Part shown: positions 1 through 64,000 of the stretch, piece by piece | Layout of the letters: every line of letters begins with the position of its first letter | Numbering within the stretch: the stretch's first letter is position 1 | Source of the DNA: Caldimicrobium sp. | Lineage (GTDB): Bacteria; Desulfobacterota; Thermodesulfobacteria; Thermodesulfobacteriales; Thermodesulfobacteriaceae | Length of the DNA: 64,000 nt | Reading direction: 5' to 3' | Assembly (NCBI GenBank): GCA_025060015.1 | Contig: JANXDB010000054.1 | Location: 1-64,000, forward strand | Made by a program: the position numbers and the translations under genes | The notes under the pieces: generated by a model | What the model was told of the DNA's origin: nothing | The model's input: only the letters and a program-made list of their open reading frames with translations | The model's database searches: none

Positions 1-277
1 GTAAAGGATAGGCCCCATATCTTTCATAAATCCTCAAGTAAAGCTCAATGAGCCTTAGAGGCAAAGTGGGATCATAGGTGCTTTGAATTTCAAGGTGAAC
101 AATGGTGCCCTCTTCAAGCCTTCCCACAAAGTCTGCCTTTCTTTCTTTGGTTGTAGGGAAGGTGCTTTCAAGGACTTCTGAGACCCTGGAGCTAAAGAGG
201 ATTTGGATGATTTTGTGAGGGAGTCTTTGTAGAACTTCTCTTAATGTGCGGTCAAAGGGAAAGGAGGGATGGGCCAT
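1..277 (-). CDS. Rpn-like / PD-(D/E)XK nuclease-transposase family protein, N-terminal part, truncated by window edge
   Basis: My translation from ATG at 277: MAHPSFPFDRTLREVLQRLPHKIIQILFSSRVSEVLESTFPTTKERKADFVGRLEEGTIVHLEIQSTYDPTLPLRLIELYLRIYERYGAYPL; KADFVGRLEEGTIVHLEIQS resembles the D...ExQ nuclease core of this family. Confidence 0.65.
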   Translation of the reverse strand, partial: MAHPSFPFDRTLREVLQRLPHKIIQILFSSRVSEVLESTFPTTKERKADFVGRLEEGTIVHLEIQSTYDPTLPLRLIELYLRIYERYGAYPL

Positions 278-331
278 GAAGATATTTTAGTATGTGTTTT
301 GAAAATAGGCAATTTCTCAGCTGAAGAGAGA

Positions 332-879
332 TTGAAGCGGGGCGGGTTGCCCTTTCCCCATGCAATCCCCTTTGAAGCGGGGCGGGTTGCCCTTTCCCCA
401 TGCAATCCCCTTTGAAGCGGGGCGGGTTGCAACACTCAGGGCAGGGTATCCTCTGCTTTGGTTACAAACATATGTCGCAATCCCCTTTGAAGCGGGGCGG
501 GTTGCAACAATGTGACCTTGGGCGATTTGAAAAGTAATTTGAGGTGTAGCAATCCCCTTTGAAGCGGGGCGGGTTGCAACCAGTTGACTACTTCTTTAAT
601 TCACAAAAGCGAGAAATAGTGTCGCAATCCCCTTTGAAGCGGGGCGGGTTGCAACCCAAATTGACAGAATCTGTCGATATGGCTCCCATGGAGTGTCGCA
701 ATCCCCTTTGAAGCGGGGCGGGTTGCAACTTTATAATGTCTTTGGGGTTAGAAGTAAACAAGTAATAACTGTCGCAATCCCCTTTGAAGCGGGGCGGGTT
801 GCAACTACCTGAGTACGATGATATGAAGGTAATGGTGTTCATAGGTCGCAATCCCCTTTGAAGCGGGGCGGGTTGCAAC
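332..879 (-). CRISPR. CRISPR array; 35-nt repeat GTTGCAACCCGCCCCGCTTCAAAGGGGATTGCGAC (crRNA orientation, minus strand). Full-length repeats at 474-508, 546-580, 621-655, 695-729, 771-805, 845-879; truncated copies at about 332-350, 362-390 and 402-433; regular spacers 37-41 nt
   Basis: Repeats read directly from the sequence; spacers unique except for two identical 11-nt inserts at the left end; ATTGCGAC-type 3' end and decay at the left end put the leader on the right. Confidence 0.97.
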
Positions 880-1080
880 CCTAACCCCTTACAAGCCTTA
901 TCAATCAAGCCTTGTGATTGTTTAGAACAAACTATATTTTGCAAATTGACCCTCTGAAAGCCTCTATCCATCAGATCCAGCCGATGCTTGTAAATTAATT
1001 ATAAAATCGTATACTTTATATAGTTTTACACAATTTCCTATTTTCACTTGTCAAAGAACATTTATTGGGTCATAATAATA
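880..1080 (-). promoter_or_regulatory. Probable CRISPR leader
   Basis: AT-rich non-coding DNA next to the intact end of the array; TATAAT on minus strand at 998-1003. Confidence 0.5.
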
Positions 1081-1235
1081 ACCTATTTCTCAAAAAAGTC
1101 AAGAGGGTGTATGAGTCCATAGGATTTTAGACTGAGAGGAATTTTCGTTAAATCTATAATAAATCCACTCCAAAAATGATACATTCCCAAGCCCAAAACT
1201 TACTCCAAATGTTCCTCCCACTCCTGCTTCGATAA

Positions 1236-1400
1236 ATGACTATACCCATAGGCAAATCCAATATCAAAGCCATACTCGCCACTGGATATGCCTATAAAAA
1301 GGAAACCATAGATGCAAAGAGTCTTGGCTTTAAAGAGGTCTTAATAAAACCCTTTACTATCGAAACACTCTTATCAACCCTAAGAGAAATATCCAGCTGA
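1236..1400 (+). pseudogene. C-terminal remnant of a response-regulator receiver domain
   Basis: Translation MTIPIGKSNIKAILATGYAYKKETIDAKSLGFKEVLIKPFTIETLLSTLREISS* matches the end of a CheY-like fold (xxxATGYA...GFxxxLIKPFxxxxLLxxL); no DD or phospho-acceptor D half upstream. Confidence 0.6.
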
Positions 1401-2564
1401 AGCCACACTAACAAAAGAACCCTCACCAAAGGGAATGGCCTCTTGAAAGAAAATCTCTCCAGTGCCTCTAAATGCACCTCTCTCAATGATTAGTGATAAT
1501 ATAAAAAGTGAACTGCTACCACAGTTTTTCCATTGCTCCCCATCGGTAACCAACCTCTCCAACTCCTTTGTCTCTCCTTTGAAGGCAAGTTCTAACATCA
1601 GTTTGTCCCGTTCCAAGGCAGATTTTGCTAGGAGCTTATCGGCAGGAAAGGAATCTCCATATCTCAGCCCGCGATGGCACATATCAACGCCCAAAAGAAG
1701 GTAGGTGCGGTCATCCATTAGTTCTAATAGACCATCTACTAATCCATAAACAAGTTCTCTATTATGACTAATCACATGATAGGAGCCAATTAAGATAGGA
1801 AGCACTACCACTTCTTCACCGAGGAGATATTTTAAAAAGAGTGCCTGAAATTCAATAGAGTGTTCAAACTTATGAGCCATGTGATCAGGAAATAGTTCTA
1901 ACTTTTTGGTGTTGCCTAAAAAGAGCATACCACCTCTGTCATTCCTCAATGGTCCAAAGGGAGTGGCTATGTCTTTGGTCAAGATAGAATATGGAAAATC
2001 TAGATAATGACCGACTCCGAGGACTATCACCCTTGAACCCGAGGGTATTCTAAATCTTTGATAGGCCTCTGCATAGGCTTTAGCTCCTACTCTTATGTCA
2101 ATATGCGGAGCAATGAGCACCCTTGGGGGCTCTCCTGAATTAACCTGTGATAATTTTAAAACCTCCTCCAAAAACCATTCAGCTTCATTACCACTCAAAG
2201 GATAAGCCTGATTGGCATGAGCCATGGGCCTCACCTTAAGACTAAACCATTCTTCATAGGCTCTTTCCTTGATACTTTCAAAACTCTCACTCCAGAGTAA
2301 TCCCTTTTCATCCAAAAATTCCACCAGCTTGGCGATCTCTTCAAAGGGAACAATTTGTCCAACAATCTTGGATGCCTCTACTTGTAGATCCCTCAAGTCT
2401 CTCTCTCCATCCATTAGTGGTAAAATAAAGGCTAAGTCTTGTGGCAACCCAATCAATTCATCCACAAAGCCTAAGGGATCTCTCAAATAGAGTATAGGTC
2501 GTCCCTGATATTCGCCCGGAAAAACATCTACCTGACGTAGGATTGGTTTATATGATGGTTCCAT
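1380..2564 (-). CDS. MEMO1 family protein (AmmeMemoRadiSam system protein B-like) with N-terminal extension
   Basis: RVLIAPHIDIRVGAKAYAEAY..., MAHKFEHSIEFQALFLKYL, LLLGVDMCHRGLRYGD: MEMO-family motifs. Confidence 0.8.
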   Translation of the reverse strand: MEPSYKPILRQVDVFPGEYQGRPILYLRDPLGFVDELIGLPQDLAFILPLMDGERDLRDLQVEASKIVGQIVPFEEIAKLVEFLDEKGLLWSESFESIKERAYEEWFSLKVRPMAHANQAYPLSGNEAEWFLEEVLKLSQVNSGEPPRVLIAPHIDIRVGAKAYAEAYQRFRIPSGSRVIVLGVGHYLDFPYSILTKDIATPFGPLRNDRGGMLFLGNTKKLELFPDHMAHKFEHSIEFQALFLKYLLGEEVVVLPILIGSYHVISHNRELVYGLVDGLLELMDDRTYLLLGVDMCHRGLRYGDSFPADKLLAKSALERDKLMLELAFKGETKELERLVTDGEQWKNCGSSSLFILSLIIERGAFRGTGEIFFQEAIPFGEGSFVSVASAGYFS

Positions 2565-2567
2565 AAA

Positions 2568-3353
2568 TCACTCCCCTAAGCCACTAAAGTCCTCTATAGT
2601 AAGCTCTTCACAGGCCTCTTTTACTCTCTCTATGGCAGAGTAAAAGTCCTCACCTATGGTTCTAACCCTCAATCCATAGGCCTTTTGGAATGCCTTTCTT
2701 ACTATTTCACCTTTTAAAAGGGCGTTGTCCCAGCCGAATTCGGCATATTTCTCGTTGACAACCCGGTTTAAATCTACTAATGCCTGCGCTCTCTTTCTTC
2801 TCTCTTCTACAGCCTCATTTAAAGGTAGATCCAAAAAGTTGTCAAGCTTTGATAAAAAACTCTCATAAAAACTTGCTGGAAAACGATTATCAAACTCCTC
2901 AATGGCAAAACCGAAAGTTATCAACATAGGCTCTTTAAAGTAGGTAAAAAGGTCCTCTTCCCTGATACTCCTATTCTCTTTGTAAAAATCCATAAACAAC
3001 CTATAGGCCTGTTTAGACTTTTCTTTGACATTGGGTGGTTTTTCTGTATTAAACTCAAGGATGTAGTGATAAAGACTCTCATCAACCACTATGGCCAATA
3101 TTTCTCTTGCCCCAAGATCACGCATAGCCTCCAAACGATGTCTTCCGTCAACTACGTAGTATTTCCCATCCTTGGGCACAACCACTATAGGAGTAATAAA
3201 TCCTAACTTTTCAATGGCCATCTCCAGGTGCTTTTTCAAACTCTCAGAAATTTCTCTCTGAAAGGGTGGAGTGGAAATATCTTCCAAACTGAAAAGTGCC
3301 AACTTCAGTGGTTGCCTCTTTACAGGATCTTCAAAAGTGGCTATCAACCTCAT
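2568..3353 (-). CDS. ParB/Srx N-terminal domain protein
   Basis: ITPIVVVPKDGKYYVVDGRHRLEAMRDLGAREI: ParB-like nuclease motif. Confidence 0.7.
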   Translation of the reverse strand: MRLIATFEDPVKRQPLKLALFSLEDISTPPFQREISESLKKHLEMAIEKLGFITPIVVVPKDGKYYVVDGRHRLEAMRDLGAREILAIVVDESLYHYILEFNTEKPPNVKEKSKQAYRLFMDFYKENRSIREEDLFTYFKEPMLITFGFAIEEFDNRFPASFYESFLSKLDNFLDLPLNEAVEERRKRAQALVDLNRVVNEKYAEFGWDNALLKGEIVRKAFQKAYGLRVRTIGEDFYSAIERVKEACEELTIEDFSGLGE

Positions 3354-3368
3354 AAACTTTCAGATAGT

Positions 3369-4487
3369 CTAATCTGCACTTTTCCTTAAAATAGTGGGTA
3401 TTTCCAGGACGTCTTCATTCATAAACTCACGCCAATCAATTTTCTTCATCTCTTCTTTTCTTCTGGCAACTTTGTCCATGGAGATCACCTTATCGGAAGT
3501 CTTTGTTTTCTCTCTTTCTAAACCAGTAGCAATAATGGTTATTCTTAAGGTATCTCCAAGAGTTTCATCAAAAACTACGCCCCAGTAAACCCTGGCTTCA
3601 GGGTGTAATTCCTTAGAGATTGTTCCTGCGATTAGCTGAGTCTCTTGAATAGTTAGGGTCTCCGGATGAACGCTTATATTTAAAAGTAAGCCTTTAGCTC
3701 CACTAACAGAAAGATCTTCTAACAAAGGACTTGAAATTGCCATTTGAGTTGCCAGTTGAGCTCTCTCTTCTCCGGCTGCCTCTCCCATACCCATTAGAGC
3801 TATACCACCACTTTCTGTCATAACCGCTTTAACATCTGCAAAATCTAAATTTATGTAACCTGGTGATAAGATAAGATCTGAAATACCTCTTACAGCATAA
3901 TATAATACATCATCAGCCTTTTTGAACATTTCATAAAGTCTCTCCTGAGGTGCTCCCAAAAGGATCAATTTATCGTTGGGAATGGTAATTAGTGTATCCA
4001 CATACTTTTTAAGCTCTTCAATACCCTCTTCTGCTTGCTTGATCCTTACCTTGCCTTCAAATGTAAAAGGTTTGGTTACTACTGCTACGGTTAGGATCCC
4101 CATCTCCTTACAGAGACTAGCAATAACAGGAGTTGCTCCAGTGCCTGTGCCTCCTCCCATACCTGCTGCTAAAAAGACCATGTCGGCATCCTTTAGACAG
4201 TCTCTTATGTCCCTCTCAGATTCTTCAGCAGCCTTTCTGCCGATTTCTGGTTTCCCTCCGGCACCTAAACCCTTAGTTAAATTTTTACCAAGCTGAATCT
4301 TTATCGGTGCTGGATTAAGGGAAAGAACCTTATAATCGGTGTTTGCTGAGATGAATTCTACTCCTGCAAGGGACCTCCTTATCATATGGGCGATTGCATT
4401 TCCTCCTGCTCCGCCAACACCGATGACCTTAATGTTTGGTTGATACTTTATCTCTTCCTGCTCTATAAGATCGAAGGGAATTGTCAT
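3369..4487 (-). CDS. ftsZ: Cell division protein FtsZ
   Basis: GGAGGNAIAHMI, MGGGTGTGATPVIA, C-terminal peptide EIPTILRK. Confidence 0.98.
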   Translation of the reverse strand: MTIPFDLIEQEEIKYQPNIKVIGVGGAGGNAIAHMIRRSLAGVEFISANTDYKVLSLNPAPIKIQLGKNLTKGLGAGGKPEIGRKAAEESERDIRDCLKDADMVFLAAGMGGGTGTGATPVIASLCKEMGILTVAVVTKPFTFEGKVRIKQAEEGIEELKKYVDTLITIPNDKLILLGAPQERLYEMFKKADDVLYYAVRGISDLILSPGYINLDFADVKAVMTESGGIALMGMGEAAGEERAQLATQMAISSPLLEDLSVSGAKGLLLNISVHPETLTIQETQLIAGTISKELHPEARVYWGVVFDETLGDTLRITIIATGLEREKTKTSDKVISMDKVARRKEEMKKIDWREFMNEDVLEIPTILRKSAD

Positions 4488-4499
4488 AGGTCCTCCTCC

Positions 4500-5705
4500 T
4501 TAGATTTTTAATAATTTTTTTAGTTTACCCAGTAGACCCTCTTTTTTCTGAGGTCTCTCCATTCCCTGGGGCAAATTTTGGTAAGCGTAGAGTAGCATTC
4601 CAACCGCCGTGGCGTATTGAGGGTGATAAATCTCCTCTGTTAGCCCTGGCAATCTCTCAGGATATCCGATCCTTGCAGGCAGATCTAGAATCTGATCACA
4701 GAGATAGATCAAACCAGGGAGAAGAGCAGAGCCCCCGGTTAGTACCACTCCACTGGTAAGATAGGTCTTGGGAAAGGCCTTTATCTCAGACTCTATGAGA
4801 ATTAGAAGCTCCCTCACTCTCTCTTCTAATATCTCAGCTAAAAGCTTCTTGCTAATACTGCGGGCAGGTCTATTGCCTATCCCCGGAACTTCGATGGTTT
4901 CATCTTCATCTACAAGTTCTCTTAGACAGATACCCCTCTCTATCTTTAACTTCTCAGCTTCGCCTTTGGTGGTTCTCAAACAAACGGCTAGATCCCCAGT
5001 CAACAGTTCTCCTCCTACTGGAACAGAGCCAGCAAATTTTAGAACACCTTCCTTGTAAATAACAAAATCACTCGTTCCACCACCAAAATCAATCAATAGT
5101 ACTCCTAAATCCTTCTCCTCAGAGGTCAAAACAGCCTCAGCTGAGGCTAGTCCCTGAAAAACCACTCCGTCAACCTCTAAACCAAGATTTTCAAAACACC
5201 TCAAAAGATTCTGAACATGAGACCGCTGAGCAGTGATAAGCTGAACATGGGCCTCTAATCTTACACCAGTCATTCCTATAGGTTGAGTAATACCTCTTGT
5301 TTGATCCACAACAAATTCCTGAGGAATTACATGGAGAAGAATCCGATCTTGTGATATGTCTACAGCCTGAGCTGATGCTAACACCTCCTCCACATCTTTA
5401 GAAGTAACTTCCTTTTCCTTTAGAGCCACAACACCCATGCCAGGCTGTATTTTGACATGGCTTCCTGCAACACTAGTTAGAACGAAAGTCAAATCCACCT
5501 TGGCTTGTCCCTGAGCCTTTTCGATGGCACTTTTTATGCTCTGTGTTGCCTCTTCTATGTTTACCACGCTACCCCTTTTCAGTCCCAAAGCCGGAGAAAC
5601 CCCCATGCCTGTAACCCATAGTTTTCCATCCCGCTCCTCACCAATTAAAGCACATATCTTCGTAGTCCCTACATCGACTACTAATAGCCCTCCGTCCCTC
5701 ATCAT
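4500..5705 (-). CDS. ftsA: Cell division protein FtsA
   Basis: VDVGTTKICALI, DFGGGTSDFVIY, C-terminal amphipathic GLLGKLKKLLKI. Confidence 0.97.
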   Translation of the reverse strand: MMRDGGLLVVDVGTTKICALIGEERDGKLWVTGMGVSPALGLKRGSVVNIEEATQSIKSAIEKAQGQAKVDLTFVLTSVAGSHVKIQPGMGVVALKEKEVTSKDVEEVLASAQAVDISQDRILLHVIPQEFVVDQTRGITQPIGMTGVRLEAHVQLITAQRSHVQNLLRCFENLGLEVDGVVFQGLASAEAVLTSEEKDLGVLLIDFGGGTSDFVIYKEGVLKFAGSVPVGGELLTGDLAVCLRTTKGEAEKLKIERGICLRELVDEDETIEVPGIGNRPARSISKKLLAEILEERVRELLILIESEIKAFPKTYLTSGVVLTGGSALLPGLIYLCDQILDLPARIGYPERLPGLTEEIYHPQYATAVGMLLYAYQNLPQGMERPQKKEGLLGKLKKLLKI

Positions 5706-5709
5706 AGGC

Positions 5710-6435
5710 TTAACTCCTGAATTTAATTAAAGCTTGCCCGAAGGGATAATCAACCCTTATGGTATCTACCTTATCGATTAATTTTGTCTCGTATAAATAA
5801 ACCATTATCCTATCAAGATGCTGGTATAGTTGAATAAGATCGTCAGTAACACCCAGAGGGAGATAGATCTTCACATAATTTTTAGTTTGAAAAATCATCT
5901 TATCCTTCTCTAAAACAATTTTAGAGTAATTTTCGTAAACAGGAAGATACTTTTTGTTTTTCTTTAGCCATTCCAAAAAAGCAAAGAAATTATCCCTCCA
6001 GGATTCATCTCTGATCTCTATTAGAGGGTAATAGAAATAGTCTTGCGGAAGGATTCCACCTATTATTACTCCCTTTCTATCAACAAGATAACCCTTGTTT
6101 TCCTTTACTAGAATAGCGAGGCCCTCCCTCTCTTTAATGGATATCTCTAGCAAAGATGGAAGCCTCCTAGCAATAACTACTTCCTCTATGTTAGGATTGC
6201 TTTTAAGCTTTCTCTCTATTCTTCTAAGATCAATGTGAAAAAGTCTTTCACCACCCTTTAACTCCGTAAGTTTAATAACCTCCTCACGGGATATCCTCCT
6301 GTGGTTTAAGACTTTTATTTCTTTTAAAACAAAGAGATCAGTAAAATACAAAAGAAAAATAACAAAAGCTATAAAGAAATTAACTAATAAACCGCTCACA
6401 ATAAATACCTTGTATCTAATCCAAAGGGTTTTCAT
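5710..6435 (-). CDS. ftsQ: Cell division protein FtsQ (POTRA)
   Basis: Single TM followed by POTRA-like FVLKEIKVLNHRRISREEVIKL; position between murB and ftsA. Confidence 0.85.
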   Translation of the reverse strand: MKTLWIRYKVFIVSGLLVNFFIAFVIFLLYFTDLFVLKEIKVLNHRRISREEVIKLTELKGGERLFHIDLRRIERKLKSNPNIEEVVIARRLPSLLEISIKEREGLAILVKENKGYLVDRKGVIIGGILPQDYFYYPLIEIRDESWRDNFFAFLEWLKKNKKYLPVYENYSKIVLEKDKMIFQTKNYVKIYLPLGVTDDLIQLYQHLDRIMVYLYETKLIDKVDTIRVDYPFGQALIKFRS

Positions 6436-7342
6436 GGCTAAATCCTAAAAATTTAACCTCTGGCTCTAAGTATATCTTAAAAACCTCGTAAACCTTCTCT
6501 CGTGCCATCCTCATCAAAGAGAGGACCTCCTCTGCCTTCGCCCCACCGGTGTTCACTATAAAATTGGCATGTTTTTCTGAGATCTGGGCTCCGCCTAACC
6601 TAAGACCCTTCAAACCCACTTGCTCTATCATCGCCCCTGCAAATCCACATGGAGGGTTCTTGAATACTGAGCCAAAGGTCTTCGAAGAAACCGGTTGAGA
6701 AAACCTTCGCTTTTGCCAGATCTTTTTTATTCTCTCTTTTACTCTCTGTGGATCCTCTCTTGGAAACTCCAACTCTGCCGCTAACACCAGTCCTTCTAGC
6801 TTAAAGGCTCTATAACACCATAGTCCATCATGATTTTCGATATTAAGGATTTTACCGTCATGCCAGAGCTCTAATTTTCTTATGAGAGAGGAGGTAGTCT
6901 TTCCAAAGGCCCCGGCGTTCATTTTTATAGCTCCTCCCAGGGTAGCTGGAACACCTGCTAAAAACTCAAAACCACCATATCCTCTTTGAAGGGAAATTCT
7001 GATGAGCTCATTTATGCTTGTTCCCGAAAGAGCCCTGAGTCTAAGAGTTTCTCCTTGAGAGAGGATCTCTACTCCCCTCAGAGCCCTCGTAGAAATCACC
7101 ACCCCCTCATATCCCTTATCTGAAACAAGCAAATTACTCCCCCCTCCAAGGAGAGCATAGGGTATTTCCCGATCTGCCAAAAAGCGTAAAAGTTTCAAAA
7201 AAGCCATCAGGTCTCTGGGAAAGACCAACCTTAGGGCTAGCCCTCCTATGCCTATAGTAGTGTATCTAGATAAGGAACTATCTTTTTCATTGTAAATATT
7301 TAACTTCTCAAATAGGCTATCTAATTCTTTAAGCCACCGCAT
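6416..7342 (-). CDS. murB: UDP-N-acetylmuramate dehydrogenase
   Basis: YALLGGGSNLLVSD, FLAGVPATLGGAIKMNAGAFG, GLKGLRLGGAQISEKHANFIVN. Confidence 0.97.
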   Translation of the reverse strand: MRWLKELDSLFEKLNIYNEKDSSLSRYTTIGIGGLALRLVFPRDLMAFLKLLRFLADREIPYALLGGGSNLLVSDKGYEGVVISTRALRGVEILSQGETLRLRALSGTSINELIRISLQRGYGGFEFLAGVPATLGGAIKMNAGAFGKTTSSLIRKLELWHDGKILNIENHDGLWCYRAFKLEGLVLAAELEFPREDPQRVKERIKKIWQKRRFSQPVSSKTFGSVFKNPPCGFAGAMIEQVGLKGLRLGGAQISEKHANFIVNTGGAKAEEVLSLMRMAREKVYEVFKIYLEPEVKFLGFSHENPLD

Positions 7343-8723
7343 GTTTTTTTTCTGTAGAGAAACTTATTAAGCTCTCATGCACCTTGTAGATATCTCCCGC
7401 ACCCATGGTTAGGATCAAATACTCAGAAGTGGCAAAATCTCTGATCAAGGGCATTATTTCCTCTTTGCTTTTTACAAAAAAAGTTGGTTTTGTACCCCTA
7501 ACCTCTCGTACTGCTTGATAAAAGGTTTCACCAGTGATACCAGGCAGGGGTTCCTCATTGGCAGGATAAATATCAGTGAGAATCAAAAGCTCTGGGGCCT
7601 TTAGGGCAAGCAAAAACTCATCCCAAAGTGCACGGGTGCGTGTATAACGATGGGGCTGAAAACAGAGAATTATCCTCTTATCGGGATGTAAACTCCTCAG
7701 GGTGGAAAGAGTGGCAATGATCTCTTTAGGATGATGAGCATAATCATCAATCAGAATCGCTCCTTGATACTGACCCTTCAACTCCAGCCTTCTCTTCACA
7801 CCTCTAAAACCCTCCAAAATCTTAAAGACCCTTCTTAAGGGTAAATCCAAAACCAAAGCGACTCCTATAGCACCTAGGGCATTAAGGGCGTTATGTCTTC
7901 CGGGTATACCAAGCCTAAACTTTCCTAATCTCTTCTCTTTATAATAGACTTCAACTAAGGGATAGGCTTCATCCTGTAAGATCTTTCCACGTAATTGAGC
8001 TTCAGGTGAAAAGCCGTAGAGAAGGAATGGGCCTGATAATTCCTCGATGACCTCTTTAACCCCTGGGTCATCTATGCAGAGAATAGCCTTACCCTCAGGA
8101 TGAGTTCTTAAAATAAAACTCGCAAAGGCCTTTTTAATAGCATGAAAGTCAGCATAAAAATCTAAATGTTCCCGATCTATGTTGGTTATTACCTCGATAA
8201 ATGGCGAATAAAAGAGAAAGGAGCCATCGCTCTCATCGGCCTCTGCCACCAGATATTCACCATCACCGAGCAATGAATTGGCCTTGACATTGTTTATAAT
8301 GCCTCCCACAATTACCGTTGGATTTAGTTTCATATTGATAAGAATCTCAGCAACAATAGAGGTTGTGGTGGTCTTCCCATGAGATCCAGCAACCACGATA
8401 CTTTTGGGATAGGCTTGCATGACCTCAGAGAGCATCCTTGCTCTTGGTAAAAGAAGAAGCCCTTTCTCCTTAGCAAACTTTATCTCAGGATTTTCCTTAG
8501 GAACAGCCGATGAGTAGACAATAATCTCCGTATCTGCTAAATGGGAGGGATCATGACCCAGGTATACCTCAATTCCTTCCTTTAAAAGTGGATCTAAGTA
8601 CTTGCTTTTGGCCAAATCACAGCCAGTCACTATGTGGCCCATGCGATGTAGCAGTCTTGCAAGACCACTCATTCCCACTCCACCAATCCCAATGAAATGG
8701 ATCTTTCTTCTCTTCTCTAACAT
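7329..8723 (-). CDS. murC: UDP-N-acetylmuramate--L-alanine ligase
   Basis: HFIGIGGVGMSGLARLL, VVAGSHGKTTTTSI, DDYAHHPKEI. Confidence 0.98.
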   Translation of the reverse strand: MLEKRRKIHFIGIGGVGMSGLARLLHRMGHIVTGCDLAKSKYLDPLLKEGIEVYLGHDPSHLADTEIIVYSSAVPKENPEIKFAKEKGLLLLPRARMLSEVMQAYPKSIVVAGSHGKTTTTSIVAEILINMKLNPTVIVGGIINNVKANSLLGDGEYLVAEADESDGSFLFYSPFIEVITNIDREHLDFYADFHAIKKAFASFILRTHPEGKAILCIDDPGVKEVIEELSGPFLLYGFSPEAQLRGKILQDEAYPLVEVYYKEKRLGKFRLGIPGRHNALNALGAIGVALVLDLPLRRVFKILEGFRGVKRRLELKGQYQGAILIDDYAHHPKEIIATLSTLRSLHPDKRIILCFQPHRYTRTRALWDEFLLALKAPELLILTDIYPANEEPLPGITGETFYQAVREVRGTKPTFFVKSKEEIMPLIRDFATSEYLILTMGAGDIYKVHESLISFSTEKKHAVA

Positions 8724-8734
8724 AGTCCCATACC

Positions 8735-9814
8735 TCAGGAAAAAATTCTTTTGGTCTCTTCTATTATGAAAACTTCTGGCTTTGATGGACTTAGTTTTGC
8801 TAGATTTTCCCTCAGAGCATCAAGCCTCTGTGGTTCATTGAGGAGGCTTGTAATGGTTTTTATAAATTCCTCTTCTTTTATTTCTTCCTGTCTGAACATC
8901 AAGGCGGATGAGTTTTTAACGAGAACTTCCGCATTCCTCTCCTGATGTTGATGCGTGGCATGGGGAAAAGGAATGAGTATAGCCGGTTTTCTTAAGGCAA
9001 TAAGCTCTGCCAAGGTAGAAGCCCCGGCTCTGGAAATAACTAAATCAGCTTGCGCATAAGCCCATCCCATATCCTCAATAAAAGGATATACCCTTAGACG
9101 TCCTCTCTCCATCTCCCCAGGTAGAATCTTTTCATACCCAAGCCTAACCCTTTCAAAATCATCCAGTCCTGTCTGATGATATAAAAAAAGATCACTAATC
9201 TCTTTAAAGAGATGTGGAGCCATTTTTAACAAAAGATCGTTAATAGAAGCTGCTCCCAGACTTCCGCCTAAAACCAAAAGCCCCTTTCCGGGATGTATTC
9301 TATCCTTTGGCTTAAGAACTTCCCTTCTCACAGGTGTTCCAGAGATCATTACCTTTTTCTTTGGGAAGTAATTAATGCTTTCAGCAAAGCTCACAAAGAT
9401 TTTATCTACGAATCTACTTAGTAGTACATTAGCCCTTCCTGGAATAGCATTCTGTTCCTGCAAAACCGCCCTTATGCCAAGAGCTTTTCCTGCCAGTACC
9501 ACGGGAACTGAAACATAACCTCCTTCTGCCAAAATTACCGCTGGTTTAATCCTGTTAATCAACTTGAGGGATTTAAAAAAGGCTAACATTAGCTTACCCA
9601 TAGCCCGTAGTTTGGCTCCTAAGGATCTACCTATGAATCCCTCCACATCTAGCTCGAAGGTTGAAAAGGGTTTATCCTTAAGGATGAGTCTTTCTATCTT
9701 TCTCTTACCTGAGACGAAAAACACCTCTTCACCTCTACTTAATAGCTCCTCTGCTATAGCAATGCCAGGGAAAAGATGTCCACCAGTGCCTCCAGCCACT
9801 ATAAGCCACCTCAA
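8735..9814 (-). CDS. murG: UDP-GlcNAc:lipid I GlcNAc transferase MurG
   Basis: VAGGTGGHLFPGIAIAEEL, VISRAGASTLAELIALRKPAILIPFPHATHQHQERNA. Confidence 0.98.
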   Translation of the reverse strand: MRWLIVAGGTGGHLFPGIAIAEELLSRGEEVFFVSGKRKIERLILKDKPFSTFELDVEGFIGRSLGAKLRAMGKLMLAFFKSLKLINRIKPAVILAEGGYVSVPVVLAGKALGIRAVLQEQNAIPGRANVLLSRFVDKIFVSFAESINYFPKKKVMISGTPVRREVLKPKDRIHPGKGLLVLGGSLGAASINDLLLKMAPHLFKEISDLFLYHQTGLDDFERVRLGYEKILPGEMERGRLRVYPFIEDMGWAYAQADLVISRAGASTLAELIALRKPAILIPFPHATHQHQERNAEVLVKNSSALMFRQEEIKEEEFIKTITSLLNEPQRLDALRENLAKLSPSKPEVFIIEETKRIFS

Positions 9815-11205
9815 TGGAAAATCTCCCTTTCAGAGGTCTCTCCATAAAATTTAGGAGCGTATTTCAAAACCAGTTCTCTGAATACCTCACCTCTTTCCTG
9901 ATAATCTCTGAATTGATCATAACTTGAGCAGGCTGGAGAGAGCAAAACCACGTCCCCTGGCACAGAGACCTTTAACGCTATAGTCAAAGCCTGTGGAAGA
10001 TCCTCCACCACATAGGTTTCCACTAACTCTCCTAAATCTTCAAGGATGGTATATCTTGCTTCACCCATTAAGATAAGGGTTTTCACCTTTTCTTTAATAA
10101 GGTGACGCAGGGGAGAATAGGTAGATCCCTTGTGTCTTCCACCAAGGATCAAAATTATAGGTGGAGACAAACCCCTCAAAGCTTGCAAAGTGGCATCCAC
10201 GTTGGTAGCCTTTGAGTCATTCACAAAAGTTACCCCTCCGAAGGTTCCCACAGGTTCAAGTCTATGAGGAAAGCCGACAAATTCCTCGATCAACCTCTCA
10301 CAGGCTCTTCTATCAGCTCCCATAAGACGGCAGGCAAGTAGAGCACAGAGGAGATTTACTCTGTTATGCAATCCAAGAAGTCTAAAGGACCTAAGAGAGT
10401 AAACCTCCTCATCCTGCAAAAGCAAAATCGCCTTGTCTCCCTCTATAAAGGCCGATGAACCCTTTTCCCGTTTTTCCGAAAAAAAGAATGGCCTACCCTT
10501 AACAAGACTTTTAAAGGTCTCAAAATAGGGCTCCTTTAAGGGCAGTAGAGCAAAGTCCTTCTCACCCTGTTTTTCAAAGAGCCTATACTTGTAGTAAGCG
10601 TATTCATTCATACTGCTATATCTGTCTAAGTGATCGGGAGTTATATTAAGAAGAAGTCCTATTTTTGGAGAGAACTCTTCCACAGTTTCCAATTGAAAAC
10701 TTGAAACCTCTAACACCAACTTATCTACCTTAATGCCAGAGAGGATGTACTCTGATAGCGGAATCCCGTAATTGCCACCTGTAAAGACTTTAAAGCCCGC
10801 TAATTTTAGAAGTTCGGAAACCATGGCGGTAGTGGTTGTTTTCCCGTTAGTTCCAGTTATAGCAACTATGTTTTCCCTTTCATTCTCTCTTAGCAAGCGA
10901 AAGGCGAGTTCCAACTCGCCCCACAGAGGAATACCTTCTTTGAGAGCAGGTAAAAGGACATCTTTAGGCACACCAGGACTCGTCACTATTAAATCGGCTT
11001 TTTTCAAGGTGTCTGGCCTATGCCCACCTGTCTCAAAGACTACTCCCTGGACTTCCATAGAAGACAGGTAAGAGGGAGGTAGGTCTTCCCTGCCCTTACT
11101 CTCTGACACGATGACCTCTGCACCTTTGACGAGTAAAAGTCTAGTTGCTGCCTGGCCACTCTTACCAAAACCTATGACCACTACTCTTTTACCTCTGAGG
11201 TCCAT
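9811..11205 (-). CDS. murD: UDP-N-acetylmuramoylalanine--D-glutamate ligase
   Basis: MDLRGKRVVVIGFGKSGQAATRLL, VAITGTNGKTTTTAMV; start trimmed from the tracked ORF (11298), which runs into mraY. Confidence 0.97.
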   Translation of the reverse strand: MDLRGKRVVVIGFGKSGQAATRLLLVKGAEVIVSESKGREDLPPSYLSSMEVQGVVFETGGHRPDTLKKADLIVTSPGVPKDVLLPALKEGIPLWGELELAFRLLRENERENIVAITGTNGKTTTTAMVSELLKLAGFKVFTGGNYGIPLSEYILSGIKVDKLVLEVSSFQLETVEEFSPKIGLLLNITPDHLDRYSSMNEYAYYKYRLFEKQGEKDFALLPLKEPYFETFKSLVKGRPFFFSEKREKGSSAFIEGDKAILLLQDEEVYSLRSFRLLGLHNRVNLLCALLACRLMGADRRACERLIEEFVGFPHRLEPVGTFGGVTFVNDSKATNVDATLQALRGLSPPIILILGGRHKGSTYSPLRHLIKEKVKTLILMGEARYTILEDLGELVETYVVEDLPQALTIALKVSVPGDVVLLSPACSSYDQFRDYQERGEVFRELVLKYAPKFYGETSEREIFH

Positions 11206-11210
11206 AACCT

Positions 11211-12290
11211 TTAACGTATCTTCAGGGTGCTTAAGGCCAAAAGCCCACATATTATGGAAATAATCCAGAATCGAACTACAACCTTGTTTTCCTTCCAACC
11301 TTTAAGCTCAAAGTGATGATGAAGGGGAGCCATCCTGAAGATCCTCTTACCTCCCGTTAGTTTAAAATAGCCCACCTGAAGCATAACCGAAAAAGCTTCC
11401 ATCACAAAAACTGCTCCTGCTATGACCAGTAAAAACTCCTGCTTTATCATCACTGCAATTGCCCCCATTATCCCACCCAAGGAAAGAGACCCCACATCAC
11501 CCATGAAGACCTCAGCAGGGTGAGAATTGTACCATAAAAAACCAAGTCCTGCCCCTCCAAGGATGGCACACACTATAGTCAATTCACCTGCATAAGGCAC
11601 ATAGGGAATATATAAATACTGGGCAAACTTTATATGACCCGTCACATAGGACAAAACAGTGTAAACCCCTGCTACTACACAAAAAGGCACTATGGCAAGT
11701 CCATCGAGACCATCGGTGAGATTGACCCCATTAGAGCTTCCAATTAAAACGATCCCAGCAAAAAAGAGATAAAAGATCCCTAAGTCAAGAACTATCCTCT
11801 TAAAAAATGGAAGATTCAAGGTGGTACTAAAATTTAGAATATGAAAAAGAATGAGATAAAAGATAAGAACAGCCAAAAACTGCAGTATCAACTTTTCTCT
11901 GGCTTTAAGACCGAGATTTTTACCTCTCTTGAGCTTGAGATAGTCATCTAAGAACCCTATAAAGCCAAAGGCAAGGAAGGTAAAAAGAGCTAACCACACA
12001 AAGGGATTGAAAAGATTGCACCAGAGCAGGGTTGAGACTGTCACCCCAAAGATGATCACCACTCCGCCCATGGTAGGTGTTCCAGTTTTAGCATGATGAT
12101 GAGCTGGACCCTCCTCCCTAATAATCTGACCAAACTGTCTACTTCTCATGAACCTGATAAAATAAGGCATGGTGAAATAAACCAAAAGGAAAGCCGTAAT
12201 AGATCCATAAATCATACGAAAGGTGATGTATTTGAAAACGTTGAAAAGGGTTATCCATTCACTCAACGGATAAAATAGATGATAAAACAT
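11211..12290 (-). CDS. mraY: Phospho-N-acetylmuramoyl-pentapeptide transferase
   Basis: GTPTMGGVVI, NGVNLTDGLDGLA, FMGDVGSLSLGG, MAPLHHHFELKGW. Confidence 0.98.
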   Translation of the reverse strand: MFYHLFYPLSEWITLFNVFKYITFRMIYGSITAFLLVYFTMPYFIRFMRSRQFGQIIREEGPAHHHAKTGTPTMGGVVIIFGVTVSTLLWCNLFNPFVWLALFTFLAFGFIGFLDDYLKLKRGKNLGLKAREKLILQFLAVLIFYLILFHILNFSTTLNLPFFKRIVLDLGIFYLFFAGIVLIGSSNGVNLTDGLDGLAIVPFCVVAGVYTVLSYVTGHIKFAQYLYIPYVPYAGELTIVCAILGGAGLGFLWYNSHPAEVFMGDVGSLSLGGIMGAIAVMIKQEFLLVIAGAVFVMEAFSVMLQVGYFKLTGGKRIFRMAPLHHHFELKGWKENKVVVRFWIISIICGLLALSTLKIR

Positions 12291-12291
12291 C

Positions 12292-13686
12292 CTAGGCCAT
12301 TCCTTTTAAAAGCTTTTCTACAATCCTTTCCATCCTGAGGGATCGAGATCCCTTTATATACACTAAGGCCTTTTTTGTGGGAATTGTGGCCTTTTCTAAA
12401 AAATCCTCAACCCTTTTATATATGTTAAAGGATTTGCCGGAAGATTTATAGCCCTCTGCATAATGTTCAGCCATATCTCCTATAAATATAGCCCTATCCA
12501 CAACGAAACCTGCTAACTCTCCTATTTCCCTGTGATACCTTGGTGCTTCTTCGCCAAGTTCCTTCATATCACCCAAGATCAGGATCTTTTCTCCTGAAGC
12601 CATATCCACATCAGACAGCCAGTTGAGAGCCGCAGTAACAGAGCCAGGATTGGCATTGTAGGTATCATCAACGAGAATGATATCTCCAAGCTGATAGATC
12701 TTACTTCGAACTAATAGGGGACTTACTGAGGAGAGGGTTTCAAGGAGGGTTTCCATGGCCAAACCCGTAGCCACGCCTATAGCTAAGGCCCCTAAGAGAT
12801 TCAGTATATTGTGTTTGCCAGAGAGTGGAACTTGCCATTCATAGTGCTTTCCCTCGTACTCAAGCAAGACCTTTGAACCCTCAGGCAGTGAATTAATACC
12901 AAGCAACCTCAGATCTGCCCCGAGATCCTCTCCGTAGGAGATCTTTCTCTGAGGAAACCTCTGGGCACGATTTCTTAAAAGAGGCTGATCATAAAAGTAA
13001 ATTATGGTCCCCGATGGATCCGTCCTCTCAAATAGTGATACCTTCTCCTCCAGAACTCCCTCTAAGGTGCCTAGTCCCTCCAGATGAGCTGGATAGATAC
13101 AGGTAATAAGAGAAATTTCTGGTTGCACAATTTCAGCAAGCCTTCCGATCTCTCCTTTCTCACTGGTCCCAACCTCTAAAATAGCCCACTCTGGTTTATC
13201 GGTGAAGCTAAGTAAACTTAGGGGCACACCTATTAGGTTATTGTAATTTGCCTCGTTTTTTCTTACTCTGTAAAAATTGGAAAGAAGGGTGTAGGTTAAC
13301 TCTTTGGTTGTGGTTTTTCCGCAGGAACCAGTAATGGCAATAACTCTGAAACTCTCTCTTACACGAAAGAACTGAGCCAAATCACCAAGGGCTCTTATGG
13401 TATCCTTGACGAGTATGACTGATAATTCCTGGGGTAGTTCCTCGAGTTTAAGATCCTCAGGTATACGATGAAAGACCAGGCCACCTGCTCCTTTTTCTAT
13501 GGCCTCTTTCCAAAAGGTGTGACCATCAAAGTTTCTTCCCTTTAAGGCAAAGAACAGAAATTCTGGCTCTAAAAGTCTAGTATCCGTGCAAATTCCTTTA
13601 AAGGTGACTCCCATGTCTCCGTTAATCAGGATTCCTGAAGTAGCCTTTACTATATCCTCAGTGCTGAAGGGACTTATGACAAGCAT
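12292..13686 (-). CDS. murF: UDP-MurNAc-tripeptide--D-Ala-D-Ala ligase
   Basis: AITGSCGKTTTKEL, DDTYNANPGSVTAAL. Confidence 0.96.
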   Translation of the reverse strand: MLVISPFSTEDIVKATSGILINGDMGVTFKGICTDTRLLEPEFLFFALKGRNFDGHTFWKEAIEKGAGGLVFHRIPEDLKLEELPQELSVILVKDTIRALGDLAQFFRVRESFRVIAITGSCGKTTTKELTYTLLSNFYRVRKNEANYNNLIGVPLSLLSFTDKPEWAILEVGTSEKGEIGRLAEIVQPEISLITCIYPAHLEGLGTLEGVLEEKVSLFERTDPSGTIIYFYDQPLLRNRAQRFPQRKISYGEDLGADLRLLGINSLPEGSKVLLEYEGKHYEWQVPLSGKHNILNLLGALAIGVATGLAMETLLETLSSVSPLLVRSKIYQLGDIILVDDTYNANPGSVTAALNWLSDVDMASGEKILILGDMKELGEEAPRYHREIGELAGFVVDRAIFIGDMAEHYAEGYKSSGKSFNIYKRVEDFLEKATIPTKKALVYIKGSRSLRMERIVEKLLKGMA

Positions 13687-15162
13687 CTACGTTACTCCTG
13701 AAGATCTCAGTATTTTTCTTATCTCCTCTTGATCGGAAAAGGGATATCTTATCCCTTCGATCTCCTGATATCTTTCGTGTCCCTTCCCTGCAACAAGCAG
13801 TATATCTCCGTCCCGTAACATTTCTATAGCAAAGGCCAGGGCTTCTCTCCTATCCGGAAGGCAAAAGCAGGGTTTACTTCCGTTCATACCACCCTTGATC
13901 TCATCAATGATCTTAACTGGATCTTCAAAGCGTGGGTTATCCGATGTAAGGATGACTACATCGCTAAGCCTTTGAGCAACCTCACCCATAAGAGGTCTCT
14001 TTCCTGGATCTCTGTTGCCACCACAGCCAAAAAGCACTATCAATCTTTCTCCCTTCAAAGGCAAAAGACCCCTTATAGCATTTTCCAGGGCTTCAGGAGT
14101 GTGAGCATAATCAACGAAAATCAAGGCCTCTCCCTTTTTGCCACAGAGCTCAAGTCTACCAGGAGGATTGGACAGATGACGTAGTGCCTCCAAAACCTCC
14201 TCCAATTTCAATTCTAAAGCCAGCGCACATCCTAATAGTGTGGCAACATTTTTGGCCTGGTAGTCTCCAAAGAGTTTGGTCTCAACCTGATAAATCTTAT
14301 CATAGACCCTTATGTGCAATTTCAAACCAGGAGTTCTATCGATGATTTTTGCATCGATACCCCCGTTGTTTACCACTAAGAGGTCTCTCTTAGGCACAAA
14401 TCCATCCTTTAACAGCTCTCCTGCAAGCCTTCGACCGTAATCACTCTCATAGGATATAACCGCCCTTCCCCTGTCTCCAAGATAGTGGGTAAAGAGTTTC
14501 TTCTTTGAAAGATAGTAACTTTCCATATCTCCATGATAGTCCAGGTGATCCCTTGATAGGTTAGTGAAGGCAGAGACCTTGAATTTGAGACCAAAGATTC
14601 TATCCTGGTCTAGTGCATGGGAGGACACTTCCATGACTATAAATGCAAGGGAGAGCTCTCTTGCCCTTTTCAAGAGGGGGGCAAGACTAAAAATTGAGGG
14701 TGTTGTCTCCAGAGCCTCCGCTACGGAGCCAACTTCATAAAATAAAGTTCCAATGTAACCTGTGGGATAGCCCAGGAAATTCAATAACTCTTTTAAAAAA
14801 AAACTCACTGAGGATTTACCATTGGTCCCAGTAATACCTAACAGATTAAGATCTCTCTCGGGATTATCCAAAAACTTTAGAAGGATCCTACTTCCACACC
14901 TAAGTGGATCCTTAACCTGGACTTGAGCGACTTTGTAGATATCTTCGGGGGAAGTCTCCCGCAAAATGGCAACAGCTCCCCTTTCTATGGCAAGGGGGAT
15001 AAAGGCTTCTCCATGTTGTTTAGTTCCCCTTCTTGCCACAAAAAGATAGCCAGGCCTAACCTCCTGAGCTTTGTCGGTTACACCGGTGATCAAGAGATCA
15101 TCTTTGAGGTTTAAGGTAGATAAAAGGTGCTCCCCCTCCAAAATGGTTGTAAGTTTTTTCAT
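13687..15162 (-). CDS. murE: UDP-MurNAc-L-Ala-D-Glu ligase MurE
   Basis: GITGTNGKSSVSFFL, VDYAHTPEALENAI, GCGGNRDPGKRPLMGEVA, TSDNPR. Confidence 0.97.
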   Translation of the reverse strand: MKKLTTILEGEHLLSTLNLKDDLLITGVTDKAQEVRPGYLFVARRGTKQHGEAFIPLAIERGAVAILRETSPEDIYKVAQVQVKDPLRCGSRILLKFLDNPERDLNLLGITGTNGKSSVSFFLKELLNFLGYPTGYIGTLFYEVGSVAEALETTPSIFSLAPLLKRARELSLAFIVMEVSSHALDQDRIFGLKFKVSAFTNLSRDHLDYHGDMESYYLSKKKLFTHYLGDRGRAVISYESDYGRRLAGELLKDGFVPKRDLLVVNNGGIDAKIIDRTPGLKLHIRVYDKIYQVETKLFGDYQAKNVATLLGCALALELKLEEVLEALRHLSNPPGRLELCGKKGEALIFVDYAHTPEALENAIRGLLPLKGERLIVLFGCGGNRDPGKRPLMGEVAQRLSDVVILTSDNPRFEDPVKIIDEIKGGMNGSKPCFCLPDRREALAFAIEMLRDGDILLVAGKGHERYQEIEGIRYPFSDQEEIRKILRSSGVT

Positions 15163-16169
15163 GGTTTTATCATAAGGTTTACAAGATGATCATGTTCTTT
15201 CTTAAGCCTTTGCCAGAAAGGCTCCTCATCCTTCTCTTCTGATGGCAGATACCCTGATAACACCAAGAGGTAATCATCTTTAGTAATGAAAGAGAGCCAC
15301 CTTTTATTATGAGATAAATATAAGTAGAGATTCTCTCTCTCCAAGGTCAGTCTATCACATAGTTTTTCTTTGAGAGGCGTTAAAGTAGGATTAATAATCT
15401 TACCACAATCCTCCTCTAAAAAGGATTGAACTATGTGTAAGGGAGTTAAGCGAAGAAAGTTTCCCTCCTTTTTATACTCAGCCTTACCTAACTCCCACAA
15501 TGTCTCCTTAGGTACCTTATTGAGGATATTTTCACGGATCACTAAAGGCTCCATAAGAAAAACCTTTTCATCTATGCTATAAAAGGCTAACAGCTCTCCG
15601 GTTTCTCTTTTGAAAATAGCAACATCAGTGGGAAAGTTTGGTCCCCACTTTCGGGCATAATTATAAATCCTTTTGCAGAGATTTAAATCAAGGGAGGTAC
15701 TCTTGCTATCTATTCCTTTTAATTCCTTATTAAAAGCCTTCTCTAAACCCGAGAGACCCTCGCCTCCCAAGGTAGAGCCAATTAGAGCCCGCATTTCAGG
15801 ATAAAGAACCTTCCGTCTAATCTCACCTTTTATAATCACATTCTTTACATTCTGAAGTTTATAAACTTCATCCTGTGTTAACCCTTCAGAAATAAGTAAA
15901 AGCCCTTTCTTGGGTAATTCTAACGTCTCCTGTATATAAGGCTTCACCTCATCGGGTACATCTTTTCCAAAAAGAGATTTACCTTTCATTAATAGATAGG
16001 CCTGAAAATTTTCCTTGTTTATAACCAATGGTTCTCCATAACGATCTAAGAGATATCCTCTTTTTGTTTCCTTAAAGTAGGAACTGCTTCCCTTAGAAAT
16101 GTTAAAAATCAGAGTGAAGAAAACAAGAAAAATGGCAAATAAAAGACAGATGTTAGACATATATCTCAT
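15159..16169 (-). CDS. FtsI/PBP2b-like protein lacking the transpeptidase core (apparent pseudoenzyme)
   Basis: ftsI position; RGYLLDRYGEPLV, RKVLYPEMRALIGSTLGGEGLSGLEKAFNKELKG, TSLDLNLCKRIYNYA, FKRETGELLAFYS, then directly LRLTPLHIVQSF; no transpeptidase SxxK or KTG motif in the expected context. Confidence 0.75.
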   Translation of the reverse strand: MRYMSNICLLFAIFLVFFTLIFNISKGSSSYFKETKRGYLLDRYGEPLVINKENFQAYLLMKGKSLFGKDVPDEVKPYIQETLELPKKGLLLISEGLTQDEVYKLQNVKNVIIKGEIRRKVLYPEMRALIGSTLGGEGLSGLEKAFNKELKGIDSKSTSLDLNLCKRIYNYARKWGPNFPTDVAIFKRETGELLAFYSIDEKVFLMEPLVIRENILNKVPKETLWELGKAEYKKEGNFLRLTPLHIVQSFLEEDCGKIINPTLTPLKEKLCDRLTLERENLYLYLSHNKRWLSFITKDDYLLVLSGYLPSEEKDEEPFWQRLKKEHDHLVNLMIKP

Positions 16170-16510
16170 CTCAGCCTAATATAGTCCTGCTCTTGAGGTG
16201 CTCTTAAACCTAAAGTTTTTGCCTTTTCCAGAATCACCTCTCTTGATGTAAGTCTATTTAATTCCTTTTCTAACTGAACCTTTTCAAGTCCTAAAGCCCT
16301 TTTTTCAAATTTGATCTTGAAATATACCAAGGTCTCGTATGCTACTGCCACACTTAATACCAGAAATACCACTGCAAGAACCGTTAACAACAGATTTTCA
16401 CCCCACTCAAAGATTTTATCCTTGAGGGAAACCTTCTCAGTCTCTCTATCTTTCTTGACCTGATAGCTATAATTTACGGTGGGCCTCACGGTGAATACCT
16501 TTCCACTCAT
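16166..16510 (-). CDS. ftsL: FtsL-like septum protein
   Basis: Small single-TM protein with coiled coil between rsmH and the ftsI-like gene; start set at MSGKVF. Confidence 0.7.
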   Translation of the reverse strand: MSGKVFTVRPTVNYSYQVKKDRETEKVSLKDKIFEWGENLLLTVLAVVFLVLSVAVAYETLVYFKIKFEKRALGLEKVQLEKELNRLTSREVILEKAKTLGLRAPQEQDYIRLR

Positions 16511-16511
16511 T

Positions 16512-17378
16512 TTAAGACCTCCTCTCGGCAACTCTTAATTTTGCACTTCTTGCTCGAGGATTTTCCCTTATTTCCTCTAAGGAGGGTCTCACAGGCTTTT
16601 TTGTAAGGACTAATAATCTCTCGTCCTCTTTGAAAGTCCTTTTTACCATCCTGTCCTCCAGAGAGTGAAAGGATATCACTGCCAATCTCCCACCAGACCT
16701 TAAAACCTCTGGTATCTCCCTTAAGGCCCTTTCCAGATTCTCTAACTCATGATTGACTTCTATTCTGATTGCCTGAAAAACCAGTGCTAATAGATCTTTT
16801 TCCTTTTTCTTTGAGGGATGATAGAAATCTCTTACCACAGATACAAGATCAAAGGTCTTAGCTAAAGGTTTTTTCTTTCTAACAGAGCATATATATTTTG
16901 CAAAACTGCTAGCCCTTGGCACCTCTCCTCTTTTCAAAATCTCACCTAGTTCCTTTTCAGATGACCTGTTTAACAAATCCTCAGCAGTTAACTTTAACTC
17001 CAAGCTCATCCTCATATCCAGGGGCTCATCTTTCTGAAAGCTAAATCCCCTTCCAGATCTCTCAATTAAAAAAGAAGAAAGGCCAAGATCGAGCAACACT
17101 CCATCGGCCAATAGTCTCTCCCTTTGCAAGACCTCTTTTATGTAAACAAAGCTTATTGGAAATACCTGCAGATTGTCCCCATACTCCTTTAATCTTTCAG
17201 AAACAACCTCCAAAGAGTCTTCATTCCATTCAAAGGCATATACCTTAGCACCTCTCTTGAGAAACGCCTCGGTGTGTCCCCCCATACCCAGGGTTCCATC
17301 TACGATCAAGCTTCCCCTCTCAACCCTTAACCACTCCAATACCTCAAGTAGCAGAACAGGCTTATGAAGAACCAGATC
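16512..17378 (-). CDS. rsmH: 16S rRNA m4C1402 methyltransferase RsmH (5' end uncertain, non-canonical start)
   Basis: VDGTLGMGGHTEAFL, VISFHSLEDRMVKRTF; the in-frame upstream codons LVLHKPVLLLEV match the conserved RsmH N-terminus, but the first canonical-type start in the track is TTG at 17339. Confidence 0.9.
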   Translation of the reverse strand, partial: DLVLHKPVLLLEVLEWLRVERGSLIVDGTLGMGGHTEAFLKRGAKVYAFEWNEDSLEVVSERLKEYGDNLQVFPISFVYIKEVLQRERLLADGVLLDLGLSSFLIERSGRGFSFQKDEPLDMRMSLELKLTAEDLLNRSSEKELGEILKRGEVPRASSFAKYICSVRKKKPLAKTFDLVSVVRDFYHPSKKKEKDLLALVFQAIRIEVNHELENLERALREIPEVLRSGGRLAVISFHSLEDRMVKRTFKEDERLLVLTKKPVRPSLEEIRENPRARSAKLRVAERRS

Positions 17379-17829
17379 TATTTTCCTCTGCCAAATAGGG
17401 ATGAATTACTCCAAGGATTGCCTCAAAAGAGTCCTTTATCCCTTTAAAGCGTTCTTCAAGCACTTGTGGGTTCCAGATTTCAAAGTAGGTAAGCATACCA
17501 AGAAGAATAACTTCCCTATCTAATTTAATCTCCGACCTTAAAGACTGTGGAAGAAGAAGCCTTCCTTGTTTATCAGGCTCCACTTCTTCCGCAGAACCAA
17601 GAAAGTACCTCAAAAATTCCCTTCCTTCCTTAATGGTAAAAGGAATTTTAAGAAGGGCCTCTTCCATTTTTTTCCACTCCACTACTGGATAAACTACTAA
17701 ACACTCAGGAATATTGGTTACAACAAGAGATTCCGTTCCATACCTTACCCTTAAGACCTCTCTAAACTTGGAAGGGAGACTTATCCTTCCCTTTTCATCT
17801 ATGGAATGTCTGAATCTACCTCTGAACAT
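17362..17829 (-). CDS. mraZ: Transcriptional regulator MraZ
   Basis: MFRGRFRHSIDEKGRISLPSKFREVL, DKQGRLLLPQSLR. Confidence 0.97.
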   Translation of the reverse strand: MFRGRFRHSIDEKGRISLPSKFREVLRVRYGTESLVVTNIPECLVVYPVVEWKKMEEALLKIPFTIKEGREFLRYFLGSAEEVEPDKQGRLLLPQSLRSEIKLDREVILLGMLTYFEIWNPQVLEERFKGIKDSFEAILGVIHPYLAEENRSGSS

Positions 17830-17834
17830 TTCTT

Positions 17835-17858
17835 CCACTTTCTTCCACTTTATACCAC
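17835..17858 (-). promoter_or_regulatory. MraZ-box-like direct repeats: three GTGG units at 10-bp spacing
   Basis: Minus strand GTGGTATAAAGTGGAAGAAAGTGG immediately upstream of the mraZ ATG. Confidence 0.75.
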
Positions 17859-17943
17859 ATGATAATATTTTACCTAATGAAAAAAGTCAAGGGGGAAAAT
17901 GAACCCCCTTTTTGCGATAATAAATTAGTTTGTAAAGAGAGGA

Positions 17944-18993
17944 TTAGACCTTGAATTGAGAGGTGATTTTTTCTATCTCTTGAGCTCCTTTCCTTATTTT
18001 TTCGTTGATATCCTTTAGACTCTGAGATAAGCCAACTAGGTTCTCCGCAACTACTTTAATAGCATTAGCCTGTTCTTCGCTGATCATAACCTTGTCTCTC
18101 ACAGAGAAGATATAATCTGAAACTGTGCTCACCACTGAGGTTTGTTCTTCTACAGCCCCAGCAATTGCGGTGAAAGCATCCTCAACCCTTCTAATAAGAC
18201 TTACTATACTCTCTACCCCCTGAGATACTTCGCCACTACTTTCTTGTAAGAGCCTGATTCTCTCGGAGATACCTTTGGTTGCTTCCTGGGTTTGCCTGGC
18301 TAGCTCCTTGACCTCATTTGCTACCACTGCAAAACCCTTGCCAGCCTCTCCAGCCCTTGCCGCCTCAATAGAGGCATTAAGAGCTAAGAGATTTGTCTGC
18401 TCGGCGATGTTGTTGATCAAGTTTACCACTTCATTGATCTCAGATGTGGCCTTGAGCAGGACCTCTACTTTGCTTTGTGTTCCAGAAACAGTTTCAACTG
18501 TCTCCCTCACTATAGTGCTGCTCTCTTGAGCACTTCTTGAGATTTCGGCAATAGCCGAGGATAATTCTTGGAGAGATCGCGATACCTCTTCCATACTGGA
18601 TAAAATCTCCGCAGAGGACATAGCGATAAAGTCTGCTTTCTCTTTAAAATCTTGACTCATCTCTTCTAAAGCTCTGGTGTCACTGGTTAGAGCTTCTGTT
18701 TCTCTGAAGAACACCCGGGCCTTTTCAACAAGGCTCTTAATCATAGTGCCAAGACTCTCGAGAAATTCATTAAAGTATTTAGCAAGGGTTCCCACCTCAT
18801 CTGCTGACTTTACCTGTAGCCTGAAGGTAAGATCTCCTCCACCCTTTGCTAAAGAGGCCATGGCCTCACTTGTAAGTACAAGATTTTGAGAACAACCCTT
18901 GAAACTACGAGAGAGCACAAGGGTAAAAAGCACAAGCAAAAGGGCCACAAATAGCAAAGTTCCACCGAAAGATAGCCTGTATAAATTCACCAT
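17944..18993 (-). pseudogene. Methyl-accepting chemotaxis protein, C-terminal TM-HAMP-signalling part
   Basis: HAMP-like [14 protein letters not shown] and MCP hairpin [42 protein letters not shown]; separate frame from the sensory half. Confidence 0.8.
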
Positions 18994-19920
18994 GCTTGAA
19001 AATCAAATCCCATAACCATAAATCCTAGATCTTCTCCCTTGTAAGACTTTAGCGGAACTCTAATGTAGGTTAAACCATCATGGTCAAAATGCTCATTTTT
19101 ATGAGCTTTCTCAATAATCCTCTTTAACATCTCTTCAGTTATGTTTTCTGACCTATCATATAAAATGGCGTTGCCTTGGGATTTTACCTTACCTTCTTTA
19201 ATATAAAAATCCATAATTGTTTCCAAATCCTTCTTGAGAATTATGGCAAAGCTCTTTATCTGAGGATCTTTTTTCAAATGGGTCCTCACATACCTATTGA
19301 AATGATCACCAGACTCTATAGAACCATAGACCTCTCCATCTATCAAAACTGGTACTACAGCCCTGTATACAAGCCCTTCCCTGCCAGGCTCTAACCCAAG
19401 TTTTATATTCTTGTCTTTTTGTGCCTCCGCCACAATAAATCTAAAACCTGATATGTCATCTAGCTTTATATCATCTCCAGGTTTGCGCCAGGTTCTAACG
19501 AAAGATCGCGGCCCTGGTAAGTGAAACTGTACCCTTGGTCTGTCTCCATAGACCTTTTCTGCATTCCTAAGCCATGGTTCAACCTCATCCCTAAGCATTT
19601 TTCCGTATTTCTCAAAGATTATTCTGTTTTTGTCTGTCACTGTTCGTAAATCACCGACCTCCTTTTGTAAAGAAGAATAAATACCCTTTACTCTGGGATT
19701 ATCTGCTAATAGTAGAACCTCAGAAAGGGCAGATCGGCCCTGTAGCTCAATACTTTCCCTTAAAGCTAAGTCTGCCACGCTCAGTCTTCCTTCCAGGGTT
19801 TTCTTAAACACATAGTGTGGAGCTAAATAAAACACCGAACCAAGGATAATTAGAAGTGTAACTGAGCCAATAATCAAATTTTTTTTGCATTCGCTTCACC
19901 ATAGAATATCGATTGCCCAT
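18987..19920 (-). pseudogene. Methyl-accepting chemotaxis protein, N-terminal TM/periplasmic part, with frame break at an A8 tract
   Basis: ORF 18987-19877 lacks its natural start; SD AGAGGGGGATTGT plus ATG at 19920 reads MGNRYSMVKRMQK then is out of frame after the A8 tract (T8 on + at 19879-19886). Confidence 0.65.
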
Positions 19921-20005
19921 ACAATCCCCCTCTTTAGTCTCTATAATCTTAAGAATTTAACCTTTAAAGGTTAGTAAAACACTCTCTTTCCGTCAAGAGG
20001 AATTT

Positions 20006-20560
20006 TTAAACCATCATTTTCAAAAAAAAAGCACCTACTAGAGGTATCCACAGATTGTCTCTAACTGTTAAAAGTTCTGTTAAAGTCAAGGCAAATGAAA
20101 CAATGGCTGTTTTAAGAGTGCCTAAACTTAGCATACCATAGAGTAAAAAAGAGGTAATTACGAAGAAGGCCAAAGCCCCCTCCAAGGACTTGCCGTTGTG
20201 CAATCTAAAGCGTCCAACAGTTCTCCCAACTATTTCTGCTGTCAAATCGGCAAATCCTAGAATAAGGATTAGCACCCCGAAAGCCTCTCCCTCAACTATC
20301 AAACTAGCTCCCCAAAGACCTAACAAAAAGAAAGTGGCATCACTAAGGGTACCCCTTTCCTCTCTCTTTAAAAGGCCTAACCAGAGGTCTTTTCCAGGGA
20401 GATACTTAGGCAGTTTAAGTCTTATTATCTCCCAAGTCAAAACCAAAAAAAAGGTGAGTAGGAGAACTCTCCCCACAAGAGTTGGTCTATATTGACAGAT
20501 CAGGAAGAAACCGATAGCAGATAAAACATGAATGGCCTTTCTCTTCCAATTTATTCCCAT
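20006..20560 (-). CDS. Dolichol kinase / phosphatidate cytidylyltransferase-like membrane protein
   Basis: [14 protein letters not shown]..., [34 protein letters not shown]. Confidence 0.65.
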
Positions 20561-22098
20561 TCAATGGTGGCTGGAGGTTTTGAGGAGATGTCAAAAACCA
20601 CTCTGTTTACTCCCTTTACCTCATTTATAATACGATTGGAAATCCTAGCAAGAAGATCGTAAGGAAGCCTTACCCAATCGGCTGTCATGGCATCCTGGCT
20701 CTCCACAACTCTTAGAGCCACTACATACTCATATGTTCTTTCGTCTCCCATGACTCCTACTGTTTTGATGGGAAGAAGCACAGCAAAACTCTGCCACACT
20801 CTGTAATACCACTCAGAGGTTAACATCTCCTCTGTGACTATAGCATCGGCCTCTCTCAAAATGGATAGTTTCTCTTCAGTAATCTCTCCCAGTATTCTCA
20901 CGGCAAGACCAGGACCAGGGAAAGGCTGTCTCCAGATGATTTTTTTGGGAAGTCCCATAACCTCAGCAATCTTCCTGACCTCATCTTTGAAAAGCTCTCG
21001 CAAGGGCTCCAAAAGTTTAAGATGCATCTTTTCAGGTAAGCCACCTACATTATGGTGGCTTTTAATCCTGGCAGAGGGGCCCTTGAAAGAGACACTTTCA
21101 ATGACATCTGGATATAGGGTTCCCTGGGCAAGATATTTTACACCTTCGTATTTAAAAGCCCTCTTTTCAAAGACCTCTATAAAGGTCTCTCCAATGATCT
21201 TCCTCTTTTGTTCAGGATCTGTCACACCTTTTAGCCTATCTAGAAAGAGGTCGCTTGCATCGATGTAATCTAATTTCAAACCAAGACCACCCATAAGATC
21301 GAGAACCTCTTCTGCCTCTCCCTTTCTTAAGAGCCCGTTATTAACGAACACCGAAATCAACCTATCTCCAATGGCCCTATGCACAAGAAGAGCTGTCACG
21401 GTAGAATCTATTCCACCGGAAAGGGCGCATATTACCTTTTCATCAGGTCTAACAAGAGATCTTATCTCCTCAACTGTTGACTCTATAAAGGAAGGCATGG
21501 TCCAAGATTCGGTACAACCACAGATTTCAAAGACAAAATTCCTAAGCAACTCTCTACCAATCTCTGTATGAACAACTTCAGGATGAAATTGAACTCCATA
21601 GAGGCCCTTCTTCTCGTTAGCAATGATGGCATAGGGAGAATTAGGGGTTGTAGCTAATGTCCTGAAATCGGGAGGTAACTCCTCTATCCTGTCACTGTGA
21701 CTCATCCATACTTGATAGGTCCTATCCATGGATATACCTTTAAATAGTAAAGAGCTGTGAAGCAGATCTATTTGAGCTTGTCCGTATTCTCTTTTAGGAC
21801 TCCTCTCCACCCTTCCTCCCAAAACCTGAGCCATAAGTTGGGCTCCGTAACAGATACCAAGCACCGGAATACCCATTTCAAAGAGCTCTCTGTCTACAGA
21901 GGGAGCACCTTCGTCATAAACACTTGCAGGACCACCAGAAAGGATAATCCCCTTCGGTCTAAATGCTCTGACCTCATCAAGACTGACAAAACAAGGTTTG
22001 ATTTCACTGTACACAGAGAGTTCCCTTACCCTTCGGGCAATTAGTTGAGTGGTTTGGGAACCAAAATCAAGGATGAGAATCTTTTCTGGATGCTCCAT
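20551..22098 (-). CDS. guaA: GMP synthase (glutamine-hydrolysing)
   Basis: [28 protein letters not shown]-terminal [10 protein letters not shown]. Confidence 0.98.
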
Positions 22099-22571
22099 TA
22101 TTTCTTACTCCTCCTAAAGAGCGCTATTCCTATGAGGAACAAAAGGATTAACACCCCTATGAGCGCCATCTCATAGAGATAAAAATGCATCCTCTCTGTC
22201 TGAAAAACAGTGGGATGAGATATCTCAAAGGATAGAATTAGTAGTCTTCGGACCAGGGCTGTAACAGCAACTAAAATGAAAGGCTCTACGCATTTCAGCA
22301 CACTCTCCTCTGTAAGGGCAACGCTGACTGTGTAAAAAATCTCAAGGAAGATGAGAGAGACAAGGATCTTATCAAGAAACTTTATTGCTCCTTCTGTAAA
22401 ATTAGCAGTCTCGTAAAGATTAAAAAGAATCACAGCCCCATCTATCATCACAACAACAAAACCAATAACCAAGCCAACGGCAACGAGATAATAGAGATAC
22501 TCCTCTAGGTTATTAAGATACTCCCTTGCCATGATTCTAAACCTTCGAGACCTCTCTTCTAAATCCATCAA
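22098..22571 (-). CDS. PsiE-like phosphate-starvation-inducible membrane protein
   Basis: Four-TM protein with PsiE-like arrangement [38 protein letters not shown]. Confidence 0.6.
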
Positions 22572-23128
22572 TCCCTCTCTGAGTTAACCTTATTCATGGC
22601 CTTTTGTAAACCAACATAGAGTATTTCCTCTAAACCTTGGATAGCCCTTTCAACAACTCTCTCCACCACAGACATTTCAGTCTCTGAAAAAGGGGACAGG
22701 ACATACTCCTTGACATCCTGATCCTTTGGTTTTCCCACCCCAAGTTTCATCCTAGGAAAATCACCATTACCAAGGGCTTCCATAATGGATAAAACACCTC
22801 GATGTCCCCCAGCACCACCCTTTGGGATTAGCCTTATCCTTCCCAAGGGCAAATCAAGATCATCGTGTACTACAAGAAGGCTTTGTGGAGTGATATGGTA
22901 TTTTTTCAATACCTTGCTGACGGCTCTTCCAGAGAGATTCATAAATGTCAGGGGTTTCACCAAGATGGCTCTGTTCTTCAAAGTGGCAATCTCAGCCTCT
23001 AACTGTGGTTCAAACTCAAACTTAAGCCCCTTTTTTTTGGCAAGGACCTCAAGCACTAGAAACCCAAAGTTATGTCTTGTCTTTTCATACTCTTTACCTG
23101 GATTACCAAGCCCGCAAATAACCCACAC
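22568..23128 (-). CDS. pth: Peptidyl-tRNA hydrolase
   Basis: CGLGNPGKEYEKTRHNFGF, VHDDLDLPLGRIRL, GGAGGHRGV. Confidence 0.97.
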   Translation of the reverse strand: MWVICGLGNPGKEYEKTRHNFGFLVLEVLAKKKGLKFEFEPQLEAEIATLKNRAILVKPLTFMNLSGRAVSKVLKKYHITPQSLLVVHDDLDLPLGRIRLIPKGGAGGHRGVLSIMEALGNGDFPRMKLGVGKPKDQDVKEYVLSPFSETEMSVVERVVERAIQGLEEILYVGLQKAMNKVNSERD

Positions 23129-23145
23129 AAGAGAAAAAATCTCCC

Positions 23146-23742
23146 CTAACTCGTTGTTGTTTCAGCAGCAGGGGCCTCCTCTTCTTCAGCCACCACTGTG
23201 GCTATAGTCTCTTCTGGATGGTCTTTAATCTTAATATTTGAGGCAACCTTGACATCCCTCACATGAAGACTGTCTCCAATGTCAAGGGAACTTATGTCTA
23301 CAACTATTTTGTCAGGGATATCCTTGGGAAGACATTCCACGGTAAGTTCATGAATCATGATTTCAAGAATGCCACCCTTGGTCACTCCTACGGGTTTACC
23401 CACGAACTCAATAGGTACCTCTAGCTCCAAGGTCTCTCCCTCTTCTATAGCCTGAAAGTCCAGATGAATAAATCTATCGCTTACAGGATGCCTCTGAAAC
23501 TCCTTAAGCACCGCCTGCCTTCTTTGTCCTTCTCCATCAGCGAATTCTAAAGTGTAAATAACTGCTTCACCTTTGAAGCGATTATAAATCTTCTCAAACT
23601 CTGAATAGGAAACTGCAAAGGATTGTGGCTCCAAGGCCTTTCCATATAAAACAGCAGGAATATACCCCATCTTTCTTAACTTTTTAGCTGTCTCCTTACC
23701 TGTTTTTTCTCTTTTTTCCGCCTTCAGGGTTACTTGTCTCAT
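23146..23742 (-). CDS. rplY: 50S ribosomal protein L25/CTC
   Basis: GYIPAVLYGKALEPQSFAV, HLDFQAIEEGETLELEVPIEFVGKPVGV. Confidence 0.95.
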   Translation of the reverse strand: MRQVTLKAEKREKTGKETAKKLRKMGYIPAVLYGKALEPQSFAVSYSEFEKIYNRFKGEAVIYTLEFADGEGQRRQAVLKEFQRHPVSDRFIHLDFQAIEEGETLELEVPIEFVGKPVGVTKGGILEIMIHELTVECLPKDIPDKIVVDISSLDIGDSLHVRDVKVASNIKIKDHPEETIATVVAEEEEAPAAETTTS

Positions 23743-23767
23743 AAATGGCCTCCTCTTAGGGAATATT

Positions 23768-24700
23768 TTATATGAATAGAGAACTTATGGAGTCATCGGT
23801 GTGGATCCTTCTTATGGCTTCACCAAGAAGGTTGGCTACACTTAGGACTTTGATCTTCTCCAGTGCCTTTGCCTCTTCTCCTAGGGGAATAGTATCACTA
23901 ACTATTAGAGATTTCAGAGTTGAAGCCGAGATTCTATCTATGGCTTTGCCTGATAAAACAGGATGGGTAGCAATGGCATGTACCTCTTTGGCACCTCTAT
24001 CAAGAAGAGCCTCTGCTGCCTTACAAATAGTTCCTGCGGTATCAACCATATCATCTATGATCAGAGCAACCCTGTCCCTTACATCACCAATTATGTTCAT
24101 TACCTCACTCTCATTTGGTCTAGGTCTTCTCTTATCAACAATAGCCATGCCGGCATTTAGTCTCTTAGCGTACTCCCGTGCCCTTTCTACGCCCCCTGCA
24201 TCAGGAGAGACGATAACGATATCATCCTTAGGAAAATTCTCCTTTATGTACTGTAAAAAAACAGGCATGGCATAGAGATGATCAACAGGTATGTCAAAAA
24301 ATCCTTGAATTTGCCCAGCATGGAGATCCATAGTTAAAACCCTTCTGGCACCGGCAACTACAATTAGATTAGCCACAAGCTTTGCCGAAATGGGAGTTCG
24401 TGGAGCAGTTTTGCGATCCTGCCTAGCGTAACCATAGTATGGGATCACGGCGGTAATTCTCCTTGCTGAGGCTCGTCTGGCTGCATCAATCATTATCAAC
24501 AATTCCATAATATTCTCATTGACAGGGGGGCAGGTTGGTTGAACGATGAAAACATCTGCTCCTCTCACATTTTCTTCAATCTCCACAAAGAGTTCTCCAT
24601 CACTAAATCTACGCAGAGTGCTATGCCCAAGAGGGGTAGCCAGATACTTACAAATCTTAACTGCAAGATCAGGATTAGCAGATCCTGAGAATATCTTCAT
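23768..24700 (-). CDS. prs: Ribose-phosphate pyrophosphokinase
   Basis: [43 protein letters not shown]. Confidence 0.98.
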
Positions 24701-25554
24701 ATGGTTAACAAACATTTATTTCCTCCCTCACATTCTAAGTTTTTAACAAGGTATATTTTACCATTTCTTAGTGAATTTTTTAGTCTTGTGTAACCTTCAA
24801 AGGGGGGACTTTCAAAGACCCCGTAAATAGTTGAACCAGTTCCTGAGATGTTAACTGCCCTTGCTCCCTCCTTCAAAAGTAACTTCTCTATTTCCTCATA
24901 GATAGGATAAAATTTTCTGTAAAGCAGGCCCTTAAAGTCATTAATCAATCCCTGACAAGCCCTCCAGGGTGGTAAAGAGGCTTCATAATAAACAGGATTT
25001 TTCGGTTTTGTCAAGTTTAAACTCTTATAAGCCCAGGCTGTATCAACTTTAAACCCTGGATAGACAAGAATATAGTAAGCTCCGTAGTTGGGAAAAGGTG
25101 AGAGAATTTCACCAACTCCACCTGCCAAGGCACAGGGCAAATCACTGAGAAAAAAGGGCACATCTGCTCCTAATTTAAGGGCAAGCGATTCAAGCCTGTT
25201 ATCCTCAATGCCGTATAACTTTGATAGGGCTTTAAGTAAATTTCCAGCATTACTACTTCCTCCTCCTAAGCCTGCACCCAGGGGGATACGCTTTTTAACC
25301 CACAATTTTATCTCTTCTTTTACGCAAAACTCCTCCTTAAAGGCCTTCCAGGCTTTATAGATGAGATTTTCCTCCAAGGGAATGGACTCCTCACACTCGA
25401 ACTCGAGAGAAAATAGCCTTTGTCCTCCCTTGATTTCTATCTCATCAAAAAGGGTTATCTTTTGAAAGAGGGTGTATATCTCGTGATAGTTATCCGGTCT
25501 TTTTCTTAAAACTTGAAGGAAAAGATTTATCTTCCCAGGAGATCTTATCCACAA
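24697..25554 (-). CDS. ispE: 4-(cytidine 5'-diphospho)-2-C-methyl-D-erythritol kinase
   Basis: [39 protein letters not shown]. Confidence 0.96.
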
Positions 25555-25811
25555 AGTTTCACAAATTTGAGTTTCAATTCACAGATAATGGTGCTTAAGA
25601 GCTTCTCCTCATCTGAGGTGAGATTGCCCTTTGTTTTTGTCTTTAACATTTCAAGGGTCTCAATGGCCTGCCTTGCAAGCATTAGATTGGGCTCTTTTTT
25701 CTGCGTTATAGGATCTGGCAACTCGCCAAGATGCACAAGAGCAGCGGTGTTTAAAGATAAAACAAAAGTGGTAAAGTTTATCAAACAACAGGGATCAAAA
25801 TCCCAATCCAT
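25545..25811 (-). CDS. DUF1844-family protein
   Basis: LARQAIETLEMLKTKTKGNLTSDEEKLLSTIICELKLKFV. Confidence 0.7.
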   Translation of the reverse strand: MDWDFDPCCLINFTTFVLSLNTAALVHLGELPDPITQKKEPNLMLARQAIETLEMLKTKTKGNLTSDEEKLLSTIICELKLKFVKLCG

Positions 25812-25815
25812 AGGC

Positions 25816-26181
25816 TCACCCCTTGTTTTTTAAGATTTTTACCTCAGGCTTTATTAAAAAACCTCCCTTAGGGGGTTTTCTTTTCTCAAAACTTTCAGAT
25901 AATCTCTTAATCTTTTCAGAGGGATTGTATGACAAGGCTTTATTTAAAAATCTCTGGGCTTCTTTAATCTTCCCATCTTTAAGATAATCCGCTGTCCTTT
26001 TAATTATTGCCCTCTCTCGATCTTTTATGTAAGAGGTTTTGTCCTGAAAGGCAAAAAGAGAAGGCAACTTTATGACTTCTAGACCTTGACATCTTGGACA
26101 AGGAGGGTAGTCATCCATAGGACCTAAAAGAGCTTCAAAGGTCTCTCCACATTTTTCACATTGAAAATCATAAAGTGGCAT
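25816..26181 (-). CDS. FmdB-type zinc ribbon protein
   Basis: MPLYDFQCEKCGETFEALL...CPRCQG. Confidence 0.85.
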   Translation of the reverse strand: MPLYDFQCEKCGETFEALLGPMDDYPPCPRCQGLEVIKLPSLFAFQDKTSYIKDRERAIIKRTADYLKDGKIKEAQRFLNKALSYNPSEKIKRLSESFEKRKPPKGGFLIKPEVKILKNKG

Positions 26182-26429
26182 ATCTTAAATCTAATGCACT
26201 TTTTCAGGTTATCAACTTTTGAGACCTTTAACAGCTAAAATCCTCTACAAATATCGATTTCTTCCTCTCAAGAGAAAGGTTGTTATAGAATGATATTAAA
26301 CCAGCCTTGAAGCACAATTTTTCCCGTAGTTTTGGATTTCAACTGGTAAAATTTTCAATCTTTTGACCATTTAAAAATGTGGTTTTGTGCTTATTATACA
26401 TATTGAAACTAATCAGCAGGGGGTAAGTC

Positions 26430-26573
26430 ATGAAAAGAACATGGGAAAAAACCAGTTTGATAGGCTGGTGTCCTCTTTATACCCTTTTAGGGATATCAAC
26501 ACATAAAAAGAGCTCCAAGTTTAGGGAAACCTTTGCCTCTATCTTGACAATCCCCTTAAGGATATTTAAATAA
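26430..26573 (+). CDS. Possible 47-aa small ORF
   Basis: ATG after AGCAGGGGG; MKRTWEKTSLIGWCPLYTLLGISTHKKSSKFRETFASILTIPLRIFK*; no family recognised. Confidence 0.25.
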   Translation: MKRTWEKTSLIGWCPLYTLLGISTHKKSSKFRETFASILTIPLRIFK

Positions 26574-26599
26574 GAGAAATACATGGAGCTATAAGGGAA

Positions 26600-26682
26600 G
26601 CGGGAGTGGCGGAATGGTAGACGCTCCGGACTTAGGATCCGGTGGGGATATCCCCGTGGGGGTTCAAGTCCCCCCTCCCGCA
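26600..26682 (+). tRNA. tRNA-Leu (anticodon TAG)
   Basis: Acceptor GCGGGAG/CTCCCGC, anticodon loop in CGGACTTAGGATCCG, long variable arm, GGTTCAAGTCC T-loop; CCA not encoded. Confidence 0.95.
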
Positions 26683-26704
26683 TTAAAATCTTAAAAGTCC
26701 GTTC

Positions 26705-27697
26705 ATGCCTGTCTTACTTACGGCATATCTCCTGCTCTCAGCTGTCATCTTTTATTGCGGAGCGAGAATATCCAAATATGGTGACATCTTAGCAGAAAAG
26801 ACAAGCCTAGGTGGGACATGGATTGGCTTGGTGGTAGTAGCCTCTGTCACCTCACTTCCAGAGCTATTCACTGGAATTAGTGCTGTTACCATAGTTGATG
26901 CCCCAGACATAGCCATAGGTAATGTCCTTGGAGCCTGCGCCTACAACCTACTTTTAGTGGCCCTCCTGGATGCCGTCCATGGCAAAATGCCACTCTCTTC
27001 AAAGATTCACATAGGTCACATTATCTCAGCCACTTCTGGAATTCTTCTCTTAAGCATAGTATCCCTGAGCCTTATCCTAAGGGACATAATTACACCCTTG
27101 GGCTGGATTGGCCCTTATTCACTATTAATCCCCTTGATTTACATTCTAACCATTCGAATGCTTTACTATTACGAAAAAAGAAGGCTCTCTCATTATGTTA
27201 AGGAAAGAGCCATTGAACTGCGACACGAAGCTGTCTCCACTAAAAAAGCCTTACTTTACTACTCTCTTAATGCCTTTGCCGTGATTGTAGCTGCTCTCTT
27301 TCTTCCTAAGATAGGTATTGCCTTAGCAGAGGCTACCGGCTTAAATCAGACCTTTATTAGTGGAATCTTTATCGCCTTTAGCACCACTCTTCCAGAAATA
27401 GTTGTTTCCTACACTGCAATCAAAATGGGTGCCATTGATCTAGGCATTGGTAATATCCTTGGAAGTGTGCTATTCAATTTATTTATCTTAGCCATAGATG
27501 ATTTTCTTTACTTTAAAGGAGCTCTTTTAAATAGTTCTGATCCACGACATCTCATATCGGCTCTCACAGTAATTTTTATGTTAGGCACATTAATTGTGGG
27601 TATCATCTACCGCACAGAGAAAAAGACTTTCCTTTTGGCCTGGGACTCCATCATCATAACCCTTACCTTCATAATTTATCTTATGCTTTTATACTGA
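26705..27697 (+). CDS. Calcium/sodium antiporter-like (CaCA family)
   Basis: ASVTSLPELFTGISA...DIAIGNVLGACAYNLLLV and AFSTTLPEIVVSYTAIKMGAIDLGIGNILGSVLFN, the two CaCA alpha-repeats. Confidence 0.9.
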   Translation: MPVLLTAYLLLSAVIFYCGARISKYGDILAEKTSLGGTWIGLVVVASVTSLPELFTGISAVTIVDAPDIAIGNVLGACAYNLLLVALLDAVHGKMPLSSKIHIGHIISATSGILLLSIVSLSLILRDIITPLGWIGPYSLLIPLIYILTIRMLYYYEKRRLSHYVKERAIELRHEAVSTKKALLYYSLNAFAVIVAALFLPKIGIALAEATGLNQTFISGIFIAFSTTLPEIVVSYTAIKMGAIDLGIGNILGSVLFNLFILAIDDFLYFKGALLNSSDPRHLISALTVIFMLGTLIVGIIYRTEKKTFLLAWDSIIITLTFIIYLMLLY

Positions 27698-27877
27698 TTT
27701 TTGGAACATAAAGTCCCCCTGATCTTTGAAACACTAATCAATAGAATAAACCCTCTTCTCCTTAGAAGAGAGTAATCCCCACCTTGGTTGATTTATCTGT
27801 CTATTTGACTTAGGAGACTCAGGGGCTTGAAAATCTGTTGAAAAATTTTAAGAGTGGATTATTATTACCAAAGATCT

Positions 27878-27950
27878 GCCCCCATCGTCTAGTGGCCTAG
27901 GATACTGGCCTCTCACGCCAGAGACACGGGTTCGAATCCCGTTGGGGGCG
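27878..27950 (+). tRNA. tRNA-Glu (anticodon CTC)
   Basis: GCCCCCA acceptor paired with TGGGGGC, anticodon CTC in GGCCTCTCACGCC, GGTTCGAATCC T-loop, followed by T6. Confidence 0.96.
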
Positions 27951-27959
27951 TTTTTTCTT

Positions 27960-29291
27960 GTGAATAGAGTTGATTTTCTATTAATAAATCCCTGGATCTA
28001 CGATTTTTCAGCCCATGACTTCTGGCTCAGACCTTATGGTCTTCTAAAGTTTGCAGGGAAGCTTCGCAAAGAGGGTTATACCCTCTTTTTCCTTGATCTT
28101 TTAGATCCCTTTCATCCCAGACTTCCGAAAGTCCCAAAGAGAAAGGCCTTTGGAACGGGACATTTCTACAAAGAGGTAATCCCTAAGCCCACCTACTTCT
28201 TAGATGTTCCTCGAAAGCTCTATCGATATGGGCTACCCTTTGAAGTGTTTAAGGAAGAAGTTATCAAGCTTCAATTCAGTGCTGTAATGCTTACCTGCAC
28301 ACTTACCTACTGGTATCCAGGGCTCTTTTATCTTCTGCGATTTTTCAGCGAATTTTATCCAGAAATACCGATCTTTATCGGAGGGATATATGCTAGGTTA
28401 TGCAAAGATCATTTGCAGTCTTTTATTGAAAAACACATCTCAAGCCCTGTGAAGATCGTACTCGAGGACTTAGACACCTTCGTAGATGGTTTAAAAAAGA
28501 AATTCATTCCCACAGGAAATCCCCTGGCTCATGATTATCCAGCCTTTGATCTTCAAAGGAGACTTCCGTATGTGATCCTTCAGACCTCTTTTGGCTGTCC
28601 TTTCTCCTGTCCCTACTGTGCCTCAAGGAGGCTAAATCCCCTTTTTAAACAAAGGGATCCATGGGAGGTAGTTGATGAGATACTCTTTTGGCATACCCGT
28701 TTTGGGGTTATAGACTTTGCCTTTTATGATGATGCCCTCCTGGTGAACTTTGAAAACCACCTTGGAATAATAATAGAGTCCCTACTCCAAAGAAACCTTA
28801 AGCTTCGCTTTCACACCCCAAATGCCCTGCATGCTCGCTTTATAACAGGGGATGTTGCGCATCTATTGAAAAGGGCTGGCTTTACTACCATACGCCTTGG
28901 TTTTGAGAGATTGGAGGAGCGCATAGACAATAAGGTCACCACCGAAGAATTTATAGAGGCAGTTCAAAACTTAAAGGAGGCAGGATATACCAGTAGAGAG
29001 CTTGGAGCCTATGTGCTCTTTGGTCTTCCCGATGAGGATTTTGAAGGGGTAAAGAAAAGCCTCTTCTTCCTTGAAGGCTTAAGAGTAGCACCCTTTCTAG
29101 CAGAGTTCTCTCCTGTCCCAGGGACCTCTCTATTTGAGATATCAAAAAGCACTTCACGATACCCCATAGAGGAGGATCCCCTTTTTCACAACAAAAGCGT
29201 TTTTCCGGCACTAAAGAAACCTCCCTGGGAGAGGATACAGGAGATAAAGGACCTTGCCCGAGGAATACGCACAAGGCTAAATAATCTATGA
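27960..29291 (+). CDS. Radical SAM protein
   Basis: TSFGCPFSCPYCASRRLNP (CxxxCxxC), radical SAM barrel; GTG start placed after tRNA-Glu. Confidence 0.88.
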   Translation: MNRVDFLLINPWIYDFSAHDFWLRPYGLLKFAGKLRKEGYTLFFLDLLDPFHPRLPKVPKRKAFGTGHFYKEVIPKPTYFLDVPRKLYRYGLPFEVFKEEVIKLQFSAVMLTCTLTYWYPGLFYLLRFFSEFYPEIPIFIGGIYARLCKDHLQSFIEKHISSPVKIVLEDLDTFVDGLKKKFIPTGNPLAHDYPAFDLQRRLPYVILQTSFGCPFSCPYCASRRLNPLFKQRDPWEVVDEILFWHTRFGVIDFAFYDDALLVNFENHLGIIIESLLQRNLKLRFHTPNALHARFITGDVAHLLKRAGFTTIRLGFERLEERIDNKVTTEEFIEAVQNLKEAGYTSRELGAYVLFGLPDEDFEGVKKSLFFLEGLRVAPFLAEFSPVPGTSLFEISKSTSRYPIEEDPLFHNKSVFPALKKPPWERIQEIKDLARGIRTRLNNL

Positions 29292-30617
29292 GATCTCTCC
29301 AAATACCCTTTTAAAGATGGTATCTACATGTTTAAGATAGATTTTCATGTCAAAGATTTTCTCAATTTCATCTTTAGACAGATAGGTTTTAATTTGCTCA
29401 TCTTTCAAGATTTCCTCCTTGAAGGATAAAGTTTCATCATGCCATACTCTCATAGCTATATCCTGAACAAGAAGATAGGCCTCCTCTCGAGTAAGGCCTT
29501 TATTCACCAGGGCTAGAAGTAGATATTGCGAAAAGATAAGTCCCCTTGTTAGAGCTAAGTTCCTCTGCATCCTTTCAGGGTATACCTGTAGATTTTTCAA
29601 GACATAGCTCAACCTTGCCAGTGCGAAATCTGTCAGAGTAGTTGCCGAGGGGATTATCATTCTCTCTACCGAAGAGTGACTGATATCTCTTTCATGCCAA
29701 AGGGACACATTTTCAAGGGCTGGTATTGCGTATGCCCTGATAGTTCTTGCTAAACCACAGAGATTTTCCGTTAGGATGGGGTTCCTTTTGTGTGGCATAG
29801 CGGAAGAACCCTTTTGGCCTGCTCCAAAGGGCTCTTCTGCCTCTAAGACCTCGGTCCTTTGAAGATGTCTTATTTCGGTTGCTATCTTTTCAATTGAAGA
29901 GGCAAGAATGGCCAGGGCACAGAGATATTCGGCATAGCGGTCCCGAGGAACAACTTGATTAGATATGGGTTCTGGCTTAAGCCCAAGCTTCTCACAGGTA
30001 TAGGCTTCTACTTCAGGAGGAAGATGGGCAAAGGTTCCCACTGCTCCTGATATCTTGCCGTAAGATATGTTTTCCTTTGCTCGAAGAAGCCTCTCTTTGT
30101 TGCGTTTCATCTCCTCATAAAAAAGAGCAAACTTCAATCCAAATGTGATGGGCTCGGCATGTATACCGTGGGTCCTACCAATCATCGGAGTATCCTTGTG
30201 GGCAAAGGCCCTCTCCTTTATAATTTCCAATAGGTTATCAAGACCCTCAAGAATTATCTCCATGGCCTTTCTCATCCTATATGCCATAGCAGTATCAAGC
30301 ATATCCGAGGAGGTCATCCCTAAGTGAAGGTACCTTGCTGAAGGACCAACAAGCTCTGCTATATGGGTTAAAAAGGCAATCACATCATGCCTTGTCTCCC
30401 TTTCAATCTCCTCAACCCTTTTCACGTTTTCAGTGGTAAAGCCCTGTTCTAAGTAAGGAGTGAGTTTCTCTTTTAGGATTAGATAGTCTTGCTCTGGAAC
30501 CTTGCCAAGCCTATACCAGGCTTCCATGGCATAAAATTCAACCAAAAGCCAGCTCCTTAGTTTTTCTTCCTCACTCCATAGTTTTACCATGACCGGACGA
30601 CTATATCTTAGAATCAT
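29286..30617 (-). CDS. purB: Adenylosuccinate lyase
   Basis: MTSSDMLDTAMAYRM, GQKGSSAMPHKRNPILTENLCGLAR. Confidence 0.97.
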   Translation of the reverse strand: MILRYSRPVMVKLWSEEEKLRSWLLVEFYAMEAWYRLGKVPEQDYLILKEKLTPYLEQGFTTENVKRVEEIERETRHDVIAFLTHIAELVGPSARYLHLGMTSSDMLDTAMAYRMRKAMEIILEGLDNLLEIIKERAFAHKDTPMIGRTHGIHAEPITFGLKFALFYEEMKRNKERLLRAKENISYGKISGAVGTFAHLPPEVEAYTCEKLGLKPEPISNQVVPRDRYAEYLCALAILASSIEKIATEIRHLQRTEVLEAEEPFGAGQKGSSAMPHKRNPILTENLCGLARTIRAYAIPALENVSLWHERDISHSSVERMIIPSATTLTDFALARLSYVLKNLQVYPERMQRNLALTRGLIFSQYLLLALVNKGLTREEAYLLVQDIAMRVWHDETLSFKEEILKDEQIKTYLSKDEIEKIFDMKIYLKHVDTIFKRVFGEIS

Positions 30618-30742
30618 ATAACACCCCTTTGCCAAATGGAATTTATTTTAAGGAGGTTTCTATTTTACCAGATTTATGTCCCTTAGCAAAAATTAAGGCT
30701 CTATACCTTGTTTTTTGAAGATTTTTCTTTAGAATTTTACTT

Positions 30743-31510
30743 ATGAGGCAGAGAAAAAAAACTCTAACTAAACATCAATTACGTCAGATCATCTTAGAAA
30801 AATTGCCAGCCCTACTTGAAAAGGAACCCCCTCTTCGAGATTTCATTGCAGGCTTTTTTAAGACCCATTTTTCAGAAAAGGAGCAAACCGAAAGAGATAT
30901 CAAATTTCTCATGGAGGAAATCGTTAGGCTCCGTGAAGAAAGTGAAAAACGTTGGACTGAGGCTTTGCAGAGATTAGATGAGCAATCAAAAATACTCGAT
31001 GAACACTCTAAAATTTTAAGGGAACATTCCAAAATTTTAAGGGAACATTCAGAAAGGTTGGAGCAACTATCAAAGGAGCTCATATCACTCAGAAAAAGGC
31101 AGGATGTGCAGATTGTGGCTTTAGGTGCTCGATGGGACATCAAATCTGAAAACACCTTTAGAAATGCCTTAAAAGGTCTTCTTGAGGAGACCTTCCCGAT
31201 TAGGGTGGATAGATACGAAACTACTGATCTTGATGGAGAGGTCTTTGAGGGACATCCAGGAAAGATTGTGGAACTTGATCTTATTATTCGTGACGGAGAG
31301 CTCATAGTTGCAGAGCTTAAATCCTCAATAAGTCCAGCGGATGTATGGATCTTTGAAAAGAAGGTAAAACTCTTCGAAAAGAGAGAAGGGAAAAAGGTCC
31401 ATAAGAAGGTCATTATTTCTCCCATGATTGATCCCAAGGCCCTGGATTTTTGCAAAGAGTTAAATATTGTGGCATATACCGATGTGCCCTATCCAGAAGA
31501 GGGATTATAG
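30743..31510 (+). CDS. DUF3782-like coiled-coil protein with PD-(D/E)XK-type C-terminal domain
   Basis: Long coiled coil, then VELDLIIRDGELIVAELKSSISPADVWIFEKK. Confidence 0.75.
   Translation: MRQRKKTLTKHQLRQIILEKLPALLEKEPPLRDFIAGFFKTHFSEKEQTERDIKFLMEEIVRLREESEKRWTEALQRLDEQSKILDEHSKILREHSKILREHSERLEQLSKELISLRKRQDVQIVALGARWDIKSENTFRNALKGLLEETFPIRVDRYETTDLDGEVFEGHPGKIVELDLIIRDGELIVAELKSSISPADVWIFEKKVKLFEKREGKKVHKKVIISPMIDPKALDFCKELNIVAYTDVPYPEEGL
30977..31081 (+). repeat. Five consecutive 21-bp (heptad) units within the coiled-coil gene
   Basis: DEQSKIL-DEHSKIL-REHSKIL-REHSERL-EQLSKEL; AAAATTTTAAGGGAACATTC occurs twice, 21 bp apart. Confidence 0.85.
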
Positions 31511-31529
31511 ATCTAAGGGAGGAGGTGAA

Positions 31530-32456
31530 ATGAAACTCAGCATTATAGGTGCAGGAGCCGTAGGCACAAGCTGTGCTCATTGGGCTTTGGTGAAGAGGGT
31601 TGCTCAGGAAATTGCACTTTTTGACATAGTACCTGGTTTAGCCAAAGGCAAAGCTCTTGATGTTGCCCAAAGTGCCCCTCTCTTTAATTTTTCTGGAAAG
31701 ATCTACGGAACTGAAGATTTTTCCCTTCTTGAGGGAAGCGATGTGGTAATCATTACCGCAGGAAAACCACGAACACCCGGTATGAGCAGAGAAGATCTGC
31801 TTAAGATTAACGCCGAAATAGTTAAGTCCTGTGCCGAAAAGATTCGTCTATATGCTCCCAATAGCATTGTCATCGTTGTCTCCAACCCCCTTGATGCCAT
31901 GGTTTATGTGGCCTACAAGGTAACCGGTTTTCCTAAAGAGCAAATCATGGGAATGGCTGGAGTTTTAGACTCAGCAAGGTACAGATATTTTATAGCTGAA
32001 ACCTTAGGAGTTTCACCCAGGGATGTCCAAGCTCTGGTTATGGGTGTTCATGGAGATCTAATGCTTCCACTGATAAGACTTGCCAATGTGGCTGGAATTC
32101 CAATCACAGAGCTTCTGTCTCGGGATAAAATCGAAGAAATAGTCATTAAAACCAAGTATGGTGGTGGCGAAATCGTCAATCTCTTGAAAACAGGAAGCGC
32201 CTTTACCACACCAGGGCTTGCAACCATAGAGATGGCAGAAAGTATCCTAAAGGATGAAAAGAGGGTCCTTACCTGTTCAGTGTTACTTGAGGGAGAGTAT
32301 GGTATAAATGGTGTTTTCCTTGGAGTCCCTGTGATTGTCGGAAGAAGGGGAGTAGAAAGAATTCTTGAGATACACCTCGAACCTGAGGAACTAAGTGCCC
32401 TCCATCAAAGCGCCAAAGCCTGCCAGGAGTTGATAAACGCCTTACCTGAACTATAG
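31530..32456 (+). CDS. mdh: Malate dehydrogenase
   Basis: IIGAGAVGTSCAHWA, ITAGKPRTPGMSREDLL, VSNPLDAMVYVAYKVTG, GVHGDLMLPL. Confidence 0.95.
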   Translation: MKLSIIGAGAVGTSCAHWALVKRVAQEIALFDIVPGLAKGKALDVAQSAPLFNFSGKIYGTEDFSLLEGSDVVIITAGKPRTPGMSREDLLKINAEIVKSCAEKIRLYAPNSIVIVVSNPLDAMVYVAYKVTGFPKEQIMGMAGVLDSARYRYFIAETLGVSPRDVQALVMGVHGDLMLPLIRLANVAGIPITELLSRDKIEEIVIKTKYGGGEIVNLLKTGSAFTTPGLATIEMAESILKDEKRVLTCSVLLEGEYGINGVFLGVPVIVGRRGVERILEIHLEPEELSALHQSAKACQELINALPEL

Positions 32457-32867
32457 TTGTTTGATCAATGTTTCAACGGATCTTTTTATCTCTTCTCTAA
32501 TCTCCCTTAATCTCTGTAAAATCTCTTCCTTTGATCCCTCTAACTTAGCTGGATCTGGAAAAGACCAATGAATTAACCTTGCTGTGGGCAAGTATGGACA
32601 GGACTGCCTTGCAGAATCACAAAGAGTCACCACCAGATCAAGGCTCTCCACAGGTATTTCCTCTAATCCCTTTGGCCTTGCAGAGCTTAGATCAAAACCC
32701 TCTTCTTGCATAACCTCCACCACTAAAGGATTTACCTCCTTTTCAGGTAGGGCACCAGCAGAGTAGACTTCTATCTCCTTTTTATACAAATTAGCAAAGT
32801 ATTTCCCATAGGCCTCTGCCATCTGACTTCTTGCAGTATTTCCAGTGCAAATAAAGGCAATCTTCAT
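32451..32867 (-). CDS. Low-molecular-weight phosphatase / arsenate reductase ArsC family
   Basis: FICTGNTARSQMAEAYG, VVTLCDSARQSCP. Confidence 0.9.
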   Translation of the reverse strand: MKIAFICTGNTARSQMAEAYGKYFANLYKKEIEVYSAGALPEKEVNPLVVEVMQEEGFDLSSARPKGLEEIPVESLDLVVTLCDSARQSCPYLPTARLIHWSFPDPAKLEGSKEEILQRLREIREEIKRSVETLIKQL

Positions 32868-32957
32868 ATTACTTAGATTTTGCTTTAGCGTGATTTCATT
32901 TTACAATATAACACACTCTTGTTAAATTTACATTAAAAAGTTAGGTGTCTGTAATCC

Positions 32958-33788
32958 ATGACTGGTATTCTATACGTGGTATCTCTTCCCATTGGAAACC
33001 TAAAGGACATTACTTTACGAGCTTTAGCGGTCTTAAAGGAAGTAGACCTTATTCTCACAGAGGATACTAGAAGCTTTCAAAAAATTGCCAAAGCTTATGA
33101 AATTCCACCTAAAAAATTAATCAGTTTTTACCGAGAAAAGGAGATTAAAAAGGAGGATAGGATCATAGAGATTCTGAAGGAGGGGAAAAAGATTGCTCTG
33201 TGTAGTGAAGCGGGAACCCCTCTCATCTCTGATCCCGGAAGTAGATTAATTCAAAGGGCTTATCGAGAGGGGATAAAGGTTGTGCCTATCCCTGGTGCTT
33301 CAGCCCTCAGCTGTGCCCTTTCTGTCTCCGGAATAGATCTATCAGAGGGATTCGTCTTTCTTGGCTTTCCTCCTAAAAAAGAAAAATTACTCCGAGAGAG
33401 ACTTAGCAAGATTCCCCCTGATCTACCCCTAATCCTTTTTATTTCTCCCCATGATTTCCCTGAAATCATTGCACTCCTACTTAAGATTCTTGGCAACAGA
33501 GAGGTCTTTTTAGCAAGAGAACTAACCAAGTTTCACGAGGAGTTACTTCTTACCACTTTAGATGAGCTATCTAAAAGAGAGGCAGTGCGAGGAGAGATTA
33601 CCATTGTTGTGGGGAGACCATATGGAGAAGAATTTCAAGTAAAAGAGAAGCCTTCAGTTGAACACTTACAGAGAAGATATCTTGAGCTTAAAGCCAGGGG
33701 GTTGCGAAAAAGAGAAATAGCAAAGATCTTGGCAGTAGAACTTGGGATAACCGCCAAGGATATCTATGAAGTGATTAGGAATCTTTAA
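32958..33788 (+). CDS. rsmI: 16S rRNA 2'-O-ribose C1402 methyltransferase RsmI
   Basis: LYVVSLPIGNLKDITLRAL, EDTRSF, SEAGTPLISDPGSRLI. Confidence 0.97.
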   Translation: MTGILYVVSLPIGNLKDITLRALAVLKEVDLILTEDTRSFQKIAKAYEIPPKKLISFYREKEIKKEDRIIEILKEGKKIALCSEAGTPLISDPGSRLIQRAYREGIKVVPIPGASALSCALSVSGIDLSEGFVFLGFPPKKEKLLRERLSKIPPDLPLILFISPHDFPEIIALLLKILGNREVFLARELTKFHEELLLTTLDELSKREAVRGEITIVVGRPYGEEFQVKEKPSVEHLQRRYLELKARGLRKREIAKILAVELGITAKDIYEVIRNL

Positions 33789-34900
33789 ACATTTAGCCTT
33801 TCTGGGTGTTCCCTCAGAAATCTCTCTATTTCTGCGAAAAAGACCTTTAGAAGCTCTTCTTCCTTAACCTTTTTAATGATCTTTCCCTCACGAAAGATCA
33901 GACCAACCCCCTTGCCTCCAGCAATCCCTAAATCGGCAATCTTTGCCTCTCCAGGACCATTCACCACGCACCCCATAACTGCAAGCTTTAAATTTGCTCT
34001 AATGTTTCTAGCCCACCTCTCAACCTCCTCATAAAGCTTCATCAGATCGATCTCACACCTTCCACAGGTGGGACAGGCAATTATATCAGGATGAAGGGTT
34101 CGCAAACCTAAATTCCTCAAAATCTCGAAGGCAACGTAAACCTCCTCCACTGGATCGGCAGTAAGAGAGACTCTAATGGTATCACCGATACCTTTCATAA
34201 GTAAATGTGTTATCGCCATGGTATTCTTTATAGTTCCGGCAAGCAACCCTCCAGCCTCTGTTACACCAATATGTAGCGGAAAATCGGATTTTTTGGAGAA
34301 CTCTTCATAGGCCTTCACTGTATCCCACCAGTTAGAGGATTTAAGAGACACCTTTAGGTTGTAGAAATCAAACCTTTCAATTACATATTCAACCCACCGC
34401 AGGGCACTCTCTACCATGGCCTTAGGACCAGGGGTTCGATACTTTCTCAAAAACTCCGCCTCAAGGGAGCCAGCGTTAATGCCAATTCTTAGGCAAACTC
34501 CCACCTCTTTACATCCCCGAAGGAGAGCATCAAGGTGCTTCTTACTTTTAATAGTGCCTGGATTAATGCGTATCCCAGCAACACCTGCCAAAAGTGCCTT
34601 CTCTCCAAGAGAGATGTCAAAGTGAAGATCGGCAATCACAGGCAGGGGAGAGTTTCTAACAATTTCCTTTAAAGCCAAAGCAGCCCTCTCATCAGGCACA
34701 GCCACCCTCACGATCTCGCAACCAGCCTCACTTAAAGCCTCAATCTGAGAAAGGGTTGCCCCTATATCCTTGGTATCAGTATTAGTCATACTCTGAACCC
34801 TTATGGGATTATCCCCTCCGATACCAACTTTACCCACCCAAATCTCTCGAGTTTTTCTTCTGCTGATTCTCGGAAACATTTCTCCCCTTGTCTTTTGCAT
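33785..34900 (-). CDS. ispG: 4-hydroxy-3-methylbut-2-enyl diphosphate synthase
   Basis: PIRVQSMTNTDTKDI, INAGSLE, ACPTCGRCEIDL, MGCVVNGPGEA. Confidence 0.98.
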   Translation of the reverse strand: MQKTRGEMFPRISRRKTREIWVGKVGIGGDNPIRVQSMTNTDTKDIGATLSQIEALSEAGCEIVRVAVPDERAALALKEIVRNSPLPVIADLHFDISLGEKALLAGVAGIRINPGTIKSKKHLDALLRGCKEVGVCLRIGINAGSLEAEFLRKYRTPGPKAMVESALRWVEYVIERFDFYNLKVSLKSSNWWDTVKAYEEFSKKSDFPLHIGVTEAGGLLAGTIKNTMAITHLLMKGIGDTIRVSLTADPVEEVYVAFEILRNLGLRTLHPDIIACPTCGRCEIDLMKLYEEVERWARNIRANLKLAVMGCVVNGPGEAKIADLGIAGGKGVGLIFREGKIIKKVKEEELLKVFFAEIERFLREHPERLNV

Positions 34901-34962
34901 TAAGGTTATTTATATATATTGTTATAGACATTACCCATAAAATTTTAGATAGAGGTGATGCT

Positions 34963-35793
34963 ATGTTTAAAATTGTAACATTGATTTTACTTTTTTTAAC
35001 TATCTTCAACTTATCCAATGCACGCAGCACAGAAATCCAGAAATTTACCTTCGGAGTTGTGCCCCAATTTCCTCCGGATTTTATTGAGCAGGCCTGGGGA
35101 CCTGTACTTAGAGAAATATCCCTGCGCAGTGGTTACCTTTTTGAATTGAAAATCAAAAAAACTATACCTGAATTCGAGAAGGGTTTCCTTAGTGGTGAAT
35201 TCGACTTTGCCTTCATGAATCCCTATCATATGGTTGTAGCAAGAAGAACCCAAAAGTATGAGCCTATCATAAGAGATGCTACTCCTTTAACAGGAATTTT
35301 AGTTGTTAAAAAGGAAAGCTCCATCTCTAAGGTTGAAGATCTGAATGGAGCAACGATAGCCTTTCCTGCGCCCAATGCCTTTGGGGCTTCTCTTTATATG
35401 AGGGCCCTTCTTACTGAAAAATTTAAGATCAAGTTCACTCCTAAGTATGTGAAGACCCATGATAATGCCTACCGGCATGTAGTTTTAGGTTTGGCAGAGG
35501 CTGGAGGCGGGGTAAATCAGACCTTTCAAAGACAACCAGATGAGATACGCAATCAACTACGTATTCTCTATGAAACACCACCCTCTGCTCCCCACCCAAT
35601 AGCAGTTCATCCCAGAGTCCCTCAAAAGGTAAGAGAAATATTCGTCAAACTCTTTTTTGAGATCTTAAGGGAAAAACAATTTGAAGAAAATTTTAAAAAC
35701 ATGCAGCTACCTCAACCACTCTTAGCAGACTACAAAAGAGATTATAAACCCCTCGAAAAGTTGAAATTGGAGAGATACTGGGTTGAAGAATAA
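34963..35793 (+). CDS. PhnD-like periplasmic substrate-binding protein
   Basis: Signal peptide; FDFAFMNPYHMVVARR, TPLTGILVVKKESSISKVEDLNGATIAFPAPNAFGASL: PhnD/SBP fold. Confidence 0.85.
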   Translation: MFKIVTLILLFLTIFNLSNARSTEIQKFTFGVVPQFPPDFIEQAWGPVLREISLRSGYLFELKIKKTIPEFEKGFLSGEFDFAFMNPYHMVVARRTQKYEPIIRDATPLTGILVVKKESSISKVEDLNGATIAFPAPNAFGASLYMRALLTEKFKIKFTPKYVKTHDNAYRHVVLGLAEAGGGVNQTFQRQPDEIRNQLRILYETPPSAPHPIAVHPRVPQKVREIFVKLFFEILREKQFEENFKNMQLPQPLLADYKRDYKPLEKLKLERYWVEE

Positions 35794-38056
35794 AGCCAAC
35801 TTCTTTGACCTATCAAAATGGAGATTTGGTAATCAACTCCTTTTTGTCTTTTTTCTGATCTTTTTAACTACCGGTGTGATAGTAAATTATCTGAACTATT
35901 ACCTGCAAGTTAATCGTTTTCAAAATCTAATTTATCATAAGGTTAAATTAACAAGAGAGCTTCTCACTTCAGCTATTCTAACACCACTACTTAACGAGGA
36001 CTTTGATAAAATAGAGAGATATTTGATGAATGTAGTAGATACCGAAAATCAAGTGATAGGTGTTAAACTGATTAGTTCTTCGGGAATTATCCTACTATCT
36101 GCCATTCAGAGTAACGGAACAACAAAGATCCAATATCCTCGTAGCCCCTTTGAGCTTCAACTGGAGGATAAATATATAGAAAGGGAGAGTGACTGGCTCT
36201 ATATATTCCCAGTCAAAGTCACTCCCCAAAGTCCTCCTTTAGCCTGGATTTCTCTAAGTTACTCCAAAGAACTTCTCACTACAATAAAAAGAGAGAGCTT
36301 GCTCACCAATATCTTCACATTCCTTGCCGCTTTGATAGTAAATTTTCTAATCATCGGTATTTTCTCTAAGACTTTTCAAAAAGACCTCAATCTCATCACC
36401 GACTTCTTAATCAATCTTCCCGAGAGATATGGCTCATTCTCAAGAGATGTTTTGCATTCCCAGGAAATGCAAACCTTACAAAGCATAGCAAACAAATTAT
36501 CGGCTATTCTCAAAGAACAAAGAGAAAAAATTTATGAAGAGAAAAATAAACTTGAGACTATTCAAAATGTCATAAAGGAAGGTTTAGTGGTGGTTGATAG
36601 AGATTTAAAAATTATTCACTTTAACAAAGCCTTTCTGGGTCTTACAGAGAGTCCTCCCCAAGGGGATTTGGAGGGGGTCAGATTACCTGATATACTACCA
36701 CTTCACGAAGAAGATTCAAATGAGTGTCTGTGGAAAGGTAAAATAATCTCCTTGATCGATAAATTTCTACTTGGTGAAACCGACTTATCTAATGTTGAAG
36801 CTGTACAGAGATTATCTGATGGAATGGAAAGATATCTTGAACTGAGTTTTAGCCCCTATCAATTGGAGACGGGAAAAAGGGGGCTTGTGGTGCTCATGAG
36901 AAATGTAACAGAAAGGAAAAAACTTCAAAAAAAGATGTTAATCATGGATAAGTTAGAGACAGTGAATAAATTAGCGGGTGGTATTGCCCATGATTTGAAC
37001 AACTACTTAGCCTCTCTCTATAATTATCTAAACCTACTAAAGCTTAGACTCCTAAAACAGGAGATTTCCTTTGAAGACAACTTTAACAAATTAGAAAGCC
37101 TTCTAACCAAAATGACCAATCTCACTTACCAACTACTCAATCTAAGCAAGGGAAATGCACCTATCATGAAGCCAGCAAACATAACAGACCTCATCAAAGA
37201 AGTAGCCAATTTTTGTTTTAGCGGATCACCTATTACCTTTAGCTTAAAGGAAGAGGGTGAAATCAGAAGTTTTCTCTTTGATGAAAATCAAATGGCACAG
37301 GTTTTTCAAAACCTGTTTATAAATTCCAAGGAAGCCATGCCAGAGGGAGGTAAAGTTTCCGTTACCTTAACGGTAAAGGAAAAACCACAAACTCAAGAGG
37401 GTTCTGCAAAGGAAAAATGGGTCGTGATTGAAGTTTCTGACACGGGAACGGGAATTCCAGAGGATATCATGTCACGAATTTTTGAACCCTTCTTTACCAC
37501 AAAAAAGACTGGTTCAGGTCTTGGGCTAACCATAGTCTCACAGATTATCAAAAATCACGGAGGTGAAATAGAAGTTCACTCCAAGGTTGGTGTAGGCACC
37601 ACCTTTGTTTTAAAATTGCCTTATAAAGAAGTTTCATCCACCGAGGAGATGAAAACTGATACTCCATCCTGGAACTTTGAAGGTCTGAGGATATTAATTG
37701 TTGATGATGAAGTAGATATCATCGAACCTTTAAAAGTCATCTTATCAGACCTTGGTTTCGAGGTTGAAGCAGTTAGTAGTCCTTTGAAAGCCATGGATCT
37801 CTTCAGAGAAGCTCTGGAGAAGAAGAGGCCCTTTGAGATCGTTCTTACCGATTACACTATGCCTGATATGACAGGTGATAAACTAATAAAAACCTTAAAA
37901 AAGATAAATTCAGAATTTAAGGCTATCCTCTCCACAGGTTATGCTGATATCACCATTACTTCAAACACTGAAGAATATCAATTTGATGGCATACTAAAAA
38001 AACCTTACAAGTTTGAGGATCTGTTGAAGACTTTACATTTCGTTATTTACAAATAA
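35783..38056 (+). CDS. Hybrid sensor histidine kinase (TM, PAS, HisKA, HATPase, receiver)
   Basis: LAGGIAHDLNNYLASL, FQNLFINSKEAMPEGG, GSGLGLTIVSQIIKNHGG, then receiver RILIVDDEVDIIEPL...VLTDYTMPDMTGD. Confidence 0.95.
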   Translation: MKNKANFFDLSKWRFGNQLLFVFFLIFLTTGVIVNYLNYYLQVNRFQNLIYHKVKLTRELLTSAILTPLLNEDFDKIERYLMNVVDTENQVIGVKLISSSGIILLSAIQSNGTTKIQYPRSPFELQLEDKYIERESDWLYIFPVKVTPQSPPLAWISLSYSKELLTTIKRESLLTNIFTFLAALIVNFLIIGIFSKTFQKDLNLITDFLINLPERYGSFSRDVLHSQEMQTLQSIANKLSAILKEQREKIYEEKNKLETIQNVIKEGLVVVDRDLKIIHFNKAFLGLTESPPQGDLEGVRLPDILPLHEEDSNECLWKGKIISLIDKFLLGETDLSNVEAVQRLSDGMERYLELSFSPYQLETGKRGLVVLMRNVTERKKLQKKMLIMDKLETVNKLAGGIAHDLNNYLASLYNYLNLLKLRLLKQEISFEDNFNKLESLLTKMTNLTYQLLNLSKGNAPIMKPANITDLIKEVANFCFSGSPITFSLKEEGEIRSFLFDENQMAQVFQNLFINSKEAMPEGGKVSVTLTVKEKPQTQEGSAKEKWVVIEVSDTGTGIPEDIMSRIFEPFFTTKKTGSGLGLTIVSQIIKNHGGEIEVHSKVGVGTTFVLKLPYKEVSSTEEMKTDTPSWNFEGLRILIVDDEVDIIEPLKVILSDLGFEVEAVSSPLKAMDLFREALEKKRPFEIVLTDYTMPDMTGDKLIKTLKKINSEFKAILSTGYADITITSNTEEYQFDGILKKPYKFEDLLKTLHFVIYK

Positions 38057-38067
38057 ATTAACAAGGT

Positions 38068-38865
38068 ATGCTGAATTTTCTCTTTTTGGCAAAGGATACC
38101 TCCAAAATTCCGAAAGAGTTCTATCTTGCTATTGATAGATTCCAAATCAAGCTCTTCACCCTTCCTGATTTCTCTGAAAAGCCCATTATCCAAAGGGAAA
38201 TTTTCACAGGGATCATTGTGCTCGGAGGAGATGGAACCCTCTTAAAGGCCGTTCCTTTCGCTTATGAACTCAACCTACCAATATTAGGTGTAAACATGGG
38301 TAAATTTGGCTTTCTCACAGAGATCTCACTTCACGAATTGGAAACAGTCCTTGATCTCTGGATAAAGGGAAGAGTCAATTTTGAAGAGCGAACACCTTTA
38401 GTTATCGATTACAGGGGCCATAAAATGATTGCGCTTAACGAAGGTGCTCTCCTTAAAGGTCCCTTAGGACGAGTCATAACCCTTCACTTAACTATCGAGG
38501 AAGAACCCTTTGTGAAAATACGTGGCGATGGGCTTATTGTCAGCACTCCTACAGGATCCACCGCTTACAACCTCAGTGCAGGTGGACCTGTCTTACATCC
38601 AAAGACAGAGGCTTTTGTCATAACACCTATCTGTGCTTTTAAACCTCAAATGAGACCGCTTGTCTTTCCTGATAGATACAAAGTAAACATAACATTAGAA
38701 GAGGGAGGAGAGGAAGTCCATCTGCTGGTAGATGGACATACAAACTTGATACTCTCTGAGGGAGACCAAGTCTCCCTTACCAAAGCAGAGAGAAATATTA
38801 AAATAGTGCCTTCACCATCCAAAGGATACCTTCAGATTCTTCGGGAAAAGTTTGGCTGGCAGTAG
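38068..38865 (+). CDS. nadK: NAD kinase
   Basis: VLGGDGTLLKAV, GVNMGKFGFLTEI, DGLIVSTPTGSTAYNLSAGGP. Confidence 0.96.
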   Translation: MLNFLFLAKDTSKIPKEFYLAIDRFQIKLFTLPDFSEKPIIQREIFTGIIVLGGDGTLLKAVPFAYELNLPILGVNMGKFGFLTEISLHELETVLDLWIKGRVNFEERTPLVIDYRGHKMIALNEGALLKGPLGRVITLHLTIEEEPFVKIRGDGLIVSTPTGSTAYNLSAGGPVLHPKTEAFVITPICAFKPQMRPLVFPDRYKVNITLEEGGEEVHLLVDGHTNLILSEGDQVSLTKAERNIKIVPSPSKGYLQILREKFGWQ

Positions 38866-38869
38866 TTCC

Positions 38870-39238
38870 TTAGAATTCTTCGCTCTCCTTTTTAAAGAAC
38901 TTTTCTGCAAGCTCTTCTTTCTTTTCTTTCGCTGCCTCTTTTGCTTTTTCTAAGGTCTCTGATAGAGTTGCCCTCTTTTCCTCATAAATTTCCTTGGCCT
39001 TACTGGTAAGTTCTCCAACCTTTTCCTCTGCTACACTCCTGATGGTTGACACCTTCTCCTTTAAATGTTCTGTTTCTTCTTTCAACTTTTCTAAGGTTTC
39101 ACCGGCTTCCTCTCTTATTTTTCTTCTTAACTCTGCACCACTTGCAGGAGCATAAAGTAGAGCAACCAAAGCTCCAACGGCTGCTCCAGCTAAAAAGGCT
39201 AAAAAGAGAGAAGTTCTGGTTTCAGACATGATATTCAC
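38870..39238 (-). CDS. YtxH-domain protein
   Basis: FLAFLAGAAVGALVALLYAPASGAELRRKI. Confidence 0.85.
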   Translation of the reverse strand: MNIMSETRTSLFLAFLAGAAVGALVALLYAPASGAELRRKIREEAGETLEKLKEETEHLKEKVSTIRSVAEEKVGELTSKAKEIYEEKRATLSETLEKAKEAAKEKKEELAEKFFKKESEEF

Positions 39239-39259
39239 CTCCAGTTGTATTTTAACTCG

Positions 39260-39841
39260 TTATATTCTTAAAATCTTTCTAATTCCGCAAAAAAGCTCTG
39301 ATATACCGGATATGATGGCAGAGGTCTCTACATAGGTCTTTTTGAGGGCTATGTTAAAACTATCAAGAATGTGTTTACCTGTGTCAAGGGTCTCAGAGAG
39401 GCTTTTAATGAGAGGATCAAAATTCTGTGTCACCTTTAAGGTCTTGTCTCTCACCTCGGTGGTTAGAGCTTTGACATCCTTGAGAATATCTCGGGACTCT
39501 TCCAGGGTATAATGTAGATCATCTTTTACCACTTCGATTTGCCCTTTTAAAAAGGATTCAAATTCTTTAATTGATGAGCCTAACTCCTCGACAATCCTTG
39601 GTAAAATTTTTAGTTCCGAGAGGATGTGATTTAAATTACCCAAAGTTTCCTTAGATAATTCCAGATTTTCACCAAGTTTCTCAGCAGATACCTTTAAATC
39701 ATGAATCAATCCAGGTAGTATCTCCAAATTACGGTTGACATTTCTAACCACTCCTGAAATCTTTATGGCTACAAAAAGTAAAATGAGGACAGCTAATATG
39801 GCTAAGCCCAAGAAGATATAGACTATTGGATCCATAGGCAT
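39260..39841 (-). CDS. DUF948-like membrane-anchored coiled-coil protein
   Basis: Single N-terminal TM plus long helical region, adjacent to ytxH-like gene. Confidence 0.55.
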   Translation of the reverse strand: MPMDPIVYIFLGLAILAVLILLFVAIKISGVVRNVNRNLEILPGLIHDLKVSAEKLGENLELSKETLGNLNHILSELKILPRIVEELGSSIKEFESFLKGQIEVVKDDLHYTLEESRDILKDVKALTTEVRDKTLKVTQNFDPLIKSLSETLDTGKHILDSFNIALKKTYVETSAIISGISELFCGIRKILRI

Positions 39842-39908
39842 CTCCTAAAACGATTATCCTACACTATAGGATTATTATAAAACCAAATCGAAGCCTTGGC
39901 AAGAAAAA

Positions 39909-42446
39909 TCAATACCATTTTATCAATTCAGTAAAAGCTCTTCTTAAGATTTCAGAACGGGGAATAACTCTCACTCCAAGTCTTCTGAGCCCATGCCCAT
40001 AGAGAGAATACCTAACCTCGTAAGTGGCCTTGTTGCCCTCTTGCTTTGTGAGCTCCATAGGCATGTAATTTATCTCCTTTTTTGTATTTTCTTCATCAAG
40101 CCCCGTCTCTCTGATACAGACCAATTCCACCGTCAAAAGGTCTGGAGATAAATTTCCCAAAGATATTTCCACATAGACCTCTAATTCAGTGTCCTCCCAA
40201 ATCTCTTCACTTTTCAGATTAGTGTAAAAATTTAAAATTTTTAGATCTCTCCAATTTTCCTCCAATATTCTCTTTTCACTAATTAACGCCCTCACCATAG
40301 CAAAATCATCCTTCGCAAGGGTCCTAGATTGGGCAAGAGCTGGCAGATATAATCTTTGGAGATACTCCCCAAGCACCCTATTCATACTATAGTACTTGCA
40401 GACGGTGTAAAAGGCCCTTTTCATCCGATAAACCCACTCTCTGGGAATACCCTCTTCGTCTCTCTTATAAAAAAGCTCTCTAATCTCTCCCTCAAGAAGG
40501 CCATAAAGCTGATTGGCTTCATAGAAATTAAAGGGAGGTAGACCGTCCTTTGGCTCAATCGCCCACCCGTTAGTCCCATCATAGGCTTCAACCCACCACC
40601 CATCTAAAACACTCAAATGTAAAACTCCGTTCATACAGGCCTTCATACCTGATGTTCCGCTGGCCTCCATGGGCCTATATGGAAGGTTGAGCCACACATC
40701 TGAACCCCAAAGAATGGTTCTTGCCAAGTGAAGATCATAGTTATCCAAAAAAATCAATCTGTCCTCAACTTGATATTTTTCCCTAAATTCGAGGATCTCC
40801 TGAATGATCTTTTTACCCTCGATATCCTTAGGATGGGCTTTACCTGCAAAGACAAACAAGACAGGCCTTTCTGAATCCTGAAGTAACCTAAGAAGTCTCT
40901 CTTTGTCAAAAAGAATAAGATGATTTCTCTTATAACCAGTAACTCTTCTGGCACAACCAACGATCATGTGAAATCTCTTCAATGGCACACTCCATCTTTT
41001 GGTAGCCTTTTGAGAATCACCCTTTAAATACTCTTCCTCTAAGAATCTGTTTAGACAATTTATAAGTCTTTGCTTGTTTTTTCTGTGAGCTTCCCAAATT
41101 TCTTCATCAGGAATCCTTAGGATCTCTTCCCAGGCTGGATCCTCATGACTTAAAAATCTATAATCCGGCCCTACGTAATCTCTCAAAAGTTTCTCGAAGG
41201 GCTCGCTCAGCCATCTCCAGTGGATTCCATTTGTAACGTAATCGATTGGAACTTCTTCAAGGAGCCAATCAGGAAACAGGGGATGCCACATCTTCTTTGT
41301 GGTCTCCTGGTGAAGTTTGGACACAGCATTGACAAATCTTGATTTTCTGATGGTTAGAGCAGGGAGCCAAAAGATTGTCTTATCACCAAGGATACAGCCA
41401 CACTGCATGAACTGATCCAACGTTATGCCCAAGGCTTTTAACTCTGGACCAATGTATTTTTCTACGAGCTTGGTGTCAAAATGCTCGTTTCCGGCAATTA
41501 GGGGTGTATGGGTGGTGAACACTGTAGTTTCCTGGATGTAAAGGGCAGCTTCTTCATAGCTAAGGCCCCTCTCAAGCATCAACTCCCTTAGCCTCGGAAG
41601 GATAACAAAGGCAGAATGTCCCTCGTTAAGATGATATATCCTGGGATTTAGTCCCAATTTCTTTAAAGCTACATAACCACCTACACCCAAGAGGATCTCC
41701 TGTTTGAGACGTTTCTCAGCATCGGCGGGATAGAGATAGTCAAGAACATTTCGCCACTCCTGTGGATTCTCAGGAATATCACAATCTAAGAAGAAACAAA
41801 GTCTCTTTCCAACCTCTACCTTCCACAATTTTGCTTTTATTACATTATCAAGTATACTTATCTCAAGGAGAAGTGGATTTCCTGCTTGGTCTTTCACCTC
41901 CCTCAAAACACTTAAAAAGCGATCGAATTTTTCTGGTTCCTCCCTCTGTATCTTAGTCTGATCAATTACCTGTTTGAAATAACCCTTATTGTAAAGTAGA
42001 CTAAAGCCCACAATGGGGATGTCAAAATCAGAAGCTCCCATAAGTATGTCCCCTGCTAAGACACCAAGCCCACCAGCATATACTGGTAAAGCCTCATGCA
42101 GGGCAAACTCGGTGCAAAAGTAGGCTATGGTGTCTTCTGAAGATATGCCTAAGGACTCTACCACTGGACTGCTCTTTTTTAAGTATTCCTCAAAGCGTTC
42201 CCAGATTTCCTGTAAATCATTTAAGAACTTCTTATCCTGCGACAATGCCTGAATCTTCTCCTTTGGTAATAAATGAATGAACTTGATGGGATTATGTTTT
42301 ACCTTACGAAATAGCTCAGCATCCATCTTATAGAAGAGGGAGAGAGCATCAAAGTCCCAGGTAAACCACAAATTATAAGAAATGGTAACTAACTTTTCTA
42401 AGCTTTGAGGAAAACGGGGATAAACGAAAAATTTTTTGAATTCCAT
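39909..42446 (-). CDS. glgP: Alpha-glucan phosphorylase
   Basis: YFCTEFALHEALPVYAGGLGVLAGDIL, NLPYRPMEASGTSGMKACMNGVLHLS. Confidence 0.95.
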   Translation of the reverse strand: MEFKKFFVYPRFPQSLEKLVTISYNLWFTWDFDALSLFYKMDAELFRKVKHNPIKFIHLLPKEKIQALSQDKKFLNDLQEIWERFEEYLKKSSPVVESLGISSEDTIAYFCTEFALHEALPVYAGGLGVLAGDILMGASDFDIPIVGFSLLYNKGYFKQVIDQTKIQREEPEKFDRFLSVLREVKDQAGNPLLLEISILDNVIKAKLWKVEVGKRLCFFLDCDIPENPQEWRNVLDYLYPADAEKRLKQEILLGVGGYVALKKLGLNPRIYHLNEGHSAFVILPRLRELMLERGLSYEEAALYIQETTVFTTHTPLIAGNEHFDTKLVEKYIGPELKALGITLDQFMQCGCILGDKTIFWLPALTIRKSRFVNAVSKLHQETTKKMWHPLFPDWLLEEVPIDYVTNGIHWRWLSEPFEKLLRDYVGPDYRFLSHEDPAWEEILRIPDEEIWEAHRKNKQRLINCLNRFLEEEYLKGDSQKATKRWSVPLKRFHMIVGCARRVTGYKRNHLILFDKERLLRLLQDSERPVLFVFAGKAHPKDIEGKKIIQEILEFREKYQVEDRLIFLDNYDLHLARTILWGSDVWLNLPYRPMEASGTSGMKACMNGVLHLSVLDGWWVEAYDGTNGWAIEPKDGLPPFNFYEANQLYGLLEGEIRELFYKRDEEGIPREWVYRMKRAFYTVCKYYSMNRVLGEYLQRLYLPALAQSRTLAKDDFAMVRALISEKRILEENWRDLKILNFYTNLKSEEIWEDTELEVYVEISLGNLSPDLLTVELVCIRETGLDEENTKKEINYMPMELTKQEGNKATYEVRYSLYGHGLRRLGVRVIPRSEILRRAFTELIKWY

Positions 42447-42448
42447 TA

Positions 42449-43648
42449 TTAAGCCTCCGTTTTGGCTTCAATATCGGTGAGGATGTTTATGAAATACCTA
42501 TAGGCATTTTCAGGCAGATCATAAGGCGAAAAATACTTATGCACATCACCATCTTGAAAGTATTTAATACACATGTAGTAAAAGTGATCAGATGTGGTTA
42601 GTTTCTTCAGTATAGGAATAAGCCAAGTGAGATTTCTTTCCTTGGCCTTTCTTAAAAACTCAAAAACGGTCTTCATGGCATTCCATTGTAAAGGATTAGA
42701 CAACCAGGCAGAAAGATCCCTTTCGGTATCTGCCCAAGAGGTTGGCGTCGGTACAGAGAGTCCCTTAGGTGTATAGTTCAAGGTCTGATATGCCTCTGAT
42801 GGAAAGATAAATCTTATGTCTACTTCCTGAAGGAGAAGTTCTATTACCCTTTTTATGAATTCGAATATACCTGTCTCCTTCCACTGATGTTCTCCAAAGG
42901 TCTCATAATCCATAAATAAGCCTAGGTAAAGATTTCTACCCTCGGTTTCACCCAAAGTGAGAGCCTTGATCCATTGAACATATCTTTCTGCTGTTAAGGG
43001 ATACTCAGCCCAGCCTCGATCACTGAACCGGAAGGCTATATCATCAGATAGTTTGTAATGCTTCAGAAGAAGTAGGTGGGCATGGTTATAGGAGAATCGA
43101 GGATAGAGGGGAGAATCTCCCATGAGAATACGATCTGCTCCTTCAATGAGGATAGTTTTAATCTGAGGAAAATTCAAAAGGACGTCGGAAAGTTTGTCAA
43201 AGTAGATAAGCTCTGTATTTCTGAAGACCCTGGGAACATACCCAAATTCCTCTTCAATTATCTCCAGATGGGCTGCTACCTGTTCAATGAATTCGTCGAG
43301 ATCAAAGATGCTTGCCAGAGAGTGATAGTAGGTCTCTGCAATGAGTTCTACGCCACCAGTTTTTAACAGTTCCTGAAAGGACTCATAGACCTCAGGCCTG
43401 TACATTTTGGCTTGCTCAAGAAAGGTCCCGGTTATACTGTAGGAAATTTTAAAGCGACCTTCCGAAAACAGTATTAGCTCTCGAAAGAGATTATTGGTAG
43501 GAAGATAACACTTCTCAGAAACTTTGTTAAAGATGAACCTGTTTAGTTCTTCATCGAAATAAGATCTTGTTGATCCGATGTCAAAAAAGGAGTATCTTGC
43601 AACTCTGAAGGGTTGATGAACTTGAAAGTAGAATATGATATAAAGCAT
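42449..43648 (-). CDS. Glycoside hydrolase family 57 protein
   Basis: FYFQVHQPFR, VFRNTELIYFD, LFMDYETFGEHQW. Confidence 0.9.
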   Translation of the reverse strand: MLYIIFYFQVHQPFRVARYSFFDIGSTRSYFDEELNRFIFNKVSEKCYLPTNNLFRELILFSEGRFKISYSITGTFLEQAKMYRPEVYESFQELLKTGGVELIAETYYHSLASIFDLDEFIEQVAAHLEIIEEEFGYVPRVFRNTELIYFDKLSDVLLNFPQIKTILIEGADRILMGDSPLYPRFSYNHAHLLLLKHYKLSDDIAFRFSDRGWAEYPLTAERYVQWIKALTLGETEGRNLYLGLFMDYETFGEHQWKETGIFEFIKRVIELLLQEVDIRFIFPSEAYQTLNYTPKGLSVPTPTSWADTERDLSAWLSNPLQWNAMKTVFEFLRKAKERNLTWLIPILKKLTTSDHFYYMCIKYFQDGDVHKYFSPYDLPENAYRYFINILTDIEAKTEA

Positions 43649-43650
43649 CC

Positions 43651-44940
43651 TTAAGCTAAAATCTCTCGATAGATCTTAATAATCTCCTCTGCAGGCTTTC
43701 TCCAGGTAAAGTTTTTCACCTCCTCTCGCACTTTCCCCTGAAGTTCCCTTAATCTATCTTGATTGGTGGCAAGTTCAATGATTGATGCGACCATCTTATC
43801 CACATCCCAGAAGTCAACTTTATAGGCATTCTCAATAACCTCAGAGGCACCGGATTGTTTGGATATAATAATAGCACATCCAAAATGCATGGCTTCAAGC
43901 GCAACAATACCGAAGGGTTCAGAGACAGAGGGCATCACAAGTATGTCACTCATAGAGAGAGCCTCTTCCACTTCCTCTCTGGTAAGAAAGCCCGTAAACA
44001 TGATGTAAGTGCCAATACCCAGGGAGCTTGCCTCAAGCATGAGCTCCCTCTCCATCTCTCCTGCCCCTGCAATGACAAATCTGACTCTAACGCCTTGTTC
44101 TAAGACCTTTTTTGCTATTTCCAAAAAGATTTTAGGACCTTTCTGCGGAGTTAACCTACCAAGAAAGAGCACCACAGGCTCTTTGAATTTCTTGATCTTC
44201 CTTGGCTGAGCTGTTTTGGCGGTAAAGGCGTTATGCACCACTCTAATCCTATCCTCAGAGACTTTGTAATGTTCTATGGCTATTGATTTAGTGTAGTGGG
44301 AGACCGCAATGGCCCTATCGGCATAGTTTAATCCTATGTATTCAATTTCATGAATTACGGGATGTCCATAACCTAAAGCCCTATCAAACTCCGTTGCATG
44401 TAAGTGAGCAACCATAGGTTTTTTAAACTTCTTCTTCAGAAAGAGCCCGGCAGGGTAGGTTAACCAATCATGGGCATGAATAAGATCGAAGTTGATCTTT
44501 TCAGCTAACTTCAAAACGTTATTAGAGTACAGGCTTACTTTGTGCAGTAGATGGTTCCCCTGAGAGAGAATGAAGGTAAGCCTTTGGACAACCTCATGTG
44601 GTACTTCAGAGGACACTTTGCTTTTTACTGCTTCTTCATTGGGGCCTGTGGAGAGAATCTTGCCTATGCTTGCATAGGTTGTTTCCTCTGGTGCCACATA
44701 TAAATAGGGAAAAAATTTCAGGGGTTCCTCCTGATATCTATTATTGTCATCCTTTTTGGCAACAGGATAATCTGCCTCTTCTGGTTTGGATATCTCAAAG
44801 AAAACCTCATCTTTGGTTGGTAAAATCATCTTTATGGTTACCCCTAACTCTGCTAAAGCTTTAAATAATCCGTAACAGGCCATTCCAAGCCCACCTACGA
44901 TAAAAGGGGGATATTCCCAGGTTAACATCAAGACTCTCAT
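43651..44940 (-). CDS. Glycosyltransferase family 4 / glycogen synthase-like
   Basis: MLTWEYPPFIVGGLGMACYGL, HAHDWLTYPAG, FLGRLTPQKGP, PSVSEPFGIVALEAMHFG. Confidence 0.92.
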   Translation of the reverse strand: MRVLMLTWEYPPFIVGGLGMACYGLFKALAELGVTIKMILPTKDEVFFEISKPEEADYPVAKKDDNNRYQEEPLKFFPYLYVAPEETTYASIGKILSTGPNEEAVKSKVSSEVPHEVVQRLTFILSQGNHLLHKVSLYSNNVLKLAEKINFDLIHAHDWLTYPAGLFLKKKFKKPMVAHLHATEFDRALGYGHPVIHEIEYIGLNYADRAIAVSHYTKSIAIEHYKVSEDRIRVVHNAFTAKTAQPRKIKKFKEPVVLFLGRLTPQKGPKIFLEIAKKVLEQGVRVRFVIAGAGEMERELMLEASSLGIGTYIMFTGFLTREEVEEALSMSDILVMPSVSEPFGIVALEAMHFGCAIIISKQSGASEVIENAYKVDFWDVDKMVASIIELATNQDRLRELQGKVREEVKNFTWRKPAEEIIKIYREILA

Positions 44941-46890
44941 TTAGTTTCCTCCTTTTTGCCTATCCAAAAGCTCTCTCTCCAAGAGATAAATAGCTGCCAC
45001 TGACCAAAACTGAGCAGGTGCTCCCTTGGGATAATATGGATGATCGCCATCGTATAGTTCAGGAATGTTTCCCACTTTTCCGCTTAAGATTAGACTCTTG
45101 AAGGGGTGAAGAAGCCTCTTTAAGGCCTCCAGATAGTCCTTCTCTGGTAAAAACCTGGATAGCATCTTGGCGTAAGGTAGAAGTAGCCACACCCAAACGG
45201 ACCCGTTGTGGTAGGCAAGATCTCTCTGATACCAGTTACCAAAGTATTTCCTCTTAAAGGCTGGGTGTCTCGGAGATAGAGATCTCAACCCAAGGGGCGT
45301 TAAAAGCTCCGTTCTAACTATTCTCTCTGCAAGTTCGAAGTCAGATATCGAGACCTTGGTAAAAGGCAACCCCAGAGCTATAACAAAGTTGGGTCTTACC
45401 TCGAAAATAGGTTCACCCCTGTAGATTCTATCAGCTATGGAGTGCTCTCCAAAATATCTTCTAAAGTTTTCGTTCTGTTTGCTAATCAAAGCCTCAAGGT
45501 CAAACTTTTTGATAAAGCTTTTTCGTAGGTGTTTAGAGGCATAAACTAAAACGTTGTGCCACAGGGCAGAGATTTCTATAGGTTTTCCATACCTTGGTGT
45601 TAGAGGTCTTCCATCAAGGACAACATCCATCCAAGTAAGGGCAAGATTAACGGTGTCTGGTATCTCAAGAAAACCATCCTCTCTATCGACAAAGAAAGGT
45701 AGATCTTCGTTGGTGAAGAGTTCTCCAAGGATATCTTCCACAGTCTGAAAAAGCCTTTTCCTGTTTTCAGCACCAGCCTTTCTACCAAAAAACTCAACAT
45801 AATCAAAGACTCTTAGCAAAAACCAGAGAGTACCATCAAGGGAGTTGTAGTTTGTCTCTTCTGCGTGGCCTATGACATTGGGAATAAGGCCACCACGTCT
45901 TCTCTCTGCATAGGTATTGATTATGTCTAATGCTAAGTCCCTACCCTCTGGGAGATAAAACACAGCTGGAAGACCTATGAAGGTGTCTCTTCCCCAGCAA
46001 TAAAACCAAGGGTAACCTGCTATCACGTCTTTTTCTAAGAGGAAATCCCTAAGCATCCCTTCCAAAACCTGTAAGATCTCCTTTTCATTAAAGGAGCTCT
46101 TAATCTTATCAGGCCTTGGATAACCCTTATATCTACTCTCAATTACTGATATCTCCTCCTCCACATTCTTCAAAGCTTGATCTGAAAAGAGGATCTTAAG
46201 TTCTTCCTTTGGGGATATCTCTGCCTCAATCACAAAGGGCGAAAAGAGATCTTCAAAGGGATAGTAACCCCTTAGTTCTTCTAAGGGATAATAAACCTGA
46301 TAGTAAAAGAGAGGATCAATCTTAAGCTCTCCCTTGCTGAGATAGAGAAATAGAGCCAAATCCTCCTTTCCCAAAAAGGCAGATCTGTCATTGGAGTCTA
46401 AGGCATAATCCTGCCATGATGAGGCATTTACCACCTCATGATGATTTCTGAAGGTAAACTTAGGACGCAAAGAGAGTTTAAAGGGATAGGAGCTAGAATT
46501 CCTATAAGTGATAAGCAGGACATTCTTTTTCCGATGAAATTTAAGGGTCTTTTCCAAAAAAACTTCCTTTTTCTGTGGACACTGATAGATAAATAAGGGA
46601 AAAGGTCTGAAATAAAAATCCTTGATTAACTTATAACCCTCGGGATAGAGGGTGTCCCTGTAAAAGTTGGTATCAAGTGAGTAGGTCAGCCCTGAGGGAA
46701 AGATGACCCTTTCTTCAAGAGAGGATAAAAGATGATATCGTCTGCCGTAATCTCTTCCTGCTATGAGGAGTCCGTGGTATTTTCTGAGATTTGCAAGAAA
46801 GGCTGTTCCCAAAGCATAGCCACCTTGATTATTGCTTAAGATCCATTCATAAGGAGTGAAAAGAGAGTAAAGCTCGCTTAACATATACAC
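44941..46890 (-). CDS. Glycogen debranching enzyme (amylo-alpha-1,6-glucosidase)
   Basis: EWILSNNQGGYALGTAF, AGYPWFYCWGRDTFIGLPA, YHNGSVWVWLL. Confidence 0.93.
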   Translation of the reverse strand: MYMLSELYSLFTPYEWILSNNQGGYALGTAFLANLRKYHGLLIAGRDYGRRYHLLSSLEERVIFPSGLTYSLDTNFYRDTLYPEGYKLIKDFYFRPFPLFIYQCPQKKEVFLEKTLKFHRKKNVLLITYRNSSSYPFKLSLRPKFTFRNHHEVVNASSWQDYALDSNDRSAFLGKEDLALFLYLSKGELKIDPLFYYQVYYPLEELRGYYPFEDLFSPFVIEAEISPKEELKILFSDQALKNVEEEISVIESRYKGYPRPDKIKSSFNEKEILQVLEGMLRDFLLEKDVIAGYPWFYCWGRDTFIGLPAVFYLPEGRDLALDIINTYAERRRGGLIPNVIGHAEETNYNSLDGTLWFLLRVFDYVEFFGRKAGAENRKRLFQTVEDILGELFTNEDLPFFVDREDGFLEIPDTVNLALTWMDVVLDGRPLTPRYGKPIEISALWHNVLVYASKHLRKSFIKKFDLEALISKQNENFRRYFGEHSIADRIYRGEPIFEVRPNFVIALGLPFTKVSISDFELAERIVRTELLTPLGLRSLSPRHPAFKRKYFGNWYQRDLAYHNGSVWVWLLLPYAKMLSRFLPEKDYLEALKRLLHPFKSLILSGKVGNIPELYDGDHPYYPKGAPAQFWSVAAIYLLERELLDRQKGGN

Positions 46891-46968
46891 TTAATTATAG
46901 AAGTTCAAAATAAAATATCAAGGGTAATTTTATATAAAAATTGTTAAAGGTAGATTAATTATATGTAA

Positions 46969-48078
46969 CTATACATTGAAACGAAAGTAAATAATATCAC
47001 CATCTTTTACCAAATAGTCTTTTCCCTCGAGACGAATTAGACCTAAATCACGGGCTTTTTGCCAGCTTTCTGCCCGAAGATAATCCTCATAGGGGAGGAC
47101 TTCTGCAGCGATAAAACCCCGCTCCATGTCAGAGTGAATTTCACCGGCAGCCTCCTTGGCAGTGGTTCCCTCCTTAATAATCCAAGCCCTGGTCTCCTTT
47201 GGCCCAGTGGTGTAGAAATTGATAAGTTTCAAAAGTTTAAAGCCCTCTCTTATCATCACATTAAGCCCTGGCTCTTTCAAACCAAAGGCCTCAAGAAAGG
47301 CCTTCTTTTCCTCGTGAGTTAAGTTAGCCAGTTCATTTTCAAGCTTTCCACAAAGGGCAACCAGAGGAATTCCCTCATTCTTTGTCTTTTCCTCCAAGGC
47401 CCTGTAGGGTTCATTCTCATCCAAAGAGATAAGATCTTCTTCTCCAAGGTTGGCAATATACATCATCGGTTTTATGGATAAGAGAAAAAGAGTTTTTTCT
47501 AAATATCTCCATTCTTCAGAGGAGAAGCTATCTTTATACAACCTGAGGGGTTTAAGCTCCTCTAAGATCTCTTTACTTTTTCTTATGGTATCAAGCTCAA
47601 GCATATAGGATTTATCAGCCTTTGCTTGTTTTTGAACCCTCTCCTCTCTTCTCTCTAAGGTTTGCAAATCAGCCATAATTAGCTCGATCTCGATAATCTC
47701 TGCATCCCTTATAGGATTTATCTCCCCCTCAACATGAACTATATCATTATTCCAAAAACACCTCAGAACCTGAGCAATTGCAGAGACTCCTCTGATGTGA
47801 GATAAAAACTGATTACCTAAGCCCGCTCCCTTGCTTGCACCTTTGACCAGACCTGCTATGTCTACAAATTCTATCAGAGCTGGCGTGGTCTTTGCACTCC
47901 TCTCTCGTTTAGTGATGAAATCCAGTCTCTCATCAGGTATAGCTACCATTCCCACATTTGGTTCTATAGTGCAAAAGGGATAGTTGGCCACCTCTGCCTT
48001 TATCTTTTGTAAAAGGGCATTAAAAATGGTAGATTTTCCCACATTGGGAAGCCCAACAAGTCCTATATTCAAATCCAT
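46969..48078 (-). CDS. ychF: Redox-regulated ATPase YchF
   Basis: GLVGLPNVGKSTIFNAL, GLVKGASKGAGLGNQFLSHIR. Confidence 0.97.
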   Translation of the reverse strand: MDLNIGLVGLPNVGKSTIFNALLQKIKAEVANYPFCTIEPNVGMVAIPDERLDFITKRERSAKTTPALIEFVDIAGLVKGASKGAGLGNQFLSHIRGVSAIAQVLRCFWNNDIVHVEGEINPIRDAEIIEIELIMADLQTLERREERVQKQAKADKSYMLELDTIRKSKEILEELKPLRLYKDSFSSEEWRYLEKTLFLLSIKPMMYIANLGEEDLISLDENEPYRALEEKTKNEGIPLVALCGKLENELANLTHEEKKAFLEAFGLKEPGLNVMIREGFKLLKLINFYTTGPKETRAWIIKEGTTAKEAAGEIHSDMERGFIAAEVLPYEDYLRAESWQKARDLGLIRLEGKDYLVKDGDIIYFRFNV

Positions 48079-48138
48079 AGGCTCACCTTTGATTTCGATC
48101 TATAGATGAACAACCAGAAAAAAGTTAAGACAGAATTC

Positions 48139-48528
48139 TCATTTTAAAAGGATCTCAAGTAGATCCCTTGGAAATCGCATAACCTTACCTTCCCTGTTTA
48201 TGGCTACATGGGTAGTATGTCCCTCCACAAGTAAATCTTCGTCCCTAAGGATCTCATATCCAAAGACTACCTTGTAAGATTTAGCTTCCAGTAAACGAGT
48301 TTTAATCCGCAGCAGATCATCATAGCGTGCCGAGGCTTTGTATCTTGCAGAGACCTCTACAACAGGTAGTATTAAACCTTTCTCTTCCTCGACGGCTCTA
48401 TAAGAGAGGCCCCTTTTGCGGAGATACTCTGTTCTGCCTATTTCAAAGAGTCGCATATAGTGAGCATAGTACATAACACCACCACAGTCAGTATCTCCGT
48501 AGATCACCCTGTAAAGGACCTCGTCCAC
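48139..48528 (-). CDS. YbgC/4-hydroxybenzoyl-CoA thioesterase family acyl-CoA thioesterase
   Basis: VIYGDTDCGGVMYYAHYMRLFEIGRTEYLR. Confidence 0.9.
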   Translation of the reverse strand: MDEVLYRVIYGDTDCGGVMYYAHYMRLFEIGRTEYLRKRGLSYRAVEEEKGLILPVVEVSARYKASARYDDLLRIKTRLLEAKSYKVVFGYEILRDEDLLVEGHTTHVAINREGKVMRFPRDLLEILLK

Positions 48529-48568
48529 TGCTTAAACCCCTTGCTAAATTTCCAAAAAGGGCTATTTT

Positions 48569-49132
48569 ATGTTTATGGATGATATTTTAACGCAAAAGAG
48601 TAAAAAGATAATAGCTGGGCCAAAGAGGATTAATACTCTCATTGAAAAGCTCTCTAAGGCGATAATTCTCAATCATCCTTTACTTGAGGATGTGGTTTTA
48701 GTTGGAATCAGATGTGGAGGGGTTCCGGTAACAAACAGACTTAAAGATATTTTTATTAAAAAAAAGAAAATTGAGATCCCAGTCGGGTATCTTGATATCA
48801 CCCTTTACCGCGATGATTGGACCCGCATAAGCCAATATCCTGAAGTAAGAAAGACAGAAATACCTTTCTCTATCGAAGATAAAAATGTCATTCTTGTGGA
48901 TGATGTGATCTTCACTGGGAGAACCATTAGAGCAGCTATGGATGCTCTAATTGACTTAGGAAGACCTAAGAAGATTGAGCTTGCTGTATTGGTTGATAGA
49001 GGTGGTCGGGAATTTCCCATCGAACCCACCTACACGGCCCTGAGGGTAAAGAAAATAGCACCTTATGATTATGTATCAGTATACTTTAAGGAATTGCATG
49101 GCAAAGACCAGATTACTCTTGAGAGTAAATAG
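48569..49132 (+). CDS. pyrR: PyrR bifunctional regulator / uracil phosphoribosyltransferase
   Basis: VGIRCGGVPVTNRL, VILVDDVIFTGRTIRAAMDALIDLGRP. Confidence 0.93.
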   Translation: MFMDDILTQKSKKIIAGPKRINTLIEKLSKAIILNHPLLEDVVLVGIRCGGVPVTNRLKDIFIKKKKIEIPVGYLDITLYRDDWTRISQYPEVRKTEIPFSIEDKNVILVDDVIFTGRTIRAAMDALIDLGRPKKIELAVLVDRGGREFPIEPTYTALRVKKIAPYDYVSVYFKELHGKDQITLESK

Positions 49133-49146
49133 GGGAGTGATGTAAA

Positions 49147-49632
49147 ATGGGCGGAAGATCAAGAAAATCTATCCTAAAACAAAAAATAGCCAAATACTAC
49201 CGAGAGAGGGAGAATCCTCTAGCTTTACTTGCCCTTCAAGATGAAATAGTTAAGCTTAACCAGGAGAAACTAAAGGCCTTTCAAGAGAATCTTGAGTATC
49301 TAAGGGAGATTAACCTAAATCCAAGAGCTCAGGAGCCAGCTTCCAAACTAAACATAAGAAAATACACCCAAGAGCCAGATAAAAAATTCGGTAACAGAGC
49401 CTTCTATGAAAGTCTTTATCCCATAACTTTAGAATACCGCTTTATGTCGCTTCAGGCCATATTTGCCTGGTACATGATGGCCTTAGAGATGATCTACGGG
49501 GATAAAATTCCCAAGATACATCTCAATCGTCTGCAGAAGTGGATCAAATACTGGCTTTCAAGCCTTACTCCTGAGCAGGAGTTGCAACTTAAAAGTGCCA
49601 TCATCTCCTGGATCATGAACAGATTTACATAA
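49147..49632 (+). CDS. Hypothetical protein, about 161 aa
   Basis: Complete ORF close to pyrR on the same strand; no recognised family. Confidence 0.6.
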   Translation: MGGRSRKSILKQKIAKYYRERENPLALLALQDEIVKLNQEKLKAFQENLEYLREINLNPRAQEPASKLNIRKYTQEPDKKFGNRAFYESLYPITLEYRFMSLQAIFAWYMMALEMIYGDKIPKIHLNRLQKWIKYWLSSLTPEQELQLKSAIISWIMNRFT

Positions 49633-49635
49633 AAG

Positions 49636-50508
49636 GTGAGGTGTTTTGCCTTTATCTTTGTAAAACCAATTGTAATGATACTTCTGTTGCTTCTATTATG
49701 GAAGCCTTCTCAGACATTTGCAAATAAACTCATTCTTTATACTGATAATGACTCATACGGAAAAGTCAATCAAAACAAAACGTGGTATTTAGCCTTGGGA
49801 GAGCCTGCCTTTGCCAATTTTGCAGACATCAAAGTTCCCTCTAATTTTTTTCTCCTAGGTCCCGCTGGGAAAAAGGAGAAATTAACCCTTCTTCGCAAAG
49901 AGCTCTTTGATCCATGGTTCAATCAAAGGCGCATAGCCTATGAGACCAAACTCTCGGTAAGTGAACCGGGAGATTATATCCTCTGTATCGAGGGGGAGGA
50001 TTATCTGATAGGCAGAGGAAAGATTGTTAAACCCTTTGCTAAGGCTGTCTTTCATGTGGAGAGAGAATTAAACTGGGATAAACCCTGTGGTTTTGACCTT
50101 GAAATAAAATCCTTTACCCGCCCATACGGCCTTCAACCAGGAGCTTTACTGTGGGGACAGGCTCTTTATCAAGGAGAACCTCTATCTTCTGGAGAAATTG
50201 AGGCAGAGAGGCTGAGACTCAAACTAAACCCTCAAGCCCTCCCCAAAGATTCAACTGGTGAGGTAAATCTTCCTATATTCAAGAAAAGGGTAAAACTTGA
50301 TGATAGAGGATATTTCTATGTTAATTTTGAGGAGGAGGGATGGTGGGTTATCACAGTGAGCTTACCTCGTGGGACTAAGACCTTTGGTAATCAGAATTAT
50401 CCTTTGGAATTGCAAAGCCATCTATGGATTTACGTGCATTCATCTATTGAAAAGAAAAGGCCTAAGAAAACCAAAAATACTTCCAAATCAAAGATTATTC
50501 CTAATTGA
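49636..50508 (+). CDS. DUF4198-like exported protein
   Basis: N-terminal signal MILLLLLLWKPSQTFA; beta-rich body with repeated Gxxx modules. Confidence 0.5.
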   Translation: MRCFAFIFVKPIVMILLLLLLWKPSQTFANKLILYTDNDSYGKVNQNKTWYLALGEPAFANFADIKVPSNFFLLGPAGKKEKLTLLRKELFDPWFNQRRIAYETKLSVSEPGDYILCIEGEDYLIGRGKIVKPFAKAVFHVERELNWDKPCGFDLEIKSFTRPYGLQPGALLWGQALYQGEPLSSGEIEAERLRLKLNPQALPKDSTGEVNLPIFKKRVKLDDRGYFYVNFEEEGWWVITVSLPRGTKTFGNQNYPLELQSHLWIYVHSSIEKKRPKKTKNTSKSKIIPN

Positions 50509-51642
50509 TCTTTGACAGCAAAACAGCAAAGCAGCTGAGACTATTTGAAAGGAAAACACCAGGATAATAAGATACATAATCAGGCCTTTGTCATAAAGGT
50601 ATCCGTAGAGAAGATTACCGATCATTATCGCCAAACCCAAGAGAAAATGGAAAATTCCAAATCCCAAAGCTCTTTTCTCTCTTGGCACAAAGAAGGTAAG
50701 GGCTGAACGCATGATTGATTCAAGGGCACCAAGGGCAATTCCCCAGAGAACGATCCCCAAAACAATCAGAGGAAGAGGCCCTAAAAAGATCAGAGGAACA
50801 CTTGCTAAAAGGGATAAAGAGGACAGAGGAAGGATCTTTAATCCTTTGCGGTCAAAAAGCCAACCCCAAAAAAGAGCTGCCAGGGCGTCAATAGCCATGG
50901 CCAGGGCATACATCAGGGGAATATACTGGGAGGCAAAACCCCTGTTTTGTAAATGGAAGCCAATAAGATAGAAGGAGTACATGCTAGCTCCGAAAAAGGC
51001 TATTCCTAAAACATACAACCAAAAGGCACCTGTAAAATCACTTCTAATCTCCTTTGAAACCCCTGTTGCAAAGGCAACCTCCTCACTTTGATAAAATCTC
51101 TTGGTCAGGGCTAAAACAAAGAGGGCAACTAAAGCAGGTATGACCAATGAGAGAAAGCTTCCCTTGTAGCTGACACCCAGATAAAGCATTAAAGATATGA
51201 ACAACGGACCCAAAAGTGCACCCAACTGGTCCAAGGCCTCATGAACTCCAAAGGCTACACCACTTCTTTTGGGGATAACCGCAAGAGAAAGGAGGGTATC
51301 TCTGGCGGGAGTTCTGATGGCCTTACCCAATCTCTCCAACAAAAGAAGCACCAAAGCACCCATCCAGGTGGAAACTAAGGCCAGGGCTGGAATGGAGAGA
51401 AGACTTATGATATAACCTCCAAAAACCCAACCCCAATACCTTCTGGTCTTGAAGACCAGATATCCAGAAAACAATCTCATTGCGTAACCAAGAAATTCTC
51501 CTAAACCAGAGACCAAGCCCACGATCATAGCGTTAGCCCCGAGAAGGGCAAGATATGGCCCCATGATGCCTCTTGCACCCTCATAGACAAAATCAGAAAA
51601 GAGGCTAGTCAGTCCAAAGAGAAAGATAACTATCATGGCCAA
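50488..51642 (-). CDS. MFS transporter
   Basis: 12-TM pattern; LLERLGKAIRTPARDTLLS, WGWLFDRKGLK. Confidence 0.9.
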   Translation of the reverse strand: MAMIVIFLFGLTSLFSDFVYEGARGIMGPYLALLGANAMIVGLVSGLGEFLGYAMRLFSGYLVFKTRRYWGWVFGGYIISLLSIPALALVSTWMGALVLLLLERLGKAIRTPARDTLLSLAVIPKRSGVAFGVHEALDQLGALLGPLFISLMLYLGVSYKGSFLSLVIPALVALFVLALTKRFYQSEEVAFATGVSKEIRSDFTGAFWLYVLGIAFFGASMYSFYLIGFHLQNRGFASQYIPLMYALAMAIDALAALFWGWLFDRKGLKILPLSSLSLLASVPLIFLGPLPLIVLGIVLWGIALGALESIMRSALTFFVPREKRALGFGIFHFLLGLAIMIGNLLYGYLYDKGLIMYLIILVFSFQIVSAALLFCCQRSIRNNL

Positions 51643-51943
51643 ACCTCAAAAGTTACCAAAGAGTAAACTAAAAGGATTTTAGTGAAAAATCCGCTTAAAG
51701 CAAGGACTCCAACTCCTAGCACTAAAGATGTCTGAGTTTTCAGATGCACATTGAGATACAACACCAAAGATACAAAACCGAGAGAATATGTCTATTTCCA
51801 AACAAAGCATTAACTAGAATTAAAGGGATTTCCCGTAAGGAGTGCCCTCTATTCCAGAGGCACCTCTATTTAAACATATTCCCTCTAAGAGAACACTTTT
51901 GTTATTAGTTTTATTTTTAAAATGCTTTATTATATTCTTAGTG

Positions 51944-53023
51944 ATGCCTGCTAAAAAATACAAAATTACCCCAAAAGGTTTAGAAAACCTCTTTGATCTC
52001 CTGTCAAGAAACTACAATATCGTAGGCCCAAGTGTTGAAAAGAGGCTGATCAAGTTTAAACAGGTGAAATCCCTTGATGATATAGCCTTTGGGTTTAAAT
52101 CTATCGAGGGGGCAGGTTTCTACAATTTAGAAAGGGATAACTGGTGGTTTTCTTACAATCGCCCAGCCAATACCCTGAAGGATTTCCTACATCCTGGTGA
52201 GAGATTCTTAACAGAGATCATAAAGGAGGATAATGAGGAGAAGACCTTTCAAGTTCCTAGATCCCCCTGGCAATATTGCTTTTTTGACATCAGATCCTGT
52301 GATCTGCAAGCTCTTTTCATAATGGATAAGGTCTTTAAAAAGGAGCCTTTCTACTTAGATCTGCGAAATAGGTCTTTAATAATCGCTGTGAATTGTAACC
52401 ATGCAATGGAAAACTGTTTTTGCACTATTACCAAAACAGGTCCGGAGATCAGGAAAGGCTTTGATTTACTCTTAACAGAGGGAGAAGATTACTTCCTATT
52501 AGAAGTTGGTTCAAAGAAAGGACAGATCTTGCTGGATCAGGTATCTGATAAAAGAGTTCCCTCACGGGGGGAGCTTGAGGATAAAAATAGAAGGCTAAGG
52601 ATGTTGAAAGGAGAAATGGCTGACAAATTCAATATGGAAAATATAGCTGAGAAACTGCTATCACGCCTGAATTTGACCTATTGGAAAGAGATAGAAGAGA
52701 GATGCCTATCCTGTGGAAATTGCACCTCTGTCTGTCCCACTTGTTTTTGTTATGATATCTTGGAGAAAAGCTCCCTATCCTTTGCAAAAACTCAACGCAC
52801 AATAGTTTGGGACTCCTGTTTTAGCCCTGACTTTGCTACGATCAATCGCTTCAATATAAGGGGAAGTCTTTCTTCACGTTATAGACATTGGATTCTCCAC
52901 AAATTTGTCTATTCAACCTTGCATTTTAAGAGGTGTAGCTGTGTTGGCTGTGGGCGGTGCATCACCTTCTGTCCCGCGGGGATTGACATAAGAGAGGAGG
53001 TCTTAAAGGTTGTCAGTTCCTAA
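51944..53023 (+). CDS. NiFe (sulf)hydrogenase iron-sulfur subunit (beta, HydB-like)
   Basis: CLSCGNCTSVCPTCFCYD and CSCVGCGRCITFCPAGIDI ferredoxin motifs; gene order B-G-D-A. Confidence 0.88.
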   Translation: MPAKKYKITPKGLENLFDLLSRNYNIVGPSVEKRLIKFKQVKSLDDIAFGFKSIEGAGFYNLERDNWWFSYNRPANTLKDFLHPGERFLTEIIKEDNEEKTFQVPRSPWQYCFFDIRSCDLQALFIMDKVFKKEPFYLDLRNRSLIIAVNCNHAMENCFCTITKTGPEIRKGFDLLLTEGEDYFLLEVGSKKGQILLDQVSDKRVPSRGELEDKNRRLRMLKGEMADKFNMENIAEKLLSRLNLTYWKEIEERCLSCGNCTSVCPTCFCYDILEKSSLSFAKTQRTIVWDSCFSPDFATINRFNIRGSLSSRYRHWILHKFVYSTLHFKRCSCVGCGRCITFCPAGIDIREEVLKVVSS

Positions 53024-53813
53024 AGACCCCTTTGAGTTCAAAACAGCCAAAGTCATGAAGGTAATAAGGGAATACGATTATGTTTATACCCTTTATCTGG
53101 AAAGCAAAGAGAGAGTTAAGCCTGGGCAATACCATATGCTCTATGCCTTCGGAAGAGGTGAAGCTCCTATTACCATTGCAGGCAAAACCAGAGGGGGGTT
53201 TATCCATACCATAAGGGCCGTAGGTAGTGTAACCAAAGCCCTGGTCAAATTGAAGGAAGGGGACCTAATATTTTACAGAGGTCCCTTCGGAAATTCCTGG
53301 AAACTAAAAGAGGCCTTTGGCAAAAGTCTGCTATTTATCTCTGGTGGTCTTGGTCTTGCAGCCACGAGATTTCCCTATGAAGAGGCCCTAAGAGTGGGTA
53401 AGTTTAAAAAGATCATCCATTTATATGGAGCCAAGGATAGTGAGAGCCTTTTATACAGATATCTCTATCCCCTCTGGTCTGCCAAAAGTGATTTTCGGGT
53501 GGTTGTGGAGAAGACAAAGGGCAACAGAACCTTGAAGGTAGGCCTAGTTACGGATCTATTAAAAGAAGCCCCTTTGGATGAGAATACCATGGTTTTTATC
53601 TGTGGACCAGAACCCATGTTCAAAACTTGCCTTGAGATTCTCAGGCAAAAGGGAGTCCCTGATGAGAGAATTTTTCTCTCCTTAGAAAGACACATGAAAT
53701 GTTCCATCGGATCCTGTGGACATTGTATGCTTGGTCCCTATTATGTCTGTAAGGATGGACCTATATTCCCCTACTCTTTGATAAGAGTTTTTCACGAAGA
53801 AAAGGAGCTATGA
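53010..53813 (+). CDS. Hydrogenase FAD/NAD(P)-binding subunit (gamma, HydG-like)
   Basis: SGGLGLAATRF, FICGPEPMFKTCLEILR, C-terminal CSIGSCGHCMLGPYYVCKDGPIF. Confidence 0.92.
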   Translation: MSVPKDPFEFKTAKVMKVIREYDYVYTLYLESKERVKPGQYHMLYAFGRGEAPITIAGKTRGGFIHTIRAVGSVTKALVKLKEGDLIFYRGPFGNSWKLKEAFGKSLLFISGGLGLAATRFPYEEALRVGKFKKIIHLYGAKDSESLLYRYLYPLWSAKSDFRVVVEKTKGNRTLKVGLVTDLLKEAPLDENTMVFICGPEPMFKTCLEILRQKGVPDERIFLSLERHMKCSIGSCGHCMLGPYYVCKDGPIFPYSLIRVFHEEKEL

Positions 53814-54514
53814 TACTCGGAGTTTTTAAACTCACCTCCTGTGGTGGTTGCCAATACAGCATCCTTGACTTGGGGAAATCTTTGCTTGAGCAGAAAATCT
53901 TTTACTTTACGGAGATTAGCTCCTCTAATCTCTGGCATACCTTTGATGTGGCATTTGTGGAGGGATCTGTCACCAACGATGATGAGAAAGAACTTCTGCT
54001 TAAGATAAGACAAAAGGCAAAGTTCTTAGTTGCTCTTGGAGCCTGCGCTGTGTCTGGAGGAATTCAGGCCATACAAAGGTCAAAGAAGGACAAGGGTCTT
54101 ATTTTCTACTCCTATCCCCTTTCTGACTTTGTCTCCGTTGATCTCGAGTTACGAGGCTGTCCTGTCAAGTCAGAACACATAGAAGAGACTCTTTTTAGTC
54201 TCTCCGTTGGCAGTGTGCCCTATTTTCCAGATTATCCTCTGTGCATAGAGTGTAAGAGAAAGGGTAATCCCTGTCTTATGATCACCCATAAAATCCTCTG
54301 CTTAGGGGTTATAACCCAGGGAGGCTGTGGAGCCCTGTGTCCTTCTCTCAACAGAGGCTGTTACGGTTGCTTTGGCCCTGTGAAAGGCGCTAATCTTAAG
54401 GCCTTTTTTAGATGTGCCTTAAGGATGGGTTTAACAGAGGAAAAAATCCGAGAAATCATTATGAACAGTTTCAACGGCTACCACCAGATCTTCAGAGAGT
54501 TATATGACAAATAA
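53810..54514 (+). CDS. NiFe hydrogenase small subunit (delta, HydD-like)
   Basis: FKLTSCGGCQYSILDL, GACAVSGGIQA, RGCYGCFGPVKGAN. Confidence 0.92.
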   Translation: MILGVFKLTSCGGCQYSILDLGKSLLEQKIFYFTEISSSNLWHTFDVAFVEGSVTNDDEKELLLKIRQKAKFLVALGACAVSGGIQAIQRSKKDKGLIFYSYPLSDFVSVDLELRGCPVKSEHIEETLFSLSVGSVPYFPDYPLCIECKRKGNPCLMITHKILCLGVITQGGCGALCPSLNRGCYGCFGPVKGANLKAFFRCALRMGLTEEKIREIIMNSFNGYHQIFRELYDK

Positions 54515-55781
54515 GATTGACTTTCTAACCAGAGTTAGTGGCCTTGCCAATCTTGAAATTATTGCAGAGGATAACCTCCTAAAGGAGGTAAGATTCTCTG
54601 TGAGAGAAACGCCGAGGCTAATAGAAAAACTACTCTTAGGTAGATCATACAAAGTTATTCCCGAGATTACAGCTCGTATCTGTGGCATATGCCCTGTTGC
54701 TTATCAGCTAACGGCCTTACAGGCTATAGAAGATGCCTTTGGAATAAAGCCAACAAAGGAGGACCTCTCTCTTAGAAAGCTTATATATCTTGCAGAGTGG
54801 ATCTATAGTCATACTCTACACCTTTTCTTTGTTCATCTCCCAGACTATTACAAGGTGAACTCCTTTTTAGAGCTCTTTCAGATTGAAAGAGAACTTTTGG
54901 AGAAGGCCTTTTTCCTCAGAGAAACTGCCTGCAGAATCATCGAAAAACTTGGTGGCAGAGCCATACATCCCCTATCCCTCATTCCTGGGGGCTTTTCCTC
55001 TTATCCCGACTCCTTATCCCCCCTCATTGATCCTCTCCGGAACTCACTAAAGATTGCAGAGGAGCTCTTTACTAAGCTATGTTCTATGACTTTCCCAGAA
55101 TTCTCTCTAAGTGAGGTCCAATTTGTCTCATTACTCGATGAGGATGATTATCCTATTCTTGATGGCATCATTTACGATGGTAAAAGAAAAATCGATAAAA
55201 GGTCCTTTAGAGATTACTTTCTTGAGGTTGAACGCCCCTACTCTACGGCAAACCACTCACTGACAAAGGAGGGAAAGCCTTATGTTGTGGGACCAATGGC
55301 CAGATTTGAGCATGCCTTTGAAAAACTCTCCCCAAGAGCCAAAGAGTTGGCAACAAAACACGGTATAATACCCCCTGTTGATAATCCCTTTCTAAGCCCT
55401 TTGATAAGGATGCTTGAGATTGTACACTCCGTAGAGCTTGCCTTGGAAATAGCTAAGGGTTATATAAAACCAAAGAAAGTCCCCCAGGAACTAAAGCCAA
55501 GTGAAGGGGAGGGCATCGGAATAACAGAGGCCCCACGAGGCATACTTTGGCACCATTACAAGTTTGACAGCCAGGGTCTGATTACCCATGTGAATATCGT
55601 GACCCCTACCTCCCAAAATTTAGCCTCCATTGAGCTTGCTCTTTTTAAATCGCTATCAAAGGAGAAAGGCTTGGAGGAGGCAAGTATTAGAAACAGGGCG
55701 GAGACTATGATTCGGAACTTTGACCCTTGTCTTCCCTGCGCCACCCACTTTTTAGAAATTAGTATCAAAAAATTAGACTAA
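54504..55781 (+). CDS. NiFe hydrogenase large subunit, group 3b-like (alpha, HydA-like)
   Basis: RICGICPVAYQLTALQAIE (L1) and DPCLPCATHFLEI (L2). Confidence 0.93.
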   Translation: MTNKIDFLTRVSGLANLEIIAEDNLLKEVRFSVRETPRLIEKLLLGRSYKVIPEITARICGICPVAYQLTALQAIEDAFGIKPTKEDLSLRKLIYLAEWIYSHTLHLFFVHLPDYYKVNSFLELFQIERELLEKAFFLRETACRIIEKLGGRAIHPLSLIPGGFSSYPDSLSPLIDPLRNSLKIAEELFTKLCSMTFPEFSLSEVQFVSLLDEDDYPILDGIIYDGKRKIDKRSFRDYFLEVERPYSTANHSLTKEGKPYVVGPMARFEHAFEKLSPRAKELATKHGIIPPVDNPFLSPLIRMLEIVHSVELALEIAKGYIKPKKVPQELKPSEGEGIGITEAPRGILWHHYKFDSQGLITHVNIVTPTSQNLASIELALFKSLSKEKGLEEASIRNRAETMIRNFDPCLPCATHFLEISIKKLD

Positions 55782-55813
55782 GAAACTGAACACTTTTAAG
55801 GTTACACCTACTG

Positions 55814-55830
55814 CGCACCTGTTAGGTGCG
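55814..55830. repeat. Palindrome copy 1: CGCACCT GTT AGGTGCG
   Basis: Read directly; same core as 60549-60571. Confidence 0.85.
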
Positions 55831-56007
55831 AAAGTTGTTTGGTTTGATCAAGAGAAAACTGTGGATAACTGCGAGAATTTACAGGCTATGTTTAGAGTTT
55901 CGAAAATCTTTAGCTAAAGATTACCTTTGACAGATAAACTTTTTTCTATACAATAGTCTTAAGAATGCCTTTTATTTGGCATTGAATACCCAAGATGGGA
56001 GGTTTTT

Positions 56008-56877
56008 ATGGAACTTTACAGGAGGATTTTGGCCTGCCTAGATGGATCTAAGGAGAGTTTCAATGCTTACGAAAATGCCCTCAAATTGGCAAAGAGCATA
56101 AATGCTAGCCTTACTGCCCTGACAGTTATCCCTCTGGGTGTAGAGCTAAGTAGCGCACTCTCTCTATTCCTTGGCATAAGGGATTTATACAGAAAAAATG
56201 CTGAAAAAATTTTAAAAGAAGCAAAAGATCTGGCAACAGAGGAAGGCTTGAAGGTTAAACTACTTATTGAGGAGGGGGAGCCCTTTCAGAGAATTGTAGA
56301 CATAGTGTACGCAGAGGACATAGATCTAATCTTCATGGGAAAAAGCGGGAAAAGTGGTTTGGCCAAGGGCATTCTTGGTAGCACAGCTATTAGAACCATA
56401 GGTGTAAGCCCAATAGATGTTATGATCCTTCCAAAAGAGGTGCCTCTGAGATTTAATAGAATACTGGTTCCTGTTGATGGATCCGCTTATTCTGAGAAAG
56501 CAGCCTTAAAGGCCCTGGCGCTTGCTAAACATTTTCAAAGCAAGGTTTTAATTCTCTCAGTGGTGGAACTCATTCTCACTGATCTTTACGAAGTGCCAGG
56601 AGATCTTTATAAAGTATTAGAATCTCTCAAATTTTCAGCAGAGGAAAATGTAAGAAAATTGAAGGCACAGTTTAAAATGGAAAATATCGATTGCGATGTC
56701 TTGGTTACCGAAGGTGCTCCTCCTGATAAGATCTTGGAAATAGCAGAAAAGGAGGAGATTACCCTTGTTGTGATGGGTTCTCATGGTAAGAGGGGGTTTA
56801 AACGTCTTCTTCTTGGAAGTGTCACGGAAAGGGTTATAAATTTTGGAAATCTTCCAGTTTTAGTTGTCAAAAGTTAA
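56008..56877 (+). CDS. Universal stress protein with two UspA domains
   Basis: RILACLDGSKESFNAYENAL and RILVPVDGSAYSEKAALKAL; MGSHGKRGFKRLLLGSVTERV. Confidence 0.95.
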   Translation: MELYRRILACLDGSKESFNAYENALKLAKSINASLTALTVIPLGVELSSALSLFLGIRDLYRKNAEKILKEAKDLATEEGLKVKLLIEEGEPFQRIVDIVYAEDIDLIFMGKSGKSGLAKGILGSTAIRTIGVSPIDVMILPKEVPLRFNRILVPVDGSAYSEKAALKALALAKHFQSKVLILSVVELILTDLYEVPGDLYKVLESLKFSAEENVRKLKAQFKMENIDCDVLVTEGAPPDKILEIAEKEEITLVVMGSHGKRGFKRLLLGSVTERVINFGNLPVLVVKS

Positions 56878-56879
56878 TA

Positions 56880-57479
56880 TTAAAAGAGTTCCTTCAGCAA
56901 ATCCTCAGCTAAAGATTCAGTGCCTTCGTTTGTCTCAACTGGAATAAACTCCGTTTGCTCAAGAGAAATTTCAGCATAGAAGGGATTACCATCTTTGGTC
57001 CTAAAACAAAGCCTTCTACATTGCTGGGCATTCGATAGAGTATTAATGTACATAACTATGGTATGTGATATGGGAATGGCTCTTGGTTGATGGTTTGTGG
57101 CACTAAGACCGTAAGTATTTTCCACTTTTTTGCGAAAATTTCCTATTATTTGATTAACCATTTCACCGATGAAATTGGTTACTTCGTCTGAATAAGGGTC
57201 AGTGGCAATTTCAGCCTCTGGCACACCTAAAAATAGCATGGATGTTCTGTAAAGCTCTAAAGCTGCCTTATATGAAAAATTCATGCAGAGTAATCCATTG
57301 TAATCTCCATTAAATTCGACAAAAGCAGCTATATCTGGTCTTAGGGCAACGAATTCCAGTTTTTGCAAGGTAGGCGCAATCCTTAGGGTGGTTCCAGTAT
57401 TTATCGATAGAACCTCTCTTATAACCTCGGCCAGGATCTGCGAAACCCTGTTTATTGTTGAATCGTGTCTTAATGTCAC
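56880..57479 (-). CDS. CheX/DUF3334-like protein
   Basis: EVTNFIGEMVNQIIGNFRKKVE resembles CheC/CheX-type motif. Confidence 0.6.
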   Translation of the reverse strand: MTLRHDSTINRVSQILAEVIREVLSINTGTTLRIAPTLQKLEFVALRPDIAAFVEFNGDYNGLLCMNFSYKAALELYRTSMLFLGVPEAEIATDPYSDEVTNFIGEMVNQIIGNFRKKVENTYGLSATNHQPRAIPISHTIVMYINTLSNAQQCRRLCFRTKDGNPFYAEISLEQTEFIPVETNEGTESLAEDLLKELF

Positions 57480-57488
57480 GTCCTCCTC

Positions 57489-58877
57489 CTAATAGGATTT
57501 TTCAAGATTGGCAAAGGAGGTAAAGGAAGAAAGATATGCCAACTTGATAGTAACACCGGAGGGGCCATTCCTCTGTTTACCGATGATAATCTCTGCTATC
57601 CCCTTTTCAGGCGTCCCCTTGTTGTATACTTCGTCTCTGTATATGAATAGAATTACATCTGCATCCTGCTCCAAAGCACCTGACTCTCTTAGATCCGCAA
57701 GCTGAGGTCTTTTATCAGGCCTTTCTTCCACCTTTCGATTTAACTGCGAGAGGGCTAATACCGGAACATTCAATTCCTTAGCCAGGGCCTTAAGTCCTGC
57801 AGAGATCTCCGATATCTCCTGCTCCCTTCGCTCTTTTCGCTCTAGACTTTTCATAAGCTGAAGATAATCTACTACGATGATTCCAAGGGGGGTCTCCTTC
57901 ATAACCTTTCTTGCCTTGGCCTTTACTTCTAAAATGTTAATACCTGAGGTATCATCTATAAAAATGGGAAGCTCACTCAGCATGCTTGCCCCGCTAATAA
58001 CTCTCTGCCAATCTTGGGTCTCAAGCTGTCCAGTCCTAAACTTTTGAAAATTTACCTTTCCCTCAGAACAGATCATACGAGAAACAAGCTGCTCTTTGCT
58101 CATCTCTAAGGAAAAAATTGCTGCCCCAAGCTTTGTTTGTTTAACAGCATTACACACTATGTTAAGAGCTAAAGCTGTTTTTCCCATCCCCGGACGAGCA
58201 GCAAGAATAACCAAATCCCCTCTCTGCAAGCCAGCAGTTAATCTATCTAATTCATAAAAACCAGTGGGAATTCCTGTTATGAGATCTCCTCTCTGATAGA
58301 GCATCTCTAAATGTTTTATGGTCTCTTTGATGACATCCCTTACAGGCGCAAAGGTTTCCTTTTTGCCATGGTAGGCTAAATCGAATAGGGCCTTTTCAGC
58401 GTGGCTTAGAAGTTCCTGGGAGTCCTCTCCTGAGTAATAGCAACGGTATATCAAATCTTGACTGATACGAATAATCTCTCTTAGAATGCTTTTCTCTTTC
58501 ACAATCTTAGCATAGTGGACCAAATGAGCTGAAGTTGGAAGTAAACTAGCTAATTCTGAAAGATAGGTGGCCCCACCTGCTCTATCTAATTCTCCCATCT
58601 TTTCTAATTCATTATAAACGGTGACCACGTCTATTGGATCATCCTTTTCAAATAGTTGAATAAAAGCCTGGTAGATAAATCGATTGGAAGTGGAATAGAA
58701 ATCTTCTGGTCTTAAGAAGTCCAACACCTTTATTATGGACCCTGGATCAATGAGAATGGATGCTAGACAATATCTCTCTGCCTGTAGATCCTGTGGAGGT
58801 AGGAATTCCTCAGGTAGACTAACCTGCTCAGCCCTTTTTGAACCTCTTCTACTGCTCTTTCTCCTCTCAATGGTCAT
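57489..58877 (-). CDS. dnaB: Replicative DNA helicase
   Basis: LAARPGMGKTALALNIV, IIVVDYLQLM, LSQLNRKVEERPDKRPQLADLRESGALEQDADVI; no intein. Confidence 0.98.
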   Translation of the reverse strand: MTIERRKSSRRGSKRAEQVSLPEEFLPPQDLQAERYCLASILIDPGSIIKVLDFLRPEDFYSTSNRFIYQAFIQLFEKDDPIDVVTVYNELEKMGELDRAGGATYLSELASLLPTSAHLVHYAKIVKEKSILREIIRISQDLIYRCYYSGEDSQELLSHAEKALFDLAYHGKKETFAPVRDVIKETIKHLEMLYQRGDLITGIPTGFYELDRLTAGLQRGDLVILAARPGMGKTALALNIVCNAVKQTKLGAAIFSLEMSKEQLVSRMICSEGKVNFQKFRTGQLETQDWQRVISGASMLSELPIFIDDTSGINILEVKAKARKVMKETPLGIIVVDYLQLMKSLERKERREQEISEISAGLKALAKELNVPVLALSQLNRKVEERPDKRPQLADLRESGALEQDADVILFIYRDEVYNKGTPEKGIAEIIIGKQRNGPSGVTIKLAYLSSFTSFANLEKSY

Positions 58878-58880
58878 GAA

Positions 58881-59333
58881 TTACTTTTCTTCGATAACCT
58901 CAACTCTTATGAAGACATATATATCTCCAGAGAGTTTCAGATTTACCTCATAATTACCAACAGTTTTAATGGGTTCATCAAGGACTATTTGTTTTTTCTC
59001 AATCTCAAAACCTTTATCTGCAAGGGCCTTAGCGATGTCACTGGCAGTAACGGAACCGTAAAGCCTTCCTTCTTCCACAGCCTTACGATAAAGGGTTAAG
59101 GTCATACCCTGTAATTTCTCAGCAAGACTCTGAGTCTTTTTTCTTTCTCGTTCAGCTTTGGCTAAGATAATGCTTCGCTCCTTCTCCAAAGCTTTCAATG
59201 TCTTTTGATTAGCTAAAATAGCTAAACCTTTGGGTATAAGGTAGTTTCTGGCAAAACCATCTTTAACCTTTACCACATCTCCTGCCTTTCCCAGTTTTGG
59301 TATATCTTTTCTTAAAATAACCTCCATTTTCAT
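58881..59333 (-). CDS. rplI: 50S ribosomal protein L9
   Basis: MEVILRKDIPKLGKAGDVVKVKDGFARNYLIPKGLA. Confidence 0.98.
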   Translation of the reverse strand: MKMEVILRKDIPKLGKAGDVVKVKDGFARNYLIPKGLAILANQKTLKALEKERSIILAKAERERKKTQSLAEKLQGMTLTLYRKAVEEGRLYGSVTASDIAKALADKGFEIEKKQIVLDEPIKTVGNYEVNLKLSGDIYVFIRVEVIEEK

Positions 59334-59339
59334 TCCTCC

Positions 59340-59594
59340 TTAATCAATTTCCACTTCGGTGACAAAGGGCAAAAGTGCCATAATTCTTGCCTGTTTTATG
59401 GCAGTGGTTAATCTTCTCTGATGAAAGGCACAGTTACCTGTCTGCCTGCGGTGTAAAATCATACCCTTCTCATTTATGAACTGCTTCAAAAGATCTGCGT
59501 TCTTGTAATCTAAGGCCAAATTAGAATCGGCACAAAACCTACAGACCTTTTTTCTTGGAAAAATTCTCTTTTTCATAGTGATATTGTTATCCAT
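59340..59594 (-). CDS. rpsR: 30S ribosomal protein S18
   Basis: [34 protein letters not shown]. Confidence 0.97.
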
Positions 59595-59596
59595 GT

Positions 59597-59947
59597 CTAA
59601 TTACCTCCCTTTGAACTCTGGCTTTCTGGTTTGAATCTATCCTCAAGCTTTACTATGATGAATCTCATTACCCTTTCGTCAATGCGAAAGTGACTTTCGA
59701 GCTCCTGAGGCAAGTTAGAATTCCCGTAAAACTCCATCAACACATAATAGCCCTGTTTCTTTTTTTGAATGGAATAGGCAAGCTTCTTAGTCCCCCATTC
59801 GTCAATTTTGAGAACATCTCCGCCATTTACCTGGATGATCTGTTTTAGTTTGTCAAGGAGAGCCTCTTTCTCCTCAACCCTATCGGGATGGATGATGAAA
59901 AGGGTTTCCCATTTGCGGATACGTTTTGGTTGGGGAAATTCGAACAT
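59597..59947 (-). CDS. rpsF: 30S ribosomal protein S6
   Basis: [35 protein letters not shown]. Confidence 0.96.
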
Positions 59948-60010
59948 GATCCTTACCTCCTTTTGGTCTATTTGGCCCCCTCTGCCTTACAAAGGGAGCA
60001 AGGAGTCAAA

Positions 60011-60082
60011 TGGGCGGTGGAGGATTTGAACCTCCGACATCCACCGTGTGAGGATGGCGCTCTACCCCTGAGCTAACCGCCC
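60011..60082 (-). tRNA. tRNA-Val (anticodon CAC)
   Basis: RC: GGGCGGTTAGCTCAGGGGTAGAGCGCCATCCTCACACGGTGGATGTCGGAGGTTCAAATCCTCCACCGCCCA; CCATC/GGTGG stem, loop CTCACAC. Confidence 0.95.
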
Positions 60083-60094
60083 AGTTGATCCCAT

Positions 60095-60499
60095 TTAATC
60101 AAAGTTAACAGGTTTTTGAATTTTTTCAAGTTTTAATCCTTCTAAGATAGACCTATCTGCAGGACAAAGCTCAAGGGTTGTAATCTCTTCTATTTCTATC
60201 CATCTAGCTTCTATTGCCTCCTTAGGAGAAGGCTCTCCCTCAGTATGGGCTTTAATCAGGATTAGCTCAATGAATTCATCTGGATATATATGCTTACACC
60301 TTGAGATGATCTCCAGGGGAACAACCTCTATTCCTAATTCCTCTTTGATTTCCCTTTTTAAGGCATCCTCAGGACTTTCTCCCTCCTCGACTTTACCTCC
60401 AGGAAATTCCCACAGGCCTCCTCTTTTCTTATGAAATGGTCTTCTAACCATAAACACCTTTCCCTCTCTTTCAATGAAAGCAGCAACTACTTTCATCAT
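60095..60499 (-). CDS. NUDIX hydrolase, MutT-like
   Basis: GLWEFPGGKVEEGESPEDALKREIKEELGIEV Nudix box. Confidence 0.95.
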   Translation of the reverse strand: MMKVVAAFIEREGKVFMVRRPFHKKRGGLWEFPGGKVEEGESPEDALKREIKEELGIEVVPLEIISRCKHIYPDEFIELILIKAHTEGEPSPKEAIEARWIEIEEITTLELCPADRSILEGLKLEKIQKPVNFD

Positions 60500-60548
60500 A
60501 TATCACCAACTTTAAGACAAATTTCAAGAGTAAACAACCTTAGTATTT

Positions 60549-60571
60549 TTTCGCACCTGACAGGTGCGAAA
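60549..60571. repeat. Palindrome copy 2: perfect TTTCGCACCTG-A-CAGGTGCGAAA
   Basis: 11-bp arms around one central base, read directly. Confidence 0.95.
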
Positions 60572-60610
60572 TCCTAATAGATATCATACCATGGAACTCT
60601 TATCTTTAGC

Positions 60611-60665
60611 TTTAACATTATTTTAACACTGATTTAAAGATCATTTAAATCTTGCACTCTATCTT
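60611..60665 (+). promoter_or_regulatory. Pho-box-like promoter of pst operon: TTTAACA/TTTAACA/TTTAAAG/TTTAAAT at 11-bp steps, then -10-like TATCTT
   Basis: Repeats start at 60611, 60622, 60633, 60644; TATCTT at 60660-60665, upstream of pstS. Confidence 0.75.
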
Positions 60666-60693
60666 TTAAAGCAAAAATCCATGGAGGTGTTTT

Positions 60694-61704
60694 ATGAGGA
60701 GTAAACTTTTAAGCAAGAAAGTTTTAGCGATTTTAGCTGGTGTTGGTGTCTTGGGAAGTGTTACTCAGGGTGTATCCTCTCCTTTAATTAAAATTGACGG
60801 CTCATCTACTGTTTATCCTATAACAGAAGGAGTGGCAGAGGAGTTTCAGAAGGCCAAAAAAGGAGCGGTAAAGGTCACTGTGGGTATTTCTGGAACTGGT
60901 GGAGGATTCAAGAAGTTCTGCAGAGGAGAAACAGATGTGCAAAATGCTTCTAGACCAATCCTCAAGAAGGAGATGGAAGAGTGCAAGAAAAATGGTATAA
61001 GCTACATAGAGCTTCCAGTGGCCTATGATGGCCTGGCTGTAGTTGTAAATCCCAAAAATAACTGGGCAACTTGCATGACAGTGGAACAGTTAAAAGAGGT
61101 TTGGAAACCTGAATCTCAGGGCAAAAAGATTGCCTGGTCAGATCTTGATCCCAAATGGCCAAAGGAGGATATCAAACTCTGCGGTCCTGGATCAGATTCA
61201 GGAACCTTTGATTATTTCACCGAGGCTATCATGGGCAAGGCCAAATCTCAGAGAGGTGATTATCTTGCCTCGGAAGATGATAATGTCCTTGTTCAGTTTG
61301 CCCAGAAAGAGAAAGGCTCCCTTTGTTACTTCGGTTTAGCCTATGTGGAGGAGAACAAAGGAAAAGTTAAGGCCATTCAGATTAAGAACCCCAAGACTGG
61401 AAAATGTGTCTCTCCTTCCGCAGAGACCGTTAGATCTGGTGAGTATAATCCACTTTCAAGGCCCCTTTTCATCTATGTTAACGTAAAAGCCATGGATAGG
61501 CCAGAGGTCAAAGAGTTTGTCGATTTCTATCTCAAGAATGCAGGAAAGATATCCAAACAGGTGGGATATATACCTCTTCCTGAGAAGGCCTACGACCTTG
61601 GTAGGAAGAGAGTTGCAGATAAGAAAATTGGAACAGTCTTTGGGGGAGAGCCAGAGGTTGGCTTAACAGTGGAAGAACTCCTCAAGAGAGAGGCAAAAGA
61701 GTAA
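60694..61704 (+). CDS. pstS: Phosphate ABC transporter substrate-binding protein PstS
   Basis: [34 protein letters not shown]. Confidence 0.96.
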
Positions 61705-61718
61705 GAGAGCCAATTTCC

Positions 61719-62636
61719 ATGAAGATAGAGACCAAGAAAAAGCTTGATCTGATTTTTAAGGCCTTTCTTATTGTTACCAGTATATCCTCCATTGCGGTAA
61801 CCATAGGCATAGTGGTTGCCCTAACGGAGGATACCATCAGATTCTTCCTTCATCCAGAGGGTGGGGGCTTCCCCACCTCCATTATTAAGTTCTTCACCGA
61901 AAGCGAATGGACACCTACCTTTATCAACAAGAAGATAGGTATTTGGCCCCTTCTTGCTGGAACCTTTCTCATCGCTGCCATTGCAGGGCTGATTGCCATC
62001 CCCATGGGATTGATCATCGCGGTCTATCTTAGCGAATTTGCCTCACACAGAGTAAGAGAAGCTGTAAAACCCTGGCTCGAATTCCTAGAGGCTGTACCCA
62101 CGGTAGTTTATGGATATTTTGCCCTTTTAGCCATAACCCCCCTTCTTCAGTGGATCCTTGGTAAATTTGGCATGGAGGTAGAGGGCATGAATGCCCTCTC
62201 ACCTGGTATTGTCTTAGGGGTTATGATTCTACCATTCACTGCCTCAATGGTTGAGGATTCTCTTAAGGGTGTTCCTCAGTATCTGCGAGAAGCTTCCTAT
62301 AGCCTTGGTGCAAGCAAACTCAGGACTGCCTTCGGCGTGGTGGTTCCTGCTGCAAGATCGGGCATTCTAGCCTCATATCTTTTGGGAATTTCACGAGCCC
62401 TGGGTGAAACCATGGTAGTAGCGGTTGCAGCAGGTATGTACCCCAACTTGACCTTGAACCCACTGGAACCTGTCCAAACCATAACAGGTTATATCGTCCA
62501 AGTAGCACTCGGAGATTTACCCTATCTCTCCTTTGAATATCTATCCATCTTTGCCGCTGGCTTTATGCTTTTTTTAATCACCCTGTTTTTCAATCTCACT
62601 GCAGTCTACTTAAAATCAAGGATTGAGAGGTACTAA
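61719..62636 (+). CDS. pstC: Phosphate ABC transporter permease PstC
   Basis: LEAVPTVVYGYFAL, EASYSLGASKLRTAFGVVVPAARSGILAS. Confidence 0.95.
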   Translation: MKIETKKKLDLIFKAFLIVTSISSIAVTIGIVVALTEDTIRFFLHPEGGGFPTSIIKFFTESEWTPTFINKKIGIWPLLAGTFLIAAIAGLIAIPMGLIIAVYLSEFASHRVREAVKPWLEFLEAVPTVVYGYFALLAITPLLQWILGKFGMEVEGMNALSPGIVLGVMILPFTASMVEDSLKGVPQYLREASYSLGASKLRTAFGVVVPAARSGILASYLLGISRALGETMVVAVAAGMYPNLTLNPLEPVQTITGYIVQVALGDLPYLSFEYLSIFAAGFMLFLITLFFNLTAVYLKSRIERY

Positions 62637-62638
62637 TA

Positions 62639-63511
62639 ATGAACTACAAAACCTGGGAAAGGCTGTTTAACTGTCTTGGCATTTTTTTAGTGGTTTTCGT
62701 CCTCATATTTTTATTCTCCATAACCTTAAAACTCTTTATTGATGGCTTTCATAGAATCTTTGACTTTAAATTTTATACTTCCTATCCCTCAAGGTTTCCC
62801 AATGAAGCAGGTATTCTTTCCTCCTGGGTTGGAACCTTGTATGTTATGGCAGGAGCAATCTTTTGGTCCATCTTTCTTGGAGTTCCTGCTGGTATTTATT
62901 TAGAAGAATTTGGAGCCAAAGGAAAAATCGCCAAAATCATTGAGGCAAATATTACCAATCTCTCAGCTGTGCCCTCTATTGTGTATGGCTTGCTTGCCCT
63001 TGGGATCTTTGTTTATAGATTTAATTTTGGAGAGAGCATCTTAACCGCAGGCCTTACCTTAGGTCTTCTTATGCTTCCTGTAATCGTTGTGGCAACGAGA
63101 GAGTCTTTGAGAAGAATCCCCCGTGCCATAAGGGAAGGTGCCTATGCGTTGGGAGCAACTAATTATGAACTGGTGTTCCATCATCTGCTTCCATACTCCG
63201 TTGGTGGCATCCTTACAGGAGTTATTATTGCTATCTCACGGGCAATTGGGGAGACAGCGCCTCTCTTAACCATAGGAGCTCTCACCTTTATTGCCTTTCT
63301 ACCGCCTCCACCTTGGGAGGATTTCATAGGGATGCTCAAATCTCCCTTTACAGTTCTTCCCATCCAGATCTTCAACTGGGTATCACGCCCTCAGGAAGCC
63401 TTTCACAAAAATGCAGCCGCAGGTGGTTTTATTCTCCTGGTTCTATGTCTCCTACTCAACTCTGCAAGTTACTACTTGCGTTACAAAGTACGAACAAAAT
63501 ATCATTGGTAA
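62639..63511 (+). CDS. pstA: Phosphate ABC transporter permease PstA
   Basis: LSAVPSIVYGLLALGIF, REGAYALGATNYELVFHHLLPYSVGGILTG, SRAIGETAPLL. Confidence 0.95.
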   Translation: MNYKTWERLFNCLGIFLVVFVLIFLFSITLKLFIDGFHRIFDFKFYTSYPSRFPNEAGILSSWVGTLYVMAGAIFWSIFLGVPAGIYLEEFGAKGKIAKIIEANITNLSAVPSIVYGLLALGIFVYRFNFGESILTAGLTLGLLMLPVIVVATRESLRRIPRAIREGAYALGATNYELVFHHLLPYSVGGILTGVIIAISRAIGETAPLLTIGALTFIAFLPPPPWEDFIGMLKSPFTVLPIQIFNWVSRPQEAFHKNAAAGGFILLVLCLLLNSASYYLRYKVRTKYHW

Positions 63512-63529
63512 TTTAGGGGGTTTAAAGGA

Positions 63530-64000
63530 ATGTCAGATAACATAAAAGTCAAAGTTGAAAACCTTGATTTTTACTATGGAACCTTTCACGCCCTGAAAAA
63601 TATCAATCTTCCCATATACGAAAAGAAGGTAACTGCCATAATAGGCCCCTCTGGCTGTGGAAAAAGTACCCTTCTTCGTTGTTTCAATAGAATGCATGAT
63701 CTATACCCTGGAACTCGCTACGAAGGAGCCATTTATCTCTATCCTGACAAAACCAACATAGTGGCCAAAGGAGTGGAACCCCTCTATATCCGCATGAGGG
63801 TGGGCATGGTCTTTCAAAAACCCAATCCCTTTCCCAAATCAATCTTTGAAAATGTGGCCTATGGCTTGCGTATAAATGGTATCAAAGATAAAAAGGTTAT
63901 TGAAGAAAAGGTTGAAAAGGCTTTAAAGGATGCAGCTCTTTGGGACGAGGTTAAAGAAAGACTTAAGGAAAATGCCTACTCCTTATCAGGTGGCCAACAG
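63530..64000 (+). CDS. pstB: Phosphate ABC transporter ATPase PstB, truncated by window edge
   Basis: [51 protein letters not shown]. Confidence 0.97.

Follow-up and report, generated by a model that had tools for sequence, protein, structure and literature searches.

FtsW-FtsI is generally regarded as a septal synthase common to all bacteria. The locus described here raises the question of what an FtsI is kept for once its transpeptidase core has gone, and of which enzymes then build the division wall. It lies in a window of 64,000 nucleotides from Caldimicrobium sp. (contig JANXDB010000054.1, positions 1 to 64,000), in which the ftsI slot is filled by a 336-aa protein, P0001 (Table 1). The original prediction, made from the letters of the window, was a catalytically dead, purely structural FtsI in an otherwise complete dcw operon. 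P0001 occupies the ftsL-ftsI-murE order of the dcw cluster as canonical FtsI does, and its edges are intact, as had been claimed, with 4 nt in common with murE (which ends at 15162) and 4 nt with ftsL (which starts at 16166). FtsZ, FtsA, FtsQ and FtsL are all encoded in the window, and a DivIC/FtsB-like protein is encoded at G000:C11:29572-29751. The description of the operon as otherwise complete was wrong: ftsW is absent from between murD and murG, and from the genome. The window has no room for it, because the end of murD (9811) overlaps the start of murG (9814).

Table 1. The dcw cluster of the window and the parts of P0001.
Feature	Position in window	Strand	Evidence or remark
FtsI-derived pseudo-transpeptidase, 336 aa (P0001)	15159..16169	-	ATG start; Pfam, orthologues, AlphaFold2, Foldseek, profile alignment
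N-terminal TM helix of P0001, residues 2-25	16095..16166	-	AlphaFold2 helix and hydrophobic sequence
Pedestal of P0001 (PBP_dimer-like), residues 35-178	15636..16067	-	Most invariant columns here; Pfam, alignment, profile
Eroded transpeptidase remnant of P0001, residues 182-250	15420..15626	-	TGE strand and LTPL helix; without SxxK, SxN, KTG
C-terminal part of P0001, residues 251-336	15162..15419	-	Poorly conserved; near-invariant Cys 255 and 271
ftsL-like, 121 aa	16166..16531	-	Position and size; relatives match at same place
murE	13687..15162	-	Matches in relatives
murF	12292..13686	-	Matches in relatives
mraY	11211..12290	-	Matches in relatives
murD	9811..11298	-	End overlaps murG
murG	8735..9814	-	Directly after murD; ftsW slot empty; outgroups have ftsW here
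ftsQ	5710..6435	-	Matches in relatives
ftsA	4500..5705	-	Matches in relatives
ftsZ	3369..4487	-	Matches in relatives
mraW (rsmH)	16512..17339	-	

The FtsI motifs on which the prediction was built are present in P0001: RGYLLDRYG at residue 37, GGEGLSGLEK at 135, FKRETGELLAFYS at 186 and LRLTPLHIVQSF at 239. About 40 residues separate the TGE strand from the LTPL helix, and no KTG-like triplet (K[TS]G) occurs in P0001. Strings of the type S..K lie at residues 30, 286 and 310; since 1.9 are expected in shuffled sequences, these three can be put down to chance. They had rightly been called incidental, although the list of two that was given missed SEEK at 310. The Pfam profile PBP_dimer (PF03717) matches P0001 at 27 bits over residues 35-62 (cut-off 24.4) and 17 of the 20 members of the short-orthologue set, while the Pfam search gave no match of the Transpeptidase profile (PF00905) in P0001 or its short orthologues, so that the core is indeed missing. 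Profile-profile alignment of the P0001 group to the normal FtsI of the phylum extends as far as the TGE strand and does not reach the SxxK helix (hhalign of the window group against nine normal phylum FtsI, E = 1.3e-9). The PASTA domain of longer relatives is also absent from P0001. An AlphaFold2 model built with 13 homologues (pLDDT 83.7) shows a helix at the N terminus (residues 2-25), the strands of the pedestal and only a small part of the transpeptidase sheet, which ends in the LTPL helix (243-255). Among PDB entries, Foldseek matches this model best to PBP3 of E. coli and of Pseudomonas (E = 1e-10); the predicted fold is FtsI/PBP3-like and lacks the catalytic core. The TM-score of the model against FtsI, about 0.5 by query and global, was counted against a scaffold role. 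Judged by its sequence, the stub is incapable of catalysis by the PBP mechanism.

The same state is found throughout the order. In the window's GTDB-type family (f1), a match was obtained in 22 of 30 genomes, that is, in its own and 21 relatives. These orthologues are as short as P0001: the complete ORFs are mostly of 320-339 aa, with one shorter (291 aa) and one cut by a contig end, and they lie between mraW/ftsL and murE wherever enough of the locus is present to tell. The short form occurs in three genera, Caldimicrobium, Thermodesulfobacterium and one further genus (g1/g3/g6), and was also seen in Caldimicrobium MAGs, Thermodesulfobacterium hveragerdense DSM 12571 and T. thermophilum DSM 1276; these named relatives were found by alignment search, a single-sequence search of the named genomes having given none. 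The eight family genomes without a sequence match belong to genera g2, g4 and g5, and a same-slot ORF of 370-392 aa, from which the active site is absent, was readable in seven of them. Two other families of the order (f2 and f3; 11 genomes) have an ORF of 449-522 aa in the seven clusters read; in 10 of the 11 genomes the dcw locus retains a truncated piece of PF00905. Only PF00905 profile positions 2-41 and 123-209 remain in G030, and the SxxK/SxN and KTG stretches are therefore the ones that were lost. Altogether, the catalytic triad is in place in none of the 36 genomes read at the ftsI slot (order total 41), and the concern that orthologues might have a normal active site here is removed for all three families. 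Outgroup clusters, of which nine were read, carry an FtsI of 589-692 aa with SxxK, SxN and KTG in the slot, and ftsW between murD and murG.

The sizes and predicted domains of FtsI across the living genera form an ordered erosion series. The f2 protein (G030) has 522 aa, with the pedestal, a truncated transpeptidase and PASTA; those of f3 (449-474 aa) have the same parts with less of the pedestal. Within f1, the proteins of g2/g4/g5 (370-392 aa) consist of a transpeptidase remnant and PASTA with a pedestal that has no Pfam match, and those of g1/g3/g6, the window group, have about 320-340 aa, with the pedestal kept and PASTA gone. Profiles compared with nine normal phylum FtsI gave E = 3.4e-44 for f2/f3 and E = 3e-9 for g2/g4/g5. 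The transpeptidase remnant and PASTA of g2/g4/g5 are better kept than the pedestal, which was counted against a scaffold role, and the retained FtsI surface may therefore differ between genera.

Short FtsI is under purifying selection, as indicated by a dN/dS of 0.08-0.22 (Nei-Gojobori; close Thermodesulfobacterium or Caldimicrobium pairs). The alignment of 20 sequences from three genera contains 19 invariant residues, which cluster in residues 35-160, outside the transpeptidase remnant. After residue 26, 26 of the 31 best-conserved columns of this alignment fall between 35 and 198, where they carry the RGxxxDR strand, the GxxGxE motif, S159 and the TGE turn; in residues 199-240 no column is conserved at 90%. 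Because the conserved columns sit there, selection acts mainly on the pedestal and not on the old catalytic domain. Two further points were counted against a scaffold role, namely the weak conservation of the TM segment and linker and the fast evolution of the gene (44% identity between G000 and G005, compared with 84% for ftsZ). Cys 255 and Cys 271 are kept in 19 of the 20 short orthologues amid the variable C-terminal part, and the g2/g4/g5 proteins have two similarly placed invariant cysteines; a disulfide in the transpeptidase remnant is possible.

Exactly one SEDS gene is present in each of the 41 genomes of the order, the two SEDS pieces at contig ends in G015 being one gene, and it adjoins PBP2 where neighbours were read. 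In a maximum-likelihood tree, from which L112 (a PBP2 fragment with a long branch) was left out, all sampled SEDS proteins of the order fall on the RodA side, split from the dcw FtsW with support 100/100. Because ftsW is missing from the operon and the genome and the sole SEDS protein is RodA, it is the whole FtsW-FtsI synthase that has been dismantled and not one active site. Relocation of ftsW elsewhere was considered and rejected, as the single SEDS is RodA by both its neighbours and the tree. A search of the window's own genome (99%-complete) for another full-length FtsI found none: PF00905 is represented there only by PBP2, with STYK, SCD and KTG intact, and by PBP1A, with SAFK, SRN and KTG and the GT51 motif GGSTITQQ intact. 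RodA keeps a TD motif (NTDLAFA), which we take to match the catalytic aspartate of SEDS enzymes, and the RodA-PBP2 pair sits beside MreC/MreD. MreB is encoded by every one of the 41 genomes and MreC by 39 of them (30/30 good genomes). Since FtsI is inactive and FtsW is gone, the division wall must come from enzymes used elsewhere mainly for growth.

Two minor observations concern these protein families. The RodA proteins of f1 and f3 are unusually divergent, with long branches and about 210-270 bits to the SEDS profile (loci L003-L032 and L104-L114); the G030 protein, at 366 bits, is ordinary. In about ten relatives PF00905 also gives a third, weak hit (positions 2-128) outside the dcw cluster, within a frame of 360-390 aa (for example G008:C1:373203-373541 and G011:C4:10770-11108) that is probably a carboxypeptidase-like PBP.

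From these comparisons, we consider it probable that P0001 descends by vertical inheritance from an FtsI, that the transpeptidase core of this protein and FtsW disappeared together in an ancestor of the order or earlier, and that the remainder has been kept as a non-catalytic part of the divisome. A catalytically dead FtsI is fixed in the slot, as predicted, being common to the relatives read, under purifying selection and accompanied by no other full-length FtsI; its role would then be purely structural. An assembly or binning error that removed the catalytic core might be suspected in a draft genome of 67 contigs, but its probability is now negligible, as complete, single-contig genomes (G005, G008, G009, G014, G024, G030 and G036) and the Thermodesulfobacterium DSM strains show the same structure. 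The stub could also be a decaying pseudogene, which would accord with the stepwise shrinkage of ftsI (522, 449-474, 370-392 and 320-340 aa) and with its faster evolution than that of other dcw genes. We regard this as very improbable, since the frames are open in all genomes read, without internal stops, the start and stop overlaps with the neighbours are kept and 19 residues are invariant; the low dN/dS itself rejects such a reading.

If FtsI became a non-catalytic divisome scaffold after the loss of FtsW, the TM helix and pedestal of the stub would continue to bind FtsQ-FtsL(-FtsB) as well as a septal synthase, and the stub would pass the divisome signal on to one of the two synthases that are left. 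According to the structure of the Pseudomonas divisome, the pedestal is one of the principal surfaces by which FtsI binds FtsL (PMC7614612); in a model of the E. coli divisome, the anchor of FtsI touches FtsW and relays to it the activation by FtsQLB (PMC10390529). A stub of TM helix and pedestal could keep the contact with FtsL and present a contact to RodA-PBP2 or PBP1A; the septal polymerase and cross-linker would be RodA-PBP2, which seems slightly more likely, PBP1A, or both. That RodA-PBP2 serves elongation and division, with the stub as an adapter under FtsQL(B) control, has in our estimate not quite an even chance: it is the only SEDS-bPBP pair and its PBP2 has complete catalytic motifs, elongation evidently still runs because MreB and MreC are retained, and the long-branch RodA of f1 and f3 is compatible with new constraints, but the FtsI anchor is known to contact loops of FtsW, and G030 has an ordinary RodA despite the same losses. 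It is also conceivable, though we would sooner doubt it than assert it, that PBP1A is the septal synthase, like PBP1 of C. difficile, and the FtsI stub a regulator or recruiter. PBP1A is intact and present in the window's own genome, and in C. difficile an aPBP replaces FtsWI as the core septal synthase (PMC10693644) and the class B enzyme PBP3 forms a complex with the aPBP PBP1 and stimulates septation by a non-catalytic route (PMC12539705). FtsQ, FtsL and FtsB are, however, dispensable for vegetative growth of C. difficile, which has no FtsA (PMC10693644), whereas FtsA, FtsQ and FtsL are conserved here. We put forward only tentatively the fuller picture of a natural, FtsZ-dependent divisome in which the single RodA-PBP2 pair builds both side wall and septum and the dead FtsI acts as FtsQL(B) adapter, an old state reached by ordered erosion, which other lineages without FtsW in the phylum may share.

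Among known proteins, the stub resembles FtsI/PBP3 in its position between ftsL and murE, its TM segment, RGxxxDR strand, GxxGLE pedestal motif and TGE strand, and its HMM and fold matches. It differs in lacking the SxxK-SxN and KTG blocks, in its length (336 aa versus 589-692) and in having no FtsW partner in the genome. Common descent with FtsI, loss of the active site and a sequence under selection mark it as a pseudoenzyme. In B. subtilis, the septal class B PBP PBP2B is essential for structural reasons even in a catalytically inactive form, and another PBP then supplies the activity (PMC5656894). However, PBP2B S309A is a full-length laboratory point mutant whose activity is covered by PBP3; the stub is natural and fixed, its core is physically lost and it has no PBP3 counterpart. 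As in C. difficile, there is no functional FtsW/FtsI for division, one elongation SEDS-bPBP pair and an intact aPBP are present, and a class B PBP would have a non-catalytic role. In C. difficile the dcw enzymes remain intact and are specific to sporulation, and there is no FtsA, whereas the present case involves no spore genes, retains FtsA, FtsQ and FtsL, and has a dead class B PBP in the dcw cluster. The loss of ftsW from the dcw cluster of Thermodesulfobacteria has been stated in one clause (PMC8871954), and ftsW is absent in Desulfobulbaceae, including cable bacteria (PMC7873302); in both groups RodA, PBP2 and Mre are kept. The portions of these two papers available to us record gene loss only and mention no inactive FtsI. 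Literature covered here, most subscription journals being outside its scope, yielded no report of an FtsI without an active site in these or other bacteria. What is new is an FtsW-FtsI synthase that has been taken apart in nature while its inactive FtsI is retained under selection.

Similar losses were seen beyond the order in an even sample of the phylum, with SEDS type assigned by best match and single genomes read within the limits of draft completeness. The 27 single-SEDS genomes outside the order comprise 20 of RodA type (19 with a PBP2 neighbour) and 7 of FtsW type with mur neighbours (loci L159-L179); as 20 of 27 are RodA-only, FtsW loss looks common across the phylum. Among these 20, G126 is the one whose dcw cluster was read; this complete genome, from a different family, has RodA only and no ftsW between murD and murG. 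Its FtsI is dead and 535 aa long, with a PBP_dimer match and only transpeptidase positions 124-191, so the order is not alone in having lost FtsW together with the active site of FtsI. One ancient loss of FtsW is possible, because the ten genomes that have FtsW all fall to the same side of a branch supported at 100 in a dcw tree. The RodA tree, which has one bad row (L167), needs three changes and is still compatible with one loss.

The order, a group of thermophilic sulfur bacteria, is cultured, walled and MreB-containing, and keeps FtsZ, FtsA, FtsQ, FtsL and the FtsI stub with no dedicated septal polymerase or transpeptidase. It thus represents a natural separation-of-function experiment, which shows the parts of FtsI worth keeping once catalysis is gone, and makes it testable whether a canonical divisome can drive RodA-PBP2 or an aPBP; isolates of several Thermodesulfobacterium species exist as DSM strains. 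For genome annotation, the presence of FtsI does not equal the presence of a septal transpeptidase.

Two further features of the window may be recorded. Directly downstream of ftsZ lie a putative ParB/Srx-like ORF (2568-3353) and a MEMO-like ORF (1380-2564), both named by sequence reading; this pair also follows ftsZ in Thermodesulfobacterium and the other short-FtsI genera (L099-L103), and was not seen after ftsZ in the longer-FtsI clusters. A CRISPR-like array occupies positions 358-890 of the window, with about eight copies of a unit of about 32 nt, GCAATCCCCTTTGAAGCGGGGCGGGTTGCAAC, mostly 72-76 nt apart.
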